From an uncultured Planctomycetaceae bacterium (GTDB lineage Bacteria > Planctomycetota > Planctomycetia > Planctomycetales > Planctomycetaceae), in the NCBI GenBank assembly GCA_903896675.1, contig CAITYU010000282.1, forward strand, positions 1 through 56,423: 56,423 bases of DNA. Direction: 5' to 3'. Position 1 is the first letter of the stretch. Each line of letters starts with the position of its first letter. Below, in pieces: positions 1 to 56,423 of this stretch. Both the position numbers and the translations under genes were made by a program. Below the pieces are notes generated by a model. That model had not been told where the DNA came from. It ran no database searches and worked only from the letters and a program-made list of their open reading frames with translations.

Positions 1-30
1 TCCGGCTCGGCAGGAGCCTCGCCCTCCCAG
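1..30. repeat. Edge of a probable planctomycete interspersed repeat
   Basis: The first 30 bases, read on the minus strand, contain GAGGGCGAGGCTCCTGCCGA, which translates as EGEAPAE. From memory this string recurs in many planctomycete genomes as an interspersed element often mis-annotated as small ORFs. The copy is cut by the window edge, so its full extent is unknown. I noticed no second copy in the window. The remaining bases up to 205 show no convincing gene; one plus frame stays open from base 1 but has no recognisable product. Confidence 0.35.
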
Positions 31-205
31 GGGGCACCACTGACCTTTTCTCTCGCCGTCGAATGCGAGGGCTCTGCGACTTTCGTTTTCCTGTACCACT
101 GGCCTAGAATTCCGCCGAGGCCACTGCGGGGTCGCCGCACCGCAGTCGACTTCTCTGAATCCCGATTCTCCTCCGTTTCGCAGCGGCCTTTTCGAGCATT
201 GTTTC

Positions 206-595
206 ATGTCGGATTTCCAGACCGTCGCCAAAGTCGGCGATATCCCCGAAGGCGAGGGCCGTTCGTTCCCCGTGAATGGCACCATGGTCGGGGTCTTCCT
301 GTCGGCAGGACGCTACCTCGCCATCAACGACTTCTGCCCCCACATGGGAGCATCGCTGGCTGAGGGACATGTCGAGGACAATGCTGTCATGTGCCCATGG
401 CACGCGTGGCGATTCAGCCTGCAGGACGGCACGTGGCTGGATAACTCACGCAGCGGCATTCGCACCGCGTGCTATGAAGTGCGAGTGGAAGGCGATGCGA
501 TCCAGGTTCGCATCCCGCCGTCTCCCACCGCCACAGCCAACCCCACTCCCTCACCAGCCGCCTCCTGCCAGCCCCCCAGCACACATGCCGGATGA
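206..595 (+). CDS. Rieske [2Fe-2S] domain protein (NirD/ferredoxin-like)
   Basis: This 129-residue protein is a stand-alone Rieske domain. The cluster ligands are visible as CPH (residues about 46-48) and CPWH (about 66-69), the CxH-x17-CxxH arrangement of Rieske ferredoxins and of the small subunit of nitrite reductase. It has no signal peptide, so it probably works in the cytoplasm as an electron carrier or regulatory iron-sulfur subunit. The last 25 residues are Pro/Thr/Ser-rich and lie outside the domain. Its end overlaps the next gene's start by 11 bases, which suggests translational coupling to the PLP enzyme downstream. Its redox partner cannot be named from the sequence. Confidence 0.88.
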   Translation: MSDFQTVAKVGDIPEGEGRSFPVNGTMVGVFLSAGRYLAINDFCPHMGASLAEGHVEDNAVMCPWHAWRFSLQDGTWLDNSRSGIRTACYEVRVEGDAIQVRIPPSPTATANPTPSPAASCQPPSTHAG

Positions 596-1721
596 CACCT
601 TCGACTTCAGTCCACCCCAGGCACTGCCTGCCGACCAGCTGCTGAAGATCTTTCAGCAACTGGTCGGTGACGGTTCCTGGCAGCGATATTCCGGACAACA
701 CGGCACAGCCCTGCAGCAGACGCTGTTGCACAGGCATCAGCGGCAGCACTGCCACCTGTGCTGCAGTGGCACCGCCGCCATGGAACTGGCACTGCGGGCG
801 GCTGCAGTCGAGGCTGGCCATGAAGTCATTCTCAGCGCCTACGACTTCAAATCCAACTTCATCAACGTACTGATGCTGGGAGCACGGCCGGTGCTGGTCG
901 ACACTGTTCCCGACCAGCCAGTACTCGACCCTGCCGCAGTCGCTGCCGCCATCACTCCGGCAACTCGCGCTGTTATCGCATCCCACCTGCACGGACTGGC
1001 CGCACCGCTGTCTGCACTCTCTGCGATCACTCGCAATCATCGCATCACCCTCATCGAGGACGCCTGTCAGAACCCGGGAGCCTGCCTTGACGGACAGCCC
1101 GCAGGTGCCCGGGGAGACGTGGCGATCCTGAGTTTCGGTGGCAGCAAACTGCTCACGGCCGGTCGCGGCGGTGCAGTACTCACGAACAATCCTCAGTTCG
1201 CACAACGAATCACACTGTGCACACAACGTGGTAATGATGCGTGGCCACTGTCAGAGCTGCAGTCCGCAGTCCTGTTGCCTCAACTGCAGCAACTGGATCA
1301 TCAGAATCGCCTCCGCGCCGCCGCAGTTGAGCAACTGCAGACAGCACTCGCAGGCAGCTCCGCCATTTCTCTGCTGCTCTCCCCCGAATTCAGCAGCACC
1401 CCCGTCAATGCCGAAGGAATTGCCACCGCCGCTTTCTATAAAGTCGCCCTGCTGCTGCACGCCGGTCGGACAGCCCGTGATGAACTGTCGGCGGCCTGCA
1501 TCCGGACGGGCATCCCGCTGCACCCCGGCTTTACCGCACTGCACACCACACATGCGAAGTCCCGCTTTCGCACCTGTGGCACACTGCAAAATGCCACTCG
1601 CGTGGCAGACCAGTTGCTGGTCCTGCACCACTCCGCCCTGCTGCGGCCGCCCGCAGAACTGCGGCAGATGGCGGAACACATTCGCAGGCTGGCCGAACTG
1701 CGACACACGGCCGCGTGGTAA
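585..1721 (+). CDS. DegT/DnrJ/EryC1/StrS-type PLP aminotransferase family protein
   Basis: This 378-residue protein has the fold-type I PLP landmarks of the DegT/StrS sugar aminotransferase family. They are an early SGTAAMELAL substrate/phosphate loop, the cofactor aspartate in LIEDACQ (D159), and the Schiff-base lysine K188 in FGGSKLLTAGRGG. The ATG at 585 gives a normal N-terminus; a longer open frame upstream only reads through the Rieske gene in another phase. Family members transaminate nucleotide-linked keto-sugars or related substrates, but no sugar-nucleotide genes lie nearby. The coupling to a Rieske protein is unusual for the family, and the substrate is unknown. Confidence 0.8.
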   Translation: MPDDTFDFSPPQALPADQLLKIFQQLVGDGSWQRYSGQHGTALQQTLLHRHQRQHCHLCCSGTAAMELALRAAAVEAGHEVILSAYDFKSNFINVLMLGARPVLVDTVPDQPVLDPAAVAAAITPATRAVIASHLHGLAAPLSALSAITRNHRITLIEDACQNPGACLDGQPAGARGDVAILSFGGSKLLTAGRGGAVLTNNPQFAQRITLCTQRGNDAWPLSELQSAVLLPQLQQLDHQNRLRAAAVEQLQTALAGSSAISLLLSPEFSSTPVNAEGIATAAFYKVALLLHAGRTARDELSAACIRTGIPLHPGFTALHTTHAKSRFRTCGTLQNATRVADQLLVLHHSALLRPPAELRQMAEHIRRLAELRHTAAW

Positions 1722-1757
1722 CGGCCATCGCACAGCAGGCCGTTCCAGCCAGACAGC

Positions 1758-2960
1758 CTACTGCTGAGCGGGATAGGTCGCCCGATACCGCTGCTGTCGC
1801 TGCTCACGCTCTGCAGCAGATACGCTGCCCACAGAATCCATGCGGAACAGCATCACCGCTGAATCCTCAGCCGGGATTCCCACGTCCGTGGGATGACCAC
1901 CTCGCAGCACCACTGCTGCCGCCAAAGCCGCATCCTGCAGTTGCACCTGAAATCCGGATGGTCGTTCACCGGCCGCCGCAGCCGCAATGCCCCGGACAGG
2001 CCAGATCAGCGAAGTTGACGAGAACTTCGATTCCAGCAGCCCGACATCCTGCCGACTGTCGAGGACCGCCAGACACATGCAGGCATAGTACAGTTGCGGT
2101 CCCCGCGCATTGGACTGCAGCACACGCACCGCCAGCTCTCGCCCAGCCGGCAACCGATGCTGAATCGCAAACAACAGCGGACGATCGGCACTGATCCCCG
2201 CACGCAGCAGCCACCCCGAAGCCACTCCACGAACACTTGATGCATGCACCCCGTCAGTTACCAGTTCGCTGAACCGCGGATCTTCAAAGGCCCGCGAGAT
2301 ACAGGCCGAAGTCGCGCGGATCAGACGAACCGACGAATCACTGCCCAGCAGCATCAGTGCCAGTCCACTGGCAGCAGAAAACGGACGATCCTGCCGACCA
2401 TCACAACTTTCCGCAAACAGTTGCGCTCGGACTTCCAGCAGAGCGGACAGTGCTGCCGGATCAAAGGCTCTGGCTGTGAACAATTCCGGCTCAGCCTGCA
2501 CCAACTGGATGAACAGTCCCTGCAGTCGCTGCTGCTGCTGTGGGGAAACCGGAGGCTCACCGGTCAGTTGCAGAAAACGCGGCCAGTCGGGCCAGTCTGC
2601 CACCGATACCGATGCATCAGCCTGCAGCCGCTGCAGTCGCACCTGAAACCAGCGCTGTGTCAGCCTTTGCAGCACCTGCTGCAATCGCTCGAGCGTTTCC
2701 CCGGTGGCTGTAGTGCGAGCCTGATTCAGGGCCGTCAGAGCAGATTCATCCAGACGCAGAAGCGCCGCCGTGGCCTGTTGCCGCACTGCAAAGGCATCAG
2801 CCCCCAGATCGGCAACAAGCTGTAACACCGCGACTGAATCAGGGCCCCCCGCCACAGACTCCGCAGCCGCAGACTGCTGCCCGTAAGCCCAGCGCGACTG
2901 GCTCAGCACAGCACACAGCAGCGTACAGAACAGCAGTTTCCGAAGCCCCGGAGAAAACAT
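1758..2960 (-). CDS. Secreted hypothetical protein, alpha-helical repeat-like
   Basis: No named family was recognised. The 400-residue product starts with a signal peptide (a basic RK followed by LLFCTLLCAVL and a likely cut after AYG). The body is rich in Ala, Leu and Gln and has short helical stretches such as AFAVRQQATAALLRLDE, resembling HEAT-type repeats in planctomycete exported proteins. I prefer the ATG at 2960 over the TTG at 2978 because it places the signal peptide at the N-terminus. It is convergent with the PLP enzyme gene, 36 bases away. A periplasmic scaffold role is possible but not shown. Confidence 0.7.
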   Translation of the reverse strand: MFSPGLRKLLFCTLLCAVLSQSRWAYGQQSAAAESVAGGPDSVAVLQLVADLGADAFAVRQQATAALLRLDESALTALNQARTTATGETLERLQQVLQRLTQRWFQVRLQRLQADASVSVADWPDWPRFLQLTGEPPVSPQQQQRLQGLFIQLVQAEPELFTARAFDPAALSALLEVRAQLFAESCDGRQDRPFSAASGLALMLLGSDSSVRLIRATSACISRAFEDPRFSELVTDGVHASSVRGVASGWLLRAGISADRPLLFAIQHRLPAGRELAVRVLQSNARGPQLYYACMCLAVLDSRQDVGLLESKFSSTSLIWPVRGIAAAAAGERPSGFQVQLQDAALAAAVVLRGGHPTDVGIPAEDSAVMLFRMDSVGSVSAAEREQRQQRYRATYPAQQ

Positions 2961-3394
2961 CGCCAGAAGGTCCTGCAAGAAATCCGTCAGCGGTCAACAG
3001 CACCCATTCGACAGACGATCTCCTCGAAAAATCCTATCAGTCCAGCGTTATACACCGTTGGTTTCCTGCCAAAATCCTCCGTAAACCAACCACAACGCTT
3101 GCAAAAACCGGCAAAACCTGCCGAATTTTCCCAAAACGCCAGCTTCGCCGAGCAATTTCACTTTCGCCCGCGATCCACCTTCGTTAGCTTCTCTCTCCCC
3201 CTGGATTTCACTCGCTGTGCAGGGAATCCACAGTTCAGGCAGTTGAGAAACCAGCAAATTCCGACTACAGTCTCGGACTGCGCTGATTCTGCAGGAAATT
3301 CGCCGTGCCAGGTTCACTGCCGCGCCGATAACGTCTGCGACATTCTCACAGCGCACAACGGTCCTTTGCGTTTTTTGTTTATCGGAGTGTTTCT
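2961..3394. other. Intergenic region between divergent genes
   Basis: The 434 bases separate the secreted hypothetical gene (minus strand) from the small basic protein gene (plus strand). ORFs here are short and lack family resemblance. The region is noticeably more A/T- and pyrimidine-rich than its flanks. It contains a plausible sigma-70-type promoter at 3243-3271, which would give a leader of over 100 bases before the GTG at 3395. I see no clear RNA gene in it. Confidence 0.5.
3243..3271 (+). promoter_or_regulatory. Candidate sigma-70-type promoter of the small basic protein gene
   Basis: TTGAGA (3243-3248), a 17-base spacer and TACAGT (3266-3271) match the -35 and -10 boxes at five and four of six positions with ideal spacing. 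It lies in an AT-richer segment upstream of a gene whose product is expected to be abundant. Promoter motifs in planctomycetes are poorly defined, so this is a suggestion only. Confidence 0.3.
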
Positions 3395-3631
3395 GTGTCT
3401 CTGGATAAGACCCTCAAGATTCGTCTCGGCAGCAGCCGCACCCGCAATGTCCTGACTCGTGGCGAACGGATCGCCCGCCTGCAGGAAGAAGACCGCTTCA
3501 CCCCGGGACGCAGCCCGCTGGGCCTGCCCAAGGTCCGCGTGCAGAAGGCTCTGTCCGGCAAGAAAAAGAAGAAGACAGCCGAAGAAGGCGCCGCTGCTGC
3601 TGCCGCTGCACCTGCCAAAGGCAAGAAATAG
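3395..3631 (+). CDS. PVC-superphylum small basic protein
   Basis: This 78-residue, lysine/arginine-rich protein begins MSLDKTLKIR, as do members of the small basic protein family restricted to Planctomycetes, Verrucomicrobia and Chlamydiae (TIGR04137 as I recall). The conserved core runs to about residue 50 (RNVLTRGERIARLQ, then GLPKVRVQK). The C-terminus is a KKKKK/Ala-rich tail. The family is thought to bind nucleic acid or the ribosome. The GTG start is supported by GGAG seven bases upstream (3384-3387). The gene stands alone with its own candidate promoter and a strong terminator, as expected for an abundant housekeeping protein. Confidence 0.88.
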   Translation: MSLDKTLKIRLGSSRTRNVLTRGERIARLQEEDRFTPGRSPLGLPKVRVQKALSGKKKKKTAEEGAAAAAAAPAKGKK

Positions 3632-3716
3632 CCTGTCGGCGGAATCAGTTCCGCCCCAAACGCGGTGTTGCCGAGTCGCAACTCCCGGACGCGCACTCAA
3701 GGTCCAACAATCTCCA

Positions 3717-3752
3717 CCACGGTCTCTGTCACGAGACCGTGGTTGTTTGCTT
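3717..3752 (+). terminator. Rho-independent terminator of the small basic protein gene
   Basis: CCACGGTCTC (3717-3726) pairs perfectly with GAGACCGTGG (3733-3742) around a six-base loop. The T-rich TTGTTTGCTTT follows. It sits 86 bases after the stop codon, between convergent genes, and the T-run is on the plus-strand side. Confidence 0.85.
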
Positions 3753-3766
3753 TACAGACCCACGAC

Positions 3767-4969
3767 TCAGACAATACACCGCAGGTACTGCGCCCCGGAC
3801 AGCAACCAGACGTCGTTCACCGTCCCCAGCAGCTTCTGCAACTCCGCTTCGCTGCTCAGCGGAATCATCCCCAGCTCCTCAACCACATCTGCCGGCAGTC
3901 GACTCAGCAGATACACACGCGCCCGGCGACAGGCCTCAATCACCGCCACCGCTTGTCGACTGTCCTCCAGCGGCTCACGCTGCAGCGGTCGCACCAGATT
4001 TTCAGGATCCTGAGTCCTGCGCAACATCTGCATGGCCGGCCCTTCCGGCAACTCCACATCCGCTACCAGAATCACACGCCCGCCCTGCTCAACAACCTCC
4101 GACAGATTTTCCAGCGCTCGCCCCAGCGCCAGCCAGCCGCAGGGCCCGCCATCCACCGCTGACAGCACAGTTTCCGCCGGCGCTTCCGGTTCCAGCTCCC
4201 AGACCTCTTCACACAATAATCGCCCACGCTCGAGAACCTGCTCCGGACTGCCTGCCAGGACCTGCAGCACTGCCCCAGGTCCCGGCACTGCCTGCACGGT
4301 AAACTGCGTCCCGGTCAACCAGCCCAGTTCATCAATCAACCCGCGACGCAGTTGCGGACTGACGTCGGCCAGCCGGCCCGGAACAAAACCGGTCCGCTGC
4401 TGAGTTTCATTGTCCGACAGCCCGGGAAACAACGCACTGGACGTGCCACGCAGCCCCAGCTCACTGTCAAAACAGACCACGCCCACCGTGACAATCGTAT
4501 CCGCCTCAGACACCTGCCGATTCAGATACAACCGTTCCCCGCCCTCTGAGCTGGCCACATATCCCGACTGATTCCTGTCTGCCGGATCATGGTGATGCAC
4601 CTGCACCCGCTGCATCAGAGCCACCGGCAGTTTCTCCAGCAGCCAGCCCCACTGCCTGCCGGCAGGATCCGGAGACAGCACCAGCAGAATACTGGCCGTG
4701 CCCTCCGCAGCCTGCTGCAACTGCTGCAGCACCACCGTCAGCAGTTCGGCCAGCGCCGGAGTCTCCGGGTCGGGCACCACAGCCACAGTGTCCCCGGGAA
4801 AGATGCATCGCGATAACTCGGGGTATCCCAGCGGTTCCCGCAGTGCCGCCTCGCACAACTCTGCCACGGATGCGTCCGCAGACTGCACAGGGCAGGGCAG
4901 CAGAAATCGCCCTGCAACCTGCACTGTCAGCCCACCACTGCTCAACACTGCTGTACCGATTGACTTCAT
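3767..4969 (-). CDS. LarA/DUF2088-like protein lacking the catalytic residues
   Basis: The 400-residue protein follows the layout of the nickel-pincer lactate racemase family LarA (DUF2088). It has an N-terminal domain with FPGDTVAVVPDPETPALAEL, then VHHHDPADR, LYLNRQVSEADTIVTVGVV and LFPGLSDNETQQ. Where LarA proteins carry a PHY...GGxK...ETxxxNH series (pincer lysine and catalytic histidines), this protein reads FDS...RGTSSA...ETQQRTG. It therefore probably cannot bind the pincer cofactor or racemise lactate. I chose the ATG at 4969; a GTG at 5009-5011 overlapping gpsA would add 14 residues. It follows gpsA closely on the same strand. The role is unknown; a structural or binding function is possible. 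Confidence 0.68.
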   Translation of the reverse strand: MKSIGTAVLSSGGLTVQVAGRFLLPCPVQSADASVAELCEAALREPLGYPELSRCIFPGDTVAVVPDPETPALAELLTVVLQQLQQAAEGTASILLVLSPDPAGRQWGWLLEKLPVALMQRVQVHHHDPADRNQSGYVASSEGGERLYLNRQVSEADTIVTVGVVCFDSELGLRGTSSALFPGLSDNETQQRTGFVPGRLADVSPQLRRGLIDELGWLTGTQFTVQAVPGPGAVLQVLAGSPEQVLERGRLLCEEVWELEPEAPAETVLSAVDGGPCGWLALGRALENLSEVVEQGGRVILVADVELPEGPAMQMLRRTQDPENLVRPLQREPLEDSRQAVAVIEACRRARVYLLSRLPADVVEELGMIPLSSEAELQKLLGTVNDVWLLSGAQYLRCIV

Positions 4970-5003
4970 GATTCTCTGTCCACCTGGCCATCCACAATCC
5001 AAC

Positions 5004-6014
5004 TCAGCCACTGACCGCCGACGATTCGGCTTTCAGTGGCCTGTTCATCAGGTCCATCGCCGCTTCCAGCGCCGATTTGCCCTCGAACAGCACGGCACAC
5101 ACCTGATCCACGATCGGCATCTCAATCTGACGCTGCACCGCCAGCTGCTGTACACTTCGAGTCGTCAGGACGCCTTCCGCCACGGCCTGCATCGACTGCT
5201 CAATCTGCTGCAGAGAACGCCCCCGCCCCAACTGCTCACCAACATGCCGATTTCGGCTGTGACCGCTGGTACAGGTTGCCACCAGATCACCAATGCCGGC
5301 CAATCCGAAAAACGTGGCCGGCTCAGCCCCCAGCGCCATCCCGAAACGCACCATTTCTGTGAGCCCGCGAGTAATCACGGCGGCGCGTGCGTTGTCACCA
5401 AAACCGAGGCCGTCACAGATTCCTGCAGCGATGGCAATCACATTCTTCAGCGCCCCGCCCAGTTCCACACCCAGCAGATCAGGATTGGCGTAAATCCGGA
5501 GAAACTCAGTCGCCAGCCGCTGCTGAATGCACTCGGCTGCAGCCTTGTCCTCGGAGGCTGCAACGATTGTCGTCGGCATCCGCTGTACAAGTTCCTCTGC
5601 ATGACAGGGACCACCCAGCACCACAATGGGCTGCTGCGGAAAGAACTGCCTGAGCAGACTGCTGGGACGCTGCAGCGTCCCGTTCTCGATACCCTTGATC
5701 GTACTGACCAGAATCGCTGAACCGGGCACCGCGGACTGCAGCTGCTGACTGGCCTGCCGCAGTCCACGCATCGGTATACACACCAGCACGACCTGGGCAT
5801 CGGCCAGTGCTGCCCCCGGATCCGCTGTCACCAGCACCTCGGCCGGTAATTTCACCTGCGGCAGCAGACGGTCGTTGCGGCGAGTTTCCGCGATGGTGCT
5901 GGCATGATCCGGGTTGCGCGCCCACAGTGTGACCTGCGTATTGTGGCGCTGGGCCGCCAGCCATGCACAGGCTGTTCCCATCGCTCCCGCACCCAGCACC
6001 GCCGTTCGAGCCAT
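5004..6014 (-). CDS. gpsA: Glycerol-3-phosphate dehydrogenase [NAD(P)+]
   Basis: This 336-residue cytosolic enzyme reduces dihydroxyacetone phosphate to sn-glycerol 3-phosphate for phospholipid synthesis. The N-terminal dinucleotide-binding motif is VLGAGAMGTACAW. The C-terminal helical domain carries the catalytic-lysine motif GGALKNVIAIAAG and GDNARAAVITRGLTEM, both hallmarks of GpsA. Length is normal. The ATG at 6014 puts the Rossmann strand at the very N-terminus; the ATG at 6041 would add nine residues unlike the family. The degenerate LarA-like gene lies directly downstream, 34 bases away by the preferred start, so the two are probably co-transcribed. Confidence 0.95.
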   Translation of the reverse strand: MARTAVLGAGAMGTACAWLAAQRHNTQVTLWARNPDHASTIAETRRNDRLLPQVKLPAEVLVTADPGAALADAQVVLVCIPMRGLRQASQQLQSAVPGSAILVSTIKGIENGTLQRPSSLLRQFFPQQPIVVLGGPCHAEELVQRMPTTIVAASEDKAAAECIQQRLATEFLRIYANPDLLGVELGGALKNVIAIAAGICDGLGFGDNARAAVITRGLTEMVRFGMALGAEPATFFGLAGIGDLVATCTSGHSRNRHVGEQLGRGRSLQQIEQSMQAVAEGVLTTRSVQQLAVQRQIEMPIVDQVCAVLFEGKSALEAAMDLMNRPLKAESSAVSG

Positions 6015-6270
6015 GACAAAGTTTCCCGCACCACCCAACACCTGACTTGCCGCTGCACCAGTGATTCACGGCACAACGCACCTAGATCGCCCTGCAGTAT
6101 AACAGACATGCCGCTGAACACCCTGCCGTAACACCAGGGATTTCGCCGGGAATCCCGGCAATCACTTCGACTTCCCGCGAAATATTCGTTACCGTGTCAC
6201 CCCAACATTCGTCGGCCCGCCTGCCACACCCGGCCGTCCACGACGCCCACCTCTGGAAGACTCCGCAGCC

Positions 6271-6645
6271 ATGTCCACCGACCGCTCCGCTGAAAACTCG
6301 ACGGTCTCAGAACAGCCCGATTACCCGGACCATCTCGGCTGGGCCGGGGTGGGATTCGCCATCTTTGCCGCTGTGCTCTACGTGGCACTCCGACAAATGC
6401 TGATCCAGTTGCCGACAACCCGGGCAGAACTCAACGAACTCTCCACAAACGCCCCGGTTCTGTCGCGCCTGATGATCGTGGCCGCCAGCGCCGCCCTGAA
6501 TAACATTGTCGCCCTCGTGCTCAGCCTCATCAGCTATGTGTCCGAACGCCGATCCCATACACTGGCAGTCGTCGGCATCGTCATCTCCACAGCCATGCTG
6601 CTGGGCTTCTTCTCAATCGTGTTTGTCAGCCTGCTGTTCCCCTGA
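6271..6645 (+). CDS. Small integral membrane protein, unknown function
   Basis: This 124-residue protein has a polar N-terminus of about 22 residues and three predicted membrane helices: GVGFAIFAAVLYVAL (about 27-41), LMIVAASAALNNIVALVLSLI (about 67-87) and LAVVGIVISTAMLLGFFSIV (about 98-117). No family motif was recognised. It lies alone between gpsA and the sulfatase. Its 3' end overlaps the convergent sulfatase gene by 20 bases. Confidence 0.65.
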   Translation: MSTDRSAENSTVSEQPDYPDHLGWAGVGFAIFAAVLYVALRQMLIQLPTTRAELNELSTNAPVLSRLMIVAASAALNNIVALVLSLISYVSERRSHTLAVVGIVISTAMLLGFFSIVFVSLLFP

Positions 6646-8314
6646 TCCCGCAGCCCTGTTCAGTTTTCCCGCCATCCCGCCCTGCGGCCTTGCCACCCCG
6701 CTTGCCATTGCCAGCCGGCTCAGGTGCCCCCGCATAGGGTGGCAGATCAAATACACATGGCTCGGTCGTCACCCGTGGATCGCCCGATTCACGCAGAATG
6801 CGAGTCAGCCGTTCGCCGTGTTCCCGCAGAATCCCGGCATAGTCCGCAGCGCCGGCCACGTTGTGGATCTGCTCGGGATCACGTCGCAGATCGTACAGTT
6901 CTTCCGCCGGTCGTTTCGCGAACGCCCGCTCGAAAAACACGCGATACTCGGACTGCTTCAATCCCTGCTCAATCACCCAGCTTTTGGTGGGGCTGGCGTC
7001 CATATCGGCAAAGGCCACAAATGTGCTGCTGGCCAGCCGATCCGCATCAGGCCAGGGCCCCGCGGGCGCCCCGTATCCTGGCCCCACACCCATGGGCCAG
7101 CGATCAGGAGCAAAATTGCGAATGTAGAGGAACTCGGCGGTGCGCAGGGCCCGCTGCGGATAGGGCAGGAAGTCCGGACGAGCCCCCGCAACATGCCGTT
7201 CACGCCCAATCACCACGTGATCTCGCGTCGCATCCACAAGACCCGCTCCCGACGACTGCAGCAGCGGCAGCAAACCACGCCCCGTCATGACCTCCGGAAC
7301 TGCCACACCCGCAGCCTGCAGTACCGTGGGCGCGAGATCGGGCAGACTGACGAAATCATCCACCACTCGGCCCGCCGGTACCGCCGCGGGCCACGAAACT
7401 GCCAGGGACACGCGCGTGCCCGTGTCATACAGATTGCATTTACCGCCAGGCACGCCGGGCATGCCATGATCGCCGCTGACAATCACCAGCGTATTTTCAC
7501 GCTGGCCCGTTTCTTCCAGCACCTCAAGGACTGCTCCCAGCCCGGCATCAACAGCCTGCACCTCGCCCAGATAATCGGCCACATCCTCCCGCACTTCCGG
7601 TACATCCGGCAAATGCCCGGGCAGCCTGCCTCGCAATCGCTCCGGATCGATGTTCCACAGTCGTTTTCCAGACCCCCTGACCCATGTACGGTGCGTTGTC
7701 GTCGGCCCCCACCAGTACAGAAACGGAGTTTCCGGCTGGCGTGCCTGCAGAAATGTGCGAAAACTGGCCCGCACTTCACCCAGCAACTGCTCGCCGGCTG
7801 CTGCCGGATCCTCGCTGGCACTCAGTGCTTCGGAATAGTCATTGAACCGACCACCAACGCCCTTCACTGCCGTACGACCAGCTCCGATCGGAGCATTTGC
7901 GGGACTGCCGGGACTCCAGACCTTCGCTGTATGCCCGATCTGATATCCCGACTTTTCCAGCAGCAGCGGGAATGCCGGGATCTGTTCGTCCCAGACCGCT
8001 CCCTGCAGAATCGCACCACGCCCGGTCCTCCAGAAGTACTGGCCCGAGAGCAGCGAGCTGCGACAGGGGGTACAGGACGGCGCATTCACAAAGGCTCGTG
8101 TAAACAGCACGCCGGATGCCGCCAGCCGGTCAAAATTCGGAGTCTGCACAATGTCGGACAGCCCGCCCGGCTCCAGTCGGCCGTAAGCACTGGCATAACG
8201 GCCCCAGTCGTCGGCAAATACCACAACAACATTGGGACGCACTGCGGTCTGAGCAGCAGCGGGCAATGTGCACAGAGCCAGACAGATTCCGAATCGCAGA
8301 ACAGCAATCGACAT
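6626..8314 (-). CDS. Secreted type I sulfatase (arylsulfatase/heparan N-sulfatase-like)
   Basis: The 562-residue protein begins with a signal peptide (MSIAVLRFGICLALCTLPAAAQ), then the metal-binding start RPNVVVVFADDWG. The formylglycine motif C-T-P-C-R follows at about residues 81-85 in PSCTPCRSSLLSGQ, so an activated cysteine is expected after maturation. GDHGMPG, further on, is the second metal-site segment. The overall pattern (TPNFDRLAASGVLFTRAF, then WRTGRGAILQG) resembles SGSH-like sulfatases. It would desulfate polysaccharides in the periplasm or outside the cell, a common planctomycete trait. I start at the ATG at 8314 because 48 upstream residues precede the signal peptide. The C-terminal tail is Gly/Lys-rich. 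Confidence 0.9.
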   Translation of the reverse strand: MSIAVLRFGICLALCTLPAAAQTAVRPNVVVVFADDWGRYASAYGRLEPGGLSDIVQTPNFDRLAASGVLFTRAFVNAPSCTPCRSSLLSGQYFWRTGRGAILQGAVWDEQIPAFPLLLEKSGYQIGHTAKVWSPGSPANAPIGAGRTAVKGVGGRFNDYSEALSASEDPAAAGEQLLGEVRASFRTFLQARQPETPFLYWWGPTTTHRTWVRGSGKRLWNIDPERLRGRLPGHLPDVPEVREDVADYLGEVQAVDAGLGAVLEVLEETGQRENTLVIVSGDHGMPGVPGGKCNLYDTGTRVSLAVSWPAAVPAGRVVDDFVSLPDLAPTVLQAAGVAVPEVMTGRGLLPLLQSSGAGLVDATRDHVVIGRERHVAGARPDFLPYPQRALRTAEFLYIRNFAPDRWPMGVGPGYGAPAGPWPDADRLASSTFVAFADMDASPTKSWVIEQGLKQSEYRVFFERAFAKRPAEELYDLRRDPEQIHNVAGAADYAGILREHGERLTRILRESGDPRVTTEPCVFDLPPYAGAPEPAGNGKRGGKAAGRDGGKTEQGCGIRGTAG

Positions 8315-8609
8315 TTGCCAGAGAAAACTCACAATCCGATCCTCCGGTTCACTGCAGCAGACAACGGCAAACACCGCGTAGCATCGCAGCAAATGCTGTG
8401 GCGGTGAAGTGAGCGACAGGCCATTTTGCGATCTCTTCGCCCAGCCCGCAGCCAGCAACTCCCGCCTTCCTGCGCTCGTCGTGTTGTTTTTCTCAGTTTT
8501 TCAGACAAGAATGCGGTTTCAGAAGACTCCTGCTGTTCGCACCGTCCCTGTAGCCGTTCACCAACCACAACCGCCCCAGGACTTCGTCCCTGAAAGCCAG
8601 CTGCAATCC

Positions 8610-9578
8610 ATGCCTGCGATCACTCGCGATACTGTACCGGCCATTTCAGTCAGTGGGCTGTCGCACGCCTTTCGCGGCCACCAGGCACTCAGCAATGTGT
8701 CATTCTGTGTGCTGCCACAGACACTGCACGGATTTGTCGGCCCGAATGGTGCCGGCAAGACCACCACGATGCGAATGATCTGCACGCTGCTGCAGCCGAA
8801 CAGAGGTGAAGTCGAGATTTTCGGCAGCAATGTCAGGCAGAATGCCCCTGCTGTGCGCCGACGAATTGGCTACATGCCCGATCACTTCAGCATGTATCGC
8901 CAGATGACCGTCGCGGAATACCTCGATTTCTTCGGCACAGCCTATGGGCTGACGCAGCAGCAGCGGGATCGTGTCATCGGCGATGTGCTGACCCTCACCG
9001 ATATGGAAGGTCGACGCAATGATCTGATCTCGGGGCTGTCCCGAGGTATGCAGCAGCGAGTCAGTCTGGCACGTGTGCTTGTGCATGACCCTGACCTGCT
9101 GTTGCTGGACGAACCAGCCAGTGGCCTGGATCCCCGTGCCCGCATCGAACTGATGGAAATCCTTCGCGAGCTGCGGCGGATCGGCAAGACCGTCTTCATC
9201 AGTTCTCATATTCTCAGTGAACTTGCCGATCTGTGCGACGCCGTCACAGTGATCGATCGCGGTCAGGTGCGTTACAGTGGCCCGATGGACCTGCTGCTGG
9301 ACAGCACCGATCAGCAGCCGCTCTGGAACCTGCGACTGACAACTGTGCTGCCCGGAATCATCGAAAAAATCAAAGCCCTGCCCGGTGTGGCGGAAGTGAC
9401 GGAACCGGAATTCAGCAGCGGACGTGATTTCATCATTCGACCGGCGGAAGGTCTGACGGGAAATGACCTGCTCCGAGAAATGCTGTCGCTTGATCTGCCG
9501 CTGGCCTCCTTCGGCCTGCAGCGTCGCCACCTGAATGATGCCTTCATGGACCTGACAACCCGCGGAGTCCCGGCATGA
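8610..9578 (+). CDS. ABC transporter ATP-binding protein
   Basis: The 322-residue ATPase has all nucleotide-binding motifs: Walker A GPNGAGKTTT, Q-loop region RRRIGYMPDHFSMY, signature LSRGMQQRVSLA, Walker B DLLLLDEPASGLDP and the H-loop SSHILSEL. This matches the two-component ABC-2 (drug/Gld-type) exporters. The C-terminal 90 residues form the usual extension ending in the LNDAFMDLT segment. The start is uncertain: an ATG at 8511 is in frame and would add 33 residues without domain homology. The stop overlaps the permease start by four bases (ATGA), so the pair is translationally coupled. Confidence 0.9.
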   Translation: MPAITRDTVPAISVSGLSHAFRGHQALSNVSFCVLPQTLHGFVGPNGAGKTTTMRMICTLLQPNRGEVEIFGSNVRQNAPAVRRRIGYMPDHFSMYRQMTVAEYLDFFGTAYGLTQQQRDRVIGDVLTLTDMEGRRNDLISGLSRGMQQRVSLARVLVHDPDLLLLDEPASGLDPRARIELMEILRELRRIGKTVFISSHILSELADLCDAVTVIDRGQVRYSGPMDLLLDSTDQQPLWNLRLTTVLPGIIEKIKALPGVAEVTEPEFSSGRDFIIRPAEGLTGNDLLREMLSLDLPLASFGLQRRHLNDAFMDLTTRGVPA

Positions 9579-11131
9579 TTTCGGGAACCACAGCGCTGTT
9601 TGTGTGGACACTGCGAGCCGACAATCGATCCGTCTGGCCCCACGTGGTACGCGGTGCCTTTGCCTTCATGATGCTGTTCACCCTGGCGCTGGCATGGACC
9701 GATGCCTTCGGCACCACACGCATCGGACTGCGATTCTTCGAAACCATCTGCGGCCTGAACATACTCATCATCTCTGTTGCCGGTATCAGTTACTTTTCAA
9801 CGGCCGTGACTGAGGAAAAAGATGCCGGGACGCTGGCTCTGCTGCAACTGGCAGGCATGTCGCCACTGGCCATCACACTCGGAAAATCCACCTCCCGACT
9901 GGTCAGTTCACTGATGCTGCTGGCCGTTCAGGTGCCGTTTTCCTTTCTGGCCGTCACACTGGGTGGAGTTCTGTGGCAGCAGTTGCTGGCCGCATGGTGT
10001 GCGCTGGCAGCATGGCTGATTCTTGTGGCCAATGCTGCACTGCTGTGCAGCGCCCGCTGCGCCACGTCCGGACGCGCGGCGGCCGTCGCCGGATCTTCGG
10101 CGATCCTGTTCTTTCTGCTGCCGGCTGTCACTCGCACAACCACCGCAGCCATTCCTCCCGGTCTCCTGCCAAACGCTGTCCTGACCATCCTGACCAACCT
10201 GCCAGGCGCACTTGAAATTGTTTCCCCCTATCGGCGGATCGACCAGATTCTGAACGACTGGCAGAACACGGGATTCTTCAGCAGTCAGTTCACTCTCAGT
10301 TTGCTGTTGGCAGCCACCTGCTTTGCCGTCAGCACACTGCGATTGACCGCATGGGCACGCAATGCCAGTGATACCGACAGCCAGTCCGGTCCGGCCAAAC
10401 GCAGACTGCCCGTGGAACGCTGCTGGAAGCTGCCACTGACGTGGCGGGATTTTCACTTCTACACCGGGGGCTGGCCGTTTTTCACAATGAAGTTTCTTGC
10501 AGGAATTGCTGTCTACGCCGCATTCGTGGCCATTCAGCAGGTCAGCACCGGCCGCTGGAACATTGTGCTGGAAAATGATTTCGGGTGGACTGCCATGCTG
10601 GTCTACGCCTCTGTGCTGACGGTCGAAGTGCTGCTGTATGCATCCGGATCACTGTTTTCGGAACTGCGGCAGTCAACACAGTCCACCATCGCCATGACTC
10701 CGTGCTCCGCTGTGTCCATTCTGCTGCAGAAAGCGGCCGGCTGCCTGATCGCCGTGCTGCCAGCAGTCTTCTGGTCGATGTTCACTCTGGCGGTTTCCCA
10801 CACCAGCGTCACCACACTGGTCGACATGGATACGATTGTGGTCTGGGGACTGATGCTGATCTTCAGCAGCCACGTTGCGGCGCTGTTTTCTCTGTACACG
10901 CGCTGGGCGGCACTCCCGCTGACGGTGCTGGTGTCGTTCTTCGCTTTTTTTGTGATTGCCGGACCGGTGCTGACAATTCCGGATGTGGTTGATCGTATCG
11001 CCATCACTCACAACTATCGCCCCAGCCGGCTCTTTGCGTGGACAATCACCGCCTTCTGGACATGGCTTTTTACCCTGCTGCCCCTGCAGTTGTGGATTCG
11101 TGATCAATGGATCAAACTGAGTCGCCAGTAA
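9575..11131 (+). CDS. ABC-2 type transporter permease
   Basis: The 518-residue protein has about twelve hydrophobic helices in two halves separated by a polar stretch near residues 270-290. It contains the conserved AVTEEKDAGTLALLQLAGMSPLAITLGK segment typical of ABC-2 permeases, where the EKxxGTLxLL helix contacts the ATPase. It would form an export channel in the cytoplasmic membrane with the coupled ATPase upstream. The substrate is unknown. Its 3' end overlaps the FG-GAP lipoprotein gene by 25 bases, which ties transport to that lipoprotein. Confidence 0.85.
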   Translation: MISGTTALFVWTLRADNRSVWPHVVRGAFAFMMLFTLALAWTDAFGTTRIGLRFFETICGLNILIISVAGISYFSTAVTEEKDAGTLALLQLAGMSPLAITLGKSTSRLVSSLMLLAVQVPFSFLAVTLGGVLWQQLLAAWCALAAWLILVANAALLCSARCATSGRAAAVAGSSAILFFLLPAVTRTTTAAIPPGLLPNAVLTILTNLPGALEIVSPYRRIDQILNDWQNTGFFSSQFTLSLLLAATCFAVSTLRLTAWARNASDTDSQSGPAKRRLPVERCWKLPLTWRDFHFYTGGWPFFTMKFLAGIAVYAAFVAIQQVSTGRWNIVLENDFGWTAMLVYASVLTVEVLLYASGSLFSELRQSTQSTIAMTPCSAVSILLQKAAGCLIAVLPAVFWSMFTLAVSHTSVTTLVDMDTIVVWGLMLIFSSHVAALFSLYTRWAALPLTVLVSFFAFFVIAGPVLTIPDVVDRIAITHNYRPSRLFAWTITAFWTWLFTLLPLQLWIRDQWIKLSRQ

Positions 11132-12960
11132 GACACAGCCCGGCTGCCCGGCTGCACGCAGTCATGCTGCTGATTTCACTCTGCCTGCCCCCCGGGCTGC
11201 AGGGTTGCGGCAGCCCACCGCCAGGTGCGTCTGCAGACACCGCTCCGAAGCAGTCGTCAGCCTCGCCACAGAACGAGGCTGCTGCGAAGGATCTGCTGAC
11301 TTCCGCCGGTTCTGCAGATACTGCCGGCCCCGCGTCACGCATCCGCTTCACACCGCTGCCCGCAGACCGCTTTCCGGAAATCATTCCGCGTCGCGGAGAG
11401 GAAGCCGGGTACGCCACAATTCTGGAATCTCTCGGATCCGGAGCCGCAGCGGCAGACCTCGATCGGGATGGACTGCCGGACGCTCTGGTCGCCGGTGGTG
11501 GCAGCTTCGAGGGAAAACAGCCCATCGGCAAACCCGTCTATGTGCTCCGCAACCGCCGCAGTCACTTCAGCGATCACACACTCACAGCCGGACTCGCAGA
11601 AATCAGCCTGTATCACCATGGGCTGGCCGTTGCTGATGCCGATAACGACGGCTTTCCCGACCTGCTGGTCTCGGGGTATGGCGGTGTGCTGTATTTTCGC
11701 AATCAGGGCGACGGCACGTTTATCGATGAAACCGCAGCTGCGGGTCTTCGCTGTCCCACATGGTGTTCCTCAGCCGCGTGGGCCGACTTCAACCGCGATG
11801 GCAGTCTTGATCTTTACGTGGCAGGCTACGTGGACTGGTCCTTCGAAAATGACCCTCCCTGCTTCGCCGCCGATGCTGTCACGCGGGACAACTGCTCCCC
11901 AAAACTGTTCAATCCCTGCCCGGATTTTCTGCTGATCAGCCAGGCTGACGGGACGTGGCAGGATCAGACGCAGGCGTGGGGCGTACGCCCCGATGGGAAA
12001 GCACTGGGAGTCGTGGCAGCCGATCTGGATCGCGACGGCTGGACCGATCTCTACGTCGGCAATGATGTGATGATCAACTTCCTGTATCGCAATGCAGGCG
12101 GTCAACAGTTTGAAGATCGATCCATTTCCAGCGGGGCAGGAGTCAGCAGCCGCGGCTCACCGGATGCCAGTATGGGTGTCGATGCGGCGGATTACGACAA
12201 CGATGGTCGCTTCGATCTGTGGGCCGCCAATTTCGAAATGGAAAGCTTTGCTCTGTATCGCAATCAGGGCAGCATGATGTTCCGACATATCAGTGACGAG
12301 GCCGGAATCGCTGCTGTCGGAGCCCACTATGTGGGCTGGGGAACCGGCTTTGGCGACTTCGACCTGGACGGAGACGAAGATCTGGCTGTCTGCAACGGAA
12401 ATGTCGTTCGCTTCCCACAGCACTCACCCGCAAAACAGCGGATGCTGCTGCTGGAGAACATCGAACAGGCGTGGTTTCGGGAAGCCACTGCCACTGCCGG
12501 ACAATCCCTGATGCAGCAGGTCAATGGCCGCGGACTGGCACTGCTCGACTGGAATCTTGATGGCCGACTCGACCTGCTTACCACTCCCGTTGAATCTCCC
12601 GCAGTTCTGCTGCAGAACGAAACTCCAAATCAGGGACAATGGCTCACTTTGATACTGTCCGGCACCAGTTCTCCCCGACACCCAGTCGGCTGCATCGTCG
12701 AACTGCGGACCGATCAGCGCACCCTGCTGCGGCAGCTGAAGGGCGGAGGCAGCTACGCATCAACTCACCTGCCGTGGCTGCACTTCGGACTGCTGGCCGA
12801 CGAGCAACCCCTGGAACTTACCATTCACTGGCCATCCGGTCAGAGACAAACACTTGACGCCGGTGACATCAACTCCGTCAGGTCCATCCAGGAGCCCGCT
12901 GCCGACGGCCGCAACGAGGGAATCGCCCGCAAAATCCAGAAAAATCATAATTTCGATTGA
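11107..12960 (+). CDS. CRTAC1-like FG-GAP/VCBS repeat lipoprotein with ASPIC/UnbV domain
   Basis: The 617-residue product starts with a lipoprotein signal ending LPPGLQGC, so it is probably lipid-anchored at C34. The body carries at least seven FG-GAP/VCBS calcium loops, including DLDRDGLPD, DADNDGFPD, DFNRDGSLD, DLDRDGWTD, DYDNDGRFD, DFDLDGDED and DWNLDGRLD. These predict a seven-bladed propeller. The C-terminal VGCIVELRT...GGGSYAS...HFGL...WPSGQRQ segment is the ASPIC/UnbV domain common in planctomycetes. The last 20 residues are basic and polar. The gene starts inside the permease gene, which suggests coupled translation. It may act as an extracytoplasmic partner of the transporter or as a surface binding protein. 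Confidence 0.85.
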   Translation: MDQTESPVRHSPAARLHAVMLLISLCLPPGLQGCGSPPPGASADTAPKQSSASPQNEAAAKDLLTSAGSADTAGPASRIRFTPLPADRFPEIIPRRGEEAGYATILESLGSGAAAADLDRDGLPDALVAGGGSFEGKQPIGKPVYVLRNRRSHFSDHTLTAGLAEISLYHHGLAVADADNDGFPDLLVSGYGGVLYFRNQGDGTFIDETAAAGLRCPTWCSSAAWADFNRDGSLDLYVAGYVDWSFENDPPCFAADAVTRDNCSPKLFNPCPDFLLISQADGTWQDQTQAWGVRPDGKALGVVAADLDRDGWTDLYVGNDVMINFLYRNAGGQQFEDRSISSGAGVSSRGSPDASMGVDAADYDNDGRFDLWAANFEMESFALYRNQGSMMFRHISDEAGIAAVGAHYVGWGTGFGDFDLDGDEDLAVCNGNVVRFPQHSPAKQRMLLLENIEQAWFREATATAGQSLMQQVNGRGLALLDWNLDGRLDLLTTPVESPAVLLQNETPNQGQWLTLILSGTSSPRHPVGCIVELRTDQRTLLRQLKGGGSYASTHLPWLHFGLLADEQPLELTIHWPSGQRQTLDAGDINSVRSIQEPAADGRNEGIARKIQKNHNFD

Positions 12961-13058
12961 TTTTACCAGCATTCCCAGACGGAATTTCATGGAAAACCCT
13001 GATTGGATACCCCATTCTTTGGGTAATAACCCGGATGTGGTGAAGAATAGGACAGACA

Positions 13059-14132
13059 ATGAGCCTCGGCCAGTGCCGTGGTGGTTGTCTTCAGCGGGGT
13101 TTGTCGATGTTTGCCACGGGTCGCTTTCCGATTTTTGTTCTGCTGGCCGCACATGCACCACTGTTGCTCAGATTTGTGTGGGACCGACTGCAGGACATTT
13201 TTTACTGGCCGGCATTCGCCGGGATCGGGATTGCCCTGTTTTTCGCAATTCGTACGCCCTCATCGAAGGCTCGCTGGACTGCACGTGGATCCCTGCTGGT
13301 TGCTGTCGATCTGCTCTTACTGACGGCCGCCATCATTACCGACTCTGACTGGGTGTGCGCTGCAGCAGTCTTCTGTCTGGTGGCAGCACTGGCCTTGTCC
13401 TGCGTCAACAGCAAAGAAACGGGTGACTTCAGCTACCTGCTGACCTACCCGCTGATGCTGCTTTCACTGCCTGCGTCAGCCTCTCAGGCAATCTGGCCGC
13501 GTCTGCTCAATCTGCAGACTTCAATGACCAGCTATTCAGCCACTCGGCAGGGCTTGCACCATTTCCAGCAGGACAATCAACTGTCTGTCCTGACAGGATC
13601 TGTTGATATGGAGCGAATCACGGGGGGGATTTTTTCCTGGCAGGCACTCGCTCTGATCGTTTTATTCTGGGGCAGTCTGCAGCGTCGTTCGTGCATTCAG
13701 GCCGCACTGATGATGCCAGTGGTGCTGGTCACGGGATTCGCCGCGAATATGGCTTCGGGCATCGTACTACTGGCAGTGCTGGGCGGGCCGGGTGGTTCGC
13801 CACCATCAAGTGCCATGTACTTTCTGACCACTTTCACGATGCTGTTCCCCGCCTTGTTCTTTCTGCTCAGCGCTGAAGCCGCCATGGTTGGACTGACAGC
13901 GCCGATCCCGCTGCAGGAGCCGGCGGATTCCGACGAGGGCCGTTCACCGTCACTGCGCAGTCTCTGCAGCCCGCTTGTCTACTGGTGGAATTCCCTCGTC
14001 TCCAGCATGCCGATGGATCCATTACCCTGTGAGCCTCGCACCGATTTTCGAATTCCTCGTCCGTTGCAGGCCATTTGCCTGTGGCTGTCTCCGGTTGTGG
14101 TCACTGCTCAGTGCATCCGGTTGATTTTCTGA
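13059..14132 (+). CDS. Exosortase-U-like membrane protein without catalytic residues
   Basis: The 357-residue protein has about eight membrane helices. Its N-terminus (LLAAHAPLLLRFVWDRL...PAFAGIGIAL) resembles the opening of planctomycete exosortases of the XrtU type. Exosortases need a Cys in an EACSG-like motif, an Arg in an ANxxR-like motif and a downstream His. Here the matching places read ERITGG (about 185-190) and AANMASG (about 229-234), and no His appears in the next helix. So all three catalytic residues appear lost. I use the ATG at 13059, preceded by AGGA at good spacing. It sits 22 bases before the TPR gene. The family call is by pattern recall and needs a profile search. Confidence 0.5.
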   Translation: MSLGQCRGGCLQRGLSMFATGRFPIFVLLAAHAPLLLRFVWDRLQDIFYWPAFAGIGIALFFAIRTPSSKARWTARGSLLVAVDLLLLTAAIITDSDWVCAAAVFCLVAALALSCVNSKETGDFSYLLTYPLMLLSLPASASQAIWPRLLNLQTSMTSYSATRQGLHHFQQDNQLSVLTGSVDMERITGGIFSWQALALIVLFWGSLQRRSCIQAALMMPVVLVTGFAANMASGIVLLAVLGGPGGSPPSSAMYFLTTFTMLFPALFFLLSAEAAMVGLTAPIPLQEPADSDEGRSPSLRSLCSPLVYWWNSLVSSMPMDPLPCEPRTDFRIPRPLQAICLWLSPVVVTAQCIRLIF

Positions 14133-14154
14133 ACCTCACAACTGGATACACCGC

Positions 14155-16362
14155 ATGCAGACTCCACACGACAACAGCACTGAGCTGGATGAAGAATGGG
14201 AAGCCTCATTCAGCGACGAAGTACGTTTTGGCGATCAGCCAAGCGAACAGTTCTTTCGCGAAAGGGTGGAGCGTCAGGAACAGCGTGAAACATCGCCACT
14301 GGTGCTGCTCCGTCCGGCAGTTCTGATTCCGCTGCTGACAAACTGGATTGAAGAGTGGTTTCTCAGTCGCAATCCCTTTCTGGTAGCCAGCGGAATACCA
14401 TTTCTCGCGCTGGCCGCATGGCTGGGAATTCAGATCTTCGGTCGAAGTGCGGATCGTCAGACCTCTGCGGATGCGTATCGCACGATCCTGGCCGGGGCCG
14501 AGCGAGCGGCCGACGCGCAAACAAGTGAACTGTGCATTCGCGCCCTGATCGGCCTGAAGCCGGATGATCTGACGGCCCGGATGCAATTGGCAGAACTGTT
14601 CTGGAAAACGGGGCGTCAGCAGGAAGCGTGGCAGGAATTCCTCGCACTCACTCAGGTCGGCGATCATGGCTTTCCGAACGCCCACATGTGGATCGTCAAT
14701 AACTCGCGGTCTGAAACCCCATTCAAAAAACTCACGGCCAACGATCTGATGCACCATCTGCAGCAGGTGCTCGCAGTGCAGCCACGCAACTCGGAGGCCC
14801 ATGGGTCGCTGGCCGAACTTTACACGAATGACCGCGAGTGGCTGCTGGCAGAACAGCATCTGCAGTCGGCGGCCGAGATCGCTGATGAGTGGCTGATCCC
14901 CCTCGTTGAACTGCAGCGGATGCTTGGAAAACAGCAGACTGCCATCGACCGCCTCCTGGAATACGAGCAGAAGCTGACCGCCGGACTTGCCCGTGATCCC
15001 GGCGATATTCCGCTCCGCCTGAAACTGGCCCAGACCATGGCGCTGCAGAACCGTGCTGCCGAAGCGGTGCTGCTGATTGAAAAACAGCGCGAGATTGCGG
15101 ACAGCAGCGATCTGCAGCGTTATCACAGCGAACTGCTGCTGGCGCAGGCGAGGCAACTGCTGAACACCGGCACCATCAACCGTGACAGATCTCTCAGCCT
15201 CGTCATGCAGTCACTGCAGCTCAACCCTGACAATCTGAATGCACTGCACCTCGCGGTCGACCTCGAAGAGATGGGAGCAATCTGTCCTCCCGCGCAATCT
15301 GCAGAACTGCTGGCCCACTGGAAAAAAACTGTGCCCGATCAGCAGGCACAACCCGACCAGCAACTGGGACTGGCCCTTGCCGCAGCACTCGACGGACAAT
15401 ACTCCGAAGCTGCTGACAGGTTGCTGTCACTCAGTCAGCAGCGACCGGACGAAAAAGCCCGAGTGATCTTCTGGCTGATGCAGGCTGGACGCAGCAGTGA
15501 AGCGGCGGCTGCAGCAGCCAGCATCGCCGATAATGTGCCGATCGAAAACATGACTGAGACCGATCAAGCACTGGCAGCCCAATGCCTGCTGGCAGCCGGG
15601 CAGTACGCCAGAGTTCGCACACTGCTGGCTGCTGACGGTGAGCGACCGTCAGGAGAGCAACTCGAACGTCTATACGGCAGCGCCTGCATTCGTGAATTCG
15701 ACGAAGCGGTCAATCGCCCGCCCAGAAACCCGGCTGTCCCCAGCCAGTGGCTGCCTGAAATGCCCGGGGGCAACGAAGATGTTCGTCTGCTGATTCTGCT
15801 GCGCACTGCTGCCTCCATTCCGGTCACTCGAATGGAAGCCATTGATCGTCTCGCCAGAGTCAGCCTGCTCAGTGGAAGCGTTGCCCAGCGCGCCCAGGAC
15901 TTCCTGCTGCAACTCAGATCCTCAGGCACAGATGCCGAAAGCGTGCTCGTCGTCATGGGCACCACTGCGATGCTCAACGAGCGCTGGGAGATCGCCATCG
16001 ACTCGCTGCAGCAGGCTAATTCGCTCAGCATGGCTCGCAACCCCGTCATTCTGAATAACCTCGCCCTGGCCACGGTCCGCGGTCCCGGCTCAGCAACGCA
16101 GAACGCGCTCACACTCATCAATCAGGCTCTTGAACTGGTGCCGAACAACCCCGAGCTGCTGTCAACTCGCGGAGAAATCTTCGTCGCCATGCAGCGCTGG
16201 ACCGATGCCCGCCGCGACCTCGAAGAATCCATCCGAATTCGTGGCGGTCGCCCCAAAGTTCACAGACTGCTTGCACAGGTCTGGAATGGACTCAATAACC
16301 CGGAACAGGCCGAGGCACAGCGTCAACTGGCAGAGCAGCAGGAAAATGCCGCCACCCCCTGA
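14155..16362 (+). CDS. Membrane-anchored TPR protein
   Basis: This 735-residue protein has an acidic, polar N-terminus of about 55 residues. A W/R-rich stretch (NWIEEWFLSRNPF) precedes one membrane helix (about 78-95, ASGIPFLALAAWLGIQIF). The rest is helical tetratricopeptide-like repeats, for example LTARMQLAELFWKTGRQQEAW, NSEAHGSLAELYTNDREWLLAE and NPELLSTRGEIFVAMQRWTDARRDLE. TPR domains usually scaffold protein complexes. It follows the exosortase-like gene closely and is the last forward gene before a strand switch, so it probably belongs to the same operon. It may be the adaptor of this membrane system. Confidence 0.8.
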   Translation: MQTPHDNSTELDEEWEASFSDEVRFGDQPSEQFFRERVERQEQRETSPLVLLRPAVLIPLLTNWIEEWFLSRNPFLVASGIPFLALAAWLGIQIFGRSADRQTSADAYRTILAGAERAADAQTSELCIRALIGLKPDDLTARMQLAELFWKTGRQQEAWQEFLALTQVGDHGFPNAHMWIVNNSRSETPFKKLTANDLMHHLQQVLAVQPRNSEAHGSLAELYTNDREWLLAEQHLQSAAEIADEWLIPLVELQRMLGKQQTAIDRLLEYEQKLTAGLARDPGDIPLRLKLAQTMALQNRAAEAVLLIEKQREIADSSDLQRYHSELLLAQARQLLNTGTINRDRSLSLVMQSLQLNPDNLNALHLAVDLEEMGAICPPAQSAELLAHWKKTVPDQQAQPDQQLGLALAAALDGQYSEAADRLLSLSQQRPDEKARVIFWLMQAGRSSEAAAAAASIADNVPIENMTETDQALAAQCLLAAGQYARVRTLLAADGERPSGEQLERLYGSACIREFDEAVNRPPRNPAVPSQWLPEMPGGNEDVRLLILLRTAASIPVTRMEAIDRLARVSLLSGSVAQRAQDFLLQLRSSGTDAESVLVVMGTTAMLNERWEIAIDSLQQANSLSMARNPVILNNLALATVRGPGSATQNALTLINQALELVPNNPELLSTRGEIFVAMQRWTDARRDLEESIRIRGGRPKVHRLLAQVWNGLNNPEQAEAQRQLAEQQENAATP

Positions 16363-16371
16363 GCCCCCGGG

Positions 16372-17640
16372 CTAGCACTGTACAAATCCCGACGCCAGCA
16401 GGCTGCGCTCCAGCCGATTCAGCGAATCCGGATCCGTATGGTCCAGCCTCAAAGCATCCTCGCAGCGCAACAGATGATTGTACTTCACTGCGGCCCCCGT
16501 GTTGAACAGGACAATCGTCTCATCAGATCGCAGCCAACCTGAATCACGCAGCTGCACCGCCGCCCGCCAGACCGCGCCACCCTCCGGCGCTCCGTGCACA
16601 CCCTGCAGACGGGCTAACTCATAAACTCCCTGCATCAGTTCCTCATCACTGATCGTGATCGCCGTCCCACCACTCTTCCGCAGAATGTCCAGCATCAGAA
16701 AATCACCCACCGCCGCCGGAACACGCAGACCCGAAGCCGCCGTCCGGGCGTTGGGGAACATTGGAGCAAACGTTGCACCCTGCTCGAAAGCCCGCACAAT
16801 CGGCGCACATCCCTCTGCCTGCACCACCACCATCCGCGGTCGCTCCGGACCAATCCAGCCAAGCTGCTCCATCTCGTCGAATGCCTTCCACATGCCAATC
16901 AGACCCGTACCACCACCAGTCGGATACAGAATCACATCCGGCAACTGCAGACGATCCGTTCCACGAACGTCCGCAAGGTCAAAGGCCAGCTCGTAACCCA
17001 TCGTCTTCTTACCCTCCAGACGAAACGGCTCCTTCAGCGTCGACAGGTCAAACCAGCCGAATCTGTCACAGGCCGCCCGACAAAGACGCCCGCAATCGCT
17101 GATCAGACCATTCACAAGCACAACCTGAGCCCCACCACAGGCAGACTCCAGAATGTTTGCAGGCGGAGTGTCCTCGGGCACAAATATCACACAACGAATC
17201 CCCGCCCTCGCCGCATAAGCCGTTGCCGCACCTGCGGCATTCCCCGCCGAGGGCAGGGCCACCGTCTGAACGCCAAAGGTCGCCGCCCGAGTCATCGCGG
17301 CCGACATCCCCCGCGCCTTGAAACTCTGCGTCGGATTGAATCCCTCATCCTTCAGCCACAAATCGCCAAACCCCGCAAATACCCCACGCTCCACACACTT
17401 CAGAAACGGTGTCAGCCCCTCACCCAGACTCACAGCCTCCGACAGCCCGTTGACCGGCAGAACCTCGTGAAATCTCCACATCGACCGCTCACGACGGGCG
17501 CGTACAACAGCCGGAGTCCAGTCCCTCAATGAAGCCAGGTCGTAACGGGCAAGCAGCGGCTTTCCGGCACGGCTGAGCCCCTGCAGACAGCCCGCATCGT
17601 GGATTTCTCCGGTCAATGAACATTCCAGCGCCGTATGCAT
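16372..17640 (-). CDS. thrC: Threonine synthase (or threonine-synthase-like PLP enzyme)
   Basis: The 422-residue fold-type II PLP enzyme converts O-phosphohomoserine to threonine. It shows the N-terminal SLGEGLTPF motif, the PLP lysine K108 in FNPTQSFKARGMS, the SAGNAAGAAT asparagine loop and the phosphate-binding PTGGGTGLIGM loop. An N-terminal Cys-containing lead (CSLTG...CLQGLSRAGKPL) replaces the zinc-ribbon-like start of thermophile-type enzymes. I start at the ATG at 17640; the ORF extends 29 codons upstream without homology. It is a lone minus-strand gene, so pathway context is lacking, and an amino-acid lyase of the same fold remains possible. Confidence 0.83.
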   Translation of the reverse strand: MHTALECSLTGEIHDAGCLQGLSRAGKPLLARYDLASLRDWTPAVVRARRERSMWRFHEVLPVNGLSEAVSLGEGLTPFLKCVERGVFAGFGDLWLKDEGFNPTQSFKARGMSAAMTRAATFGVQTVALPSAGNAAGAATAYAARAGIRCVIFVPEDTPPANILESACGGAQVVLVNGLISDCGRLCRAACDRFGWFDLSTLKEPFRLEGKKTMGYELAFDLADVRGTDRLQLPDVILYPTGGGTGLIGMWKAFDEMEQLGWIGPERPRMVVVQAEGCAPIVRAFEQGATFAPMFPNARTAASGLRVPAAVGDFLMLDILRKSGGTAITISDEELMQGVYELARLQGVHGAPEGGAVWRAAVQLRDSGWLRSDETIVLFNTGAAVKYNHLLRCEDALRLDHTDPDSLNRLERSLLASGFVQC

Positions 17641-17785
17641 CCCGCTGCTTCCTTCGGTCTTGAGACAAAAACCGGGTTTCAGATAAAAAACGGACGAATC
17701 CTGCCAGACAGGCTTCGACCTGTCCAATCTCCGGCTTGCCTTCTTACTCTGCCCAAAAGACTTTCACGGCAAGGATGCCACGCGA

Positions 17786-20700
17786 GTGATGACTTTCAGA
17801 TCCGCAGTTTCCACGATCCGCAGCTCACGTCCGCTCCTGCATCACGCTGCCTCCGTTTCAGCCGTGGTGCTGCTGGGGTACCAGACCGTCGCACTCTGGC
17901 TTTCCGTCTGCGGAAACAGCCTTCCCTCGCTCCTCGCACTGATCGGTGCCATGCTGGTCGCCCTGACCATCGCCACTCTGCTGCGACCACTCACCGGATC
18001 GCAGGGCAGACTACCGTCATTCACCCTGCCAGCCGCGCTGCTCCTCCTGACAGTCGCCGCATTTTCTGTGCTGCCTGCCGTACTCACGGAAGCTCTCGAT
18101 GCAGCAGCCCGGTCACTTTCATCAGCTTCCATCGTCGGTGATGCATGCCGGTTTCTTATGCCAGCCGCCACTGTCGCCATTGCCCTCGTTGCACCCGGAA
18201 TCTGGCTGCAGCAAACCTGTGACGAAAACCGTCACTCACAAAATCCGCACCTCGCCTGCGCACTCGCCGGTCTGCTCACCGTCATCGGCTGCCTGCTCTT
18301 TGGGAACCCCGCTGTCGCCGCCACTGTGTGTGGTCTGCTGACGGCAGTCACATGCGTCTTCAGACGAACCGCACATCCCTCACCCGCTGAACCATCTCCA
18401 CCGCAGAGCACCGCTCAGATCTGGTTCAGCAGCAGCATCACAGGCAGTGTCGCTGCCTCCGCCCTCATTGCCGGCAGTACCTTCTCACAGCCATCTTTGC
18501 CTTTGCTGTTCATCGAAACCGGACTGACGCTGTTCATCGTCTCTGTCGTCAGCATGCTGACACACATCCTCCCGGGACCTCGGCTCCTGCTGAAACTGAT
18601 CGCCCCCATCTTTCTGATCGTGATTCCAGCAGCCTTTCCAGCAATCGTTCACGCCAGCCTCCGCTGGGACTCCACCGACCAGCGAAACTGGCTGCAGATT
18701 CTGCAGATCACGGGACTTTTGTCTGTCGCCTGCACCCCACTCGCAATTGCTGTGTCCGGTTACAGGCGGCAACCGAAACAATCCACCGGGATGATTATCA
18801 CGGCCGGCATGGCCTGTGGATCAGCCGTGGCCCTGCTTACGGCCCAACTGGTGACCCCTTTCCTGCAGCTTCAGCTTTCCGCCGTGCTGCTGGCCAGCCT
18901 GACACTGTTCAACCGACCGGAAATCACGACTGACCTGACTTCCCTGTCGCCAGTTCGTAAACGCCCCCTGCCGCGCATGCATCTGGCCGTTATCACGGCC
19001 ACGATTGTCATCGCTGCCACACTCGGCACGCCAGAATCAGCACCGCTTTCCCGCCTGATGTTCTCCGAACGCACCAGAATCGCACTGCAACGCGATATCG
19101 CTCCCGAAATGATTTCTCAGTCCGCACCCGCCAGACTGCTTGAAGCACAGACCACCTCTGTCGGGGAAGTCGCCGTCTGGAAGCTGAGTGGGAACATCGT
19201 GGAATTCCGCCGCAACGGAATTGCTCAGGGAGCAGCCAGCTCCAGCCCCGAAATCACTCCGCAACCCCCGCAGGATGTGCTCCCACTCATCCTTGCACTC
19301 TGCAATCATCCACAGCCCGGCAATGTCCTGCTCCTCGGAGACGACTCGGGCGCAGCACTCCGCAGTTGCACACACTTTCCAATCCTGCACATCACCGCCG
19401 TGCGACAGGACGAACACATCACGAAACTGGCAGCAGCACACATCTGGAGGCATGGCACTCAAAACCCCGCCGATGACAATCGAGTCCGCATCACTCACCA
19501 GCCCATCGAACTGGCAGTCCGCAGCACTCGGCCTGCCAGCATGGACGCCATCGTCTGCAATGGTCCGCCCGCCTCTTCCATCGCAGCAGCCGCACTCTGC
19601 ACACAGGAGTTCTACACGGCCGTCCGATCAGCTCTCACCAGCAACGGCGTCTTCGCCCAGCGATTCCGCAGCTCCGATTTCGGTCCGGAACCTCTCCGCC
19701 AGTGCCTCGCTACTCTCAGTCAGGTCTTTCCCGCCAGTGGAGCGATTCAAACCGTCCCCGGAGAAATTGTCCTGCTCGCTACCACCTCGGACAAAGGACT
19801 GATCAGCCCAGGGATGCTCGACAGACTGCAGAAAGACCACGTGCGAACCGAACTTGCCATGTGTGGCTGGGACTGGGCACAGGTTGCCGTTCTGCCCCTC
19901 GCCGATGCCGCCGACCCCGTCGGACTGTTCAGTAACACCCCGCGTCCAGCCTGTCTTTCCGTGGCCTCCGCGCAAATCGCCCTGAACTGGCCCCTCGAAG
20001 CCTCACGCAATGCCGACAAGGCCCGCGAGCTGCGCGAAGCCTTCGCACCGTGGCAGAAACAACTGGCTTCGGCTCTGCCCGTAACAGAAGCCCATCATGA
20101 GGCCAAACGACGTCTGTCCTCGCTCGCACAACAGATCGAAATCCTCGCCGGGATGCCCGACCAGCCATGGACCTACCGCCGATCGCTTCGCATGGAAATG
20201 CAGCAGCACCCGCGACCACCCCTCGAAAAAGTCGAAAATGGACGCATCATCCGCATCTCACACCCGCTTGATCAGCAGCGGCAGGAGTACTTTCAGTCGC
20301 TCGGAAATGCCCTGATGGCGGCCGCCCGCAACGAACAGAACGCCCTCGGACTGGTGCGTCGACTGATCAGCTTTGCCCGTTCCGGCGATCCCCTCATGGG
20401 ACACTTCTCGCACTACGAAATCGTACGCCTGCACGAACTGCTCCGCCATCCGGCCCCCACAGAAGAACTGCAGCATCGCCTGCATATCGTGTTCTTCGCC
20501 AACCCCTCAGATGCTTCTGTCAGACCCGTCATCTCGGCACTCGACCAACTGGTGCGACAGCCCGAGCTGATCAGTGAGCCCGCCGAGCGATTTGACCAGT
20601 TGAACGCCTTGCTGCAGAAGCTGATTGAACGCTGGGAAGCACGGACCGCATGGGAACCAAAATCAGCAACGCGAGTTCAGAATGACGTTGATCAATCCGT

Positions 20701-20941
20701 CCGCATCAGCAATCTGGCCCTCGATCAGATGCAGGAACTGGCGAATACAGCCGGCGTCAGCAGCCACGACTTTCAGAATCGTCGTCGTTACATCAATCAG
20801 GCACTGATCGTGCCCCTGCGGGACTACCGGGATCAGGTGCTGGCACATCGCATGAAAAACACTCCCGCTGCAGCAGATGGCGAAGATCCCGACGATCAGC
20901 CTCTGCTGATTCCAGCCACTCAGCCCCTCACCACAAACTGA
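17786..20941 (+). CDS. Large membrane protein with degenerate spermidine-synthase-like domain
   Basis: The 1051-residue protein has about twelve membrane helices in its first 415 residues. A soluble Rossmann-like region follows (about 490-670), then a helical C-terminal half without recognisable motifs. The Rossmann part resembles the fused MFS/spermidine synthase group of planctomycetes. However, the glycine-rich SAM loop reads LLLGDDSGAAL, and the catalytic-aspartate site reads MDAIVCNGPP, with Asn where aminopropyltransferases carry Asp. True polyamine synthesis is therefore unlikely. It is convergent with the secretion operon end, only 27 bases away. The function is unknown, possibly envelope-linked. 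Confidence 0.65.
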   Translation: MMTFRSAVSTIRSSRPLLHHAASVSAVVLLGYQTVALWLSVCGNSLPSLLALIGAMLVALTIATLLRPLTGSQGRLPSFTLPAALLLLTVAAFSVLPAVLTEALDAAARSLSSASIVGDACRFLMPAATVAIALVAPGIWLQQTCDENRHSQNPHLACALAGLLTVIGCLLFGNPAVAATVCGLLTAVTCVFRRTAHPSPAEPSPPQSTAQIWFSSSITGSVAASALIAGSTFSQPSLPLLFIETGLTLFIVSVVSMLTHILPGPRLLLKLIAPIFLIVIPAAFPAIVHASLRWDSTDQRNWLQILQITGLLSVACTPLAIAVSGYRRQPKQSTGMIITAGMACGSAVALLTAQLVTPFLQLQLSAVLLASLTLFNRPEITTDLTSLSPVRKRPLPRMHLAVITATIVIAATLGTPESAPLSRLMFSERTRIALQRDIAPEMISQSAPARLLEAQTTSVGEVAVWKLSGNIVEFRRNGIAQGAASSSPEITPQPPQDVLPLILALCNHPQPGNVLLLGDDSGAALRSCTHFPILHITAVRQDEHITKLAAAHIWRHGTQNPADDNRVRITHQPIELAVRSTRPASMDAIVCNGPPASSIAAAALCTQEFYTAVRSALTSNGVFAQRFRSSDFGPEPLRQCLATLSQVFPASGAIQTVPGEIVLLATTSDKGLISPGMLDRLQKDHVRTELAMCGWDWAQVAVLPLADAADPVGLFSNTPRPACLSVASAQIALNWPLEASRNADKARELREAFAPWQKQLASALPVTEAHHEAKRRLSSLAQQIEILAGMPDQPWTYRRSLRMEMQQHPRPPLEKVENGRIIRISHPLDQQRQEYFQSLGNALMAAARNEQNALGLVRRLISFARSGDPLMGHFSHYEIVRLHELLRHPAPTEELQHRLHIVFFANPSDASVRPVISALDQLVRQPELISEPAERFDQLNALLQKLIERWEARTAWEPKSATRVQNDVDQSVRISNLALDQMQELANTAGVSSHDFQNRRRYINQALIVPLRDYRDQVLAHRMKNTPAAADGEDPDDQPLLIPATQPLTTN

Positions 20942-20968
20942 TCCCTGCCACCATACCCACCGTAGTGC

Positions 20969-22888
20969 TCAGGCTGCCGCAGGATTCGCCGGAGCAGCAG
21001 GCTCTGCCGGGGCAGCAGGCTCTGCCGGGGCGGCAGGAGCAGGAGCCGTCGGCTCCGGGGCAGCAGGTGGCTCTGCTGGAGTTGGCGATTCCGGTACAAC
21101 ACCGGGAGCAGGCGCAGGAGGTTCCGGTGCACCGGAAGTTTCCGCAGGAGCCACAGCAGCCTGCGGAGTTTCGGTGACCGGCGTCACGGGCTCCGCCGGA
21201 GCTTCCAGCACTCGCTCACGCAGCGCACCGCCCAGTACCAGCTTCCAGATTCCCGCCTGATCCTTCAGCCGTACATGTCGTGCTGTAATCTCAGTAATCT
21301 CCGCTGCAATCTCCGAAATACGCACAGTTTCACCGACTTTGAGCTTCAGCGTCACTCCCGTCCCGCGATTACGCAGCCACGCAAACCAGGTGCCATCCCG
21401 CGAAACCGTTCCGGTCAGCGTCGTCATGGCCGCATAGTCGTCCTGAACATCCAGAGCAATCTTCGCTGAAGCAGACTTCGCATCACGACCACCATCCGTC
21501 ACATTGACCGTAATGTCGTATTTACCCGGAGTAAACGAGCGGGCCGGCATCCATTTCAATAACCCCGTCCGCGCGTCAATCCCCAGGCCCTCAGGAGCAC
21601 CACCACCAAGACTGTACTTCAGGGACTCAGCCGGACCATCATCCGTTGCCGTCGCCTGCAGCGAAAACTCACGCCCCAACACCACCGTGGCAGCCGATTG
21701 CACTGTGATCTTCGGAGCCACATTCTGCTCCTGAATCGTAATCGTCAGCTTCGAACTGATCTTCTGATCCGGCTTGCCCGACTGCACCGCTGCCACGACC
21801 GCCGAGTATTTTCCGGGCTCGAGGGACTCGACCGGAGTCCACGTGAACTGGCCAGTAGAAGCATCAATGGACATCCCCTCCGCGGCATCCTCAAGAGCAA
21901 AGGACGCCGTACCCAGTTCAGGATCTGCATTGTCCAGCTTCGCCGTCAGACTGACCGGTTCACCCGGACGAATCGTCCTGTCTGAAACTCCAGCCAGCTT
22001 CGGACTCCACGTCTTCGGTGCCGCCGGCAGCACAAATGGCGATGACGACACCAATGCCTGATAATCCTCCAGCCGTTTCTCACGACGATCCCACAGCACA
22101 GGAAACAACTCCACAGTCGCCTCATCGGCATGCACCGCAGATTTTGTACCAGCATAACCACGCACAACCTTCCAGCCCGCGTCACTGACCTCCACCACCT
22201 GCAACAGTTCACGATCCAATCGCACCAGAAACGGTTCAAAACCCTCAGGCTGCACGGGAAACATTTCGTTCGGCAGCGCCTTCAGCAACTGCACCTTATC
22301 GTCAATCCCACCTGCCAAACGCGTACGCGGCAGCAACTCAGCACGATTCTCCGTGCCCGTGACACTCATCCCCTCAACGGTCAAAGTCACTGCCAGACGC
22401 GGGTTTCCCTGAGCCCCCGGGCTGTCCACCTTCATCCCGGTGATTCTGTGCAGAAGTGCCGACTGATCAAACAGATACAGAAATCGCGCCAGCCCCTGCA
22501 GATCCACTTCCGCCTTCTTGATCTCCACCGCGACCGTACTGTACTCCTTCTGAGCAGATCGCGCGCCGGGAACCACCTCGAAACCCGATCCCGAAAAACC
22601 ACACTGCCGTGCCAGATCGAAAATCCACTCACGATACAGTCGCTGAGCACTGTCCAGATCACCCGGCAGACTGATCGCTTTCCAGTCCTTCAGATTCCGC
22701 TGCGCCACATTCAGCTGAATCTCCTGATCCGCCAGCTTCTCCGCCTGCGATTCCGCAGTGGCAACCTTCCGTTCCAGGTCCCGAATCGGCCCCATGACCC
22801 AGTTGGTCACAATCGAGCGACCAAAATAGACTGCCACGACTGCACCCAGCCCGGCTGCCAGCAACTTTGTGCGTTTCTGATCGTCCAT
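20969..22888 (-). CDS. PilO/GspM-like protein fused to Ig-like and PilP/GspC-like domains
   Basis: The 639-residue protein is the last gene of the secretion operon. Order of parts: short cytoplasmic start and membrane helix (about 10-32), coiled coil (about 35-70), PilO/GspM-like ferredoxin-fold region (to about 190), linker with YQALVSSSPFVLP (about 277-289), two cadherin/He_PIG-like beta domains (about 293-387 and 390-482), a PilP/GspC homology-region-like domain (about 488-560: LTGTVSRDGTWFAWLRN, LKVGETVRI, VRLKDQAGIWKL), and a Pro/Ala-rich tail with PAEPAA repeats. PilP/GspC domains bind secretin N0 domains, so this one polypeptide could replace both GspM and GspC. Domain boundaries are my estimates. 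Confidence 0.7.
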   Translation of the reverse strand: MDDQKRTKLLAAGLGAVVAVYFGRSIVTNWVMGPIRDLERKVATAESQAEKLADQEIQLNVAQRNLKDWKAISLPGDLDSAQRLYREWIFDLARQCGFSGSGFEVVPGARSAQKEYSTVAVEIKKAEVDLQGLARFLYLFDQSALLHRITGMKVDSPGAQGNPRLAVTLTVEGMSVTGTENRAELLPRTRLAGGIDDKVQLLKALPNEMFPVQPEGFEPFLVRLDRELLQVVEVSDAGWKVVRGYAGTKSAVHADEATVELFPVLWDRREKRLEDYQALVSSSPFVLPAAPKTWSPKLAGVSDRTIRPGEPVSLTAKLDNADPELGTASFALEDAAEGMSIDASTGQFTWTPVESLEPGKYSAVVAAVQSGKPDQKISSKLTITIQEQNVAPKITVQSAATVVLGREFSLQATATDDGPAESLKYSLGGGAPEGLGIDARTGLLKWMPARSFTPGKYDITVNVTDGGRDAKSASAKIALDVQDDYAAMTTLTGTVSRDGTWFAWLRNRGTGVTLKLKVGETVRISEIAAEITEITARHVRLKDQAGIWKLVLGGALRERVLEAPAEPVTPVTETPQAAVAPAETSGAPEPPAPAPGVVPESPTPAEPPAAPEPTAPAPAAPAEPAAPAEPAAPANPAAA

Positions 22889-22954
22889 CGCCCCAGACTT
22901 TCCCGCTTAACCCAGTAATTCAGAACACCCCGGACACCAGCACATCCAACTGCT

Positions 22955-24427
22955 TCAGGATGCACTCTCCGCACCAATACCCGCTTCACGCCCCTCCGGC
23001 AGCACCAGCTCCATCTTCACCTTGATCTGATACTCCTGCGACACAGCAGCCGGACGGACATCCGTTTCATAGGGCTTCACCCGATATCCTGCCTCGGCCA
23101 GTCGGCGGCTCAGGTCATTGATTTCCGCCTCCGTCTTTGCCCACGCGTCAAATGTCATCAAACCCACACCACCCTGCTGCACCGTCGTAAACGAAAAATT
23201 GTCCACAAACATCCGATCCGTGCCGGGCATCAACTTCCGCAATCGATCCACTTCGTCCAGCCACTCCAGATCCCGATCCACCCAGCGACCAATCTTCTCA
23301 GCCCACTCCAGATCCTTGCCACCGGCCTCCACCAACTCCCGAATTTCAGTATTCTCAGCGTCCAGACGTCCCTTTTTACCAGTCAGCTCCGCAATCCTCC
23401 CCTGCCGGTAGGTCCACACACCCGCAAACACCACAACGGCCGCCAGTGCACCCCCCAGAACCTTCACCCGACGAAGATCACGCTTCGGCGGAGTCTTCCG
23501 GGGATTTGCAAAGTCAATCGCCTGCACACTACTGCCCTGACCGGACAGCAGCGCACCGGCAGCAGCCACCATCTCCACAGCCAGTCCTGCTCCAACAGCG
23601 TTCACAAGCACCGCAGGATCCACCCGCTCAATCACCGCACCGTCAAATCGAGCCGACAACTGATCCGTGACCGTCGCTGTGATTTCCGGAGCACCCATGA
23701 GCACAATGCGGTCGATCTTCTGATCACCCACAACATCCGCAGCCGACATCCTCGCCCGAGAAAGCTCGGCCCGCAGTGTCCTCTCAATGGCATCTTCAGC
23801 GGTCCACGAAGCCCCGCTGTGAGAAAACAGGACGGTCCTTCCCCGCAGAAATGTCAGCTCAAGAAAATCACGACGCATCACCGCCACGACGTCCACACCA
23901 CGCCCGTCCGCCCCATCACGCAACAGACCGGCCGATTCCAGCAACTGAGCCACGCAGTAGCCACTCACGCGAGCCTCAGCCAGATCCAGACCCGCGTCAC
24001 CCAGCGTGCGACGCACCAAAGTCAATTGATCGTTGGGCACAGTCACCAGCAGGACGTCCCGAGTCGCTGCGCCGGGTTGCAGCGGCAGCGGAGTAAAATC
24101 CATCGAGACCGTTTCCACCGGCACCGTCAGCTTCAATGCCGCCTGCAGCCGCAGCAAGTCCGGTACGTCAGCATCCGCGACCGGCGGCAGCTGCACTCGA
24201 TGCACAGTGACCTGCTGTCGAGGAAACACAACCGTCGCCGGCAGACGCCGCTTCTCACCACCACCCGGAAACAACTGCCTCAGATGCTGCACAATGTCCA
24301 GGGTATCCCCGGAGTTCTCACTGCGCGGCAATTCCTCCGCCAGACTCAGCTCCACTCGCTGACCGACGCCCCGGCCCCGCACGACCAGCAGACGCTCACG
24401 ATCCCACTCTATCACGATCTCGGCCAT
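22955..24427 (-). CDS. PilM-PilN fusion (GspL-like assembly ATPase platform protein)
   Basis: The 490-residue protein joins an actin-like PilM/GspL cytoplasmic domain (about 1-300; MAEIVIEWDRERLLVV, LQAALKLTVPVETVSMDF, VNAVGAGLAV) to a PilN-like part. The PilN-like part has one membrane helix (about 323-340, VLGGALAAVVVFAGVW), a coiled coil and a small periplasmic ferredoxin-like domain. This is the GspL architecture and would link the GspE ATPase to the periplasmic PilO-like protein encoded 66 bases downstream. The ATG at 24427 is chosen because the PilM domain starts at once. A 204-base AT-richer gap separates it from gspK. Confidence 0.75.
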   Translation of the reverse strand: MAEIVIEWDRERLLVVRGRGVGQRVELSLAEELPRSENSGDTLDIVQHLRQLFPGGGEKRRLPATVVFPRQQVTVHRVQLPPVADADVPDLLRLQAALKLTVPVETVSMDFTPLPLQPGAATRDVLLVTVPNDQLTLVRRTLGDAGLDLAEARVSGYCVAQLLESAGLLRDGADGRGVDVVAVMRRDFLELTFLRGRTVLFSHSGASWTAEDAIERTLRAELSRARMSAADVVGDQKIDRIVLMGAPEITATVTDQLSARFDGAVIERVDPAVLVNAVGAGLAVEMVAAAGALLSGQGSSVQAIDFANPRKTPPKRDLRRVKVLGGALAAVVVFAGVWTYRQGRIAELTGKKGRLDAENTEIRELVEAGGKDLEWAEKIGRWVDRDLEWLDEVDRLRKLMPGTDRMFVDNFSFTTVQQGGVGLMTFDAWAKTEAEINDLSRRLAEAGYRVKPYETDVRPAAVSQEYQIKVKMELVLPEGREAGIGAESAS

Positions 24428-24631
24428 GGTCGTCACTCTGCCAAAATGCACTCAGAACTTAAACACCACTCAATTCAACACCAACTACCAGCCACCAGTA
24501 CCGCACATCAGAAAAATCCGACTGCTCCATGAAAGCACAGATTCATTCTGCATCGATTACACTGAATCTGGCGATCACGCCGCCCCTCGTCACCACACAC
24601 TCATTTCGACCTGTCAGCCCCACACCTGACT

Positions 24632-26266
24632 TCACTGATCCACTTTTCCATCCAGCAGGTCCGGCGAAAATCCTCGCCCCAGCCCCGTTAAATCCCGCTG
24701 AAACGTAATCCGCGGCGGTTTTTTTGTCCCGTCCACCATCGCTTCCAGTCGAGTCGTCGGGCCACCCTGATCAAAATGCCCGAGGACCTGAAACGAATAC
24801 ACATCTCCCGTTGTTGTCAGCCACGGACCCAGACGCTTGAACGTCGGCACATCCACCAGACCCTCCGTCAGCAGCCACACCGGTGACCGCCGCATCGACA
24901 TCACCTGAGCCGCCTGAGCAGAGTCCTCGCCCGCAGGAGGCCGCGCACCAAGAATCGCATCCGCTATCGCCTCCGTCATATCCGGAATCGCCAGCAACAC
25001 CTCCCGCGGTGCAATGTTCACATTGATTCGACCATCAATGAACTCGTCATTCAGCCACGTCAGCTTCTCCTCAAGCACCAGCATCTGCTCCATTAACCCG
25101 GCCGGATCCGTCGATGTCCACGGGCTGTTCAGAGTCTGATCGGCTCCGTTCACGGTCACAGCCACCTGGGCATCAATCAGGTCGTAAATCGAACGAAAGG
25201 ATGCCTGCGGAGGATTCGACAGATCCATGCCACCGCGAGTCACCTTGCCCAGCTCGCCATTCGCCAGATTCTTCGCAATCCAGTCCACCAGCTGCTGCTG
25301 CTCAATCGTCAGCTTGCCCTGCGCCTGCGAGTCCGCCAGTTGATCACCAGTCAGTCGATATCCGGTCAAAAATGTGGCTGTCTCCGTATCAAACGATTCC
25401 TCAAGAAAGTCAAACATCTCAGCCACAATCCCGTTGTTCACATTGATCTTCTTTTCCCCGGTCGTCTGAACATTGCGTTCCCGACTGGAAACCGTCAGAT
25501 AATCCCGCAGTCCAAAATCCAGCGTCCCGTCCTGGTCGTCAGTCGGAGGACTTTCCGCCCCGTCGTCCTCGTTCGGATCCATCCGCCCATTGCGGTTGGC
25601 ATCCTCACCGTAAAACAGCTGCGGCGTCACACCCTGCACCTGCAGCAGTTCGTCAATCGACTGCATCGGAGCATTCCTGGCAGAGTACGGCACAGCCAGC
25701 GCCTCATACGTCGATGACTCAGCCCCACCAGCCCGCGCTTCCTCATCCGAATCGATCCAGTCCAGAATCGCATTGCAGATGTCCTCAGACATATTCGGAA
25801 TGAAACTCACAGCCGTATACGGATCCGTCGTATCGTCCACATCGTTTTCCAGCTCAAGCAGCCGATTGACGTTGAACTTCGCCGTCTCCGTGGTCAGCCC
25901 CGCTCGCGGCAGCGAATCCAACGACCCCACCATGCCCGGACTCAGCACGGAAAATCGCACCTGCCCCCGAGCCTCGCCACCCCCACCCATCGGCTGACGA
26001 CTGAACATTGACGAATCGTCATACAGATCCAGTGTCGCATCCGTCTGCCGCAGTGCAATCTGCGCGGCCACATACTCCACTCCGGACTCCGCCGCCATCC
26101 GCGCTTCCACATCACGGCCAAACATCGATGCCGCACGATTCTCCGTATCCATTTCGCCCAGATAACTGTACGCCGCCAGTGACAGCAGGATCACCACCAC
26201 AGTCACCACCAGCAGCACGAAACCACGACGCTGACCGGACACACGGTTTGCAGATGCACGTCTCAC
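24632..26266 (-). CDS. gspK: Type II secretion minor pseudopilin GspK
   Basis: The 544-residue protein has a basic leader and the prepilin-like helix RRGFVLLVVTVVVILLSLAAYSY, without Glu at position 5, as is typical for GspK. Large periplasmic part: the segments KFNVNRLLELEN, CNAILDWIDSDEEARAGGAE and MQSIDELLQVQGVTPQLFYG match the GspK helix-hairpin-helix pattern. EDANRNGRMDPNEDD is an EF-hand-like calcium loop insert. The region around residues 380-545 extends beyond the usual GspK length of about 330. GspK caps the pseudopilus tip with GspI and GspJ. Its start overlaps the gspJ stop by four bases. Confidence 0.85.
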   Translation of the reverse strand: MRRASANRVSGQRRGFVLLVVTVVVILLSLAAYSYLGEMDTENRAASMFGRDVEARMAAESGVEYVAAQIALRQTDATLDLYDDSSMFSRQPMGGGGEARGQVRFSVLSPGMVGSLDSLPRAGLTTETAKFNVNRLLELENDVDDTTDPYTAVSFIPNMSEDICNAILDWIDSDEEARAGGAESSTYEALAVPYSARNAPMQSIDELLQVQGVTPQLFYGEDANRNGRMDPNEDDGAESPPTDDQDGTLDFGLRDYLTVSSRERNVQTTGEKKINVNNGIVAEMFDFLEESFDTETATFLTGYRLTGDQLADSQAQGKLTIEQQQLVDWIAKNLANGELGKVTRGGMDLSNPPQASFRSIYDLIDAQVAVTVNGADQTLNSPWTSTDPAGLMEQMLVLEEKLTWLNDEFIDGRINVNIAPREVLLAIPDMTEAIADAILGARPPAGEDSAQAAQVMSMRRSPVWLLTEGLVDVPTFKRLGPWLTTTGDVYSFQVLGHFDQGGPTTRLEAMVDGTKKPPRITFQRDLTGLGRGFSPDLLDGKVDQ

Positions 26267-27321
26267 AGTACCTGCTCCGCAATAATGGGTTCCGCCACCG
26301 GCAAAGGCACAACAACACGATGAGTCGTGGCAGGCAGAGCATAGGGGTCCGGCTCGTCCAGAAATGAAGCATTCGACGCTTCCGCCTCATCACGTACCGT
26401 CAGCACAATCTCAATCGCCTTCGGCAATGAATTCAACGCCGTACTGTCCCACTCCTCCTGCCACGCAATCCCGTCAAAATAACGAAACTGCACCCCCGAA
26501 ACTTCCCGCGCCAGCAACTTCGCCGCCGCCAACTGCGGACTGTCCTCGGAATTCTCCACCGCCGTGCTGAGCCCGTACAGATCGCCTGCCATACGAGCCA
26601 GCCCGACAGGCCCCTCGTCCCGACCTGGTGCCTCCCGGTCTGCAATCTCCGAACCCAGACCCGATCCCTGCTTGTCCGCCATCAGATATCGAATAATCAC
26701 CAGGTCCCCGGTCCGCTGGTCCAGCGTCGATAATTCCTGCGATGAGACATACGCGAGATTCGGATCCGGACGACTGACAAACAACTGCAGATCCGTCGCT
26801 GTCCCAACCAGCCCGCTGGTATACGTCGTCGAAACAGTCTCCGGATCAATCATCGATTCGCCATAAGCATTGCCGTCAAGCTCCCCGGATGTCGACATAC
26901 CGCCGGACGACGCACTGCTGCCACCAGACGTCGCTGTACCCGCACCAGACCCCGTCGTGCCGGAACTCAATCCCGATGTCCCACTGCCCGATAACCCGCT
27001 GGTACCACCTCCACTCAGCCCCGAAGTGCCGGACCCGGAAGATCCACTGCCACCTGTCGAACCCTCTTCGTCTTCAGGCAGGACCTCCTGCTTTGCAAAT
27101 ACCACCGACTGAATATCCCTCGTCATCTGCCGCAGAACAGCACGAGCCACCTGCTGGCGAGCAATCTCTTCGTGGCTGTCCAGTTGCAACTCAAAATACG
27201 TGCTCATCGCTGAATACAGTGCCGCCATCAGCAGCGACGTCAGCCCAACCGCAATCAGCAGCTCAAACAGAGTAAAGCCGGTACGCCGGACAGCCGGGAC
27301 AGAGCAGGGCAGAGACATCAC
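26263..27321 (-). CDS. gspJ: Type II secretion minor pseudopilin GspJ with Gly/Ser/Thr-rich insert
   Basis: The 352-residue protein has the type IV prepilin motif TGFTLFELLIAVG with Glu5, followed by a hydrophobic helix. RQQVARAVLRQMTRDIQSVV matches GspJ. An insert of about 65 residues (about 88-150) is made almost only of Gly, Ser and Thr, with repeats of the type GTSGLSG. The GspJ fold then resumes (TDLQLFVSR, LVIIRYLM, VSGVQFRYFDGIAWQEEWDS). The protein should sit in the pseudopilus tip complex with GspI and GspK. ATGA overlaps join it to gspI upstream and gspK downstream. Such an insert is not part of standard GspJ. Confidence 0.83.
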   Translation of the reverse strand: MMSLPCSVPAVRRTGFTLFELLIAVGLTSLLMAALYSAMSTYFELQLDSHEEIARQQVARAVLRQMTRDIQSVVFAKQEVLPEDEEGSTGGSGSSGSGTSGLSGGGTSGLSGSGTSGLSSGTTGSGAGTATSGGSSASSGGMSTSGELDGNAYGESMIDPETVSTTYTSGLVGTATDLQLFVSRPDPNLAYVSSQELSTLDQRTGDLVIIRYLMADKQGSGLGSEIADREAPGRDEGPVGLARMAGDLYGLSTAVENSEDSPQLAAAKLLAREVSGVQFRYFDGIAWQEEWDSTALNSLPKAIEIVLTVRDEAEASNASFLDEPDPYALPATTHRVVVPLPVAEPIIAEQVL

Positions 27322-27779
27322 TGGCTACCCCCTTCTATCGCCGCATCCAGAAACAACTGCGGATCACGCATATAACGCACCAGACTGAAGGCCGCATTCG
27401 GTTCCCCGGTCATCTCCGGACGATGTTCCACAACCACAGTCACCTGCAACAACCCACTGGCACCGCCCGCTGTCACATCTGCTGACCAGTACCACGTCCC
27501 CGTTTCATCATCCAGAAACGGATTATCATCCGATGACACCGCTTCAGACACACCCGCTACAATCTCACCCATCACGGATTCACATCGCAACACAGCCTCT
27601 GACTGCAGTCGGGCTGACACCTCGGCCCGCTGACCGACATTCAGAGCGAACATGATGGCGGTCATCGCCCCCATGAAGACCGCCACCGAGATCAATACCT
27701 CCAGCAGCGACAACCCACGCCGCCCCAACTGAGCGCTAATACCGCGAAACTCACTGCTGCCGCGGACAAGCCTCATCAC
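27318..27779 (-). CDS. gspI: Type II secretion minor pseudopilin GspI
   Basis: The 153-residue product carries the prepilin cleavage and methylation site RRGLSLLEVLISVAVF (cut after Gly, Glu5 present). ARLQSEAVLRCESVMGEIVAG follows, and its helix resembles GspI. The rest is a compact beta domain (GTWYWSADVTAG, LLQVTVVVEHRP). It would initiate the pseudopilus tip with GspJ and GspK. Its ATG overlaps the gspH stop, and its own stop overlaps the gspJ ATG, each by four bases. The leader before the cleavage site is long (about 21 residues). Confidence 0.83.
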   Translation of the reverse strand: MMRLVRGSSEFRGISAQLGRRGLSLLEVLISVAVFMGAMTAIMFALNVGQRAEVSARLQSEAVLRCESVMGEIVAGVSEAVSSDDNPFLDDETGTWYWSADVTAGGASGLLQVTVVVEHRPEMTGEPNAAFSLVRYMRDPQLFLDAAIEGGSQ

Positions 27780-28387
27780 TCGTCCTCCAGCTCAAAGACC
27801 TGCGAGACCCGAATCGCGCCTGTCAGACCACGAACCGTGATTTCCGCCGTACGCCCCACCTCGTCCACCACCCGAATCACTCGATCCTCTGCCGTCCCGT
27901 CAAATCGAAACAGAATCGGCTTCGACCACGTCTTCCCCGCCAGCTCTCCCGCATTCGGCAGATCATTGAACGCCAATGGCTCCAGTGATTCCCCACCAGC
28001 GTCCGCATCGTTCGCCGGACGCAGATACAGGTTCTCATCCAGCTCGCCAGCCTCAAGCACCACACGCATGTCGTTCTCATCGCCCGAATAGCTGTTCGCA
28101 AGCGTCGGGTCCGGCTCAGCCGGGATAGCCACAAACGCCGGTCCGTTCAGCTCAAAGCGAAAATGATAGTCCACACCACCATCGATCGCGTAACGCCGAG
28201 CATTCCCCAGAACCTCACGAACCGACTCCGCCGCGTCCTGCACACGACCGGACTGCAGTCGGTCCATCAGCGGCGGCACAGCAATCGCCGACACAGCCAC
28301 CAGTACCGCCAGCGCAAGCAGCAACTCCAGCAGCGAAAAACCCGCTGCTGAAACGCCTGTCTGCCGTCGCTGATGACACCGAATCAT
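27776..28387 (-). CDS. gspH: Type II secretion minor pseudopilin GspH-like
   Basis: The 203-residue protein has the prepilin signal AAGFSLLELLLALAVLVAVS with Glu5. The GspH/FimT-like segment RVQDAAESVREVLGNARRYAIDGGVDYHFRFE then leads into a beta-rich C-terminus. The ATG at 28387 gives a short basic leader; the ORF runs 17 codons further upstream. GspH joins the minor pseudopilins of the secretion apparatus. It is the first gene of the overlapping gspH-I-J-K block, 149 bases after gspG. A type IV pilus FimT role cannot be excluded by sequence alone. Confidence 0.8.
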   Translation of the reverse strand: MIRCHQRRQTGVSAAGFSLLELLLALAVLVAVSAIAVPPLMDRLQSGRVQDAAESVREVLGNARRYAIDGGVDYHFRFELNGPAFVAIPAEPDPTLANSYSGDENDMRVVLEAGELDENLYLRPANDADAGGESLEPLAFNDLPNAGELAGKTWSKPILFRFDGTAEDRVIRVVDEVGRTAEITVRGLTGAIRVSQVFELEDE

Positions 28388-28536
28388 GACTCGCTCTGCC
28401 ACACAGAATTCAACCTTCAAACCACACCGAATCAGCACTCACGGGTGCTGCAGACTGCCTGGATCGGCCATTTCAGCCGACACACCAGACAACCCCAGCA
28501 CCCGCAGCATTGACAACCGCCACGCAACGCACCACG

Positions 28537-29037
28537 TCATTCAGTGGCTGCCAGCGTCTTCCAACTGGGGATATCGTCGCCTTCTCCGCCCTCATCCTGA
28601 CCATTCGAACCCATGGACCAGATGGCCGGCTTCAGAGCATTCTGCTTCTTGCTGTGTCCGTCTCCGTTCCACTCATACTGCAAAGGACGCCCCCACGCAT
28701 CCAGCGGCGGCTCTTCGATGTACGGACGCAGCTTGCGTCCCTTGTACGCCTGAGGATTCATCATCTGCTGCCACGCCTCCTGACCACTGGCCTTCAGATA
28801 CGAACCATCATGGTCAGCCGCCCACGTACCAACAGGATTCTTCTCGATGCTCTTGATCGTCGCCAGAGTCACATCCTCGTTGGCCTTCTGCTGACTGCCA
28901 ATCAGGTTGGGTACCACCATGGCAGCGATCACCACGATGATCGCCAGCACGATCAGCAGTTCCAGCAGAGTAAAACCGGCACGACGAGACCGTCGGTTCA
29001 GACCACAATCCCGCTTTTCACAATTCAGTCTTCTCAT
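28537..29037 (-). CDS. gspG: Type II secretion major pseudopilin GspG
   Basis: The 166-residue protein has the strong type III prepilin signal RRAGFTLLELLIVLAIIVVIAAMVVPNLIG, cut after Gly, with Glu5. The GspG fold follows: ATIKSIEKN, then PLDAWGRPLQYEWNGDG and IWSMGSNGQDEGGEGDD, the calcium-binding loop region of major pseudopilins. It would polymerise into the pseudopilus that works as a piston. The ATG at 29037 is preferred over that at 29061. The C-terminal extension after the calcium loop is short. It follows gspF by 99 bases in transcription order. Confidence 0.92.
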   Translation of the reverse strand: MRRLNCEKRDCGLNRRSRRAGFTLLELLIVLAIIVVIAAMVVPNLIGSQQKANEDVTLATIKSIEKNPVGTWAADHDGSYLKASGQEAWQQMMNPQAYKGRKLRPYIEEPPLDAWGRPLQYEWNGDGHSKKQNALKPAIWSMGSNGQDEGGEGDDIPSWKTLAATE

Positions 29038-29136
29038 GATTGCACACTTCCACCGTTTCAACAGACACAGAAACCAGACTTCAGCAACACAGAACTATTC
29101 GCAACAGACAGCATTTTCCTGGACGACTTTTTCACT

Positions 29137-30345
29137 TCACCTGTTGGATGACATGTTCAGTACCGGCAGCAGCAGAGCCGCGATCACAAAGGTTACCACA
29201 GTTGCCATCACCAGCAGCAGCATCGGTTCCAGCAGACGCACCACCATGTCAATCCGACGGCTGGTCCGCTTCTCCATGTTATCCGCCACGTTGATCAGCA
29301 CATTCTCCAGATTATTCGCTTCCTCGCCAACAGCAATCATCTCGATCAAATCACGGGAAAACTGGCCACTGGCCCGCAAAGGCACCGCCAGCGACTGTCC
29401 ACTGCTGACGTTGTCCGCAGCATTTCCAATCGCCTCAGCCAGAATCACATTGCCACTGGCATCCTTGGCAATTCTCAGCGACTGCAGAATCGGAACCCCG
29501 TTCTTCAACAGCGTCCCCAGCATACGACAGAATCGCGCCACCGCCAGACTCTGCAGAATCCCCCCCAGACCGGGCAGCCGCAGCTTCAGTCGGTCCAGAT
29601 TGCGCGAACCCTCAGGAGTCCGTATGTAGTAAACGATGCCGAACACCACACCACCCAGCCCCGCCAGCAACAACAAACCCCGCTGCTGGATCAGATCACT
29701 GATCGAAAGCAGCGTCGTCGTCGCCCATGGCAATGTCCCCTGATCCTGCATCCGATCAAACATCGAAGCAAATTCCGGCACGAACCAGATCATCATCACC
29801 GTGACAATCGCCAGCCCCACCGTCATCAAAAACATCGGATACACCATCGCACCAGTCACTCGACCCCGCAACTCCTCCTGATGCTCATTAAACACCGCAA
29901 TCCGGCTCAACACCTCTTCCAGAAATCCCCCCTCCTCACCAGCCTTCACCATGCTGATCGACAGGAAGTTGAAAGTCTTCGGATGCCGCCGCATCGCATC
30001 GTTCAGCCGAGTCCCATCAGCGACCTGCTCGCGAATATCCTGAACCACCGACCGCAGCACAGGGTTCGACGTCTGATCCTCCAGCAGCTGCAGCGATCTC
30101 AGCAACGGCACACCGGATTTCAACAGGTCAGACAGCTGATTGTAAAAAACGGTCAGATACCGAGTCGGTACACGCCTTGAACCCGCAGACGCCTGCTGCT
30201 TCGACTGCTCAGTCAAAGATACACTCATCGGGAACAGACTGCGCGCCGCCAGAATCGACAGGGCGTCCTTTTCACTGGTCGCCGTCAGAACTCCGGATAC
30301 CTGCTTCCCGGAAAGCTCTCTTGCCTGATACCTGAAATCCGGCAT
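29137..30345 (-). CDS. gspF: Type II secretion inner-membrane platform protein GspF
   Basis: The 402-residue protein begins with the MPDFRYQAREL start typical of GspF/PilC. It has the duplicated GspF domain, seen twice as FYNQLSDLLKSGVPLLRSLQLL and FCRMLGTLLKNGVPILQSLRIA, with the MVKAGEEGGFLEEVL and MIAVGEEANNLENVL elements. Three membrane helices are visible (about 168-188, 220-238 and 375-395). It is the cytoplasmic-membrane platform on which GspE acts. Length is normal. It lies 34 bases after gspE. Confidence 0.93.
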   Translation of the reverse strand: MPDFRYQARELSGKQVSGVLTATSEKDALSILAARSLFPMSVSLTEQSKQQASAGSRRVPTRYLTVFYNQLSDLLKSGVPLLRSLQLLEDQTSNPVLRSVVQDIREQVADGTRLNDAMRRHPKTFNFLSISMVKAGEEGGFLEEVLSRIAVFNEHQEELRGRVTGAMVYPMFLMTVGLAIVTVMMIWFVPEFASMFDRMQDQGTLPWATTTLLSISDLIQQRGLLLLAGLGGVVFGIVYYIRTPEGSRNLDRLKLRLPGLGGILQSLAVARFCRMLGTLLKNGVPILQSLRIAKDASGNVILAEAIGNAADNVSSGQSLAVPLRASGQFSRDLIEMIAVGEEANNLENVLINVADNMEKRTSRRIDMVVRLLEPMLLLVMATVVTFVIAALLLPVLNMSSNR

Positions 30346-30379
30346 GCTGCCACTGTCACCCGAAAAATCTGCTCACAAA

Positions 30380-32065
30380 TCAGCCTACGATGTCACCACG
30401 AGTCAACCGGACGACCTCGTCAATGCTGGTCACGCCCGCCGCCACCTGCTCCCAGCCACTGCTCCGCAGCGTCGTCATGCCCGCCTTCAGTGCATAATCG
30501 CGGATCTCCGTGCTGCTTCGCTGCTCCACACACATCCGCTGCACCATCGGATCCGTCCGCAACAGCTCAAACACACCAATTCGACCCGCAAATCCCGTGT
30601 CACGACACTCACGACACCCCTTCGGCTCGTACACAACGTCACACAGATCGCGAGGAAAATCGGCCGGCAGATCAGCTTTCGAAATCGGCACCGGCACCCG
30701 GCAGTGCTGACACAGCCTGCGCACCAGTCGCTGAGCCAGAATCCCCTCCACCGTACTGGCCACCAGATACGGCTCAACACCCATGTCCACCAGTCGAGTA
30801 AACGCGCTGGGCGCGTCGTTGGTGTGCAGAGTACTGAAGACAAGGTGACCCGTCAGAGATGCCTGAATGGCCGCCTGAGCCGTCTCGCCGTCTCGAATTT
30901 CTCCGATCAGCACCACGTCCGGGTCATGACGCAGAATACTTCGCAAACCAGCCGCAAACGTCAGCCCAATCCTGCTGTGTACCTGAATCTGACTGATCCC
31001 GTCCATCTGATACTCAACGGGATCCTCAACCGTGATGATCTTCACCGTCGGATCCTTGATCTCATTCAAGGCACTGTACAGTGTCGTCGACTTACCGCTG
31101 CCAGTCGGACCCGTCACCAGAATGATCCCGTGAGGCAGATCAATCAGCTGACGAAAGATCTTCATCACCGTCGGCGGCATACCCACATTGCGCAGGTCAA
31201 ACGTCATCCGCGCCTTGTCCAGAAGACGCATCACCACGCCTTCCCCATGCAGCATCGGAATGATCGACACGCGAACGTCCACCTCACGCCCCGAAACTCG
31301 CAGCTTGATACGCCCGTCCTGCGGCAGCCGCTTCTCGGCAATGTTCAGATGCGACATGATCTTCAGTCGCGTCACAATCGCATTGTAGAACTGCGCAATT
31401 TCAGGAGGCGTCGGCTGGATCCGCAGCATCCCGTCAAGACGGAAACGCACACGCATGCCACTCTCCTGCGGCTCAATGTGCACGTCGCTGGTCTGCAGCT
31501 TCACCGCCTCCATCAGCAGCTCATTCACCAGCTTGATCACGGATGGCGCCTGAGCCCCTTCGGCCAGCTCGCCAAAGTCCTCGTTGATCTCCTCCAGAAG
31601 CTCAATGCCCTCGTCCGCCTTGCGACGCACCAGCTCATTGATCGTGTCACCACCTACACCCAGCAGCTCGTGGATCCGACTGCCCAGCTCGCCACTGCGA
31701 GTCAGAACAGGGGACAATCGAAAACCACTGACAGTACTGAGTTCGTCCAGACCCTCCAGATTCAAGGGATCCGAAGTGGCCACGACCACATGACCGTTCT
31801 GGCGATACAACGGCAGCAACGAATGGCGGTAAATGGACGACGTCGGAAATTTCGCCAGCAGGTCAGTGTCAACCTGCACGTTCTTCAGGTCCACATACGG
31901 AATTCCAAACTCGCTGGAAAGCGTCTGCAGCAGCCTGTCTTCCGTCACCACTCCCATCCGAATCAGCGCCTGATCAATGCGCGAACCGGCATGGGCCTCA
32001 CGAGCCGCAGTGATCTGCTCGCGAGTCGCCAGACCTTCACTGATAAGCAGCTGTCCAAGTTCCAT
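30380..32065 (-). CDS. gspE: Type II secretion/type IV pilus assembly ATPase GspE
   Basis: The 561-residue hexameric ATPase has an N-terminal MshEN-like domain ([18 protein letters not shown]) and a catalytic core. The core contains Walker [11 protein letters not shown] (about 319-328), the Asp box ITVEDPVEY (about 344-352), Walker [10 protein letters not shown] (about 384-392) and the His box STLHTNDA (about 411-418). The zinc-binding tetracysteine is present (C452/C455 and C484/C487), as in assembly, not retraction, ATPases. It powers pseudopilus growth in the cytoplasm. It follows the secretin-like gene by 42 bases. Confidence 0.95.
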
Positions 32066-32107
32066 AGCAGCTCACACACCCCGTTCCGACCGATGAATCA
32101 AAACCAA

Positions 32108-32270
32108 TCAACGACCACCACCGCCACCACGGCCACCAAAACCACCGCCACCAAAACCCCCGCGGCCGCCAAAACCACCCCCGCCAAATGGACTGCCACC
32201 ACCACCAAATGGGCTGCCACCACCACCAAACGGGCTGAATCCACCACGTCCTCCACCGCCCGTGTCCCCA
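32108..32270 (-). repeat. In-frame Gly-rich tandem repeats at the 3' end of the secretin-like gene
   Basis: The last about 55 codons are mostly Gly, with three SPFGGGG units encoded by near-identical units of about 21 bases and then GFGGRGG units. The repeats stay in frame. They resemble the Gly-rich repeats of the divergent gene at 36017. Confidence 0.75.
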
Positions 32271-35200
32271 CCCCGCTGCCGCATCCGATCCATCATCATC
32301 TGCTGGAAAGGATCCTGCGACTGCTGACCGGGACTGCCCGGAGTATTCGAGCCCGAACCACCTGCGCCACCCTGTGAAGAGGAAGAGGATGATGAGGATG
32401 AGGATGGACGAGTCGAACTGGTGGTGACGCGAGGAAACAGACTGGTCAGAGAACGCTGCACCGTCGCCGCATCCGAATGCTGCAACTGCACTACACGCAC
32501 CGTACGGTTCGCCTGCTGAGCCGTCTGGTCCACCTCATCCACCAGTGACTTCACCTTCTGAAACAAAGCCTCACTGCTGGAAATAATCAACGTACTGTTC
32601 TGCCGGTCAACGGCCACTGTCATCTGCACGCCGGTGGGTTCGCTGCGAGCACCCCGACCACCGCTGTTGCCACCACCAAACATCGCCGCCAGCGGATTGT
32701 TCTGCTGTCCACGCCCCCCAGCCGGTTCCATATAAGGTTTGAAAGCGTCATTCACAATCGTGACCACCTCATCAACATCCGCATGCTGCACCGCCAGCCG
32801 ACGCGGTTGCAACTCACGCAATGATTCAGGCATCTCGTTCGAATCCAGCACCCGCAACAATGACTCCGCCTCATCCACGGCAGCCTGCGGACCCGTGATG
32901 TACAGACAGTTGGCACGAGGATCCGGGATGATTCGCAGCGTCTGCGGATTCGCTCCCAGACCCGATAGCCCCGTCATACTGGACACCGACTGAGTAATCG
33001 GGCTGAACATCGAACTCAGACTGAAGGACGAATCCGCCGCCGTGCTGGTCACACTGCTGCTGGGCATCAACTGCTCAAGCAGTCCCGCCGTCTCAGTCGC
33101 ATCAGATGCCTGCAGGTAAAAGACTGTCCAGCGAGTCCTGAAGGGAATGGACTCCTGCAGGAAATCCATCATCTCTTCCAGACGATCCAGCGCGTCTTCG
33201 TCCTTCGACAACAACAGCAGATCATCCCCGTCAACCACAATCTGAATGTCCGGAACCCCGGCAGTGGATTCGTCCTGTGCCACCTGTCGAGGCGGCAACT
33301 GCGGAGCCGCAGCGGCCTCCTGACGCACCGGATAATAAAATGTCTCCTTGCGAATCCCGCCAGCCCCGGGCCCGCGACCACGATACGTGGTCGTCGGCTG
33401 CCGCTCACCGGTTGTTCCCGGTGCAGGTGCTTCGCCGGCCGGAACCTCAGACGATGGTTCGTCAGACTGCAGAGACCCCGAAGGAGTCTTCAGGTCGCGA
33501 ATCGGCCCACTCTTTGCCGGTACCACAATGCGGATACTCGACTTCTCAGCAGACTGCCACTCCTTCTGCAGATACTCAAAGAACTCTGACGGATCACGGC
33601 CCCGCAGCGAATACCGACGAATCGGACCACCCTCGCCCTTGTTCCGCTGGCCCGTCCCCTCTTCACCCAGGTCTCGCAACACCTGCCGAATCTGCTCCAC
33701 CTGAGCAGCCGTGCCCTTGACGATGATCCGGTTGCCATACAGATCGGTTTCGACCGTAGGAGCCGCATTGCCCTCCGCAATGAACAGATTCCGCAGCGTC
33801 GCTGCAGCCGTCAATGGATCCATCTTCACCAGCGGAATCACCGCCACTGATCCGGATGCTCCCGTGCCTTCAGAAAACGACTTCACCCACTCGGCAACCT
33901 GGTCATGCTGCTTCGTTGTGCCGAATATGTGCACCGTGCCCGCCTGACCATCCTCATTCACCACCACTCCCGGCAACATCGCGTCAATACTCTGAGCAAC
34001 CTGGTCGGCACGCCCCGATACCTTATACACCTTCAGGTACGGACCACGTCGATCCGTTCCGTCCAGCGGGTTGCCCTTCGGGTCCTTGTCGACATCCAGA
34101 GTCCTGATGATCTCCTCAACCAGCTTCTGCTGGTCAGGAGCCGCTGTGACCAGCAGACTGTTGGTGCGCGTATCCGAAAACACCTGCAGGGTATTCGTAC
34201 GAGCCGGGGCCTGAGGCTGCGGAGAACCCCCTCGACGATCGCCACCCGCTCCGGAACTGACATTCGTTACACCCTGACGCATACCAAATTGCGCCAGCAG
34301 CATGAATTCAGCCTCCTCGACCGCTATGTGCTCAAGATAATATGACTTGAACACCAGCTCGTCTTCCATGCGACCCAAAGCCGAATCGACATAGCTCTTG
34401 ATCCGCCGCAGATTCGCACCCGTGTCAGCAATGATCAGTGTGCCCGTCTGAGTAAAAGCGGTCATCGTTCCCAGCGGACCAAGCAACTGCTCGACCTCCT
34501 GAGCCATCACGCCAACATCCAGCTTCTCCAGCGGAATCTCAATGCGAACAATCTCGTTCTCACCGATCGTTCGAGCACCACTCTCGACCTTCAGCAGGTC
34601 GTCCACGGAAATGTCACGGATCAGATTCGGAGGAATCGTCCTGTCCACATTCACACAGACAAGGAAGTTGTCCTTGACGACCAGCGTATAACCCTTCCGC
34701 TGCAAGTACCCGTTGATAATGTCCATCGCCTGCGAAATTGTGTACTCGGCCGAGTCAATGTGTGTGAATGTGCCCGTGGGCAGCTGAGTAATGTCAAGAG
34801 TGTATCCGCCCGCCGCAGCAAAATCCTGCAGCACCTGATCCCACGGCGCATATCGCATGTTGAACGACAGCTTTTCCGCACGCTCGCCCGGAACTGCCGC
34901 AGCACCAAAACTGGACACCACTACCGCCCCCGGCGGAGCCGCCCCCTGAGCCTGCGGATCGTAAGCAGCCGCTCCGCCAGCAGCAGGAACCATCGGAGCA
35001 CCCGGAGCAGCCACGGCACCCGGAACCGCAGCCACCGCCGCCGCCTGAGGCCCAGCCTGCTCCGTCCACTTCGTCTTCTGCTCCGCCGTCAACACGGACT
35101 GATACTTGTCATCCCACTCCTTCGTAAAGGTTGCCCGCTGCTCCTCCGTGGCATTGAAACCCAGCGCGGCCGAGGCCTCGCGACGCTGAGCCGACAAGGC

Positions 35201-35698
35201 TTCCAGCTGCTTCTTCTGCTCGTCCGTCAAACCCAGATCCGCAGCCACTCGAGCATCCGAAAGTGCACGAACACCAGCCTCACGGATATATATGGTTCGC
35301 AGCAGCTTGAGCTGTCGACTGTCCAGCAAAGCCAGTGCCTTGCCCGATACACCTTCCTTCGCAGCGGCCACTGCAGCCTGCATCTCCTCACGAATCTTCG
35401 TGCGAGCCGCCTCGTCCTTCTCCTCCTTCATACGCTGCAGAAAGGGATCGAAAATTTCACGACCCGGATTTCCAGATGCCGCTACCTCGGACAACTGCGT
35501 CTTCTGAGTTTCTGACAAACCCAGCTCCTGCTGGATCTCGTCACGACGAAGCAAATCCGCCTCGGAACCAGCACGAGTCTGCCCCTGAGCAACTGCCGGC
35601 ACACACAAGATCGACGCCAGCAGCAGACCAGTGCAAAACAGAGTCCGCCCGGCAACCACCTGCAATTTGATCACGGGAATCTTCCATCCAGGTCGCAT
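32108..35698 (-). CDS. Secretin-like protein with repeated N domains but no beta-barrel (GspD position)
   Basis: The 1196-residue exported protein leads the secretion operon. After a signal peptide (LLLASILCVPAVAQG) comes a helical region with two LTxxQ/Spy-like motifs (ELGLSETQKTQL and DLGLTDEQKKQL). An N0-like domain follows (about 275-350; LSFNMRYAPWDQVLQDFA), then a chain of KH/secretin-N-like domains (about 382-445, 449-537, 553-612, 616-677, 855-953, 964-1060) with repeated LL.....VxxDxRxNxLxI patterns. After a poly-Ser linker (about 1099-1108) it ends in a Gly-rich tail with SPFGGGG repeats. The secretin C-terminal domain, with its VPxLGDIPxLGxLF-type gate motif, is not seen. I start at the ATG at 35698 because it precedes the signal peptide. 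Confidence 0.75.
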   Translation of the reverse strand: MRPGWKIPVIKLQVVAGRTLFCTGLLLASILCVPAVAQGQTRAGSEADLLRRDEIQQELGLSETQKTQLSEVAASGNPGREIFDPFLQRMKEEKDEAARTKIREEMQAAVAAAKEGVSGKALALLDSRQLKLLRTIYIREAGVRALSDARVAADLGLTDEQKKQLEALSAQRREASAALGFNATEEQRATFTKEWDDKYQSVLTAEQKTKWTEQAGPQAAAVAAVPGAVAAPGAPMVPAAGGAAAYDPQAQGAAPPGAVVVSSFGAAAVPGERAEKLSFNMRYAPWDQVLQDFAAAGGYTLDITQLPTGTFTHIDSAEYTISQAMDIINGYLQRKGYTLVVKDNFLVCVNVDRTIPPNLIRDISVDDLLKVESGARTIGENEIVRIEIPLEKLDVGVMAQEVEQLLGPLGTMTAFTQTGTLIIADTGANLRRIKSYVDSALGRMEDELVFKSYYLEHIAVEEAEFMLLAQFGMRQGVTNVSSGAGGDRRGGSPQPQAPARTNTLQVFSDTRTNSLLVTAAPDQQKLVEEIIRTLDVDKDPKGNPLDGTDRRGPYLKVYKVSGRADQVAQSIDAMLPGVVVNEDGQAGTVHIFGTTKQHDQVAEWVKSFSEGTGASGSVAVIPLVKMDPLTAAATLRNLFIAEGNAAPTVETDLYGNRIIVKGTAAQVEQIRQVLRDLGEEGTGQRNKGEGGPIRRYSLRGRDPSEFFEYLQKEWQSAEKSSIRIVVPAKSGPIRDLKTPSGSLQSDEPSSEVPAGEAPAPGTTGERQPTTTYRGRGPGAGGIRKETFYYPVRQEAAAAPQLPPRQVAQDESTAGVPDIQIVVDGDDLLLLSKDEDALDRLEEMMDFLQESIPFRTRWTVFYLQASDATETAGLLEQLMPSSSVTSTAADSSFSLSSMFSPITQSVSSMTGLSGLGANPQTLRIIPDPRANCLYITGPQAAVDEAESLLRVLDSNEMPESLRELQPRRLAVQHADVDEVVTIVNDAFKPYMEPAGGRGQQNNPLAAMFGGGNSGGRGARSEPTGVQMTVAVDRQNSTLIISSSEALFQKVKSLVDEVDQTAQQANRTVRVVQLQHSDAATVQRSLTSLFPRVTTSSTRPSSSSSSSSSSQGGAGGSGSNTPGSPGQQSQDPFQQMMMDRMRQRGGDTGGGGRGGFSPFGGGGSPFGGGGSPFGGGGFGGRGGFGGGGFGGRGGGGGR

Positions 35699-36016
35699 AA
35701 TCAGATCCGATACAAATGTACACTCACGCAGACTTGGGTACATCCTGTTATTCTTCGCAATCGCCGACCAACAGCATGAATCGAACCAGGGAATACCCCG
35801 CGAGATCCAGCAGCTGGCCGTGAAAGTAAAGGTCCTGACGAGGATTCTGCCTGAATCCCCCAGCTTCCTTCGCTGTCAAACCCACAATTCTCCGGTGGGG
35901 GTCTGCGAAAATTGGAAAGATTCCCGAAACGGACAGGGACAATCAGGGTTTGAAGGCATAATAGATCGATTAGTCTGCAGTCCACCCGACTGAATCCCAA
36001 CTTCCAGAGCACTACC
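35699..36016. other. Shared upstream region of the secretion operon and the Gly-rich EF-hand gene
   Basis: This 318-base divergent intergenic region must hold promoters for both the ten-gene operon (minus) and the EF-hand gene (plus). CATAAT at 35957-35962 is a possible plus-strand -10 box, but no good -35 box goes with it. TGTCAA at 35873-35878 is TTGACA on the minus strand, again without a good -10 partner. Short inverted repeats such as CCCAC/GTGGG near 35880-35900 are weak. I call no definite site. Confidence 0.4.
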
Positions 36017-37255
36017 ATGAAACAAATGTTCACACCATTGATGCTGGCGGCTGCTCTGCTGGGCTCAGAATCACTGCTCGCTCAGGACGGCGGATTCGGT
36101 CGCGGCAGCCGCGGCGGAGACCGTGGTTCAGATCGCGGCGGAGACAGAGGCGGAGACAGAGGCGGAGACAGAGGCGGAGACAGAGGTGGGCGTGGTGGCG
36201 ATTCCGGAGGACGCAGCTTCGGCGGATTTGGCGGAGGTGGCATGCCGGGTAGCTTCGGAGGTGGACCTCCAGGTGGATTCGGCGGTGGTCCACCGGGGTC
36301 ATTTGGCGGTTTCGGAGGTGGGCCTCCCGGAGGATTCGGAGGATTTGGGGGTGGCCCGCCAGGCGGATTCGGAGGCTTCGGAGGGGGCCCTCCAGGCGGT
36401 GGCGACAGCGACCGCGGCAGCCGGTTCACCTCCATGATGGATTCCAACGGTAACGGCAAAATCGATCAGGAAGAACTCGACCGCATGCCATCATTCGTCC
36501 GCGACATGATGAAGGCTCGCGGCATCGAACTCAAACCCGGTATGTCACTCGATGACATGCGGAACTCATTCCGCTCTGGATTCGGCGGTGGCCCGCCCGG
36601 ATCACCTCAGAATCCCGGACAACCTCAGGAAAACAACAAGCCGAAGGCACTCACTCCCTATCGGATGAAACCCAAAAAGCCCATGACGCTCGAACTGCCC
36701 CCGGCCTATGCCGAAGTCGATACCGACTTCGATGGACAACTGGGCATGCACGAATGGATGATGACCCGCCGCGCTGATCTTGATCAGTTCGAATCGATGG
36801 ATATTGACTTCGACGGTTTTCTGACCCCTGAAGAACTCCAGGCCGCAGAAACCGCTGCAGCCGCTGGTCAGAATGTTGCGTCCACCGACGAACGCAAGCG
36901 ACTCACCATCGTCACAGGTACGCCGGCCCGAGCCAAAAACTCTCGCGGTGACGACAAACGCAGTGACCGTGGCGACGATCAACAGCGATCTGAAAACCGT
37001 TCGCCGTGGGGCGGAGGCGGCAGTCCATGGGGCGGTCAGCCTGGTGGGGAAGCCGCTATGGCCCAGTCTTACTTTTCACGGCTGGACCAGAATCAGGACG
37101 GTCGCATCGACACAACGGAATGGGAACAAAGCCGGCGCGTTCGCGGCATGTTTGAACAAGCCGGTATTCGCATTGAATCCATGGACCTCGGCACGTTCAC
37201 CAAAAACCTTGAACGAGCCACGGCCGCATCCGGACAGCAGCAGGGCGATCGCTGA
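36017..37255 (+). CDS. Secreted Gly-rich protein with four EF-hands
   Basis: The 412-residue product has a signal peptide (MKQMFTPLMLAAALLGSESLLAQ). An RGGD repeat run (about 34-57) and a GGPPGGFGGFG repeat run (about 70-128) follow. Four EF-hand loops are visible: DSNGNGKIDQEE (142-153), DTDFDGQLGMHE (235-246), DIDFDGFLTPEE (262-273) and DQNQDGRIDTTE (357-368). A SPWGGGGSPWGG stretch near 329-340 echoes the SPFGGGG tail of the secretin-like protein encoded divergently next door. It should be exported and calcium-binding. It could be a substrate or a surface partner of that secretion system, which is inference from position and shared motifs. Confidence 0.8.
   Translation: MKQMFTPLMLAAALLGSESLLAQDGGFGRGSRGGDRGSDRGGDRGGDRGGDRGGDRGGRGGDSGGRSFGGFGGGGMPGSFGGGPPGGFGGGPPGSFGGFGGGPPGGFGGFGGGPPGGFGGFGGGPPGGGDSDRGSRFTSMMDSNGNGKIDQEELDRMPSFVRDMMKARGIELKPGMSLDDMRNSFRSGFGGGPPGSPQNPGQPQENNKPKALTPYRMKPKKPMTLELPPAYAEVDTDFDGQLGMHEWMMTRRADLDQFESMDIDFDGFLTPEELQAAETAAAAGQNVASTDERKRLTIVTGTPARAKNSRGDDKRSDRGDDQQRSENRSPWGGGGSPWGGQPGGEAAMAQSYFSRLDQNQDGRIDTTEWEQSRRVRGMFEQAGIRIESMDLGTFTKNLERATAASGQQQGDR
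36137..36184 (+). repeat. Four perfect 12-bp direct repeats in the EF-hand gene
   Basis: GGCGGAGACAGA is repeated four times without change and encodes the RGGD run. The unit length is a multiple of three, so copy-number change would keep the reading frame. Longer imperfect Gly/Pro-coding repeats follow to about 36400. Confidence 0.9.
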
Positions 37256-37327
37256 CCAGACCTCAAGGATCGCTGAATCCCGTCATGATCTGATCCTGTT
37301 CAGGTTCAGCCACATGAACGAAAACCG

Positions 37328-37409
37328 CAGCCTGGGATTCATCCCGGGCTGGTTCCTCACCCCGTCCCTGAAACAACGAAGTGTGGCCGACTCATCGGCC
37401 ACCCTCGTT
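37328..37409. terminator. Two palindromes between convergent genes (terminator or family repeat)
   Basis: CAGCCTGGGAT pairs with ATCCCGGGCTG (37328-37351, one G-T pair). Downstream, GTGGCCGA pairs with TCGGCCAC around CTCA (37383-37402), extended by outer AACGA/TCGTT arms (37375-37409). No T-run follows on either strand. The pair lies between the EF-hand gene and the convergent cytochrome gene, so it may end both transcripts or be a dispersed planctomycete repeat. The same string read as protein gives NRSLGFIPGW, which from memory recurs in spurious planctomycete ORFs. Confidence 0.5.
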
Positions 37410-37426
37410 CCTGCCCCCCTGTCTGC

Positions 37427-40400
37427 TCAATTCAGCAATTCCGCGTTGCCCGCAGGCTGTCTGCTGCTGTCCAGCAACTCCAACTGCAAAGCCTCAGTCC
37501 GCTGACTGCGGTCAAGTGTGACCGTGACAGTGTGACTGCCGGCACTCAGAACCGTACTGAACTCCGCCTCAGCAGGCATCGGTACACCATCAATGCGCAC
37601 CTCCACACCCGCTGCGGAGTTCAGTCGGAAGGCGATCTCACCCGGAGTCGTCACGTTCAGTTGTGTCTGGGCAAACCCAACGGACTGACCACGCAACTGC
37701 ATCGCTGGCACATCTTCCAGTGGTAACACTCCGCTTACCACAGCGTAACGCGGCACAAATGTAAAGGCTGGATCACTGGCCGCCACCTTGCTGAAACTGG
37801 TTCGATTAATCTGATGCATGCCTTCCGGTGTCGGCAACAACACCTGCCACGTACGGGCAAAGCGACGCCGGGAGAGCGTATACTCCGGCGTTCGTCCCAG
37901 CTCGGACAAAAACCGCACCAGTGCCGCGATCTCATCGTCCGTCAGTGCATCCACAAGCCCCTCTGGCATCAGTGATACGCCCTGACCAACTTCTTCAATC
38001 TGATCTGCCGGTACCACGACCACACGATTCTCGGCTGTCCGCAGGGTAATCGCCTTGTCGGATCTCTGGATCTGAACCCCCGCGATGACCTGACCTTCCA
38101 CCGTCGCCACCACCGTCGTGTGGTAGTTTTCCTTGACCTTCGCGTTGGGATTCAGCAATGATTCCAGCAGATAATCCGGCTGCGCACTGGCGCCCAGACT
38201 GATCATATCCGGCCCCACCAGCCCCCCGGCCGCTCCTACAGCATGGCACTTCAGACAGCCCAGTGATTCCGTGCGGAAGATCCGCTCTCCATCCACCGCC
38301 TTCGCCACAGTCGTGGCATTTTTCAGGATCGCTGCTTTTTGCTCTTCTGTCAGAGACTTTCTGGCAGCAATCCTGCCGGCCTTCTTCAATACCGCATCCA
38401 GTTCAGCGTCCGTGCGCCCGCTTTCCCGCAGCACTCGCAGTACCTCCAGTGCCACGTCATTTCGCAACTCACGGTCAGCCAGAGCGTTCGACAGCAGTTT
38501 CGGACCCGTTTTTTCGTTCAGCAGTGCCCGAGTCGCAGTCGCAGCCCCGGCCGGCCCAGGCAGCGCTGCCAGCAGTTCCGCAGCCAGCTTCGCCACCACC
38601 TCCGGACGAGCAACCGCCAGACGTTCCAGCACTGCGGCCCGCGATTCGGCCGAGCGCTTTCCATCCGCAGCCAGTTGCTGCAGCCGGTCCAGCAGAGCCG
38701 CATCCCGCCCCTGCACAATGCCCGCCATCACCGCAGTGAGTTCAGCAGCATCCGGATCAGTTGCCCCCAGCACCTGCTCCAGAACACCCTTCAGGGCCGC
38801 AACATTCCACTGGCCTATCGCCCGCAGACCAAGACGCCGCAGGACCGCGTCGTCACTGCCCGATAACTTCTGCAGCTCCGCCGCATCGACTGCCGGGTTC
38901 AGCCTGCGGCTGGCTGAAAGCGCCAGCACCGTCGAGATTGTCGCGGCGTCACCGGCTCCAATCGCTGCCCCGGTCAGACGACCCAGCTGCGCCGCATCAG
39001 CACTGCCCCCGATCAACTGCACCAGCCGCGCTCGCTTCTCCGGCGTGACCGTCTCTCCGTACAGATCCTTCATCAGCAGTTCCACAGGAGCTCCGGCATT
39101 GATGGCCGAAAAGGCAAATGCCACCTGCTCCGCATCACTGCCGAAGTTCATCTGCCCGGCTTCAAATGCCGGACGCCAGCTCGGTGCCAGTTCCTTTGCC
39201 GTAAGCCAGAGCGCATAGTCAAGATTGACATCCATCGGCTGCCGCAATGGCAACAACGCCGTCTCAATCAAACGCGGATCCTGGTACAACGCCACAGTCT
39301 TTGCGGATTCCGGAGCCTGCTCCTCGGCAAAGGCACTGCCATCCGCCAACTGACGCTCAGAATCCTGCAGCGGCGAAAACGAAATCGCTCGAATCGCTTC
39401 CAGTCTCACCCGGGGATGCCCATCCTGAACCAGACCGCGCAACAGCTCGAGAGATTCCGGCAGCAGAAACTTCCAGTGACTCAGCACCCGCACCGCCGCC
39501 GACCGAATCCGACCATCCGAGCTCTGCAGCAATTGTTTCAACAGTGCCGGCTGCACCGATCGCGCTGTCTGATAACACCACAAAGCCTCCAGTTGCACCC
39601 GCTCACGCTCTGCATCAGTCAGTTGCACCTGCTGCAGCCACGCTGTCAGTTCGTCCGCAATCTGCGGACCACGCTGACGCAGGATCTGTTTTGCATTCTG
39701 CCGCTCAACACCGTCATCCGACCGCAGCGCCTCGAATAACTCGGGGGTACTGCGAGTTGACATCGGACGATACGGTCGCTTCGGAGCCCCTTTCCAGACA
39801 ACACGCCAGATGCGACCATGAGTCCTGTCGCGACGATCATCACGAAAGTCCACCTCACCGTGCTGAATGATCGGATTGTACCAGTCCGCCACATAGATCG
39901 CCCCATCGGGACCAATCTTCACGTCAATCGGTCGAAAAGCCACATGGTTCGACCAGATCACTTCCTGCTGCTCGCGGGAAACATAACCCGAAGCCTCTTC
40001 CGTCAGCACAAATCGCACCACACGGTGTCCGCGAAAATCGTTCGTGATCGCATTGCCCTGCCAGTCCGGTGGCAGCATCGGAGTATCCACCAGCTCGAGG
40101 CCACAGTGCTTCGGGCTGCCTGGGTTCAATCCACGCACCAGTCGCTCGGCATCGGCCGCAGTAAAATAATACCCACCCGGAATCACATAATTGATCCCCT
40201 CGCCACCGGCACCATCCGTCGCGAATGACTGGCCGTAACGGTCATAGTGATGCCCCCACGTATTCACCAGTCCCCGCAGAAAAACTCCCAGCTCCAGCGT
40301 CTCCGGACGAAACTGCCAGATCCCGCCCGCGTTCAATCGACGCACCCCCCACGGAGTTTCCACGTGGCTGTGGATGTAAATCGACTGATTGAAGTACAGA

Positions 40401-40939
40401 AACCCGTCATAACCCCAGCGCAGCGTATGCAGGATGTGATGAGTATCCTCAGTGCCGAATCCGGACAGCACCACGCGCTTCGAATCAGCCTTCAGGTCGC
40501 CGTCAGTGTCCGCGAAATGCACCAGCTCAGTACTGTTTGCCACCCACGCACCGCCGTCACCCGGAGCCACCCCAGTCGGAATCAGCAGCCCCTCCGCAAA
40601 CACATGCGTCTGATCGGCACGACCGTCCCGATCACGGTCCTCCACAACCAGAATCCGGTCCGTCGCCGGTGCCCCCGGAGTAATCTGCGGATAAACCTCC
40701 GAGCTGGCGATCCACAGTCGCCCATCCTCGTCAAAATTCATCTGAATCGGCTTGGCAATCGCCGGATCGGCCGCATACAGCGATACCTCGAACCCCTCCG
40801 GCACCCGAAATGTCGCCTGCTCAAGCGCAGGATCCGGTGCTGGAATGTCCTTTTTCGAAGGTGGCTGGGCAGATACAGACACCGCCGACAGCGGCAACGC
40901 CGCCAGCAAAGCCAGAAACCAATTCCGAAGCTGATTCAT
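37427..40939 (-). CDS. PVC-type membrane-bound dehydrogenase/HEAT/cytochrome c protein
   Basis: The 1170-residue exported protein (signal peptide MNQLRNWFLALLAALPLSAVSVSA) has a sugar-dehydrogenase-like beta-propeller first (FRVPEGFEVSLYAADP, ADWYNPIIQHGEVDFRD). A long HEAT-like helical middle follows, then a cytochrome c domain with the haem site CLKCH (about residue 896) and the distal part SLMPEGLVDALTDDEIAALVRFL. This is the planctomycete/verrucomicrobial architecture TIGR02604 plus haem-binding domain. The C-terminal 150 residues form a beta-rich domain (AAGVEVRIDGVPM). It probably oxidises sugars or related compounds in the periplasm. The ATG at 40939 is used because 28 upstream codons precede the signal peptide. 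Confidence 0.88.
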   Translation of the reverse strand: MNQLRNWFLALLAALPLSAVSVSAQPPSKKDIPAPDPALEQATFRVPEGFEVSLYAADPAIAKPIQMNFDEDGRLWIASSEVYPQITPGAPATDRILVVEDRDRDGRADQTHVFAEGLLIPTGVAPGDGGAWVANSTELVHFADTDGDLKADSKRVVLSGFGTEDTHHILHTLRWGYDGFLYFNQSIYIHSHVETPWGVRRLNAGGIWQFRPETLELGVFLRGLVNTWGHHYDRYGQSFATDGAGGEGINYVIPGGYYFTAADAERLVRGLNPGSPKHCGLELVDTPMLPPDWQGNAITNDFRGHRVVRFVLTEEASGYVSREQQEVIWSNHVAFRPIDVKIGPDGAIYVADWYNPIIQHGEVDFRDDRRDRTHGRIWRVVWKGAPKRPYRPMSTRSTPELFEALRSDDGVERQNAKQILRQRGPQIADELTAWLQQVQLTDAERERVQLEALWCYQTARSVQPALLKQLLQSSDGRIRSAAVRVLSHWKFLLPESLELLRGLVQDGHPRVRLEAIRAISFSPLQDSERQLADGSAFAEEQAPESAKTVALYQDPRLIETALLPLRQPMDVNLDYALWLTAKELAPSWRPAFEAGQMNFGSDAEQVAFAFSAINAGAPVELLMKDLYGETVTPEKRARLVQLIGGSADAAQLGRLTGAAIGAGDAATISTVLALSASRRLNPAVDAAELQKLSGSDDAVLRRLGLRAIGQWNVAALKGVLEQVLGATDPDAAELTAVMAGIVQGRDAALLDRLQQLAADGKRSAESRAAVLERLAVARPEVVAKLAAELLAALPGPAGAATATRALLNEKTGPKLLSNALADRELRNDVALEVLRVLRESGRTDAELDAVLKKAGRIAARKSLTEEQKAAILKNATTVAKAVDGERIFRTESLGCLKCHAVGAAGGLVGPDMISLGASAQPDYLLESLLNPNAKVKENYHTTVVATVEGQVIAGVQIQRSDKAITLRTAENRVVVVPADQIEEVGQGVSLMPEGLVDALTDDEIAALVRFLSELGRTPEYTLSRRRFARTWQVLLPTPEGMHQINRTSFSKVAASDPAFTFVPRYAVVSGVLPLEDVPAMQLRGQSVGFAQTQLNVTTPGEIAFRLNSAAGVEVRIDGVPMPAEAEFSTVLSAGSHTVTVTLDRSQRTEALQLELLDSSRQPAGNAELLN

Positions 40940-40988
40940 AGCGTGGACTTCAATCACAAAAACACTCTGATGGAATCTGAAATCAACA

Positions 40989-41020
40989 CGTGGCCCGGGC
41001 TGAGCCCGGCCCGAGCCACG
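40989..41020. terminator. GC-rich cruciform downstream of the secreted-protein gene
   Basis: Inner arms CCGGGC/GCCCGG flank TGA, and outer arms CGTGGC/GCCACG close the structure. It lies between two minus-strand genes, just after the stop at 41057, and could end that transcript or be a dispersed palindromic repeat. No clear T-run follows on the minus strand. Confidence 0.45.
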
Positions 41021-41056
41021 CACACGTCACGGCATTACACGCACATACCACACAAC

Positions 41057-42154
41057 TTATGGCAGGGCCACAGTCTTCAGATCCTGACGACCTGACTCAC
41101 CCTGAACCAGCACCAGCGCCGAAGTGCCGTTCAGCTTGTCCAGTTGGACCACACCCTTCATCGACTCTACCGTTTCATACTGCTGCCCGGCTGAACCACC
41201 TCCGGAAACGGGTTCCGTCAGAGCCTTTGCATCCTTCAGTCCGGCAGCAGTGATCTTCATCACTCCGCGAGCACTGTTGCTGAGCAGCAGGAATTCGGCT
41301 CCGTCTTTCGAATAAGACACCATATCCAGGGGCCGATTGCGATTGCCCAATTCGGCAACCGTCGTCCCCTTCACCCGATCACCGGCCTTCGACAACTCAC
41401 CTACCGGGATCCGCACCAGCGGAGTACATACGTAGGCCCCCAGAATGGCCGGCTCACCATCAATCATCATCGGCACGAAAGTCCGCATTGCCGCGTAATC
41501 TTCCACCTTCCCGTGAGCCGCATGATAAATCTCCACGCTGATCCCCCGGTCGGCATCAGCAAACGGGAAACTCAGCTCGCGAACCGTTGAAGGAGCCGCA
41601 GCGCTGCTGAGACCGGAAACCAGCAGCTTGTTCTCAAAGAACGCGATGTCCGTGATCGATTCCGTACGGCGATTCTGAGCACGCCGACCTTCACCCACAA
41701 CCTTGTCTTCCGGAGCATCTGCCAGAGTCACACTGGAGAAGCTGACGTTTTCCAGTGACAATACGGTGACCTTGCCAACGCCGTCAATCTGCGCGATCGC
41801 CGGCACACCGTCAGCGGAAACGGCTGCAAACGCGGTTCCCGTTCGCGGGTTCACAGCAATGTCCGCAATTTCCACCACCTTCGCCTTCAGTTCACCAGCC
41901 AGTACCCCCGGCAGATCCTCAATATTGATCGAAGCAGTCGCAGCATCCCCCTGCTTGTTGCCTGTGGCAATCGCGTAAATGGCCGCGGCTTTCGCGTCAC
42001 CCACGAAAAGTATGTCCTCAGGACCAAACGCCAGAGTCGTAGCGGATTTCAGAGCGGGCTTGCCAGGCTTCAACCCCCAGACATCCGCAGCCTGAACCGA
42101 AGTTGCCAGTGCCGCAGCGATCGCAGCCGTACCAAGAATTCGATTGAACAGCAT
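41057..42154 (-). CDS. Secreted hypothetical protein, beta-propeller-like
   Basis: The 365-residue product starts with a signal peptide (LFNRILGTAAIAAALATSVQA). It then shows repeated strand-turn patterns, such as LAFGPEDILFVGDAKAAAIYAIATG, IADIAVNPRTGTAFAAVSADG and ITDIAFFENKLLVSGLS, suggesting a propeller. No catalytic motif or haem site was recognised. It lies upstream of the cytochrome/HEAT protein on the same strand, with a palindrome between them, so joint transcription is uncertain. The ATG at 42154 is chosen over the one at 42175. The function is unknown; an exported partner of the neighbouring dehydrogenase is only a guess. Confidence 0.7.
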   Translation of the reverse strand: MLFNRILGTAAIAAALATSVQAADVWGLKPGKPALKSATTLAFGPEDILFVGDAKAAAIYAIATGNKQGDAATASINIEDLPGVLAGELKAKVVEIADIAVNPRTGTAFAAVSADGVPAIAQIDGVGKVTVLSLENVSFSSVTLADAPEDKVVGEGRRAQNRRTESITDIAFFENKLLVSGLSSAAAPSTVRELSFPFADADRGISVEIYHAAHGKVEDYAAMRTFVPMMIDGEPAILGAYVCTPLVRIPVGELSKAGDRVKGTTVAELGNRNRPLDMVSYSKDGAEFLLLSNSARGVMKITAAGLKDAKALTEPVSGGGSAGQQYETVESMKGVVQLDKLNGTSALVLVQGESGRQDLKTVALP

Positions 42155-42455
42155 GTCTTCCCCCACTCGTTTCACTCAGTTGTCAGGAATCACGGCAGAA
42201 TCACCATCCGCTCTGCCAGCAGGAATCGCGGATGTTTCTGCCCGCAGGCATCAGAGAATCCTAACCATCGCGGGCCGGAGGGGCAAATCAACAATCGACG
42301 AGGCGGTAACCGGTGCCCCCAGTCCTCGCGACACGCGCCCGGAAAGCGTTCAGAACGGTCGCGCCGAACAGTGCCCCTTGCCCGATTCGCCCGCACCCGT
42401 TAGCGTCCCGTCAGACACTTCGGACTCAGACCCCCAATCCCCGCAGATCGCCCCC
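42155..42455. other. Divergent intergenic region
   Basis: About 300 bases lie between the secreted-protein gene (minus) and the alcohol dehydrogenase gene (plus). The plus frame stays open through the whole region, but the translated string (SPTRFTQLSGITAESP...) has no dehydrogenase homology, so I do not include it. I see no RNA gene and no clear promoter. Confidence 0.45.
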
Positions 42456-43496
42456 ATGAAAGCAGCCGTCTTCGAATCCTTCCGGACACCGATTCAGGTT
42501 CAGCAGGTCCCCGACCCGCAGCCCCGTCCGGACTCCGCCATCATCGCTGTCAAAGCCTGCGGCCTGTGTCGCAGCGACTGGCACGGCTGGATGGGACACG
42601 ATTCCGATGTCCACCTGCCGCATGTGCCCGGGCACGAGCTGGCCGGAATCGTGGCGTCCGTGGGCAGCAACGTGCAGCGGTGGAGGGCAGGGCAGCGAGT
42701 CACCGTACCATTCTGCTGCGGCTGCGGTTCCTGTTTCCAGTGCACCAGTGGCAATCAGCAAATCTGCGACTGTTACACACAACCCGGCTTCACACAGTGG
42801 GGGGCCTTCGCTGAATATGTGGAAATCCGCCACGCCGACGTCAACCTCGTGGAATTGCCGGAATCAGTCGACTTCGTCACCGCCGCCAGTCTCGGCTGCC
42901 GCTTTGCAACGTCGTTCCGCGGCGTCGCCGTGCAGGGAAAACTGCAGCCCGGAGACTGGCTGGCCGTGCACGGCTGTGGCGGAGTCGGATTGTCGGCCGT
43001 GATGATCGGCGCAGCCCTCGGTGCTCAGGTACTGGCCGTGGACGTTCGCTCAGACAGACTGGAACTGGCGCGCCGCTGCGGGGCTGTACACGCAATCAAT
43101 GCCAGCGACTCAGATCCGGTCGAAGCCATCCGCAGCCTCACAGGCGCAGGAGCCCACGTGTCCGTTGATGCACTGGGCAGCAAACGGACCTGCTGGAACT
43201 CCATACGCTGCCTGCGCAAACGCGGACGTCACATACAGATCGGGCTGATGGCCGGCGGGGATGCCAATCCGCCCGTGCCCATGGGACAGGTGATTGCAGG
43301 CGAACTGGAAATTCTGGGCAGCCACGGTATGCAGGCCTTTGAATACCCCCGCATGCTGCGGATGATTTCCACCGGACAGCTGCAGCCGGATCTGCTGATC
43401 AGCGACCGCGTTACCCTGACCGAAGCTGCCGAGCTGCTGCCCCGCATGCACGAGTTTCCCGGCAGCGGAGTGACTGTGATTGACAGATTTGTGTGA
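42456..43496 (+). CDS. Zinc-dependent alcohol dehydrogenase (MDR family)
   Basis: The 346-residue medium-chain dehydrogenase has the catalytic zinc site CGLCRSDWHGW plus GHELAGIV, and the structural zinc lobe with four cysteines in CGCGSCFQCTSGNQQIC. The NAD-binding GCGGVGLSAVMIGAALGA motif follows, then VDVRSDRLELA, in which the Asp suggests NAD preference. It would oxidise an alcohol or polyol in the cytoplasm; the substrate is not evident. The ATG at 42456 gives the standard MKAAVFESF start. Its stop codon directly abuts that of convergent murG, with no bases between. Confidence 0.92.
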   Translation: MKAAVFESFRTPIQVQQVPDPQPRPDSAIIAVKACGLCRSDWHGWMGHDSDVHLPHVPGHELAGIVASVGSNVQRWRAGQRVTVPFCCGCGSCFQCTSGNQQICDCYTQPGFTQWGAFAEYVEIRHADVNLVELPESVDFVTAASLGCRFATSFRGVAVQGKLQPGDWLAVHGCGGVGLSAVMIGAALGAQVLAVDVRSDRLELARRCGAVHAINASDSDPVEAIRSLTGAGAHVSVDALGSKRTCWNSIRCLRKRGRHIQIGLMAGGDANPPVPMGQVIAGELEILGSHGMQAFEYPRMLRMISTGQLQPDLLISDRVTLTEAAELLPRMHEFPGSGVTVIDRFV

Positions 43497-44639
43497 TCAA
43501 TCGACAGGCTTGTCGGCAAGCTGCAGGATGGCCGCGGCAGCCCGGGCCGCCGCGTCAGGAACTGCCAGCCTCGCCGCAGCAACAGACATCTGCTGCCGCC
43601 GGTCGGCATCCCGAGAGACATGCTCCAGCAATCCCCTGAACTGAACAGACGCTGCGGCAGCAGACAGCCCCCCGCCCACAAGCTCCGCAGCAAGACCACC
43701 TGCAAAATACTCGGCATTCTTCCGCTGATGATTACCCGCGGAATGTTCGAGCGGCAGCAGAATCGACGGACGCCGCGCACATGCCAGTTCCGCCAGCGTC
43801 CCGGCTCCGGCCCGCGATACCACCAGCGTCGCCGCACGCAGCTCACTCGCCATGTCCATCAGATACGGCTCCACACGCACACTCCAACCCAGCCGCGCGT
43901 ACCTCTCCCGCACCCCTGTAACACCAGCTTCACCCGCCTGATGGACGATCTCCCAGTCCGGTGGCAGCACCTGTCCGACAACGCCCCCCGCAAGGGCGTC
44001 CAGCACCAGCTCATTGACCTGCTCAGCCCCCTGACTGCCACCCAGCACCAGCAGCCTCGGAAGCACTGGACTGGCAACGTATAACTCGGCATGCAACCCG
44101 GCAATTCCTGCCCCCACCGGTACTCCCGTTTGCCGCAGCGGACAACACAGTGCTCCCATCGAAACTTCCCCGAGCGGCAGCCCGGTCAGACATTCGGTTG
44201 CAATTCGACTCAGCAACCGCGTCGCAGCCCCCGGAACCGAGTTCGACTCCAGCAGCACCAATGGCACACCCAACAGACGGGCCGCCACGCATCCCGCAAT
44301 GCTGGCCCGAGCACCAAGCCCTGTAACGACCATGGGCCGACGATGTCGCAGACGTCGTAGTGCACCCAGTGACTCCAGCCCCAGCCGCAGGGGCTCACAC
44401 AGTCGCCACAGCCCGGTGCCACCGCGAGCACCGGCTGCGGGTGCCCAGTCCAGCCACGGATTTTCAGCCGCAGCAGAACTCAGAATCCGACGATCCACGT
44501 CACGAGCACTGCAGAGAAACAGAGCCTCAGACTCGGGCAACCGCCGATGCAGCTCAGCAGCCACCGCCAGCCCCGGCTGCAAATGCCCACCGGAACCGCC
44601 GCCAGCGAACACAAACAGTGGCCGAGCAGCGGTTTTCAT
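43497..44639 (-). CDS. murG: UDP-GlcNAc--lipid I N-acetylglucosaminyltransferase MurG
   Basis: The 380-residue GT28 glycosyltransferase completes lipid II on the cytoplasmic side of the membrane. Visible motifs are the N-terminal GGGSGGHLQPGLAVA loop, the central VTGLGARASIAG and LLESNSVPGAATRLLS stretch, and the C-terminal LLVLGGSQGAEQVNE and SRAGAGTLAELACARRPSILLPLEHSAGNHQRKNA donor site. Length is slightly above the usual 355. Its presence fits peptidoglycan synthesis in planctomycetes. Its ATG overlaps the stop of the DUF1444 gene by four bases, so the two are coupled. No other division-and-cell-wall genes flank it. Confidence 0.93.
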   Translation of the reverse strand: MKTAARPLFVFAGGGSGGHLQPGLAVAAELHRRLPESEALFLCSARDVDRRILSSAAAENPWLDWAPAAGARGGTGLWRLCEPLRLGLESLGALRRLRHRRPMVVTGLGARASIAGCVAARLLGVPLVLLESNSVPGAATRLLSRIATECLTGLPLGEVSMGALCCPLRQTGVPVGAGIAGLHAELYVASPVLPRLLVLGGSQGAEQVNELVLDALAGGVVGQVLPPDWEIVHQAGEAGVTGVRERYARLGWSVRVEPYLMDMASELRAATLVVSRAGAGTLAELACARRPSILLPLEHSAGNHQRKNAEYFAGGLAAELVGGGLSAAAASVQFRGLLEHVSRDADRRQQMSVAAARLAVPDAAARAAAAILQLADKPVD

Positions 44640-45988
44640 TCGAGCTCAGGAGCGTCCTGAAATTCACTGACGCCATCAGGAGACAGCAGCAGCAAACGCC
44701 GAGTCAACGGATGATGCATGGTCTGAAAATCTGCATCGACTCGGTCTCGCACATGCTGAATGAGCTCAGGCTGTCGAATTGAGACCGCGACAAAGAAATC
44801 CCGATTCGGCATGCCCAGCACCAACTGGGCACCAAACATGCTTCTCAGTCGCGCATGAAAGCCCGGATCCAGTACACGAGAACAATTGTAGGCATCAGGC
44901 CGCACCGGCATCAGCATCCGAGGCTGCTCTTCAGAACCCACAACAGTGACCTCCAGCGGATGATCCTCCGACCACATCCGCAGATTCTGCAGACTGGCGT
45001 CATGCAGCTCATCCACGGAAACTCCCCAGTCATTCAGCATACCATCCTGGACGTAACGGTAAGAATCGTCTTCGTCAATCACATAACCGATCGAAAGACC
45101 CCCGACCCACGGCTGTCGCACACGACCATCACTGCACGATTCGTCCTCAGGTGACAGCATTGGCAGGATCCGCGACTGCACAGCCTGAAATTCCGGGGTC
45201 AACTGCTCCGGACCAAGTTCCTGCAGCCGCACCATCGACGTCAAACCCGGCAGCACGATGCGTCGGAAATCCTGCGGCCGCTGCAGGTACATGCGGTACA
45301 GGTTCGAAAGCGCAATCTCTGTCCGACCAAGACGCAGTGCAAATCCTCGAGCCGTCGCGTGGAGCAGAGGATAGTGCTGTCGCGCCAATGCCAGTACGTT
45401 TTTCTGGAACACATCCGGCGGCCACGCCGGGACCTCCGCTACCTCCATCGTCATCAATAACCGCTCGCAGATCAGAATCTGCTCCCGTGACAAAGCTTGC
45501 CCGTCAGTACTCTGGGTGGTTGCAACAATCGTCAAACGCCCCTTGCGAAAGACCCAGAGTCGCCAGGAATAACTGCGACCTCGCGAAAGCAATCGCGCGA
45601 GCCAGCCCCCGGTTGTCGGACGACATGACTGGCCCGACCACACCTCGTTGGGTAATGACATGTGCAACGGCCGCTGCACACGCACAGAACTGACTCGCGG
45701 AAACAGCAGGGCAGGATCCGGCCCCGCACTGACAGTGGCAGGCTGCCCCGCCGGAAGCTCCGTTTCGTCCCACCACGCCACCACCGACAGCAGCGCCCGC
45801 AAACCTGTGACCAGACCGGATTGCGCTGTCATCCCAGGTACCGGGGACCGCCACAGAAACTCCAGTACCGTCTGGTCCTGCCGCACTTCAATACCATCCG
45901 GACAGCGAAACGTGAACCAGTTGGCTGGTCCACGGCACACCTTCCACGGCTCGCGGGCTGAACTTTCGCCTGATTTCTCTACTGACAT
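44636..45988 (-). CDS. DUF1444-like protein
   Basis: The 450-residue soluble protein has no signal peptide. Its C-terminal two thirds resemble the DUF1444 (YtpQ) family: LALARQHYPLLHATARGFALRLGRTEIALSNLYRMYLQRP, then the characteristic YVQDGMLNDWGVSVDELHDASLQNLR and VLGMPNRDFFVAVS. The first about 170 residues match nothing I know. The biochemical function of the family is unknown. I start at the ATG at 45988, preceded by GGAG; the ATG at 46003 adds five residues. It is translationally coupled to murG by an ATGA overlap, an unusual partner for cell-wall synthesis. Confidence 0.65.
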   Translation of the reverse strand: MSVEKSGESSAREPWKVCRGPANWFTFRCPDGIEVRQDQTVLEFLWRSPVPGMTAQSGLVTGLRALLSVVAWWDETELPAGQPATVSAGPDPALLFPRVSSVRVQRPLHMSLPNEVWSGQSCRPTTGGWLARLLSRGRSYSWRLWVFRKGRLTIVATTQSTDGQALSREQILICERLLMTMEVAEVPAWPPDVFQKNVLALARQHYPLLHATARGFALRLGRTEIALSNLYRMYLQRPQDFRRIVLPGLTSMVRLQELGPEQLTPEFQAVQSRILPMLSPEDESCSDGRVRQPWVGGLSIGYVIDEDDSYRYVQDGMLNDWGVSVDELHDASLQNLRMWSEDHPLEVTVVGSEEQPRMLMPVRPDAYNCSRVLDPGFHARLRSMFGAQLVLGMPNRDFFVAVSIRQPELIQHVRDRVDADFQTMHHPLTRRLLLLSPDGVSEFQDAPELE

Positions 45989-46264
45989 AGTCGGCTCCAG
46001 CATTGACGGACGTCATCCTACCGAGCCTTTGCGGGCCGAAGCAATCAACCACCCGGCGAAACCGCACAAGGCGGACATTCTTCCCAGACAGACTCCGCAA
46101 GGTCTGCCGAATTTTCCGGAACTCCGCCATTCCCGCTGCCCCCCGGACCACCTTTCCTGACCACGAATTGCTGGCATTCGCACGTTCCGGGAGTATCATA
46201 CACACGGCATTGGGCACAGCGCATACCTCCGTACCTCCCCCTACCGTACACAAGATCCCCCGCC

Positions 46265-47734
46265 ATGCTGTCCGATTACACACCGCTGGAACAGGCAACC
46301 CGTCGGCATTTTCTCTCCGGCAGCGGCGTCGGACTGGGCGCCATCGCCCTTTCGTCCATCACAGGTTCCGCACTCAGCTCAGGTCATGCATACGCCGATA
46401 TCCCGATTCGCGATGCCGCACCACTGGAACAACGCTGGCCGCAACACGCCGCCAGGGCCAAACAGGTCATCTACCTGCACCTCACAGGATCACCGCCCAA
46501 TCTGGACATCTACGACTACAAACCAGCGCTGGTTGCCCGCACCGGACAGGATTGCCCGGACGAGTTCCTCAAAGGTCGCACGTTCGCCTTCACCTCCGGC
46601 GTTCCCAAACTGCTGGGTACACCCCGAAAGTTCGTCCAGTGCGGACAGTCCGGCTCGTGGTTGTCTGATGCCGTGCCCCACCTGCAGACTGTTGCTGATG
46701 ACATCTGCTTCATCCATTCCATGAATACGGACCAGTTCAACCATGCCCCGGCCGAACTGCTGCTGTATACCGGGTCACCCCGTTCCGGACGCCCGTCCAT
46801 GGGAGCCTGGGTGACATACGGCCTGGGAACAGAAAACCAGAATCTGCCAGGATTCGTCGTGCTGATCAGCAGCGGCGTGCAGCCGAACGGAGGCTCCAAT
46901 TCCTACGGAAGTGGCTTCCTGCCCTCGGTGTTTCAGGGAGTCCAGTGTCGCTCAAAAGGTGACCCCGTACTCTATGTTTCCGATCCTCCCGGGATGAATC
47001 GATCCCTCCGCAGACGCTCACTGGATTCCCTCAAAAAGCTCAACGAACTCCAGGCCGGACAATTGGGGCACCCCGAAACCGCCACACGCATTGCTCAGTT
47101 CGAGCTGGCCTACCGTATGCAGGCTTCAGTTCCTGAAGTCATGGACATTGCCCGCGAGTCAAAACAGACGCAGGAAGCCTACGGAGCCGTCCCCGGAGAA
47201 TCCAGTTTTGCCAATAATTGCCTGCTGGCACGCAGACTGGTGGAACAGGGAGTTCGCTATGTGCAGCTGTTCGACTGGGGCTGGGACTTTCACGGCACAG
47301 GCCCCGGCGAAGGACTCACAGAAGGGCTCACCAACAAGTGGGCTCGCACAGATCGCCCGATTGCCGCACTGATCAATGACCTCAAGGAACGCGGCATGTT
47401 CGAAGATACTCTGATTATCTGCGGCGGAGAATTCGGCCGGACGCCCTTCCGGGAAGGACGAACTGCCGGCGGAGTCGTGCTGGGTCGAGATCATTATCCG
47501 GACTGCTTCACAATGTGGATGGCAGGCGGCGGGGTACGAGGTGGCACCAACTACGGTCAGACCGACGAACTGGGGTTCGGAGTCGTCGAAAACAAAGTCA
47601 CCCCACATGACCTGCAGGCCACCGTCATGCACCTGCTGGGCTTCAATCATGAACAACTGACCTTCCGCTTTCAGGGACGCGATTACCGCCTGACGGATGT
47701 GCATGGACATGTTCTGCACGACGTCCTTGCCTGA
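46265..47734 (+). CDS. DUF1501 domain protein (Tat-type signal)
   Basis: The 489-residue protein has a twin-arginine-like start, RRHFLSGSGVGLGAIALSS, and so is probably exported folded. The body shows the DUF1501 sulfatase-like alkaline-phosphatase fold: VIYLHLTGSPPNLDIYDYKP, FIHSMNTDQFNHAPAELLLYTGS, YVQLFDWGWDFHG, LIICGGEFGRTPF and GRDHYPDCFTMWMAGGGVRGG. In planctomycetes this family normally sits beside a DUF1549/DUF1553 partner gene, but none is nearby. The substrate is unknown. It starts 276 bases from the divergent DUF1444 gene. Confidence 0.88.
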   Translation: MLSDYTPLEQATRRHFLSGSGVGLGAIALSSITGSALSSGHAYADIPIRDAAPLEQRWPQHAARAKQVIYLHLTGSPPNLDIYDYKPALVARTGQDCPDEFLKGRTFAFTSGVPKLLGTPRKFVQCGQSGSWLSDAVPHLQTVADDICFIHSMNTDQFNHAPAELLLYTGSPRSGRPSMGAWVTYGLGTENQNLPGFVVLISSGVQPNGGSNSYGSGFLPSVFQGVQCRSKGDPVLYVSDPPGMNRSLRRRSLDSLKKLNELQAGQLGHPETATRIAQFELAYRMQASVPEVMDIARESKQTQEAYGAVPGESSFANNCLLARRLVEQGVRYVQLFDWGWDFHGTGPGEGLTEGLTNKWARTDRPIAALINDLKERGMFEDTLIICGGEFGRTPFREGRTAGGVVLGRDHYPDCFTMWMAGGGVRGGTNYGQTDELGFGVVENKVTPHDLQATVMHLLGFNHEQLTFRFQGRDYRLTDVHGHVLHDVLA

Positions 47735-47737
47735 GCA

Positions 47738-48712
47738 TCAGTCGTGAACGGATGGCTGACTGCCATTCAACGGCAGAAAAGCCTGCAACCGGGCTGCCTG
47801 CTGCCGCAACTCCTCTACCGAACGTCCCAGCAATTCGGCCTCTGACGTCACCGGTTGCTGCAGGACTTCCTGCAGTGTCCGGATTCGGCCAACAACAATT
47901 CCCTTCTCCACGCCCTGATCGATTCCCTTCTCGATTCCACGCTCAATCATCGCTTCAAGGCACGTTGGCATCTGGTTCTCCAGTCCCGTCAGCAGCCCGG
48001 TTCTGATGGCCTGCTCAAACCATTGCAGGTTGCGAGCATCAAGCACCGAGTAAAGGTAAACAATTATATGGTTCACGGCATCCATTTGTGCATCGATTTC
48101 CTGCCACGCTCGCAAAAGACGGAAAATCGCGACCACTGAATCAAACGCAAGTTCATTCTGGCGAACGATTTGCAGCGTGCGAATACGAGCTTCCAGCTCA
48201 GGAGCTTCCGGCAGCGATTCCGCAGAAAGCCGGCCCAAATCAATCAGGATCGCCTGCATGTCAGGAACAAATGCCCGCAACTCCTCGCTCGCCACCACCT
48301 TCTCACGCAGTGACAACGGCTCGTCCCACTGCTCGTCACCATGATACACCACCAGCGGTATCACCACACACAGGGGCTGATTGTTCCGCTGACGCCATTG
48401 CTGAATTCTGAGCACATATCTGAGCAACTGCAGGGCAATCCAGCGATCCACACGACTTTTGTGCTCGAACAGCACGTAAATGAGAACCTCTGCACCGTTT
48501 TGCAGCAGAGCAGAATACAGCAGATCAAGGCGGTTTTCGTGCTCATCTGCAGCCAGAAACGTTTCTTTGGTGGCTGCCAGAGTCTCCAGATCGATCTCAG
48601 CCAGAATGGTCGGCGGCAACCGACGCTTCAGCAATGCGCGAGCATGTGCCAACACGTCGAAGGTGCGATGCACAAAATGATCATGCGGATTTGCGGGGGT
48701 AAATTCGAACAT
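47738..48712 (-). CDS. Rpn/YhgA-like PD-(D/E)XK nuclease (transposase-related)
   Basis: The 324-residue protein matches the Rpn (recombination-promoting nuclease, PDDEXK_2) family. It shows NPHDHFVHRTFDVLAHARALLKRRLP, the catalytic elements NRLDLLYSAL and IYVLFEHKS (E-x-K), then RYVLRIQQWR and PLVVYHGDEQW. These enzymes nick DNA and promote RecA-independent recombination in E. coli. The C-terminus has a charged EKGIDQGVEKGIVVGRIRTLQ helix common in the family. I start at the ATG at 48712, preceded by GGTGG; 51 upstream codons lack homology. No inverted terminal repeats were seen around it. Confidence 0.85.
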   Translation of the reverse strand: MFEFTPANPHDHFVHRTFDVLAHARALLKRRLPPTILAEIDLETLAATKETFLAADEHENRLDLLYSALLQNGAEVLIYVLFEHKSRVDRWIALQLLRYVLRIQQWRQRNNQPLCVVIPLVVYHGDEQWDEPLSLREKVVASEELRAFVPDMQAILIDLGRLSAESLPEAPELEARIRTLQIVRQNELAFDSVVAIFRLLRAWQEIDAQMDAVNHIIVYLYSVLDARNLQWFEQAIRTGLLTGLENQMPTCLEAMIERGIEKGIDQGVEKGIVVGRIRTLQEVLQQPVTSEAELLGRSVEELRQQAARLQAFLPLNGSQPSVHD

Positions 48713-48861
48713 CCACCACAGGATATAAGGCGCATGTTCAACACTCCAGTCTGAGAATTGCAGAGGTCGGCGAAAACACCAGTCCCTTGCCGATTCTGAC
48801 GTCTGGTTGACAAATGGCAGCAACTGCCACCACTGCCCCCACGCACACGCACACGCAACCC

Positions 48862-49869
48862 TCACCCGCCCTGCAACGCACGCACAGACGCCGGCATCGC
48901 ATCACGAAAGTCCCCCGCAGGACGATACCCCAGTACGCGCACTGCCTTGTCAATGCTGTAGTCAAGGTTCAAACCAAGGAATTTGATTCGAGCACTGTTC
49001 AGCAGCGGTGCTTCACTCCGCCCCAGCAGCTTCCAAACCCGCTCCATTAAGCCCGCCAGCAGCCTCGCAATCGGCAACGGCACAACCTTCGTCGGCTTCT
49101 TCAGTCCGGCAGAATCACACACCGTCTCAATAAACTCCCGCTTCGTCACCGCTCGCGGATCACGAATGTTGAACACTTCACCCAACACCCCATCATTCTC
49201 AACCGCCAGCCACACCGCACTGCACAGATTCTCCACCCACGTATTGTTCATCAGCTTGTCAGGAGATCCCAGGTAGGCAAATTTACCCGCTCGCAGACGC
49301 TCCAGCAGACGTGGCAGCACCGTACGGTCTCGTGATCCATAGATGAATCCGGGACGCAGCACCACCGCCGGTAACGAACGCTCACGAACATACTGCAGTA
49401 CCAGCAGCTCCGACTCCACCTTCGTCAGCGTATACCCGTCAATCCCCGCTGTACTCGGAGCAGTAGCCTCGTCCGTCCCATAATGATCCCTGCCCTCGTA
49501 TACTCCCAGCGAACTGATCTGCACCCACCGTCGCAAAGTCCCCACCGCAAGACACGCCTCCAGCAGCGCTCGAGTGCCCTCCACATTTACTCGCCGATAA
49601 TCCTCCGTCGGCCCCCAATCACCCACCTTCGCCGCACAGTGCACCACCACTGTCGCCCCCACTGCCGCCCGACGCAGACTCTCCGCTTGATCCAGATCTC
49701 CCTCAATCAGTTCGCAACCCAGTGACTTCAGAAACCCCGCCGCAGCCGCACTTCGCACCAGACAACGCACACGCAGACCACGAGCCACAGCCTGACTGGC
49801 AACATGACTGCCAACCAACCCGGTACCACCCGTCACCAGAATGACATCCGTTCCTGTCAACTGCACCAT
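48862..49869 (-). CDS. NAD-dependent epimerase/3-beta-HSD-like short-chain dehydrogenase
   Basis: The 335-residue extended SDR has the NAD-binding VTGGTGLVGSHVA motif at the N-terminus, the catalytic YTLTK pair (Y-x3-K), an upstream QISSLGVY serine segment and VVLRPGFIYGSRD. The C-terminus (LGLNLDYSIDKAVRVLGYRP) is typical of 3-beta-hydroxysteroid dehydrogenase and NSDHL-like members. Family members act on sterols, flavonols or nucleotide sugars. Some planctomycetes make sterols, but no sterol genes are visible here. Its substrate is undetermined. It lies 149 bases upstream of the Rpn gene on the same strand. Confidence 0.88.
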   Translation of the reverse strand: MVQLTGTDVILVTGGTGLVGSHVASQAVARGLRVRCLVRSAAAAGFLKSLGCELIEGDLDQAESLRRAAVGATVVVHCAAKVGDWGPTEDYRRVNVEGTRALLEACLAVGTLRRWVQISSLGVYEGRDHYGTDEATAPSTAGIDGYTLTKVESELLVLQYVRERSLPAVVLRPGFIYGSRDRTVLPRLLERLRAGKFAYLGSPDKLMNNTWVENLCSAVWLAVENDGVLGEVFNIRDPRAVTKREFIETVCDSAGLKKPTKVVPLPIARLLAGLMERVWKLLGRSEAPLLNSARIKFLGLNLDYSIDKAVRVLGYRPAGDFRDAMPASVRALQGG

Positions 49870-49932
49870 AAAAGCTGCTCACACCCTGCATGAAGACTCA
49901 GCCCGGCACAAACACCTGCCGCCAGCACCCAC

Positions 49933-51090
49933 CTACTGCTTCGCCCCCGACTTCAGCCCTGCACTCACCACTTCAGCCTGCCGAAGTACCCTCAGAACAT
50001 TGCCACCCAGAATTCTGTGAATTGCCGATCGGTCATATCCACGCTCCAGCAGCAACTGCGTGATCCGGGGATACGCCGCGACACTCTCAAGCTGATCCGG
50101 AAGACGCGGCACTCCGTCGTAATCTGAACCAATCCCCACGTGATCCACTCCACAATGCTTCGCCAGATAATCAATATGATCCACCACGTCATGAATCGTA
50201 CCGGCCGCGTCCCGGTTCCGCTTCAATTGCGCTGTCGGCACGATGAACGCAGAATAAAAATTCACCATAATCACGCCACCATTCTGCTTCACCAGTGGCA
50301 GCACATCATCCGGAACATTTCGCGGATGATCACAGATCGCTCGCGCGCTGGAATGCGAAAAAATCACAGGAGCACGCGTCGTCGCCAGCGCCTGCTTCAT
50401 CGTCTCCGGCGACACGTGCGACAGATCCACCAGCATCCCCAGCCGATTCATCTCACGAATGACTTCCCGACCGAAATCCGTCAGTCCGCCGTTCCGCGGC
50501 CGGTCCGTCGCCGAATCGGCCCACGACAGCGACTTTGAATGTGTCAGTGTCATATAACGACAGCCCGCCGCATACAACCGCTCAAGATTCGCCGGATCCT
50601 CCTCGATACTGTAGCCACCCTCCACACCCATCATGGAAGCCACACGCCCCGCACTGACTATCCGCTCCACATCCGCTGCTGTCGCAGCCTGCTCAAACGT
50701 CTCCGGATAACGTTTCAGCATCGCCTTCACGATCTCAATCTGCTGCATCGTCTGCAGCAAAGCATCGCCCGTCTCGGCTGTCTCCGCCGGAACATACACA
50801 GACCAGAACTGCGCCTTCAGACCGCCGCGACGCAGTCTCGGAATATCCGTATGCAGCCCGGATTGCTCCCGAGCAATATCCAGTTGATCAAACGAAGATT
50901 TGCCCTTGTCGCGAATTTCCCACGGCAGATCATTATGCCCGTCAAACAACATGCCGCTGCTGTGAATTTCCGCCGCCTCCGCACTCACCACAACCGGCCG
51001 CGAACGCGGCTCGTCCGCTGCACCCGGCAGGCACACAACACACAGGCTGATCGCCAGCACATACCAACGCCCCAACCTTTTCGCAGACAT
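49933..51090 (-). CDS. Exported membrane dipeptidase (peptidase M19)
   Basis: The 385-residue protein has a signal peptide (YVLAISLCVVCLPGAA) and the renal dipeptidase fold. The first metal pair is DGHND, followed by MMGVEGGYSI with the bridging Glu. Next come LTHSKSLSWADSATD, MLVDLSHVSPETM and IFSHSSARAICDHPRN for the remaining His ligands, then VGIGSDYDGV. It hydrolyses dipeptides in the periplasm with two zinc ions. The ATG at 51090 has a strong GGGGAG site seven bases upstream, better than the ATG at 51108. Length and motifs are complete. Confidence 0.92.
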   Translation of the reverse strand: MSAKRLGRWYVLAISLCVVCLPGAADEPRSRPVVVSAEAAEIHSSGMLFDGHNDLPWEIRDKGKSSFDQLDIAREQSGLHTDIPRLRRGGLKAQFWSVYVPAETAETGDALLQTMQQIEIVKAMLKRYPETFEQAATAADVERIVSAGRVASMMGVEGGYSIEEDPANLERLYAAGCRYMTLTHSKSLSWADSATDRPRNGGLTDFGREVIREMNRLGMLVDLSHVSPETMKQALATTRAPVIFSHSSARAICDHPRNVPDDVLPLVKQNGGVIMVNFYSAFIVPTAQLKRNRDAAGTIHDVVDHIDYLAKHCGVDHVGIGSDYDGVPRLPDQLESVAAYPRITQLLLERGYDRSAIHRILGGNVLRVLRQAEVVSAGLKSGAKQ

Positions 51091-51144
51091 CGGCAATCTC
51101 CCCGCCAACCAAAACCACCTCGAACCCCGGCAACCGCTGATCAG

Positions 51145-52164
51145 TTACTTCCAGTACGGAAACCAGCGAAATCGACGCGGCGGAGTCGCCGGTGCATCAA
51201 ACACTGGCTCATCCTGCAATTCTCTCTGCTCCGCAATCTGTCGCAGTGCCGCATTCGCACGCGCCTCAGACGGCAGCGTCGCAGACGGCTCCGAAAACTG
51301 CGGACCGCCACCACGCTCCAGTTGCGCCAGCACCTCACGCACATCCAGTTGCTGCAAACCGTCGCCCCGCGGAGGTTCCCACAGACGTGCCTCCGCAGGT
51401 CCATTCACCGAGATTTTCCCAATCGATATCGTCAGCTCCGTTTCCGTCGCCGGGAAATTCACTCGTATAATCCGCGGAAGATCCACTCCACCCTGCGGAC
51501 GGTAATCCGACAACTGAGCCCTGACCTGCACATTTCCATAACCGTCACGCAGCACATGCTCACGCGCCTCACCCTTCACCAGATCCACCAGAATGCTGCG
51601 CTCCAGAGTCCGCCCCTCGGAATCTGACTCCGCTGACACCAGACGCACCGTCCGCTGCCCATCCTGCTCCAGCCGCCACGATGCAGGATCCAGCGGTGCC
51701 ACACCCAGAATGGTCATCAGCCAGTCCGAATCCAGATGCGGCAAACCGCCCGGCAGCATCGACAGCAGACCCGCATCTTCATGCTGCCACGTCAGCACGA
51801 TCGATTCACCCGGCTTCGCATACGCCCAGCACAGGTCATCATTTGAGCCAAAATCCGCAAGACCCACCAGATTCTGAGCCACGAGGCGAAAGCTCCGCGG
51901 AGCACTGCAGGCCAGAGAACCACTCAGCTTCTGCGGCATCGGCAGACCCGGCATTCGCACATGCACTTTAACGTCTGTACTTCGCCACGACTCCAGACCC
52001 TCTGTCCGGCTGTTCAGCCACGCCACCAGCTCAGCCCCCTCGATCGTCGGAGGCAATACCGGATCCGCACTGCTCCGCTCAGGCCAGACCATCAACTGAT
52101 TCAGCCGGCAACCACTCAGCAGCGATAACAGCAGCACGATCACCAGTGAGCGCATCCGGAACAT
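51145..52164 (-). CDS. LolA-like lipoprotein, function unknown
   Basis: The 339-residue product has a lipoprotein signal (MRSLVIVLLLSLLSGC), so it is probably anchored to a membrane by its N-terminal Cys. The following VAWLNSRTEGLESWRSTDVKVHVRMPG and long alternating strands (SGSLACSAPRSFRLVAQ, DDLCWAYAKPG) suggest a LolA/LolB-type half-barrel, though I recognise no exact family. The C-terminus is polar and ends RRFRWFPYWK. Alternative starts are a GTG at 52191 overlapping the upstream gene and an ATG at 52155. It is paired with the 161-residue gene upstream. A role in lipid or lipoprotein handling is inference. Confidence 0.62.
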   Translation of the reverse strand: MFRMRSLVIVLLLSLLSGCRLNQLMVWPERSSADPVLPPTIEGAELVAWLNSRTEGLESWRSTDVKVHVRMPGLPMPQKLSGSLACSAPRSFRLVAQNLVGLADFGSNDDLCWAYAKPGESIVLTWQHEDAGLLSMLPGGLPHLDSDWLMTILGVAPLDPASWRLEQDGQRTVRLVSAESDSEGRTLERSILVDLVKGEAREHVLRDGYGNVQVRAQLSDYRPQGGVDLPRIIRVNFPATETELTISIGKISVNGPAEARLWEPPRGDGLQQLDVREVLAQLERGGGPQFSEPSATLPSEARANAALRQIAEQRELQDEPVFDAPATPPRRFRWFPYWK

Positions 52165-52187
52165 CTGACCCCATCCCTGTCGCGAAC

Positions 52188-52673
52188 TCACGCTGCCGCC
52201 CGATCCGTCTGAAACAACTGCTGCTGCAGACGACCGATCTCGTCTTCCGTCAATTCTTCTTCCTGCACATCAAACGGTCCCTCACCGGCGCTCCCCACCA
52301 GTCTCATCGCCGGACGCTCATCCACCTCCACAACCTCCTCAAGCACCAGTCGCCGCTTCCGCAACAACAGCAGCGCCAGCACGTACCGATACTGCCGCTG
52401 CACCACATTCGGAGATTCCTGCAACTGCAGGAAATACTCAAACAAAGACTCAGCATCCAGCTTCAGTCGCTGGCTTTCCGGAGCCGCATTCGCCGGACAT
52501 CGCCAGTGCCCGATCGCACCTTCAGGAGGCCCCTGCCAGTGCTCCTCAGCTATGTCCTGCCGCACAATTTCCCCGTTTTTTTCCACCAGCACCGACCAGC
52601 ACGATTCCCCCGGGCGAAATGCCCGGCCCGAAATCGAACAGTTTCGACCCGGAGGCCGTACATTGAATTCCAT
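52188..52673 (-). CDS. Hypothetical cytosolic protein coupled to the LolA-like lipoprotein gene
   Basis: No family was recognised in this 161-residue protein. It has no signal peptide. Three cysteines (C12, C25 and C59) sit in the N-terminal half, in NCSISGRAFRPGESCW and GHWRCPAN, perhaps a metal site. A basic helix (YRYVLALLLLRKRRLVLEEVVE) and an acidic C-terminus follow. Its TGA stop is at 52188-52190, within a few codons of the lipoprotein start, indicating a two-gene operon. Base composition is like its neighbours. Confidence 0.6.
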   Translation of the reverse strand: MEFNVRPPGRNCSISGRAFRPGESCWSVLVEKNGEIVRQDIAEEHWQGPPEGAIGHWRCPANAAPESQRLKLDAESLFEYFLQLQESPNVVQRQYRYVLALLLLRKRRLVLEEVVEVDERPAMRLVGSAGEGPFDVQEEELTEDEIGRLQQQLFQTDRAAA

Positions 52674-52946
52674 TTGTCCAATCCCGTCCCTGGATTGTCC
52701 CCACCTCTGCCGGATGCGTCACGCCGACTTCTCAAACCCGCCGTTTTTCCATCTCACCCCACAGGCTAACGATTCCGCCGAAATTCGCCAAGATCAGATC
52801 CACCCCGATCGTTCGGAATCAATCGCGGGCTCAGTTGCCTTCCCCGCCGTCCCACACCAGAATCCGGACCGCACACACACAATCCCGATCGCACCCGCCC
52901 TCACAGCAGGCCGGCCCATCCAGAACTGATTTCAGGAGCCCCACCC

Positions 52947-53909
52947 ATGCGTGCCGTCGTCACAGATTACACATTCCCCGATCTCAGTATTGAAACCGGC
53001 ATTCTGCAGGCAGCAGGACACACACTTGACGCATGGAAAGAAAAACGGTCAGCCGGTGAACTGCCAGCACTCGTCGCCGACGCGGATGCCGTAATCACCC
53101 AGTTTGCACCACTCAATGCTGATGTCATCGGCTCCATGCAGAAAGCCCGGGTCATCGTCCGCTACGGCATCGGTGTCGACAACGTGGACCTCACCGCAGC
53201 GGCAGCACGCGGAATTCCGGTGTGCAATGTGCCCGATTACTGTATCGATGAAGTGGCAGATCACACTCTTGCCTTTATCCTGTCCATCACTCGACAGGTC
53301 GTTCCCAACACACAACACATTGCCGCAGGCAACTGGGGACTGGCCACACCGCTCGACGCACTGAAAACCCTCAGGCACCAGACCGTTGGACTGGTCGGAT
53401 TCGGTCGCATCGGGCAGGAAGTGGCCGCTCGCCTGCGTCCCTTCAAATGCCGCCTGCTGGTCCATGACCCGATGGTTCCCGCCGCCACTGTCACAGCCGC
53501 CGGTGCCACACCGCTGGCTTTGAATGACCTGCTGGCACAGGCCGACATCATCTCCCTGCACTGCCCCTCCACTGCAGCAACTCGCGGTCTGCTGAACGAA
53601 AGCTCCCTCAAACTGACCAAACCCGGAGTGATCGTGGTCAATCTGGCCCGCGGTGACCTGATTGATCCGCAGGCCCTGACAGCCGCACTGCAGTCAGGAC
53701 ACATCGCCGCTGCCGCACTCGATGTCTTCAACCCGGAACCCATTCCGGCTGACCACCCGATCCGCCGCATGCCCCAGGTTGTGCTTGCTTCGCACATTGC
53801 TTCCGCCAGTGTCCCGGCGGTCAGAAAACTCAGGGAAACCGCCGCCTCACTCGCCCTCGCTGCCCTCCGCGGAGAAAAACTGCCAAACGTTGTCAATGGA
53901 GTCGGCTGA
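52947..53909 (+). CDS. D-isomer-specific 2-hydroxyacid dehydrogenase
   Basis: The 320-residue enzyme has the NAD-binding VGLVGFGRIGQ motif (about 147-157). The catalytic triad of the family is complete: R235 in NLARGDLID, E264 in FNPEPIP and H283 in ASHIAS. RYGIGVDNVDL at the substrate side resembles phosphoglycerate dehydrogenase-like members, but no C-terminal regulatory domain is present and the length is short. It reduces or oxidises a 2-keto/2-hydroxy acid in the cytoplasm; the substrate is unknown. The ATG at 52947 is preceded by CAGGAG at about eight bases. The M13 peptidase gene follows after 59 bases. Confidence 0.92.
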   Translation: MRAVVTDYTFPDLSIETGILQAAGHTLDAWKEKRSAGELPALVADADAVITQFAPLNADVIGSMQKARVIVRYGIGVDNVDLTAAAARGIPVCNVPDYCIDEVADHTLAFILSITRQVVPNTQHIAAGNWGLATPLDALKTLRHQTVGLVGFGRIGQEVAARLRPFKCRLLVHDPMVPAATVTAAGATPLALNDLLAQADIISLHCPSTAATRGLLNESSLKLTKPGVIVVNLARGDLIDPQALTAALQSGHIAAAALDVFNPEPIPADHPIRRMPQVVLASHIASASVPAVRKLRETAASLALAALRGEKLPNVVNGVG

Positions 53910-53968
53910 GACGGTCACTCCTGATCGCCCGCCGTTCACTCATAACAGCTTTCACTTCAGGATTTTAT

Positions 53969-55996
53969 ATGCTTCACCGACTACTGCTGCTTTCCATCGT
54001 CTGCCTGTGTGCCACTGCAACCGCCGATGAACCACACTCCGGACTTGATCCTGATGGCTTCGACAAATCCGTTCGAGCCCAGGATGATCTGTTCCTGCAC
54101 GTCAACGGTCGCTGGCTGATGTCCACCGAAATCCCCTCTGACAAATCCAACTACGGATCCTTCACCAGACTTGATGATGAAGCCCGCGAGAATATTCGCA
54201 CCATCATCGAAGAAGCCGTGAACAACCCGACCGATGCCATCAGCCGCAAGGTCGGCGACTTCTACAGGAGCTACATGAACGAGCAACTGATCGAAGCACG
54301 TGGCCTCGCCCCGATCCGCGAACATCTCGCAGCCGTTGATAGTCTGGCAACGCCTGAAGACGTCACTCGATTCTTCGCCAGCGCCGGAATCTACGGCATG
54401 CCCGGCCCCATCGGATTCTACGTTTCCGTCGATGACAAAAACTCGGGACGCTACCTCGTTCACGTCGTTCAGAGCGGACTGACTCTGCCCGATCGCGACT
54501 ACTACCTTGGTGACCGCCCCGACTACAAATCCGCGCGAACTGCACTCCGCACCTACATCACCAGACTGTTTGAACTGGCAGAAATTCCGGATGGTGCAGC
54601 GGCAGCCGATCAGATCATTCAGCTCGAAACTGCACTGGCAGACATTCAGTGGTCGCGCACCGAACTGCGTGATGCCGAAAAGCGTTACAATCTGATGCCG
54701 GCAGCAAAACTGGCGACAACTGCTCCTGCCATCCCCTGGAACGTATTTCTGGAAGTTTCAGGAGTGCCCGGAGTCCCCGAAGTCAACGTGGTCACCCCCA
54801 GCTACTTCGAGAAACTCGGGGCTGTTGCCACTGCGGCCGGACTGGACGCATGGAAAGCCTACGCTCGCTTTCACCTGCTGGATACCGCTGCCCCCTACCT
54901 GCCAAAAGCCTTTGTCGATGCCCATTTCGAACTGCACGACAAGGCGGTTTCCGGAGTTCCCCAGCAGAAACCACGCTGGAAAAAAGCTGTCGATGCCACC
55001 TCCGGTGCCGGAGCAGGGGACTTTGGCGTCCTCGGAGAACCACTCGGACAACTGTATGTGCGTCGCCATTTCCCCCCCGAATCCCGCCAGCGCATGATCG
55101 AACTGGTCGGAAATCTGATGAAAACCTACGAGCAGAGCATTCATGGGCTGAAATGGATGACTGCCGAGACCAAACAAAAAGCACTCGAAAAACTCGGTAA
55201 AATCACCACCAAAATCGGCTACCCCGACGTCTGGCGGGATTTTACTGAACTGCAGATCGCCGCCGATGATCTGATCGGAAACATCATGCGATCCCGCCGG
55301 TTCGAGCATTTCCGGCAGGTCAATCGACTGAATGAACCGGTCGATCGCAGAGAATGGGGTATGACACCCCAGACGGTCAACGCCTACTACAACCCCAGCC
55401 TGAATGAAATCGTCTTCCCGGCGGCCATCCTGCAGCCACCATTCTTTGACGCCAATGCCGATGATGCCGTGAACTATGGCGGAATTGGGGCTGTCATTGG
55501 CCACGAAATCAGCCACGGTTTCGATGACGAAGGCAGCAAATACGACGGTGACGGAAACCTGAAGAACTGGTGGACGGAAACCGATCGCAAAGCCTTCGAG
55601 GAACTGACCGGAAAACTGGTTGCGCAGTACGAATCCTACGAACCATTGCCGGGACGCAGGCTCAATGGCAAGCTGACGCTTGGTGAAAATATCGCCGACC
55701 TCAGCGGTATGGCCATCGCCTACAAAGCCTACATGCTGTCACTGGGAACGGACGGCGGAAAAACGCTCGACGGATACACCCCCGGGCAGCGATTCTTCCT
55801 CGGCTGGTCTCAGATCTGGCGCCGTAAGTACCGTGATGACGAAATGGTGCGACGACTGCTGATTGACCCGCACTCCCCCTCGGCCTTTCGTGCCAATGGT
55901 CCTGTTGCCAATCTGGATGCCTTCTATGAAGCATTCGGAGTTAAACCCGGTGACCGGCTTTACAAGCCACCAGCCGAACGTATCCAGATCTGGTGA
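53969..55996 (+). CDS. Exported M13 family zinc metallopeptidase (neprilysin/PepO-like)
   Basis: The 675-residue endopeptidase has a signal peptide (MLHRLLLLSIVCLCATATA). The M13 N-terminal domain follows (DDLFLHVNGRWLMSTEIPSDKSNYGSF) with LPDRDYYL, and the catalytic domain comes last. The zinc site is H512-E-I-S-H516 in IGHEISHGFDDEGS, with the third ligand E573 in GENIADLSGMA. NAYYNPSLNEIVFPAAILQPP is the substrate-binding strand. It ends IQIW where eukaryotic members end in CxxW. It cleaves peptides in the periplasm or outside the cell. Length is typical. Confidence 0.95.
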   Translation: MLHRLLLLSIVCLCATATADEPHSGLDPDGFDKSVRAQDDLFLHVNGRWLMSTEIPSDKSNYGSFTRLDDEARENIRTIIEEAVNNPTDAISRKVGDFYRSYMNEQLIEARGLAPIREHLAAVDSLATPEDVTRFFASAGIYGMPGPIGFYVSVDDKNSGRYLVHVVQSGLTLPDRDYYLGDRPDYKSARTALRTYITRLFELAEIPDGAAAADQIIQLETALADIQWSRTELRDAEKRYNLMPAAKLATTAPAIPWNVFLEVSGVPGVPEVNVVTPSYFEKLGAVATAAGLDAWKAYARFHLLDTAAPYLPKAFVDAHFELHDKAVSGVPQQKPRWKKAVDATSGAGAGDFGVLGEPLGQLYVRRHFPPESRQRMIELVGNLMKTYEQSIHGLKWMTAETKQKALEKLGKITTKIGYPDVWRDFTELQIAADDLIGNIMRSRRFEHFRQVNRLNEPVDRREWGMTPQTVNAYYNPSLNEIVFPAAILQPPFFDANADDAVNYGGIGAVIGHEISHGFDDEGSKYDGDGNLKNWWTETDRKAFEELTGKLVAQYESYEPLPGRRLNGKLTLGENIADLSGMAIAYKAYMLSLGTDGGKTLDGYTPGQRFFLGWSQIWRRKYRDDEMVRRLLIDPHSPSAFRANGPVANLDAFYEAFGVKPGDRLYKPPAERIQIW

Positions 55997-56019
55997 AACG
56001 CAGCACATCAGCCAAACCG

Positions 56020-56090
56020 CAACTCAACACGAGTTGACACGAAGTTTCCACGCGAAATCGTTGTCAACTCGTGCTGATTCGTTTCAGCAC
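56020..56090 (+). promoter_or_regulatory. Overlapping alternative hairpins upstream of the DapA-like gene
   Basis: Three inverted repeats share bases. CAACTC/GAGTTG is at 56020-56036. CACGAGTTGAC (56028-56038) pairs with GTCAACTCGTG (56063-56073), both arms perfect over 11 bases. GTGCTGA (56071-56077) pairs with TCAGCAC (56084-56090). The middle stem excludes both others. The set lies after the M13 stop and 40 bases before the next start. It could be a terminator or a regulatory leader. No T-run follows the hairpins. Confidence 0.4.
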
Positions 56091-56129
56091 ACCAGACACA
56101 CTTCACACTTCACGGAACCTGCCACTTCC

Positions 56130-56423
56130 ATGCAGACAACAACCATTCATCCCGATCACTTCCGTCGCTCCGTCCTCGCCGTGCCGCCACTGGCCCGGAA
56201 CAGTGCGGAAAAAATCTGCCCTCAGCAGAATACTCGCATCATCCGCCATCTGGAACAGGGCGGAGTCTCCATGCTGCTGTACGGCGGCAACGCCAACCTG
56301 TACCACGTGCGGTATTCCGAGTACGCGGAACTGCTGGACATGCTGCAGCAGACTGCCGCCCCGGAGACAGCCGTCATCCCTTCTGTCGGTCCGTCCTATG
56401 GACTGATGATGGATCAGGCTGAA
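56130..56423 (+). CDS. Dihydrodipicolinate synthase/N-acetylneuraminate lyase family protein (partial)
   Basis: Only the first 98 codons are inside the window, and the gene runs off the right edge. The start HPDHFRRSVLAVPPLARN followed by HLEQGGVSMLLYGGNANLYHV and a PSVGPSYGLMMDQA segment matches the N-terminal part of a planctomycete DapA-like TIM-barrel aldolase family. Schiff-base aldolases of this family condense or split keto acids. The catalytic lysine would lie beyond the edge, so activity cannot be judged. It follows the M13 gene by about 130 bases that contain alternative hairpins. Confidence 0.7.
   Translation, partial: MQTTTIHPDHFRRSVLAVPPLARNSAEKICPQQNTRIIRHLEQGGVSMLLYGGNANLYHVRYSEYAELLDMLQQTAAPETAVIPSVGPSYGLMMDQAE

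Follow-up and report, generated by a model that had tools for sequence, protein, structure and literature searches.

A barrel-less, GspD-like N-domain protein at the head of a planctomycete type II secretion operon, probably one half of a two-part secretin

Secretins are usually treated as single chains that bear both the periplasmic rings and the outer-membrane pore. We found that a type II secretion system (T2SS) operon of an uncultured Planctomycetaceae bacterium begins, at the position of gspD, with a gene for a GspD-like protein of 1196 amino acids that has N-domains only and no barrel, here called DN. We propose, with a probability of roughly 0.7, that a bipartite T2SS GspD has DN as its half on the inner-membrane side, which lengthens the periplasmic conduit, an assembly that we infer. 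The DNA analysed, referred to as the window, is a stretch of 56,423 nucleotides (assembly GCA_903896675.1, contig CAITYU010000282.1) from a genome of 5.9 Mb that is 95% complete, and its nearest relatives are Planctomycetaceae metagenome-assembled genomes. DN proved to be a family spread across the class.

The DN gene was delimited by its open reading frame, profile searches and AlphaFold2 at 32108..35698 on the minus strand, or at 32108-35743 if an upstream ATG serves as the start. All its features lie on the same strand. A probable signal peptide (residues 1-38; 35585..35698) is suggested by a hydrophobic stretch followed by AVAQG and by a low-confidence helix in the model. It is followed by a Spy/CpxP (LTXXQ)-like helical domain (residues 46-215; 35054..35563), which matches PF07813 and is all-helical in AlphaFold2, and by an N0 domain (residues 276-350; 34649..34873), which was recognised from AlphaFold2 secondary structure, a Foldseek match to the N0-N1-N2 of XcpQ and a tree. 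An array of Secretin_N modules with disordered inserts (residues 383-1062; 32513..34552; Pfam and AlphaFold2) leads to a terminal half N-domain composed of beta1-alpha1 (residues 1064-1092; 32423..32509), which matches only positions 1-22 of PF03958 and is seen in AlphaFold2. The protein ends in a tail that is disordered according to sequence and AlphaFold2, Ser-rich at first and then Gly/Arg-rich (residues 1093-1196; 32111..32422). Pfam PF03958 (Secretin_N) matched DN in seven stretches with an E-value of 7e-48, and with its N0 and repeated Secretin_N modules DN belongs to the Secretin N-domain proteins. The NCBIfam profile for GspD, TIGR02517, gave 135 bits in the N-domain region only, against an equivalog cut-off of 351 bits, and PF00263, the secretin barrel, gave no match in DN even at an E-value of 10. 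DN is not a secretin by definition because the barrel is absent, but it probably works as part of one.

The AlphaFold2 model of DN, a monomer built on an alignment of 19 orthologues, shows an N0 fold at residues 276-350, then beta-alpha-beta-beta-alpha modules repeated up to about residue 1062, after which come the lone beta1-alpha1 half-module and the Ser/Gly disordered tail. Foldseek matched it to PulD, to the N0-N1-N2 crystal structures of XcpQ and to other GspD N-domains. Residues 855-1196 contain no barrel strands in this model, their longest strand being of about five residues. As a positive control, the GspD of the same genome, encoded on contig C124, was modelled identically and showed six strands of 17-23 residues at 960-1107; confidence in the two monomer models was modest (pLDDT 64 for DN and 63 for GspD). 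The possibility that the barrel is encoded in a different frame or past the stop codon was rejected, since gspE lies only 42 bases from the DN stop, and an assembly error was rejected as the cause of the missing barrel because the orthologues, some up to 95% and others down to 28% identical, share the architecture and end likewise. The original prediction, which had described an N0-like domain, about six further N modules, a poly-Ser and Gly-rich ending and no secretin C-terminal domain, agrees with these results; it had overlooked the Spy-like domain and the half-module. Neither of the two findings that it named as refuting it, a PF00263 match or a barrel within residues 855-1196, was obtained.

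The same prediction placed the gene at the head of a T2SS operon, and this was borne out, the operon running on the minus strand from DN through gspE, F, G, H, I, J and K to L-like and M-like genes. Profile searches identified gspE, the T2SS ATPase with MshEN and T2SSE domains (30380..32065), gspF (29137..30345; TIGR02120), gspG for the major pseudopilin (28537..29061) and gspK with a T2SSK_1st domain (24632..26266). The genes gspH (27776..28438; weak TIGR01708 match), gspI (27318..27779; TIGR01707 under cut-off) and gspJ (26263..27321; TIGR01711 under cut-off) were assigned from these matches together with position. E, F and the pseudopilins G-K are found in one operon in the right order, several of them below curated cut-offs. 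A gspL-like gene with distant similarity to PilM (22955..24451; profile search) and a gspM-like gene with Ig-like domains (20969..22888; He_PIG match) hold positions that are conserved in relatives; the Ig-like domains and Pro/Ala-rich tail of the latter product are unusual for GspM. GspC gave no match above cut-off in seven genomes with the one profile used (PF11356), which a diverged GspC could escape. Two A24_N matches, on contigs C395 and C23, represent the prepilin peptidase in the window genome. On the plus strand, diverging from DN, lies a gene for a Gly-rich secreted EF-hand protein (36017..37255); many relatives conserve it next to DN, and its product has Gly-rich stretches similar to the DN tail.

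The search of the rest of the genome for an unlinked barrel, which the original prediction had called for, found seven barrel secretins above the PF00263 cut-off, one of them matching in two pieces, and all 40 of the 40 relatives likewise carry barrel secretins. The C124 protein (1219 residues) is the GspD equivalog, with 363 bits on TIGR02517 against the cut-off of 351; it has an N0 of its own, six Secretin_N matches and PF00263 (Pfam). Since the barrel gene sits elsewhere in the genome, the window operon has none. DN and GspD are on different contigs here, and their pairing rests on relatives, in five of which a GspD orthologue closes the same T2SS cluster. It was seen directly in four. In G019, G020 and G037 the gene order DN-E-F-G-(H)-(I)-J-K-L-M-GspD lies on one contig, with about 7 kb of other genes between DN and gspE in G037; a lipoprotein gene follows GspD in G019 and G037, while the G020 contig ends inside GspD. 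G028 keeps the cluster end K-L-M-GspD-lipoprotein and has DN located elsewhere. In the fifth relative, G024, the assignment is made by position, from a PF00263 match downstream of gspL at the corresponding place, the gene itself being left undrawn by a simple gene caller. GspD has been relocated away from the operon in the genus of the window (L021, L084).

The lipoprotein-like gene behind GspD is a candidate pilotin gene. In the window genome it lies at L021:6278-7042 (VSAVGC), without a Pfam match, and similar genes stand behind GspD in L070, L073, L084, L085, L096, L099, L100 and L104. The C402 secretin was rejected as a partner of DN, because it is part of a separate gspE2/I2/J2/K2 cluster (L022:3071-10374, G000:C402) that has gspI, gspJ and gspK on one strand and gspE with an 843-residue barrel secretin on the other. 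The window genome also contains some components of another T2SS-like set, at L028 (G000:C471) and L026 (G000:C498) and with a GspK at G000:C302; it includes a second N-only protein of 952 residues, on an open-ended contig and ending at alpha1, and a 1394-residue secretin with a split PF00263 match.

DN-like and barrel parts are joined or adjacent in relatives. Giant secretins of 2291, 2328, 3240 and 3269 residues end T2SS operons in other families of the class, and a giant of 2175 residues in G035 is unlinked to gspK. The DN profile covers the N-terminal half of the 2175-2328-residue giants, in order in two of them (382 and 351 bits) and piecewise in the third; their C-terminal half is covered by the GspD profile. 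In one example, DN profile positions 238-1088 align to residues 64-942 (382 bits) and GspD profile positions 358-1181 to residues 1188-2160. In a quick tree with long branches, the N0-N1 region of the giants clusters with DN proteins and is separate from GspD heads. The giants of G031 and G026 have between their halves a long Gly-rich linker similar to the DN tail (in G031, GGFGGTPFGGGFGG...GGGGRGGR), and the start of such a linker is visible in the G035 giant. The 3240-residue giant (L089:6835-16557, G032) has a Ser/Arg-rich linker instead; it was the one tested of the two largest, the other being the 3269-residue protein at L092:3563-13372 (G036), and it contains 24 Secretin_N matches and a barrel. 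G032 also encodes a DN of 941 residues immediately ahead of a 1079-residue secretin, and G085 has two tandem DN-like proteins of 1091 and 1340 residues ahead of a barrel secretin (L113:7905-15515). Two paralogous T2SS loci also have DN and a secretin encoded at a short distance. A second T2SS locus in the genus of the window likewise has an N-only protein (1333-1813 residues) near a secretin.

The Spy/CpxP-like domain of DN also exists as the product of its own small gene, within or next to the T2SS operons of four genomes: L094:15933-16730 (G029), L106:2901-3641 (G099), L112:10833-11765 (G070) and L071:10468-11157 (G019). The G029 protein has 265 residues and is encoded between gspE and gspF. 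Single-domain copies are present also in genomes that have no DN.

In some lineages, an N-domain appears to be split between the two chains. Nearly all DN proteins inspected end in a beta1-alpha1 half N-domain, some of them stopping exactly at the end of alpha1, and the headless secretins G032_1079 and G029_925 begin, not far past the signal peptide, with a beta2-beta3-alpha2 half as their first module. The G032 halves match PF03958 positions 2-23 in DN and 34-66 in the secretin; the G029 secretin half matches 30-64, and the G029 DN half alone gives no match. Joined, the G032 and G029 pairs match the whole profile (1-66) with 31 and 41 bits, respectively. Because joining necessarily adds scores, the complementarity of the halves is the informative point. 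DN and C124 GspD of the window genome, when joined, reach 43.5 bits on PF03958. In the AlphaFold2 model, however, C124 GspD has at the joint a self-contained N-domain with its own beta1-alpha1 ahead of the half, so completion in trans is not required for this pair and is not strongly supported.

Among the 33 genomes scored by both tests, the presence of a DN array and that of GspK agreed in 32, with both in 23 and neither in nine; the single discordant genome, G107, has an N-only array with GspK undetected. Fisher's test, which ignores phylogeny, gave p = 3e-7, a value that overstates independence because four of the nine genomes without both come from one family. DN and GspK are both missing from G027 but present in G032 and G036 of the same family, suggesting that they were lost together. 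Absence in a short-query class-wide search, which missed at least one true DN (G099), was never used alone. An apparent occurrence of DN without T2SS in lineage f2 was rejected, as only the Spy-like domain matches there. DN frames are long and intact in nearly all relatives, and the N0 and module columns are conserved at 28-38% identity.

On the proposed reading, DN would be exported and, in the periplasm, would stack its N0 and N-domain array into rings on the inner-membrane side of those of GspD. The separately encoded C124 GspD, with its own N-domains and barrel, would supply the outer-membrane pore. DN would extend the periplasmic conduit toward the GspE/F/L/M platform, with the pseudopilus driving substrate through, and its Gly-rich tail may act as a flexible tether. 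As GspC was not detected by profile, the N0 of DN is left as a candidate for contact with the platform, possibly in place of GspC. The original prediction offered as one alternative that the pore is encoded elsewhere and the protein is a periplasmic ring: the pore part holds, through C124 GspD, the orthologues that close the cluster and the DN-GspD fusions, while ring formation is suggested by the modelled fold. C124 GspD, however, already has an N0 and, where the two chains would meet, an N-domain that is complete in itself, so that strictly it does not need DN for its completion, and DN could lie alongside it instead of below it.

Those same features of GspD would also suit a DN that is an accessory factor for assembly or coupling, acting like GspC, GspB or a scaffold, and that binds GspD N-domains or substrates transiently while staying outside the conduit wall. 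The missing GspC matches in seven genomes fit this, and the extra Spy/CpxP-like domain might confer chaperone-like activity. Nevertheless, the in-line fusion with the barrel, together with the half-domain joint and the Gly-rich linker, suggests that DN continues the secretin structurally, and we regard an accessory factor as rather unlikely. That DN is instead a new kind of outer-membrane exit, the other alternative offered at the outset, would accord with its place at the gspD position and with the operon regions examined in the genus, which hold no barrel gene. However, DN shows neither a barrel nor long amphipathic strands by Pfam and AlphaFold2, the genome has a GspD equivalog whose orthologues share the T2SS cluster in relatives, and barrel secretins occur in this genome and in every one of the 40 relatives; this exit is very improbable. 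A secretin in decay, now without barrel or function, would explain the absent barrel beside a paralogous GspD, but it is scarcely credible given the intact frames, the conserved N0 and module columns, the recurrent operon position and the co-occurrence with GspK. We retain the bipartite GspD as the preferred reading.

Barrel-less or giant secretins of planctomycetes were not described in the literature searched, which was largely outside subscription journals, and Denise et al. 2019 makes no mention of planctomycetes in its main text. Annotation by operon position would mislabel the protein at the gspD position. Across the class, rings and pore occur as separate genes in some lineages and as fused giants in others, a natural experiment in the stacking and joining of rings. 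According to the available parts of one account (PMC5394234), planctomycetes have an enlarged periplasm, 'crateriform' press-stud complexes link the outer and inner membranes of Planctopirus, and fibres from large crateriform structures have been reported in Gemmata; those parts give no account of the composition of the Planctopirus complexes. It is a speculative extension, and doubtful as a whole, that many planctomycetes have a two-polypeptide T2SS channel, joined in some lineages via an N-domain split between the chains, which would stack some 13 rings or more, could reach across the enlarged periplasm or pin it locally, and may be a component of the crateriform complexes. The crateriform part would be weakened if the DN-less family f2 is the Gemmata lineage. 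The DN system is a concrete candidate for protein transport across, or bracing of, an exceptionally wide periplasm.

DN resembles canonical GspD proteins (PulD, XcpQ, EpsD) in its N0, its Secretin_N fold and its T2SS operon context, and differs from them in lacking the barrel and in having a Spy-like head and a Gly-rich tail. Multiplied N-domains are known from Thermus thermophilus PilQ, in which they form six stacked rings and the added N-rings cross a wide periplasm (PMC5745081); PilQ is one polypeptide, whereas the planctomycete systems have two, or a single giant in which Secretin_N matches up to 24 times. Secretion parts at distant loci recall the T2SS of Legionella, whose parts are scattered over distant loci; in the available text of that study only gene position is unusual, and a barrel-less second D protein is not described (PMC4793230). 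As a precedent and the closest known parallel for a split secretin, by analogy, we see the mitochondrial T2SS known from jakobids, heteroloboseans and other groups: there GspD is split, GspDN1-3 are separate proteins of one N-domain or half an N-domain, a two-hybrid signal suggests contact between GspD and GspDN1, and GspC was not found (PMC8134430). Both systems place the barrel protein and Secretin_N parts on separate polypeptides, have half N-domains and have no detected GspC. In mitochondria, however, the barrel protein has no N-domains and N0 is missing (PMC8134430), whereas DN is larger, with N0, at least seven modules and an added Spy-like domain, and the GspD of the window genome keeps its own array; DN and mitochondrial GspDN are likely to be of independent origin.
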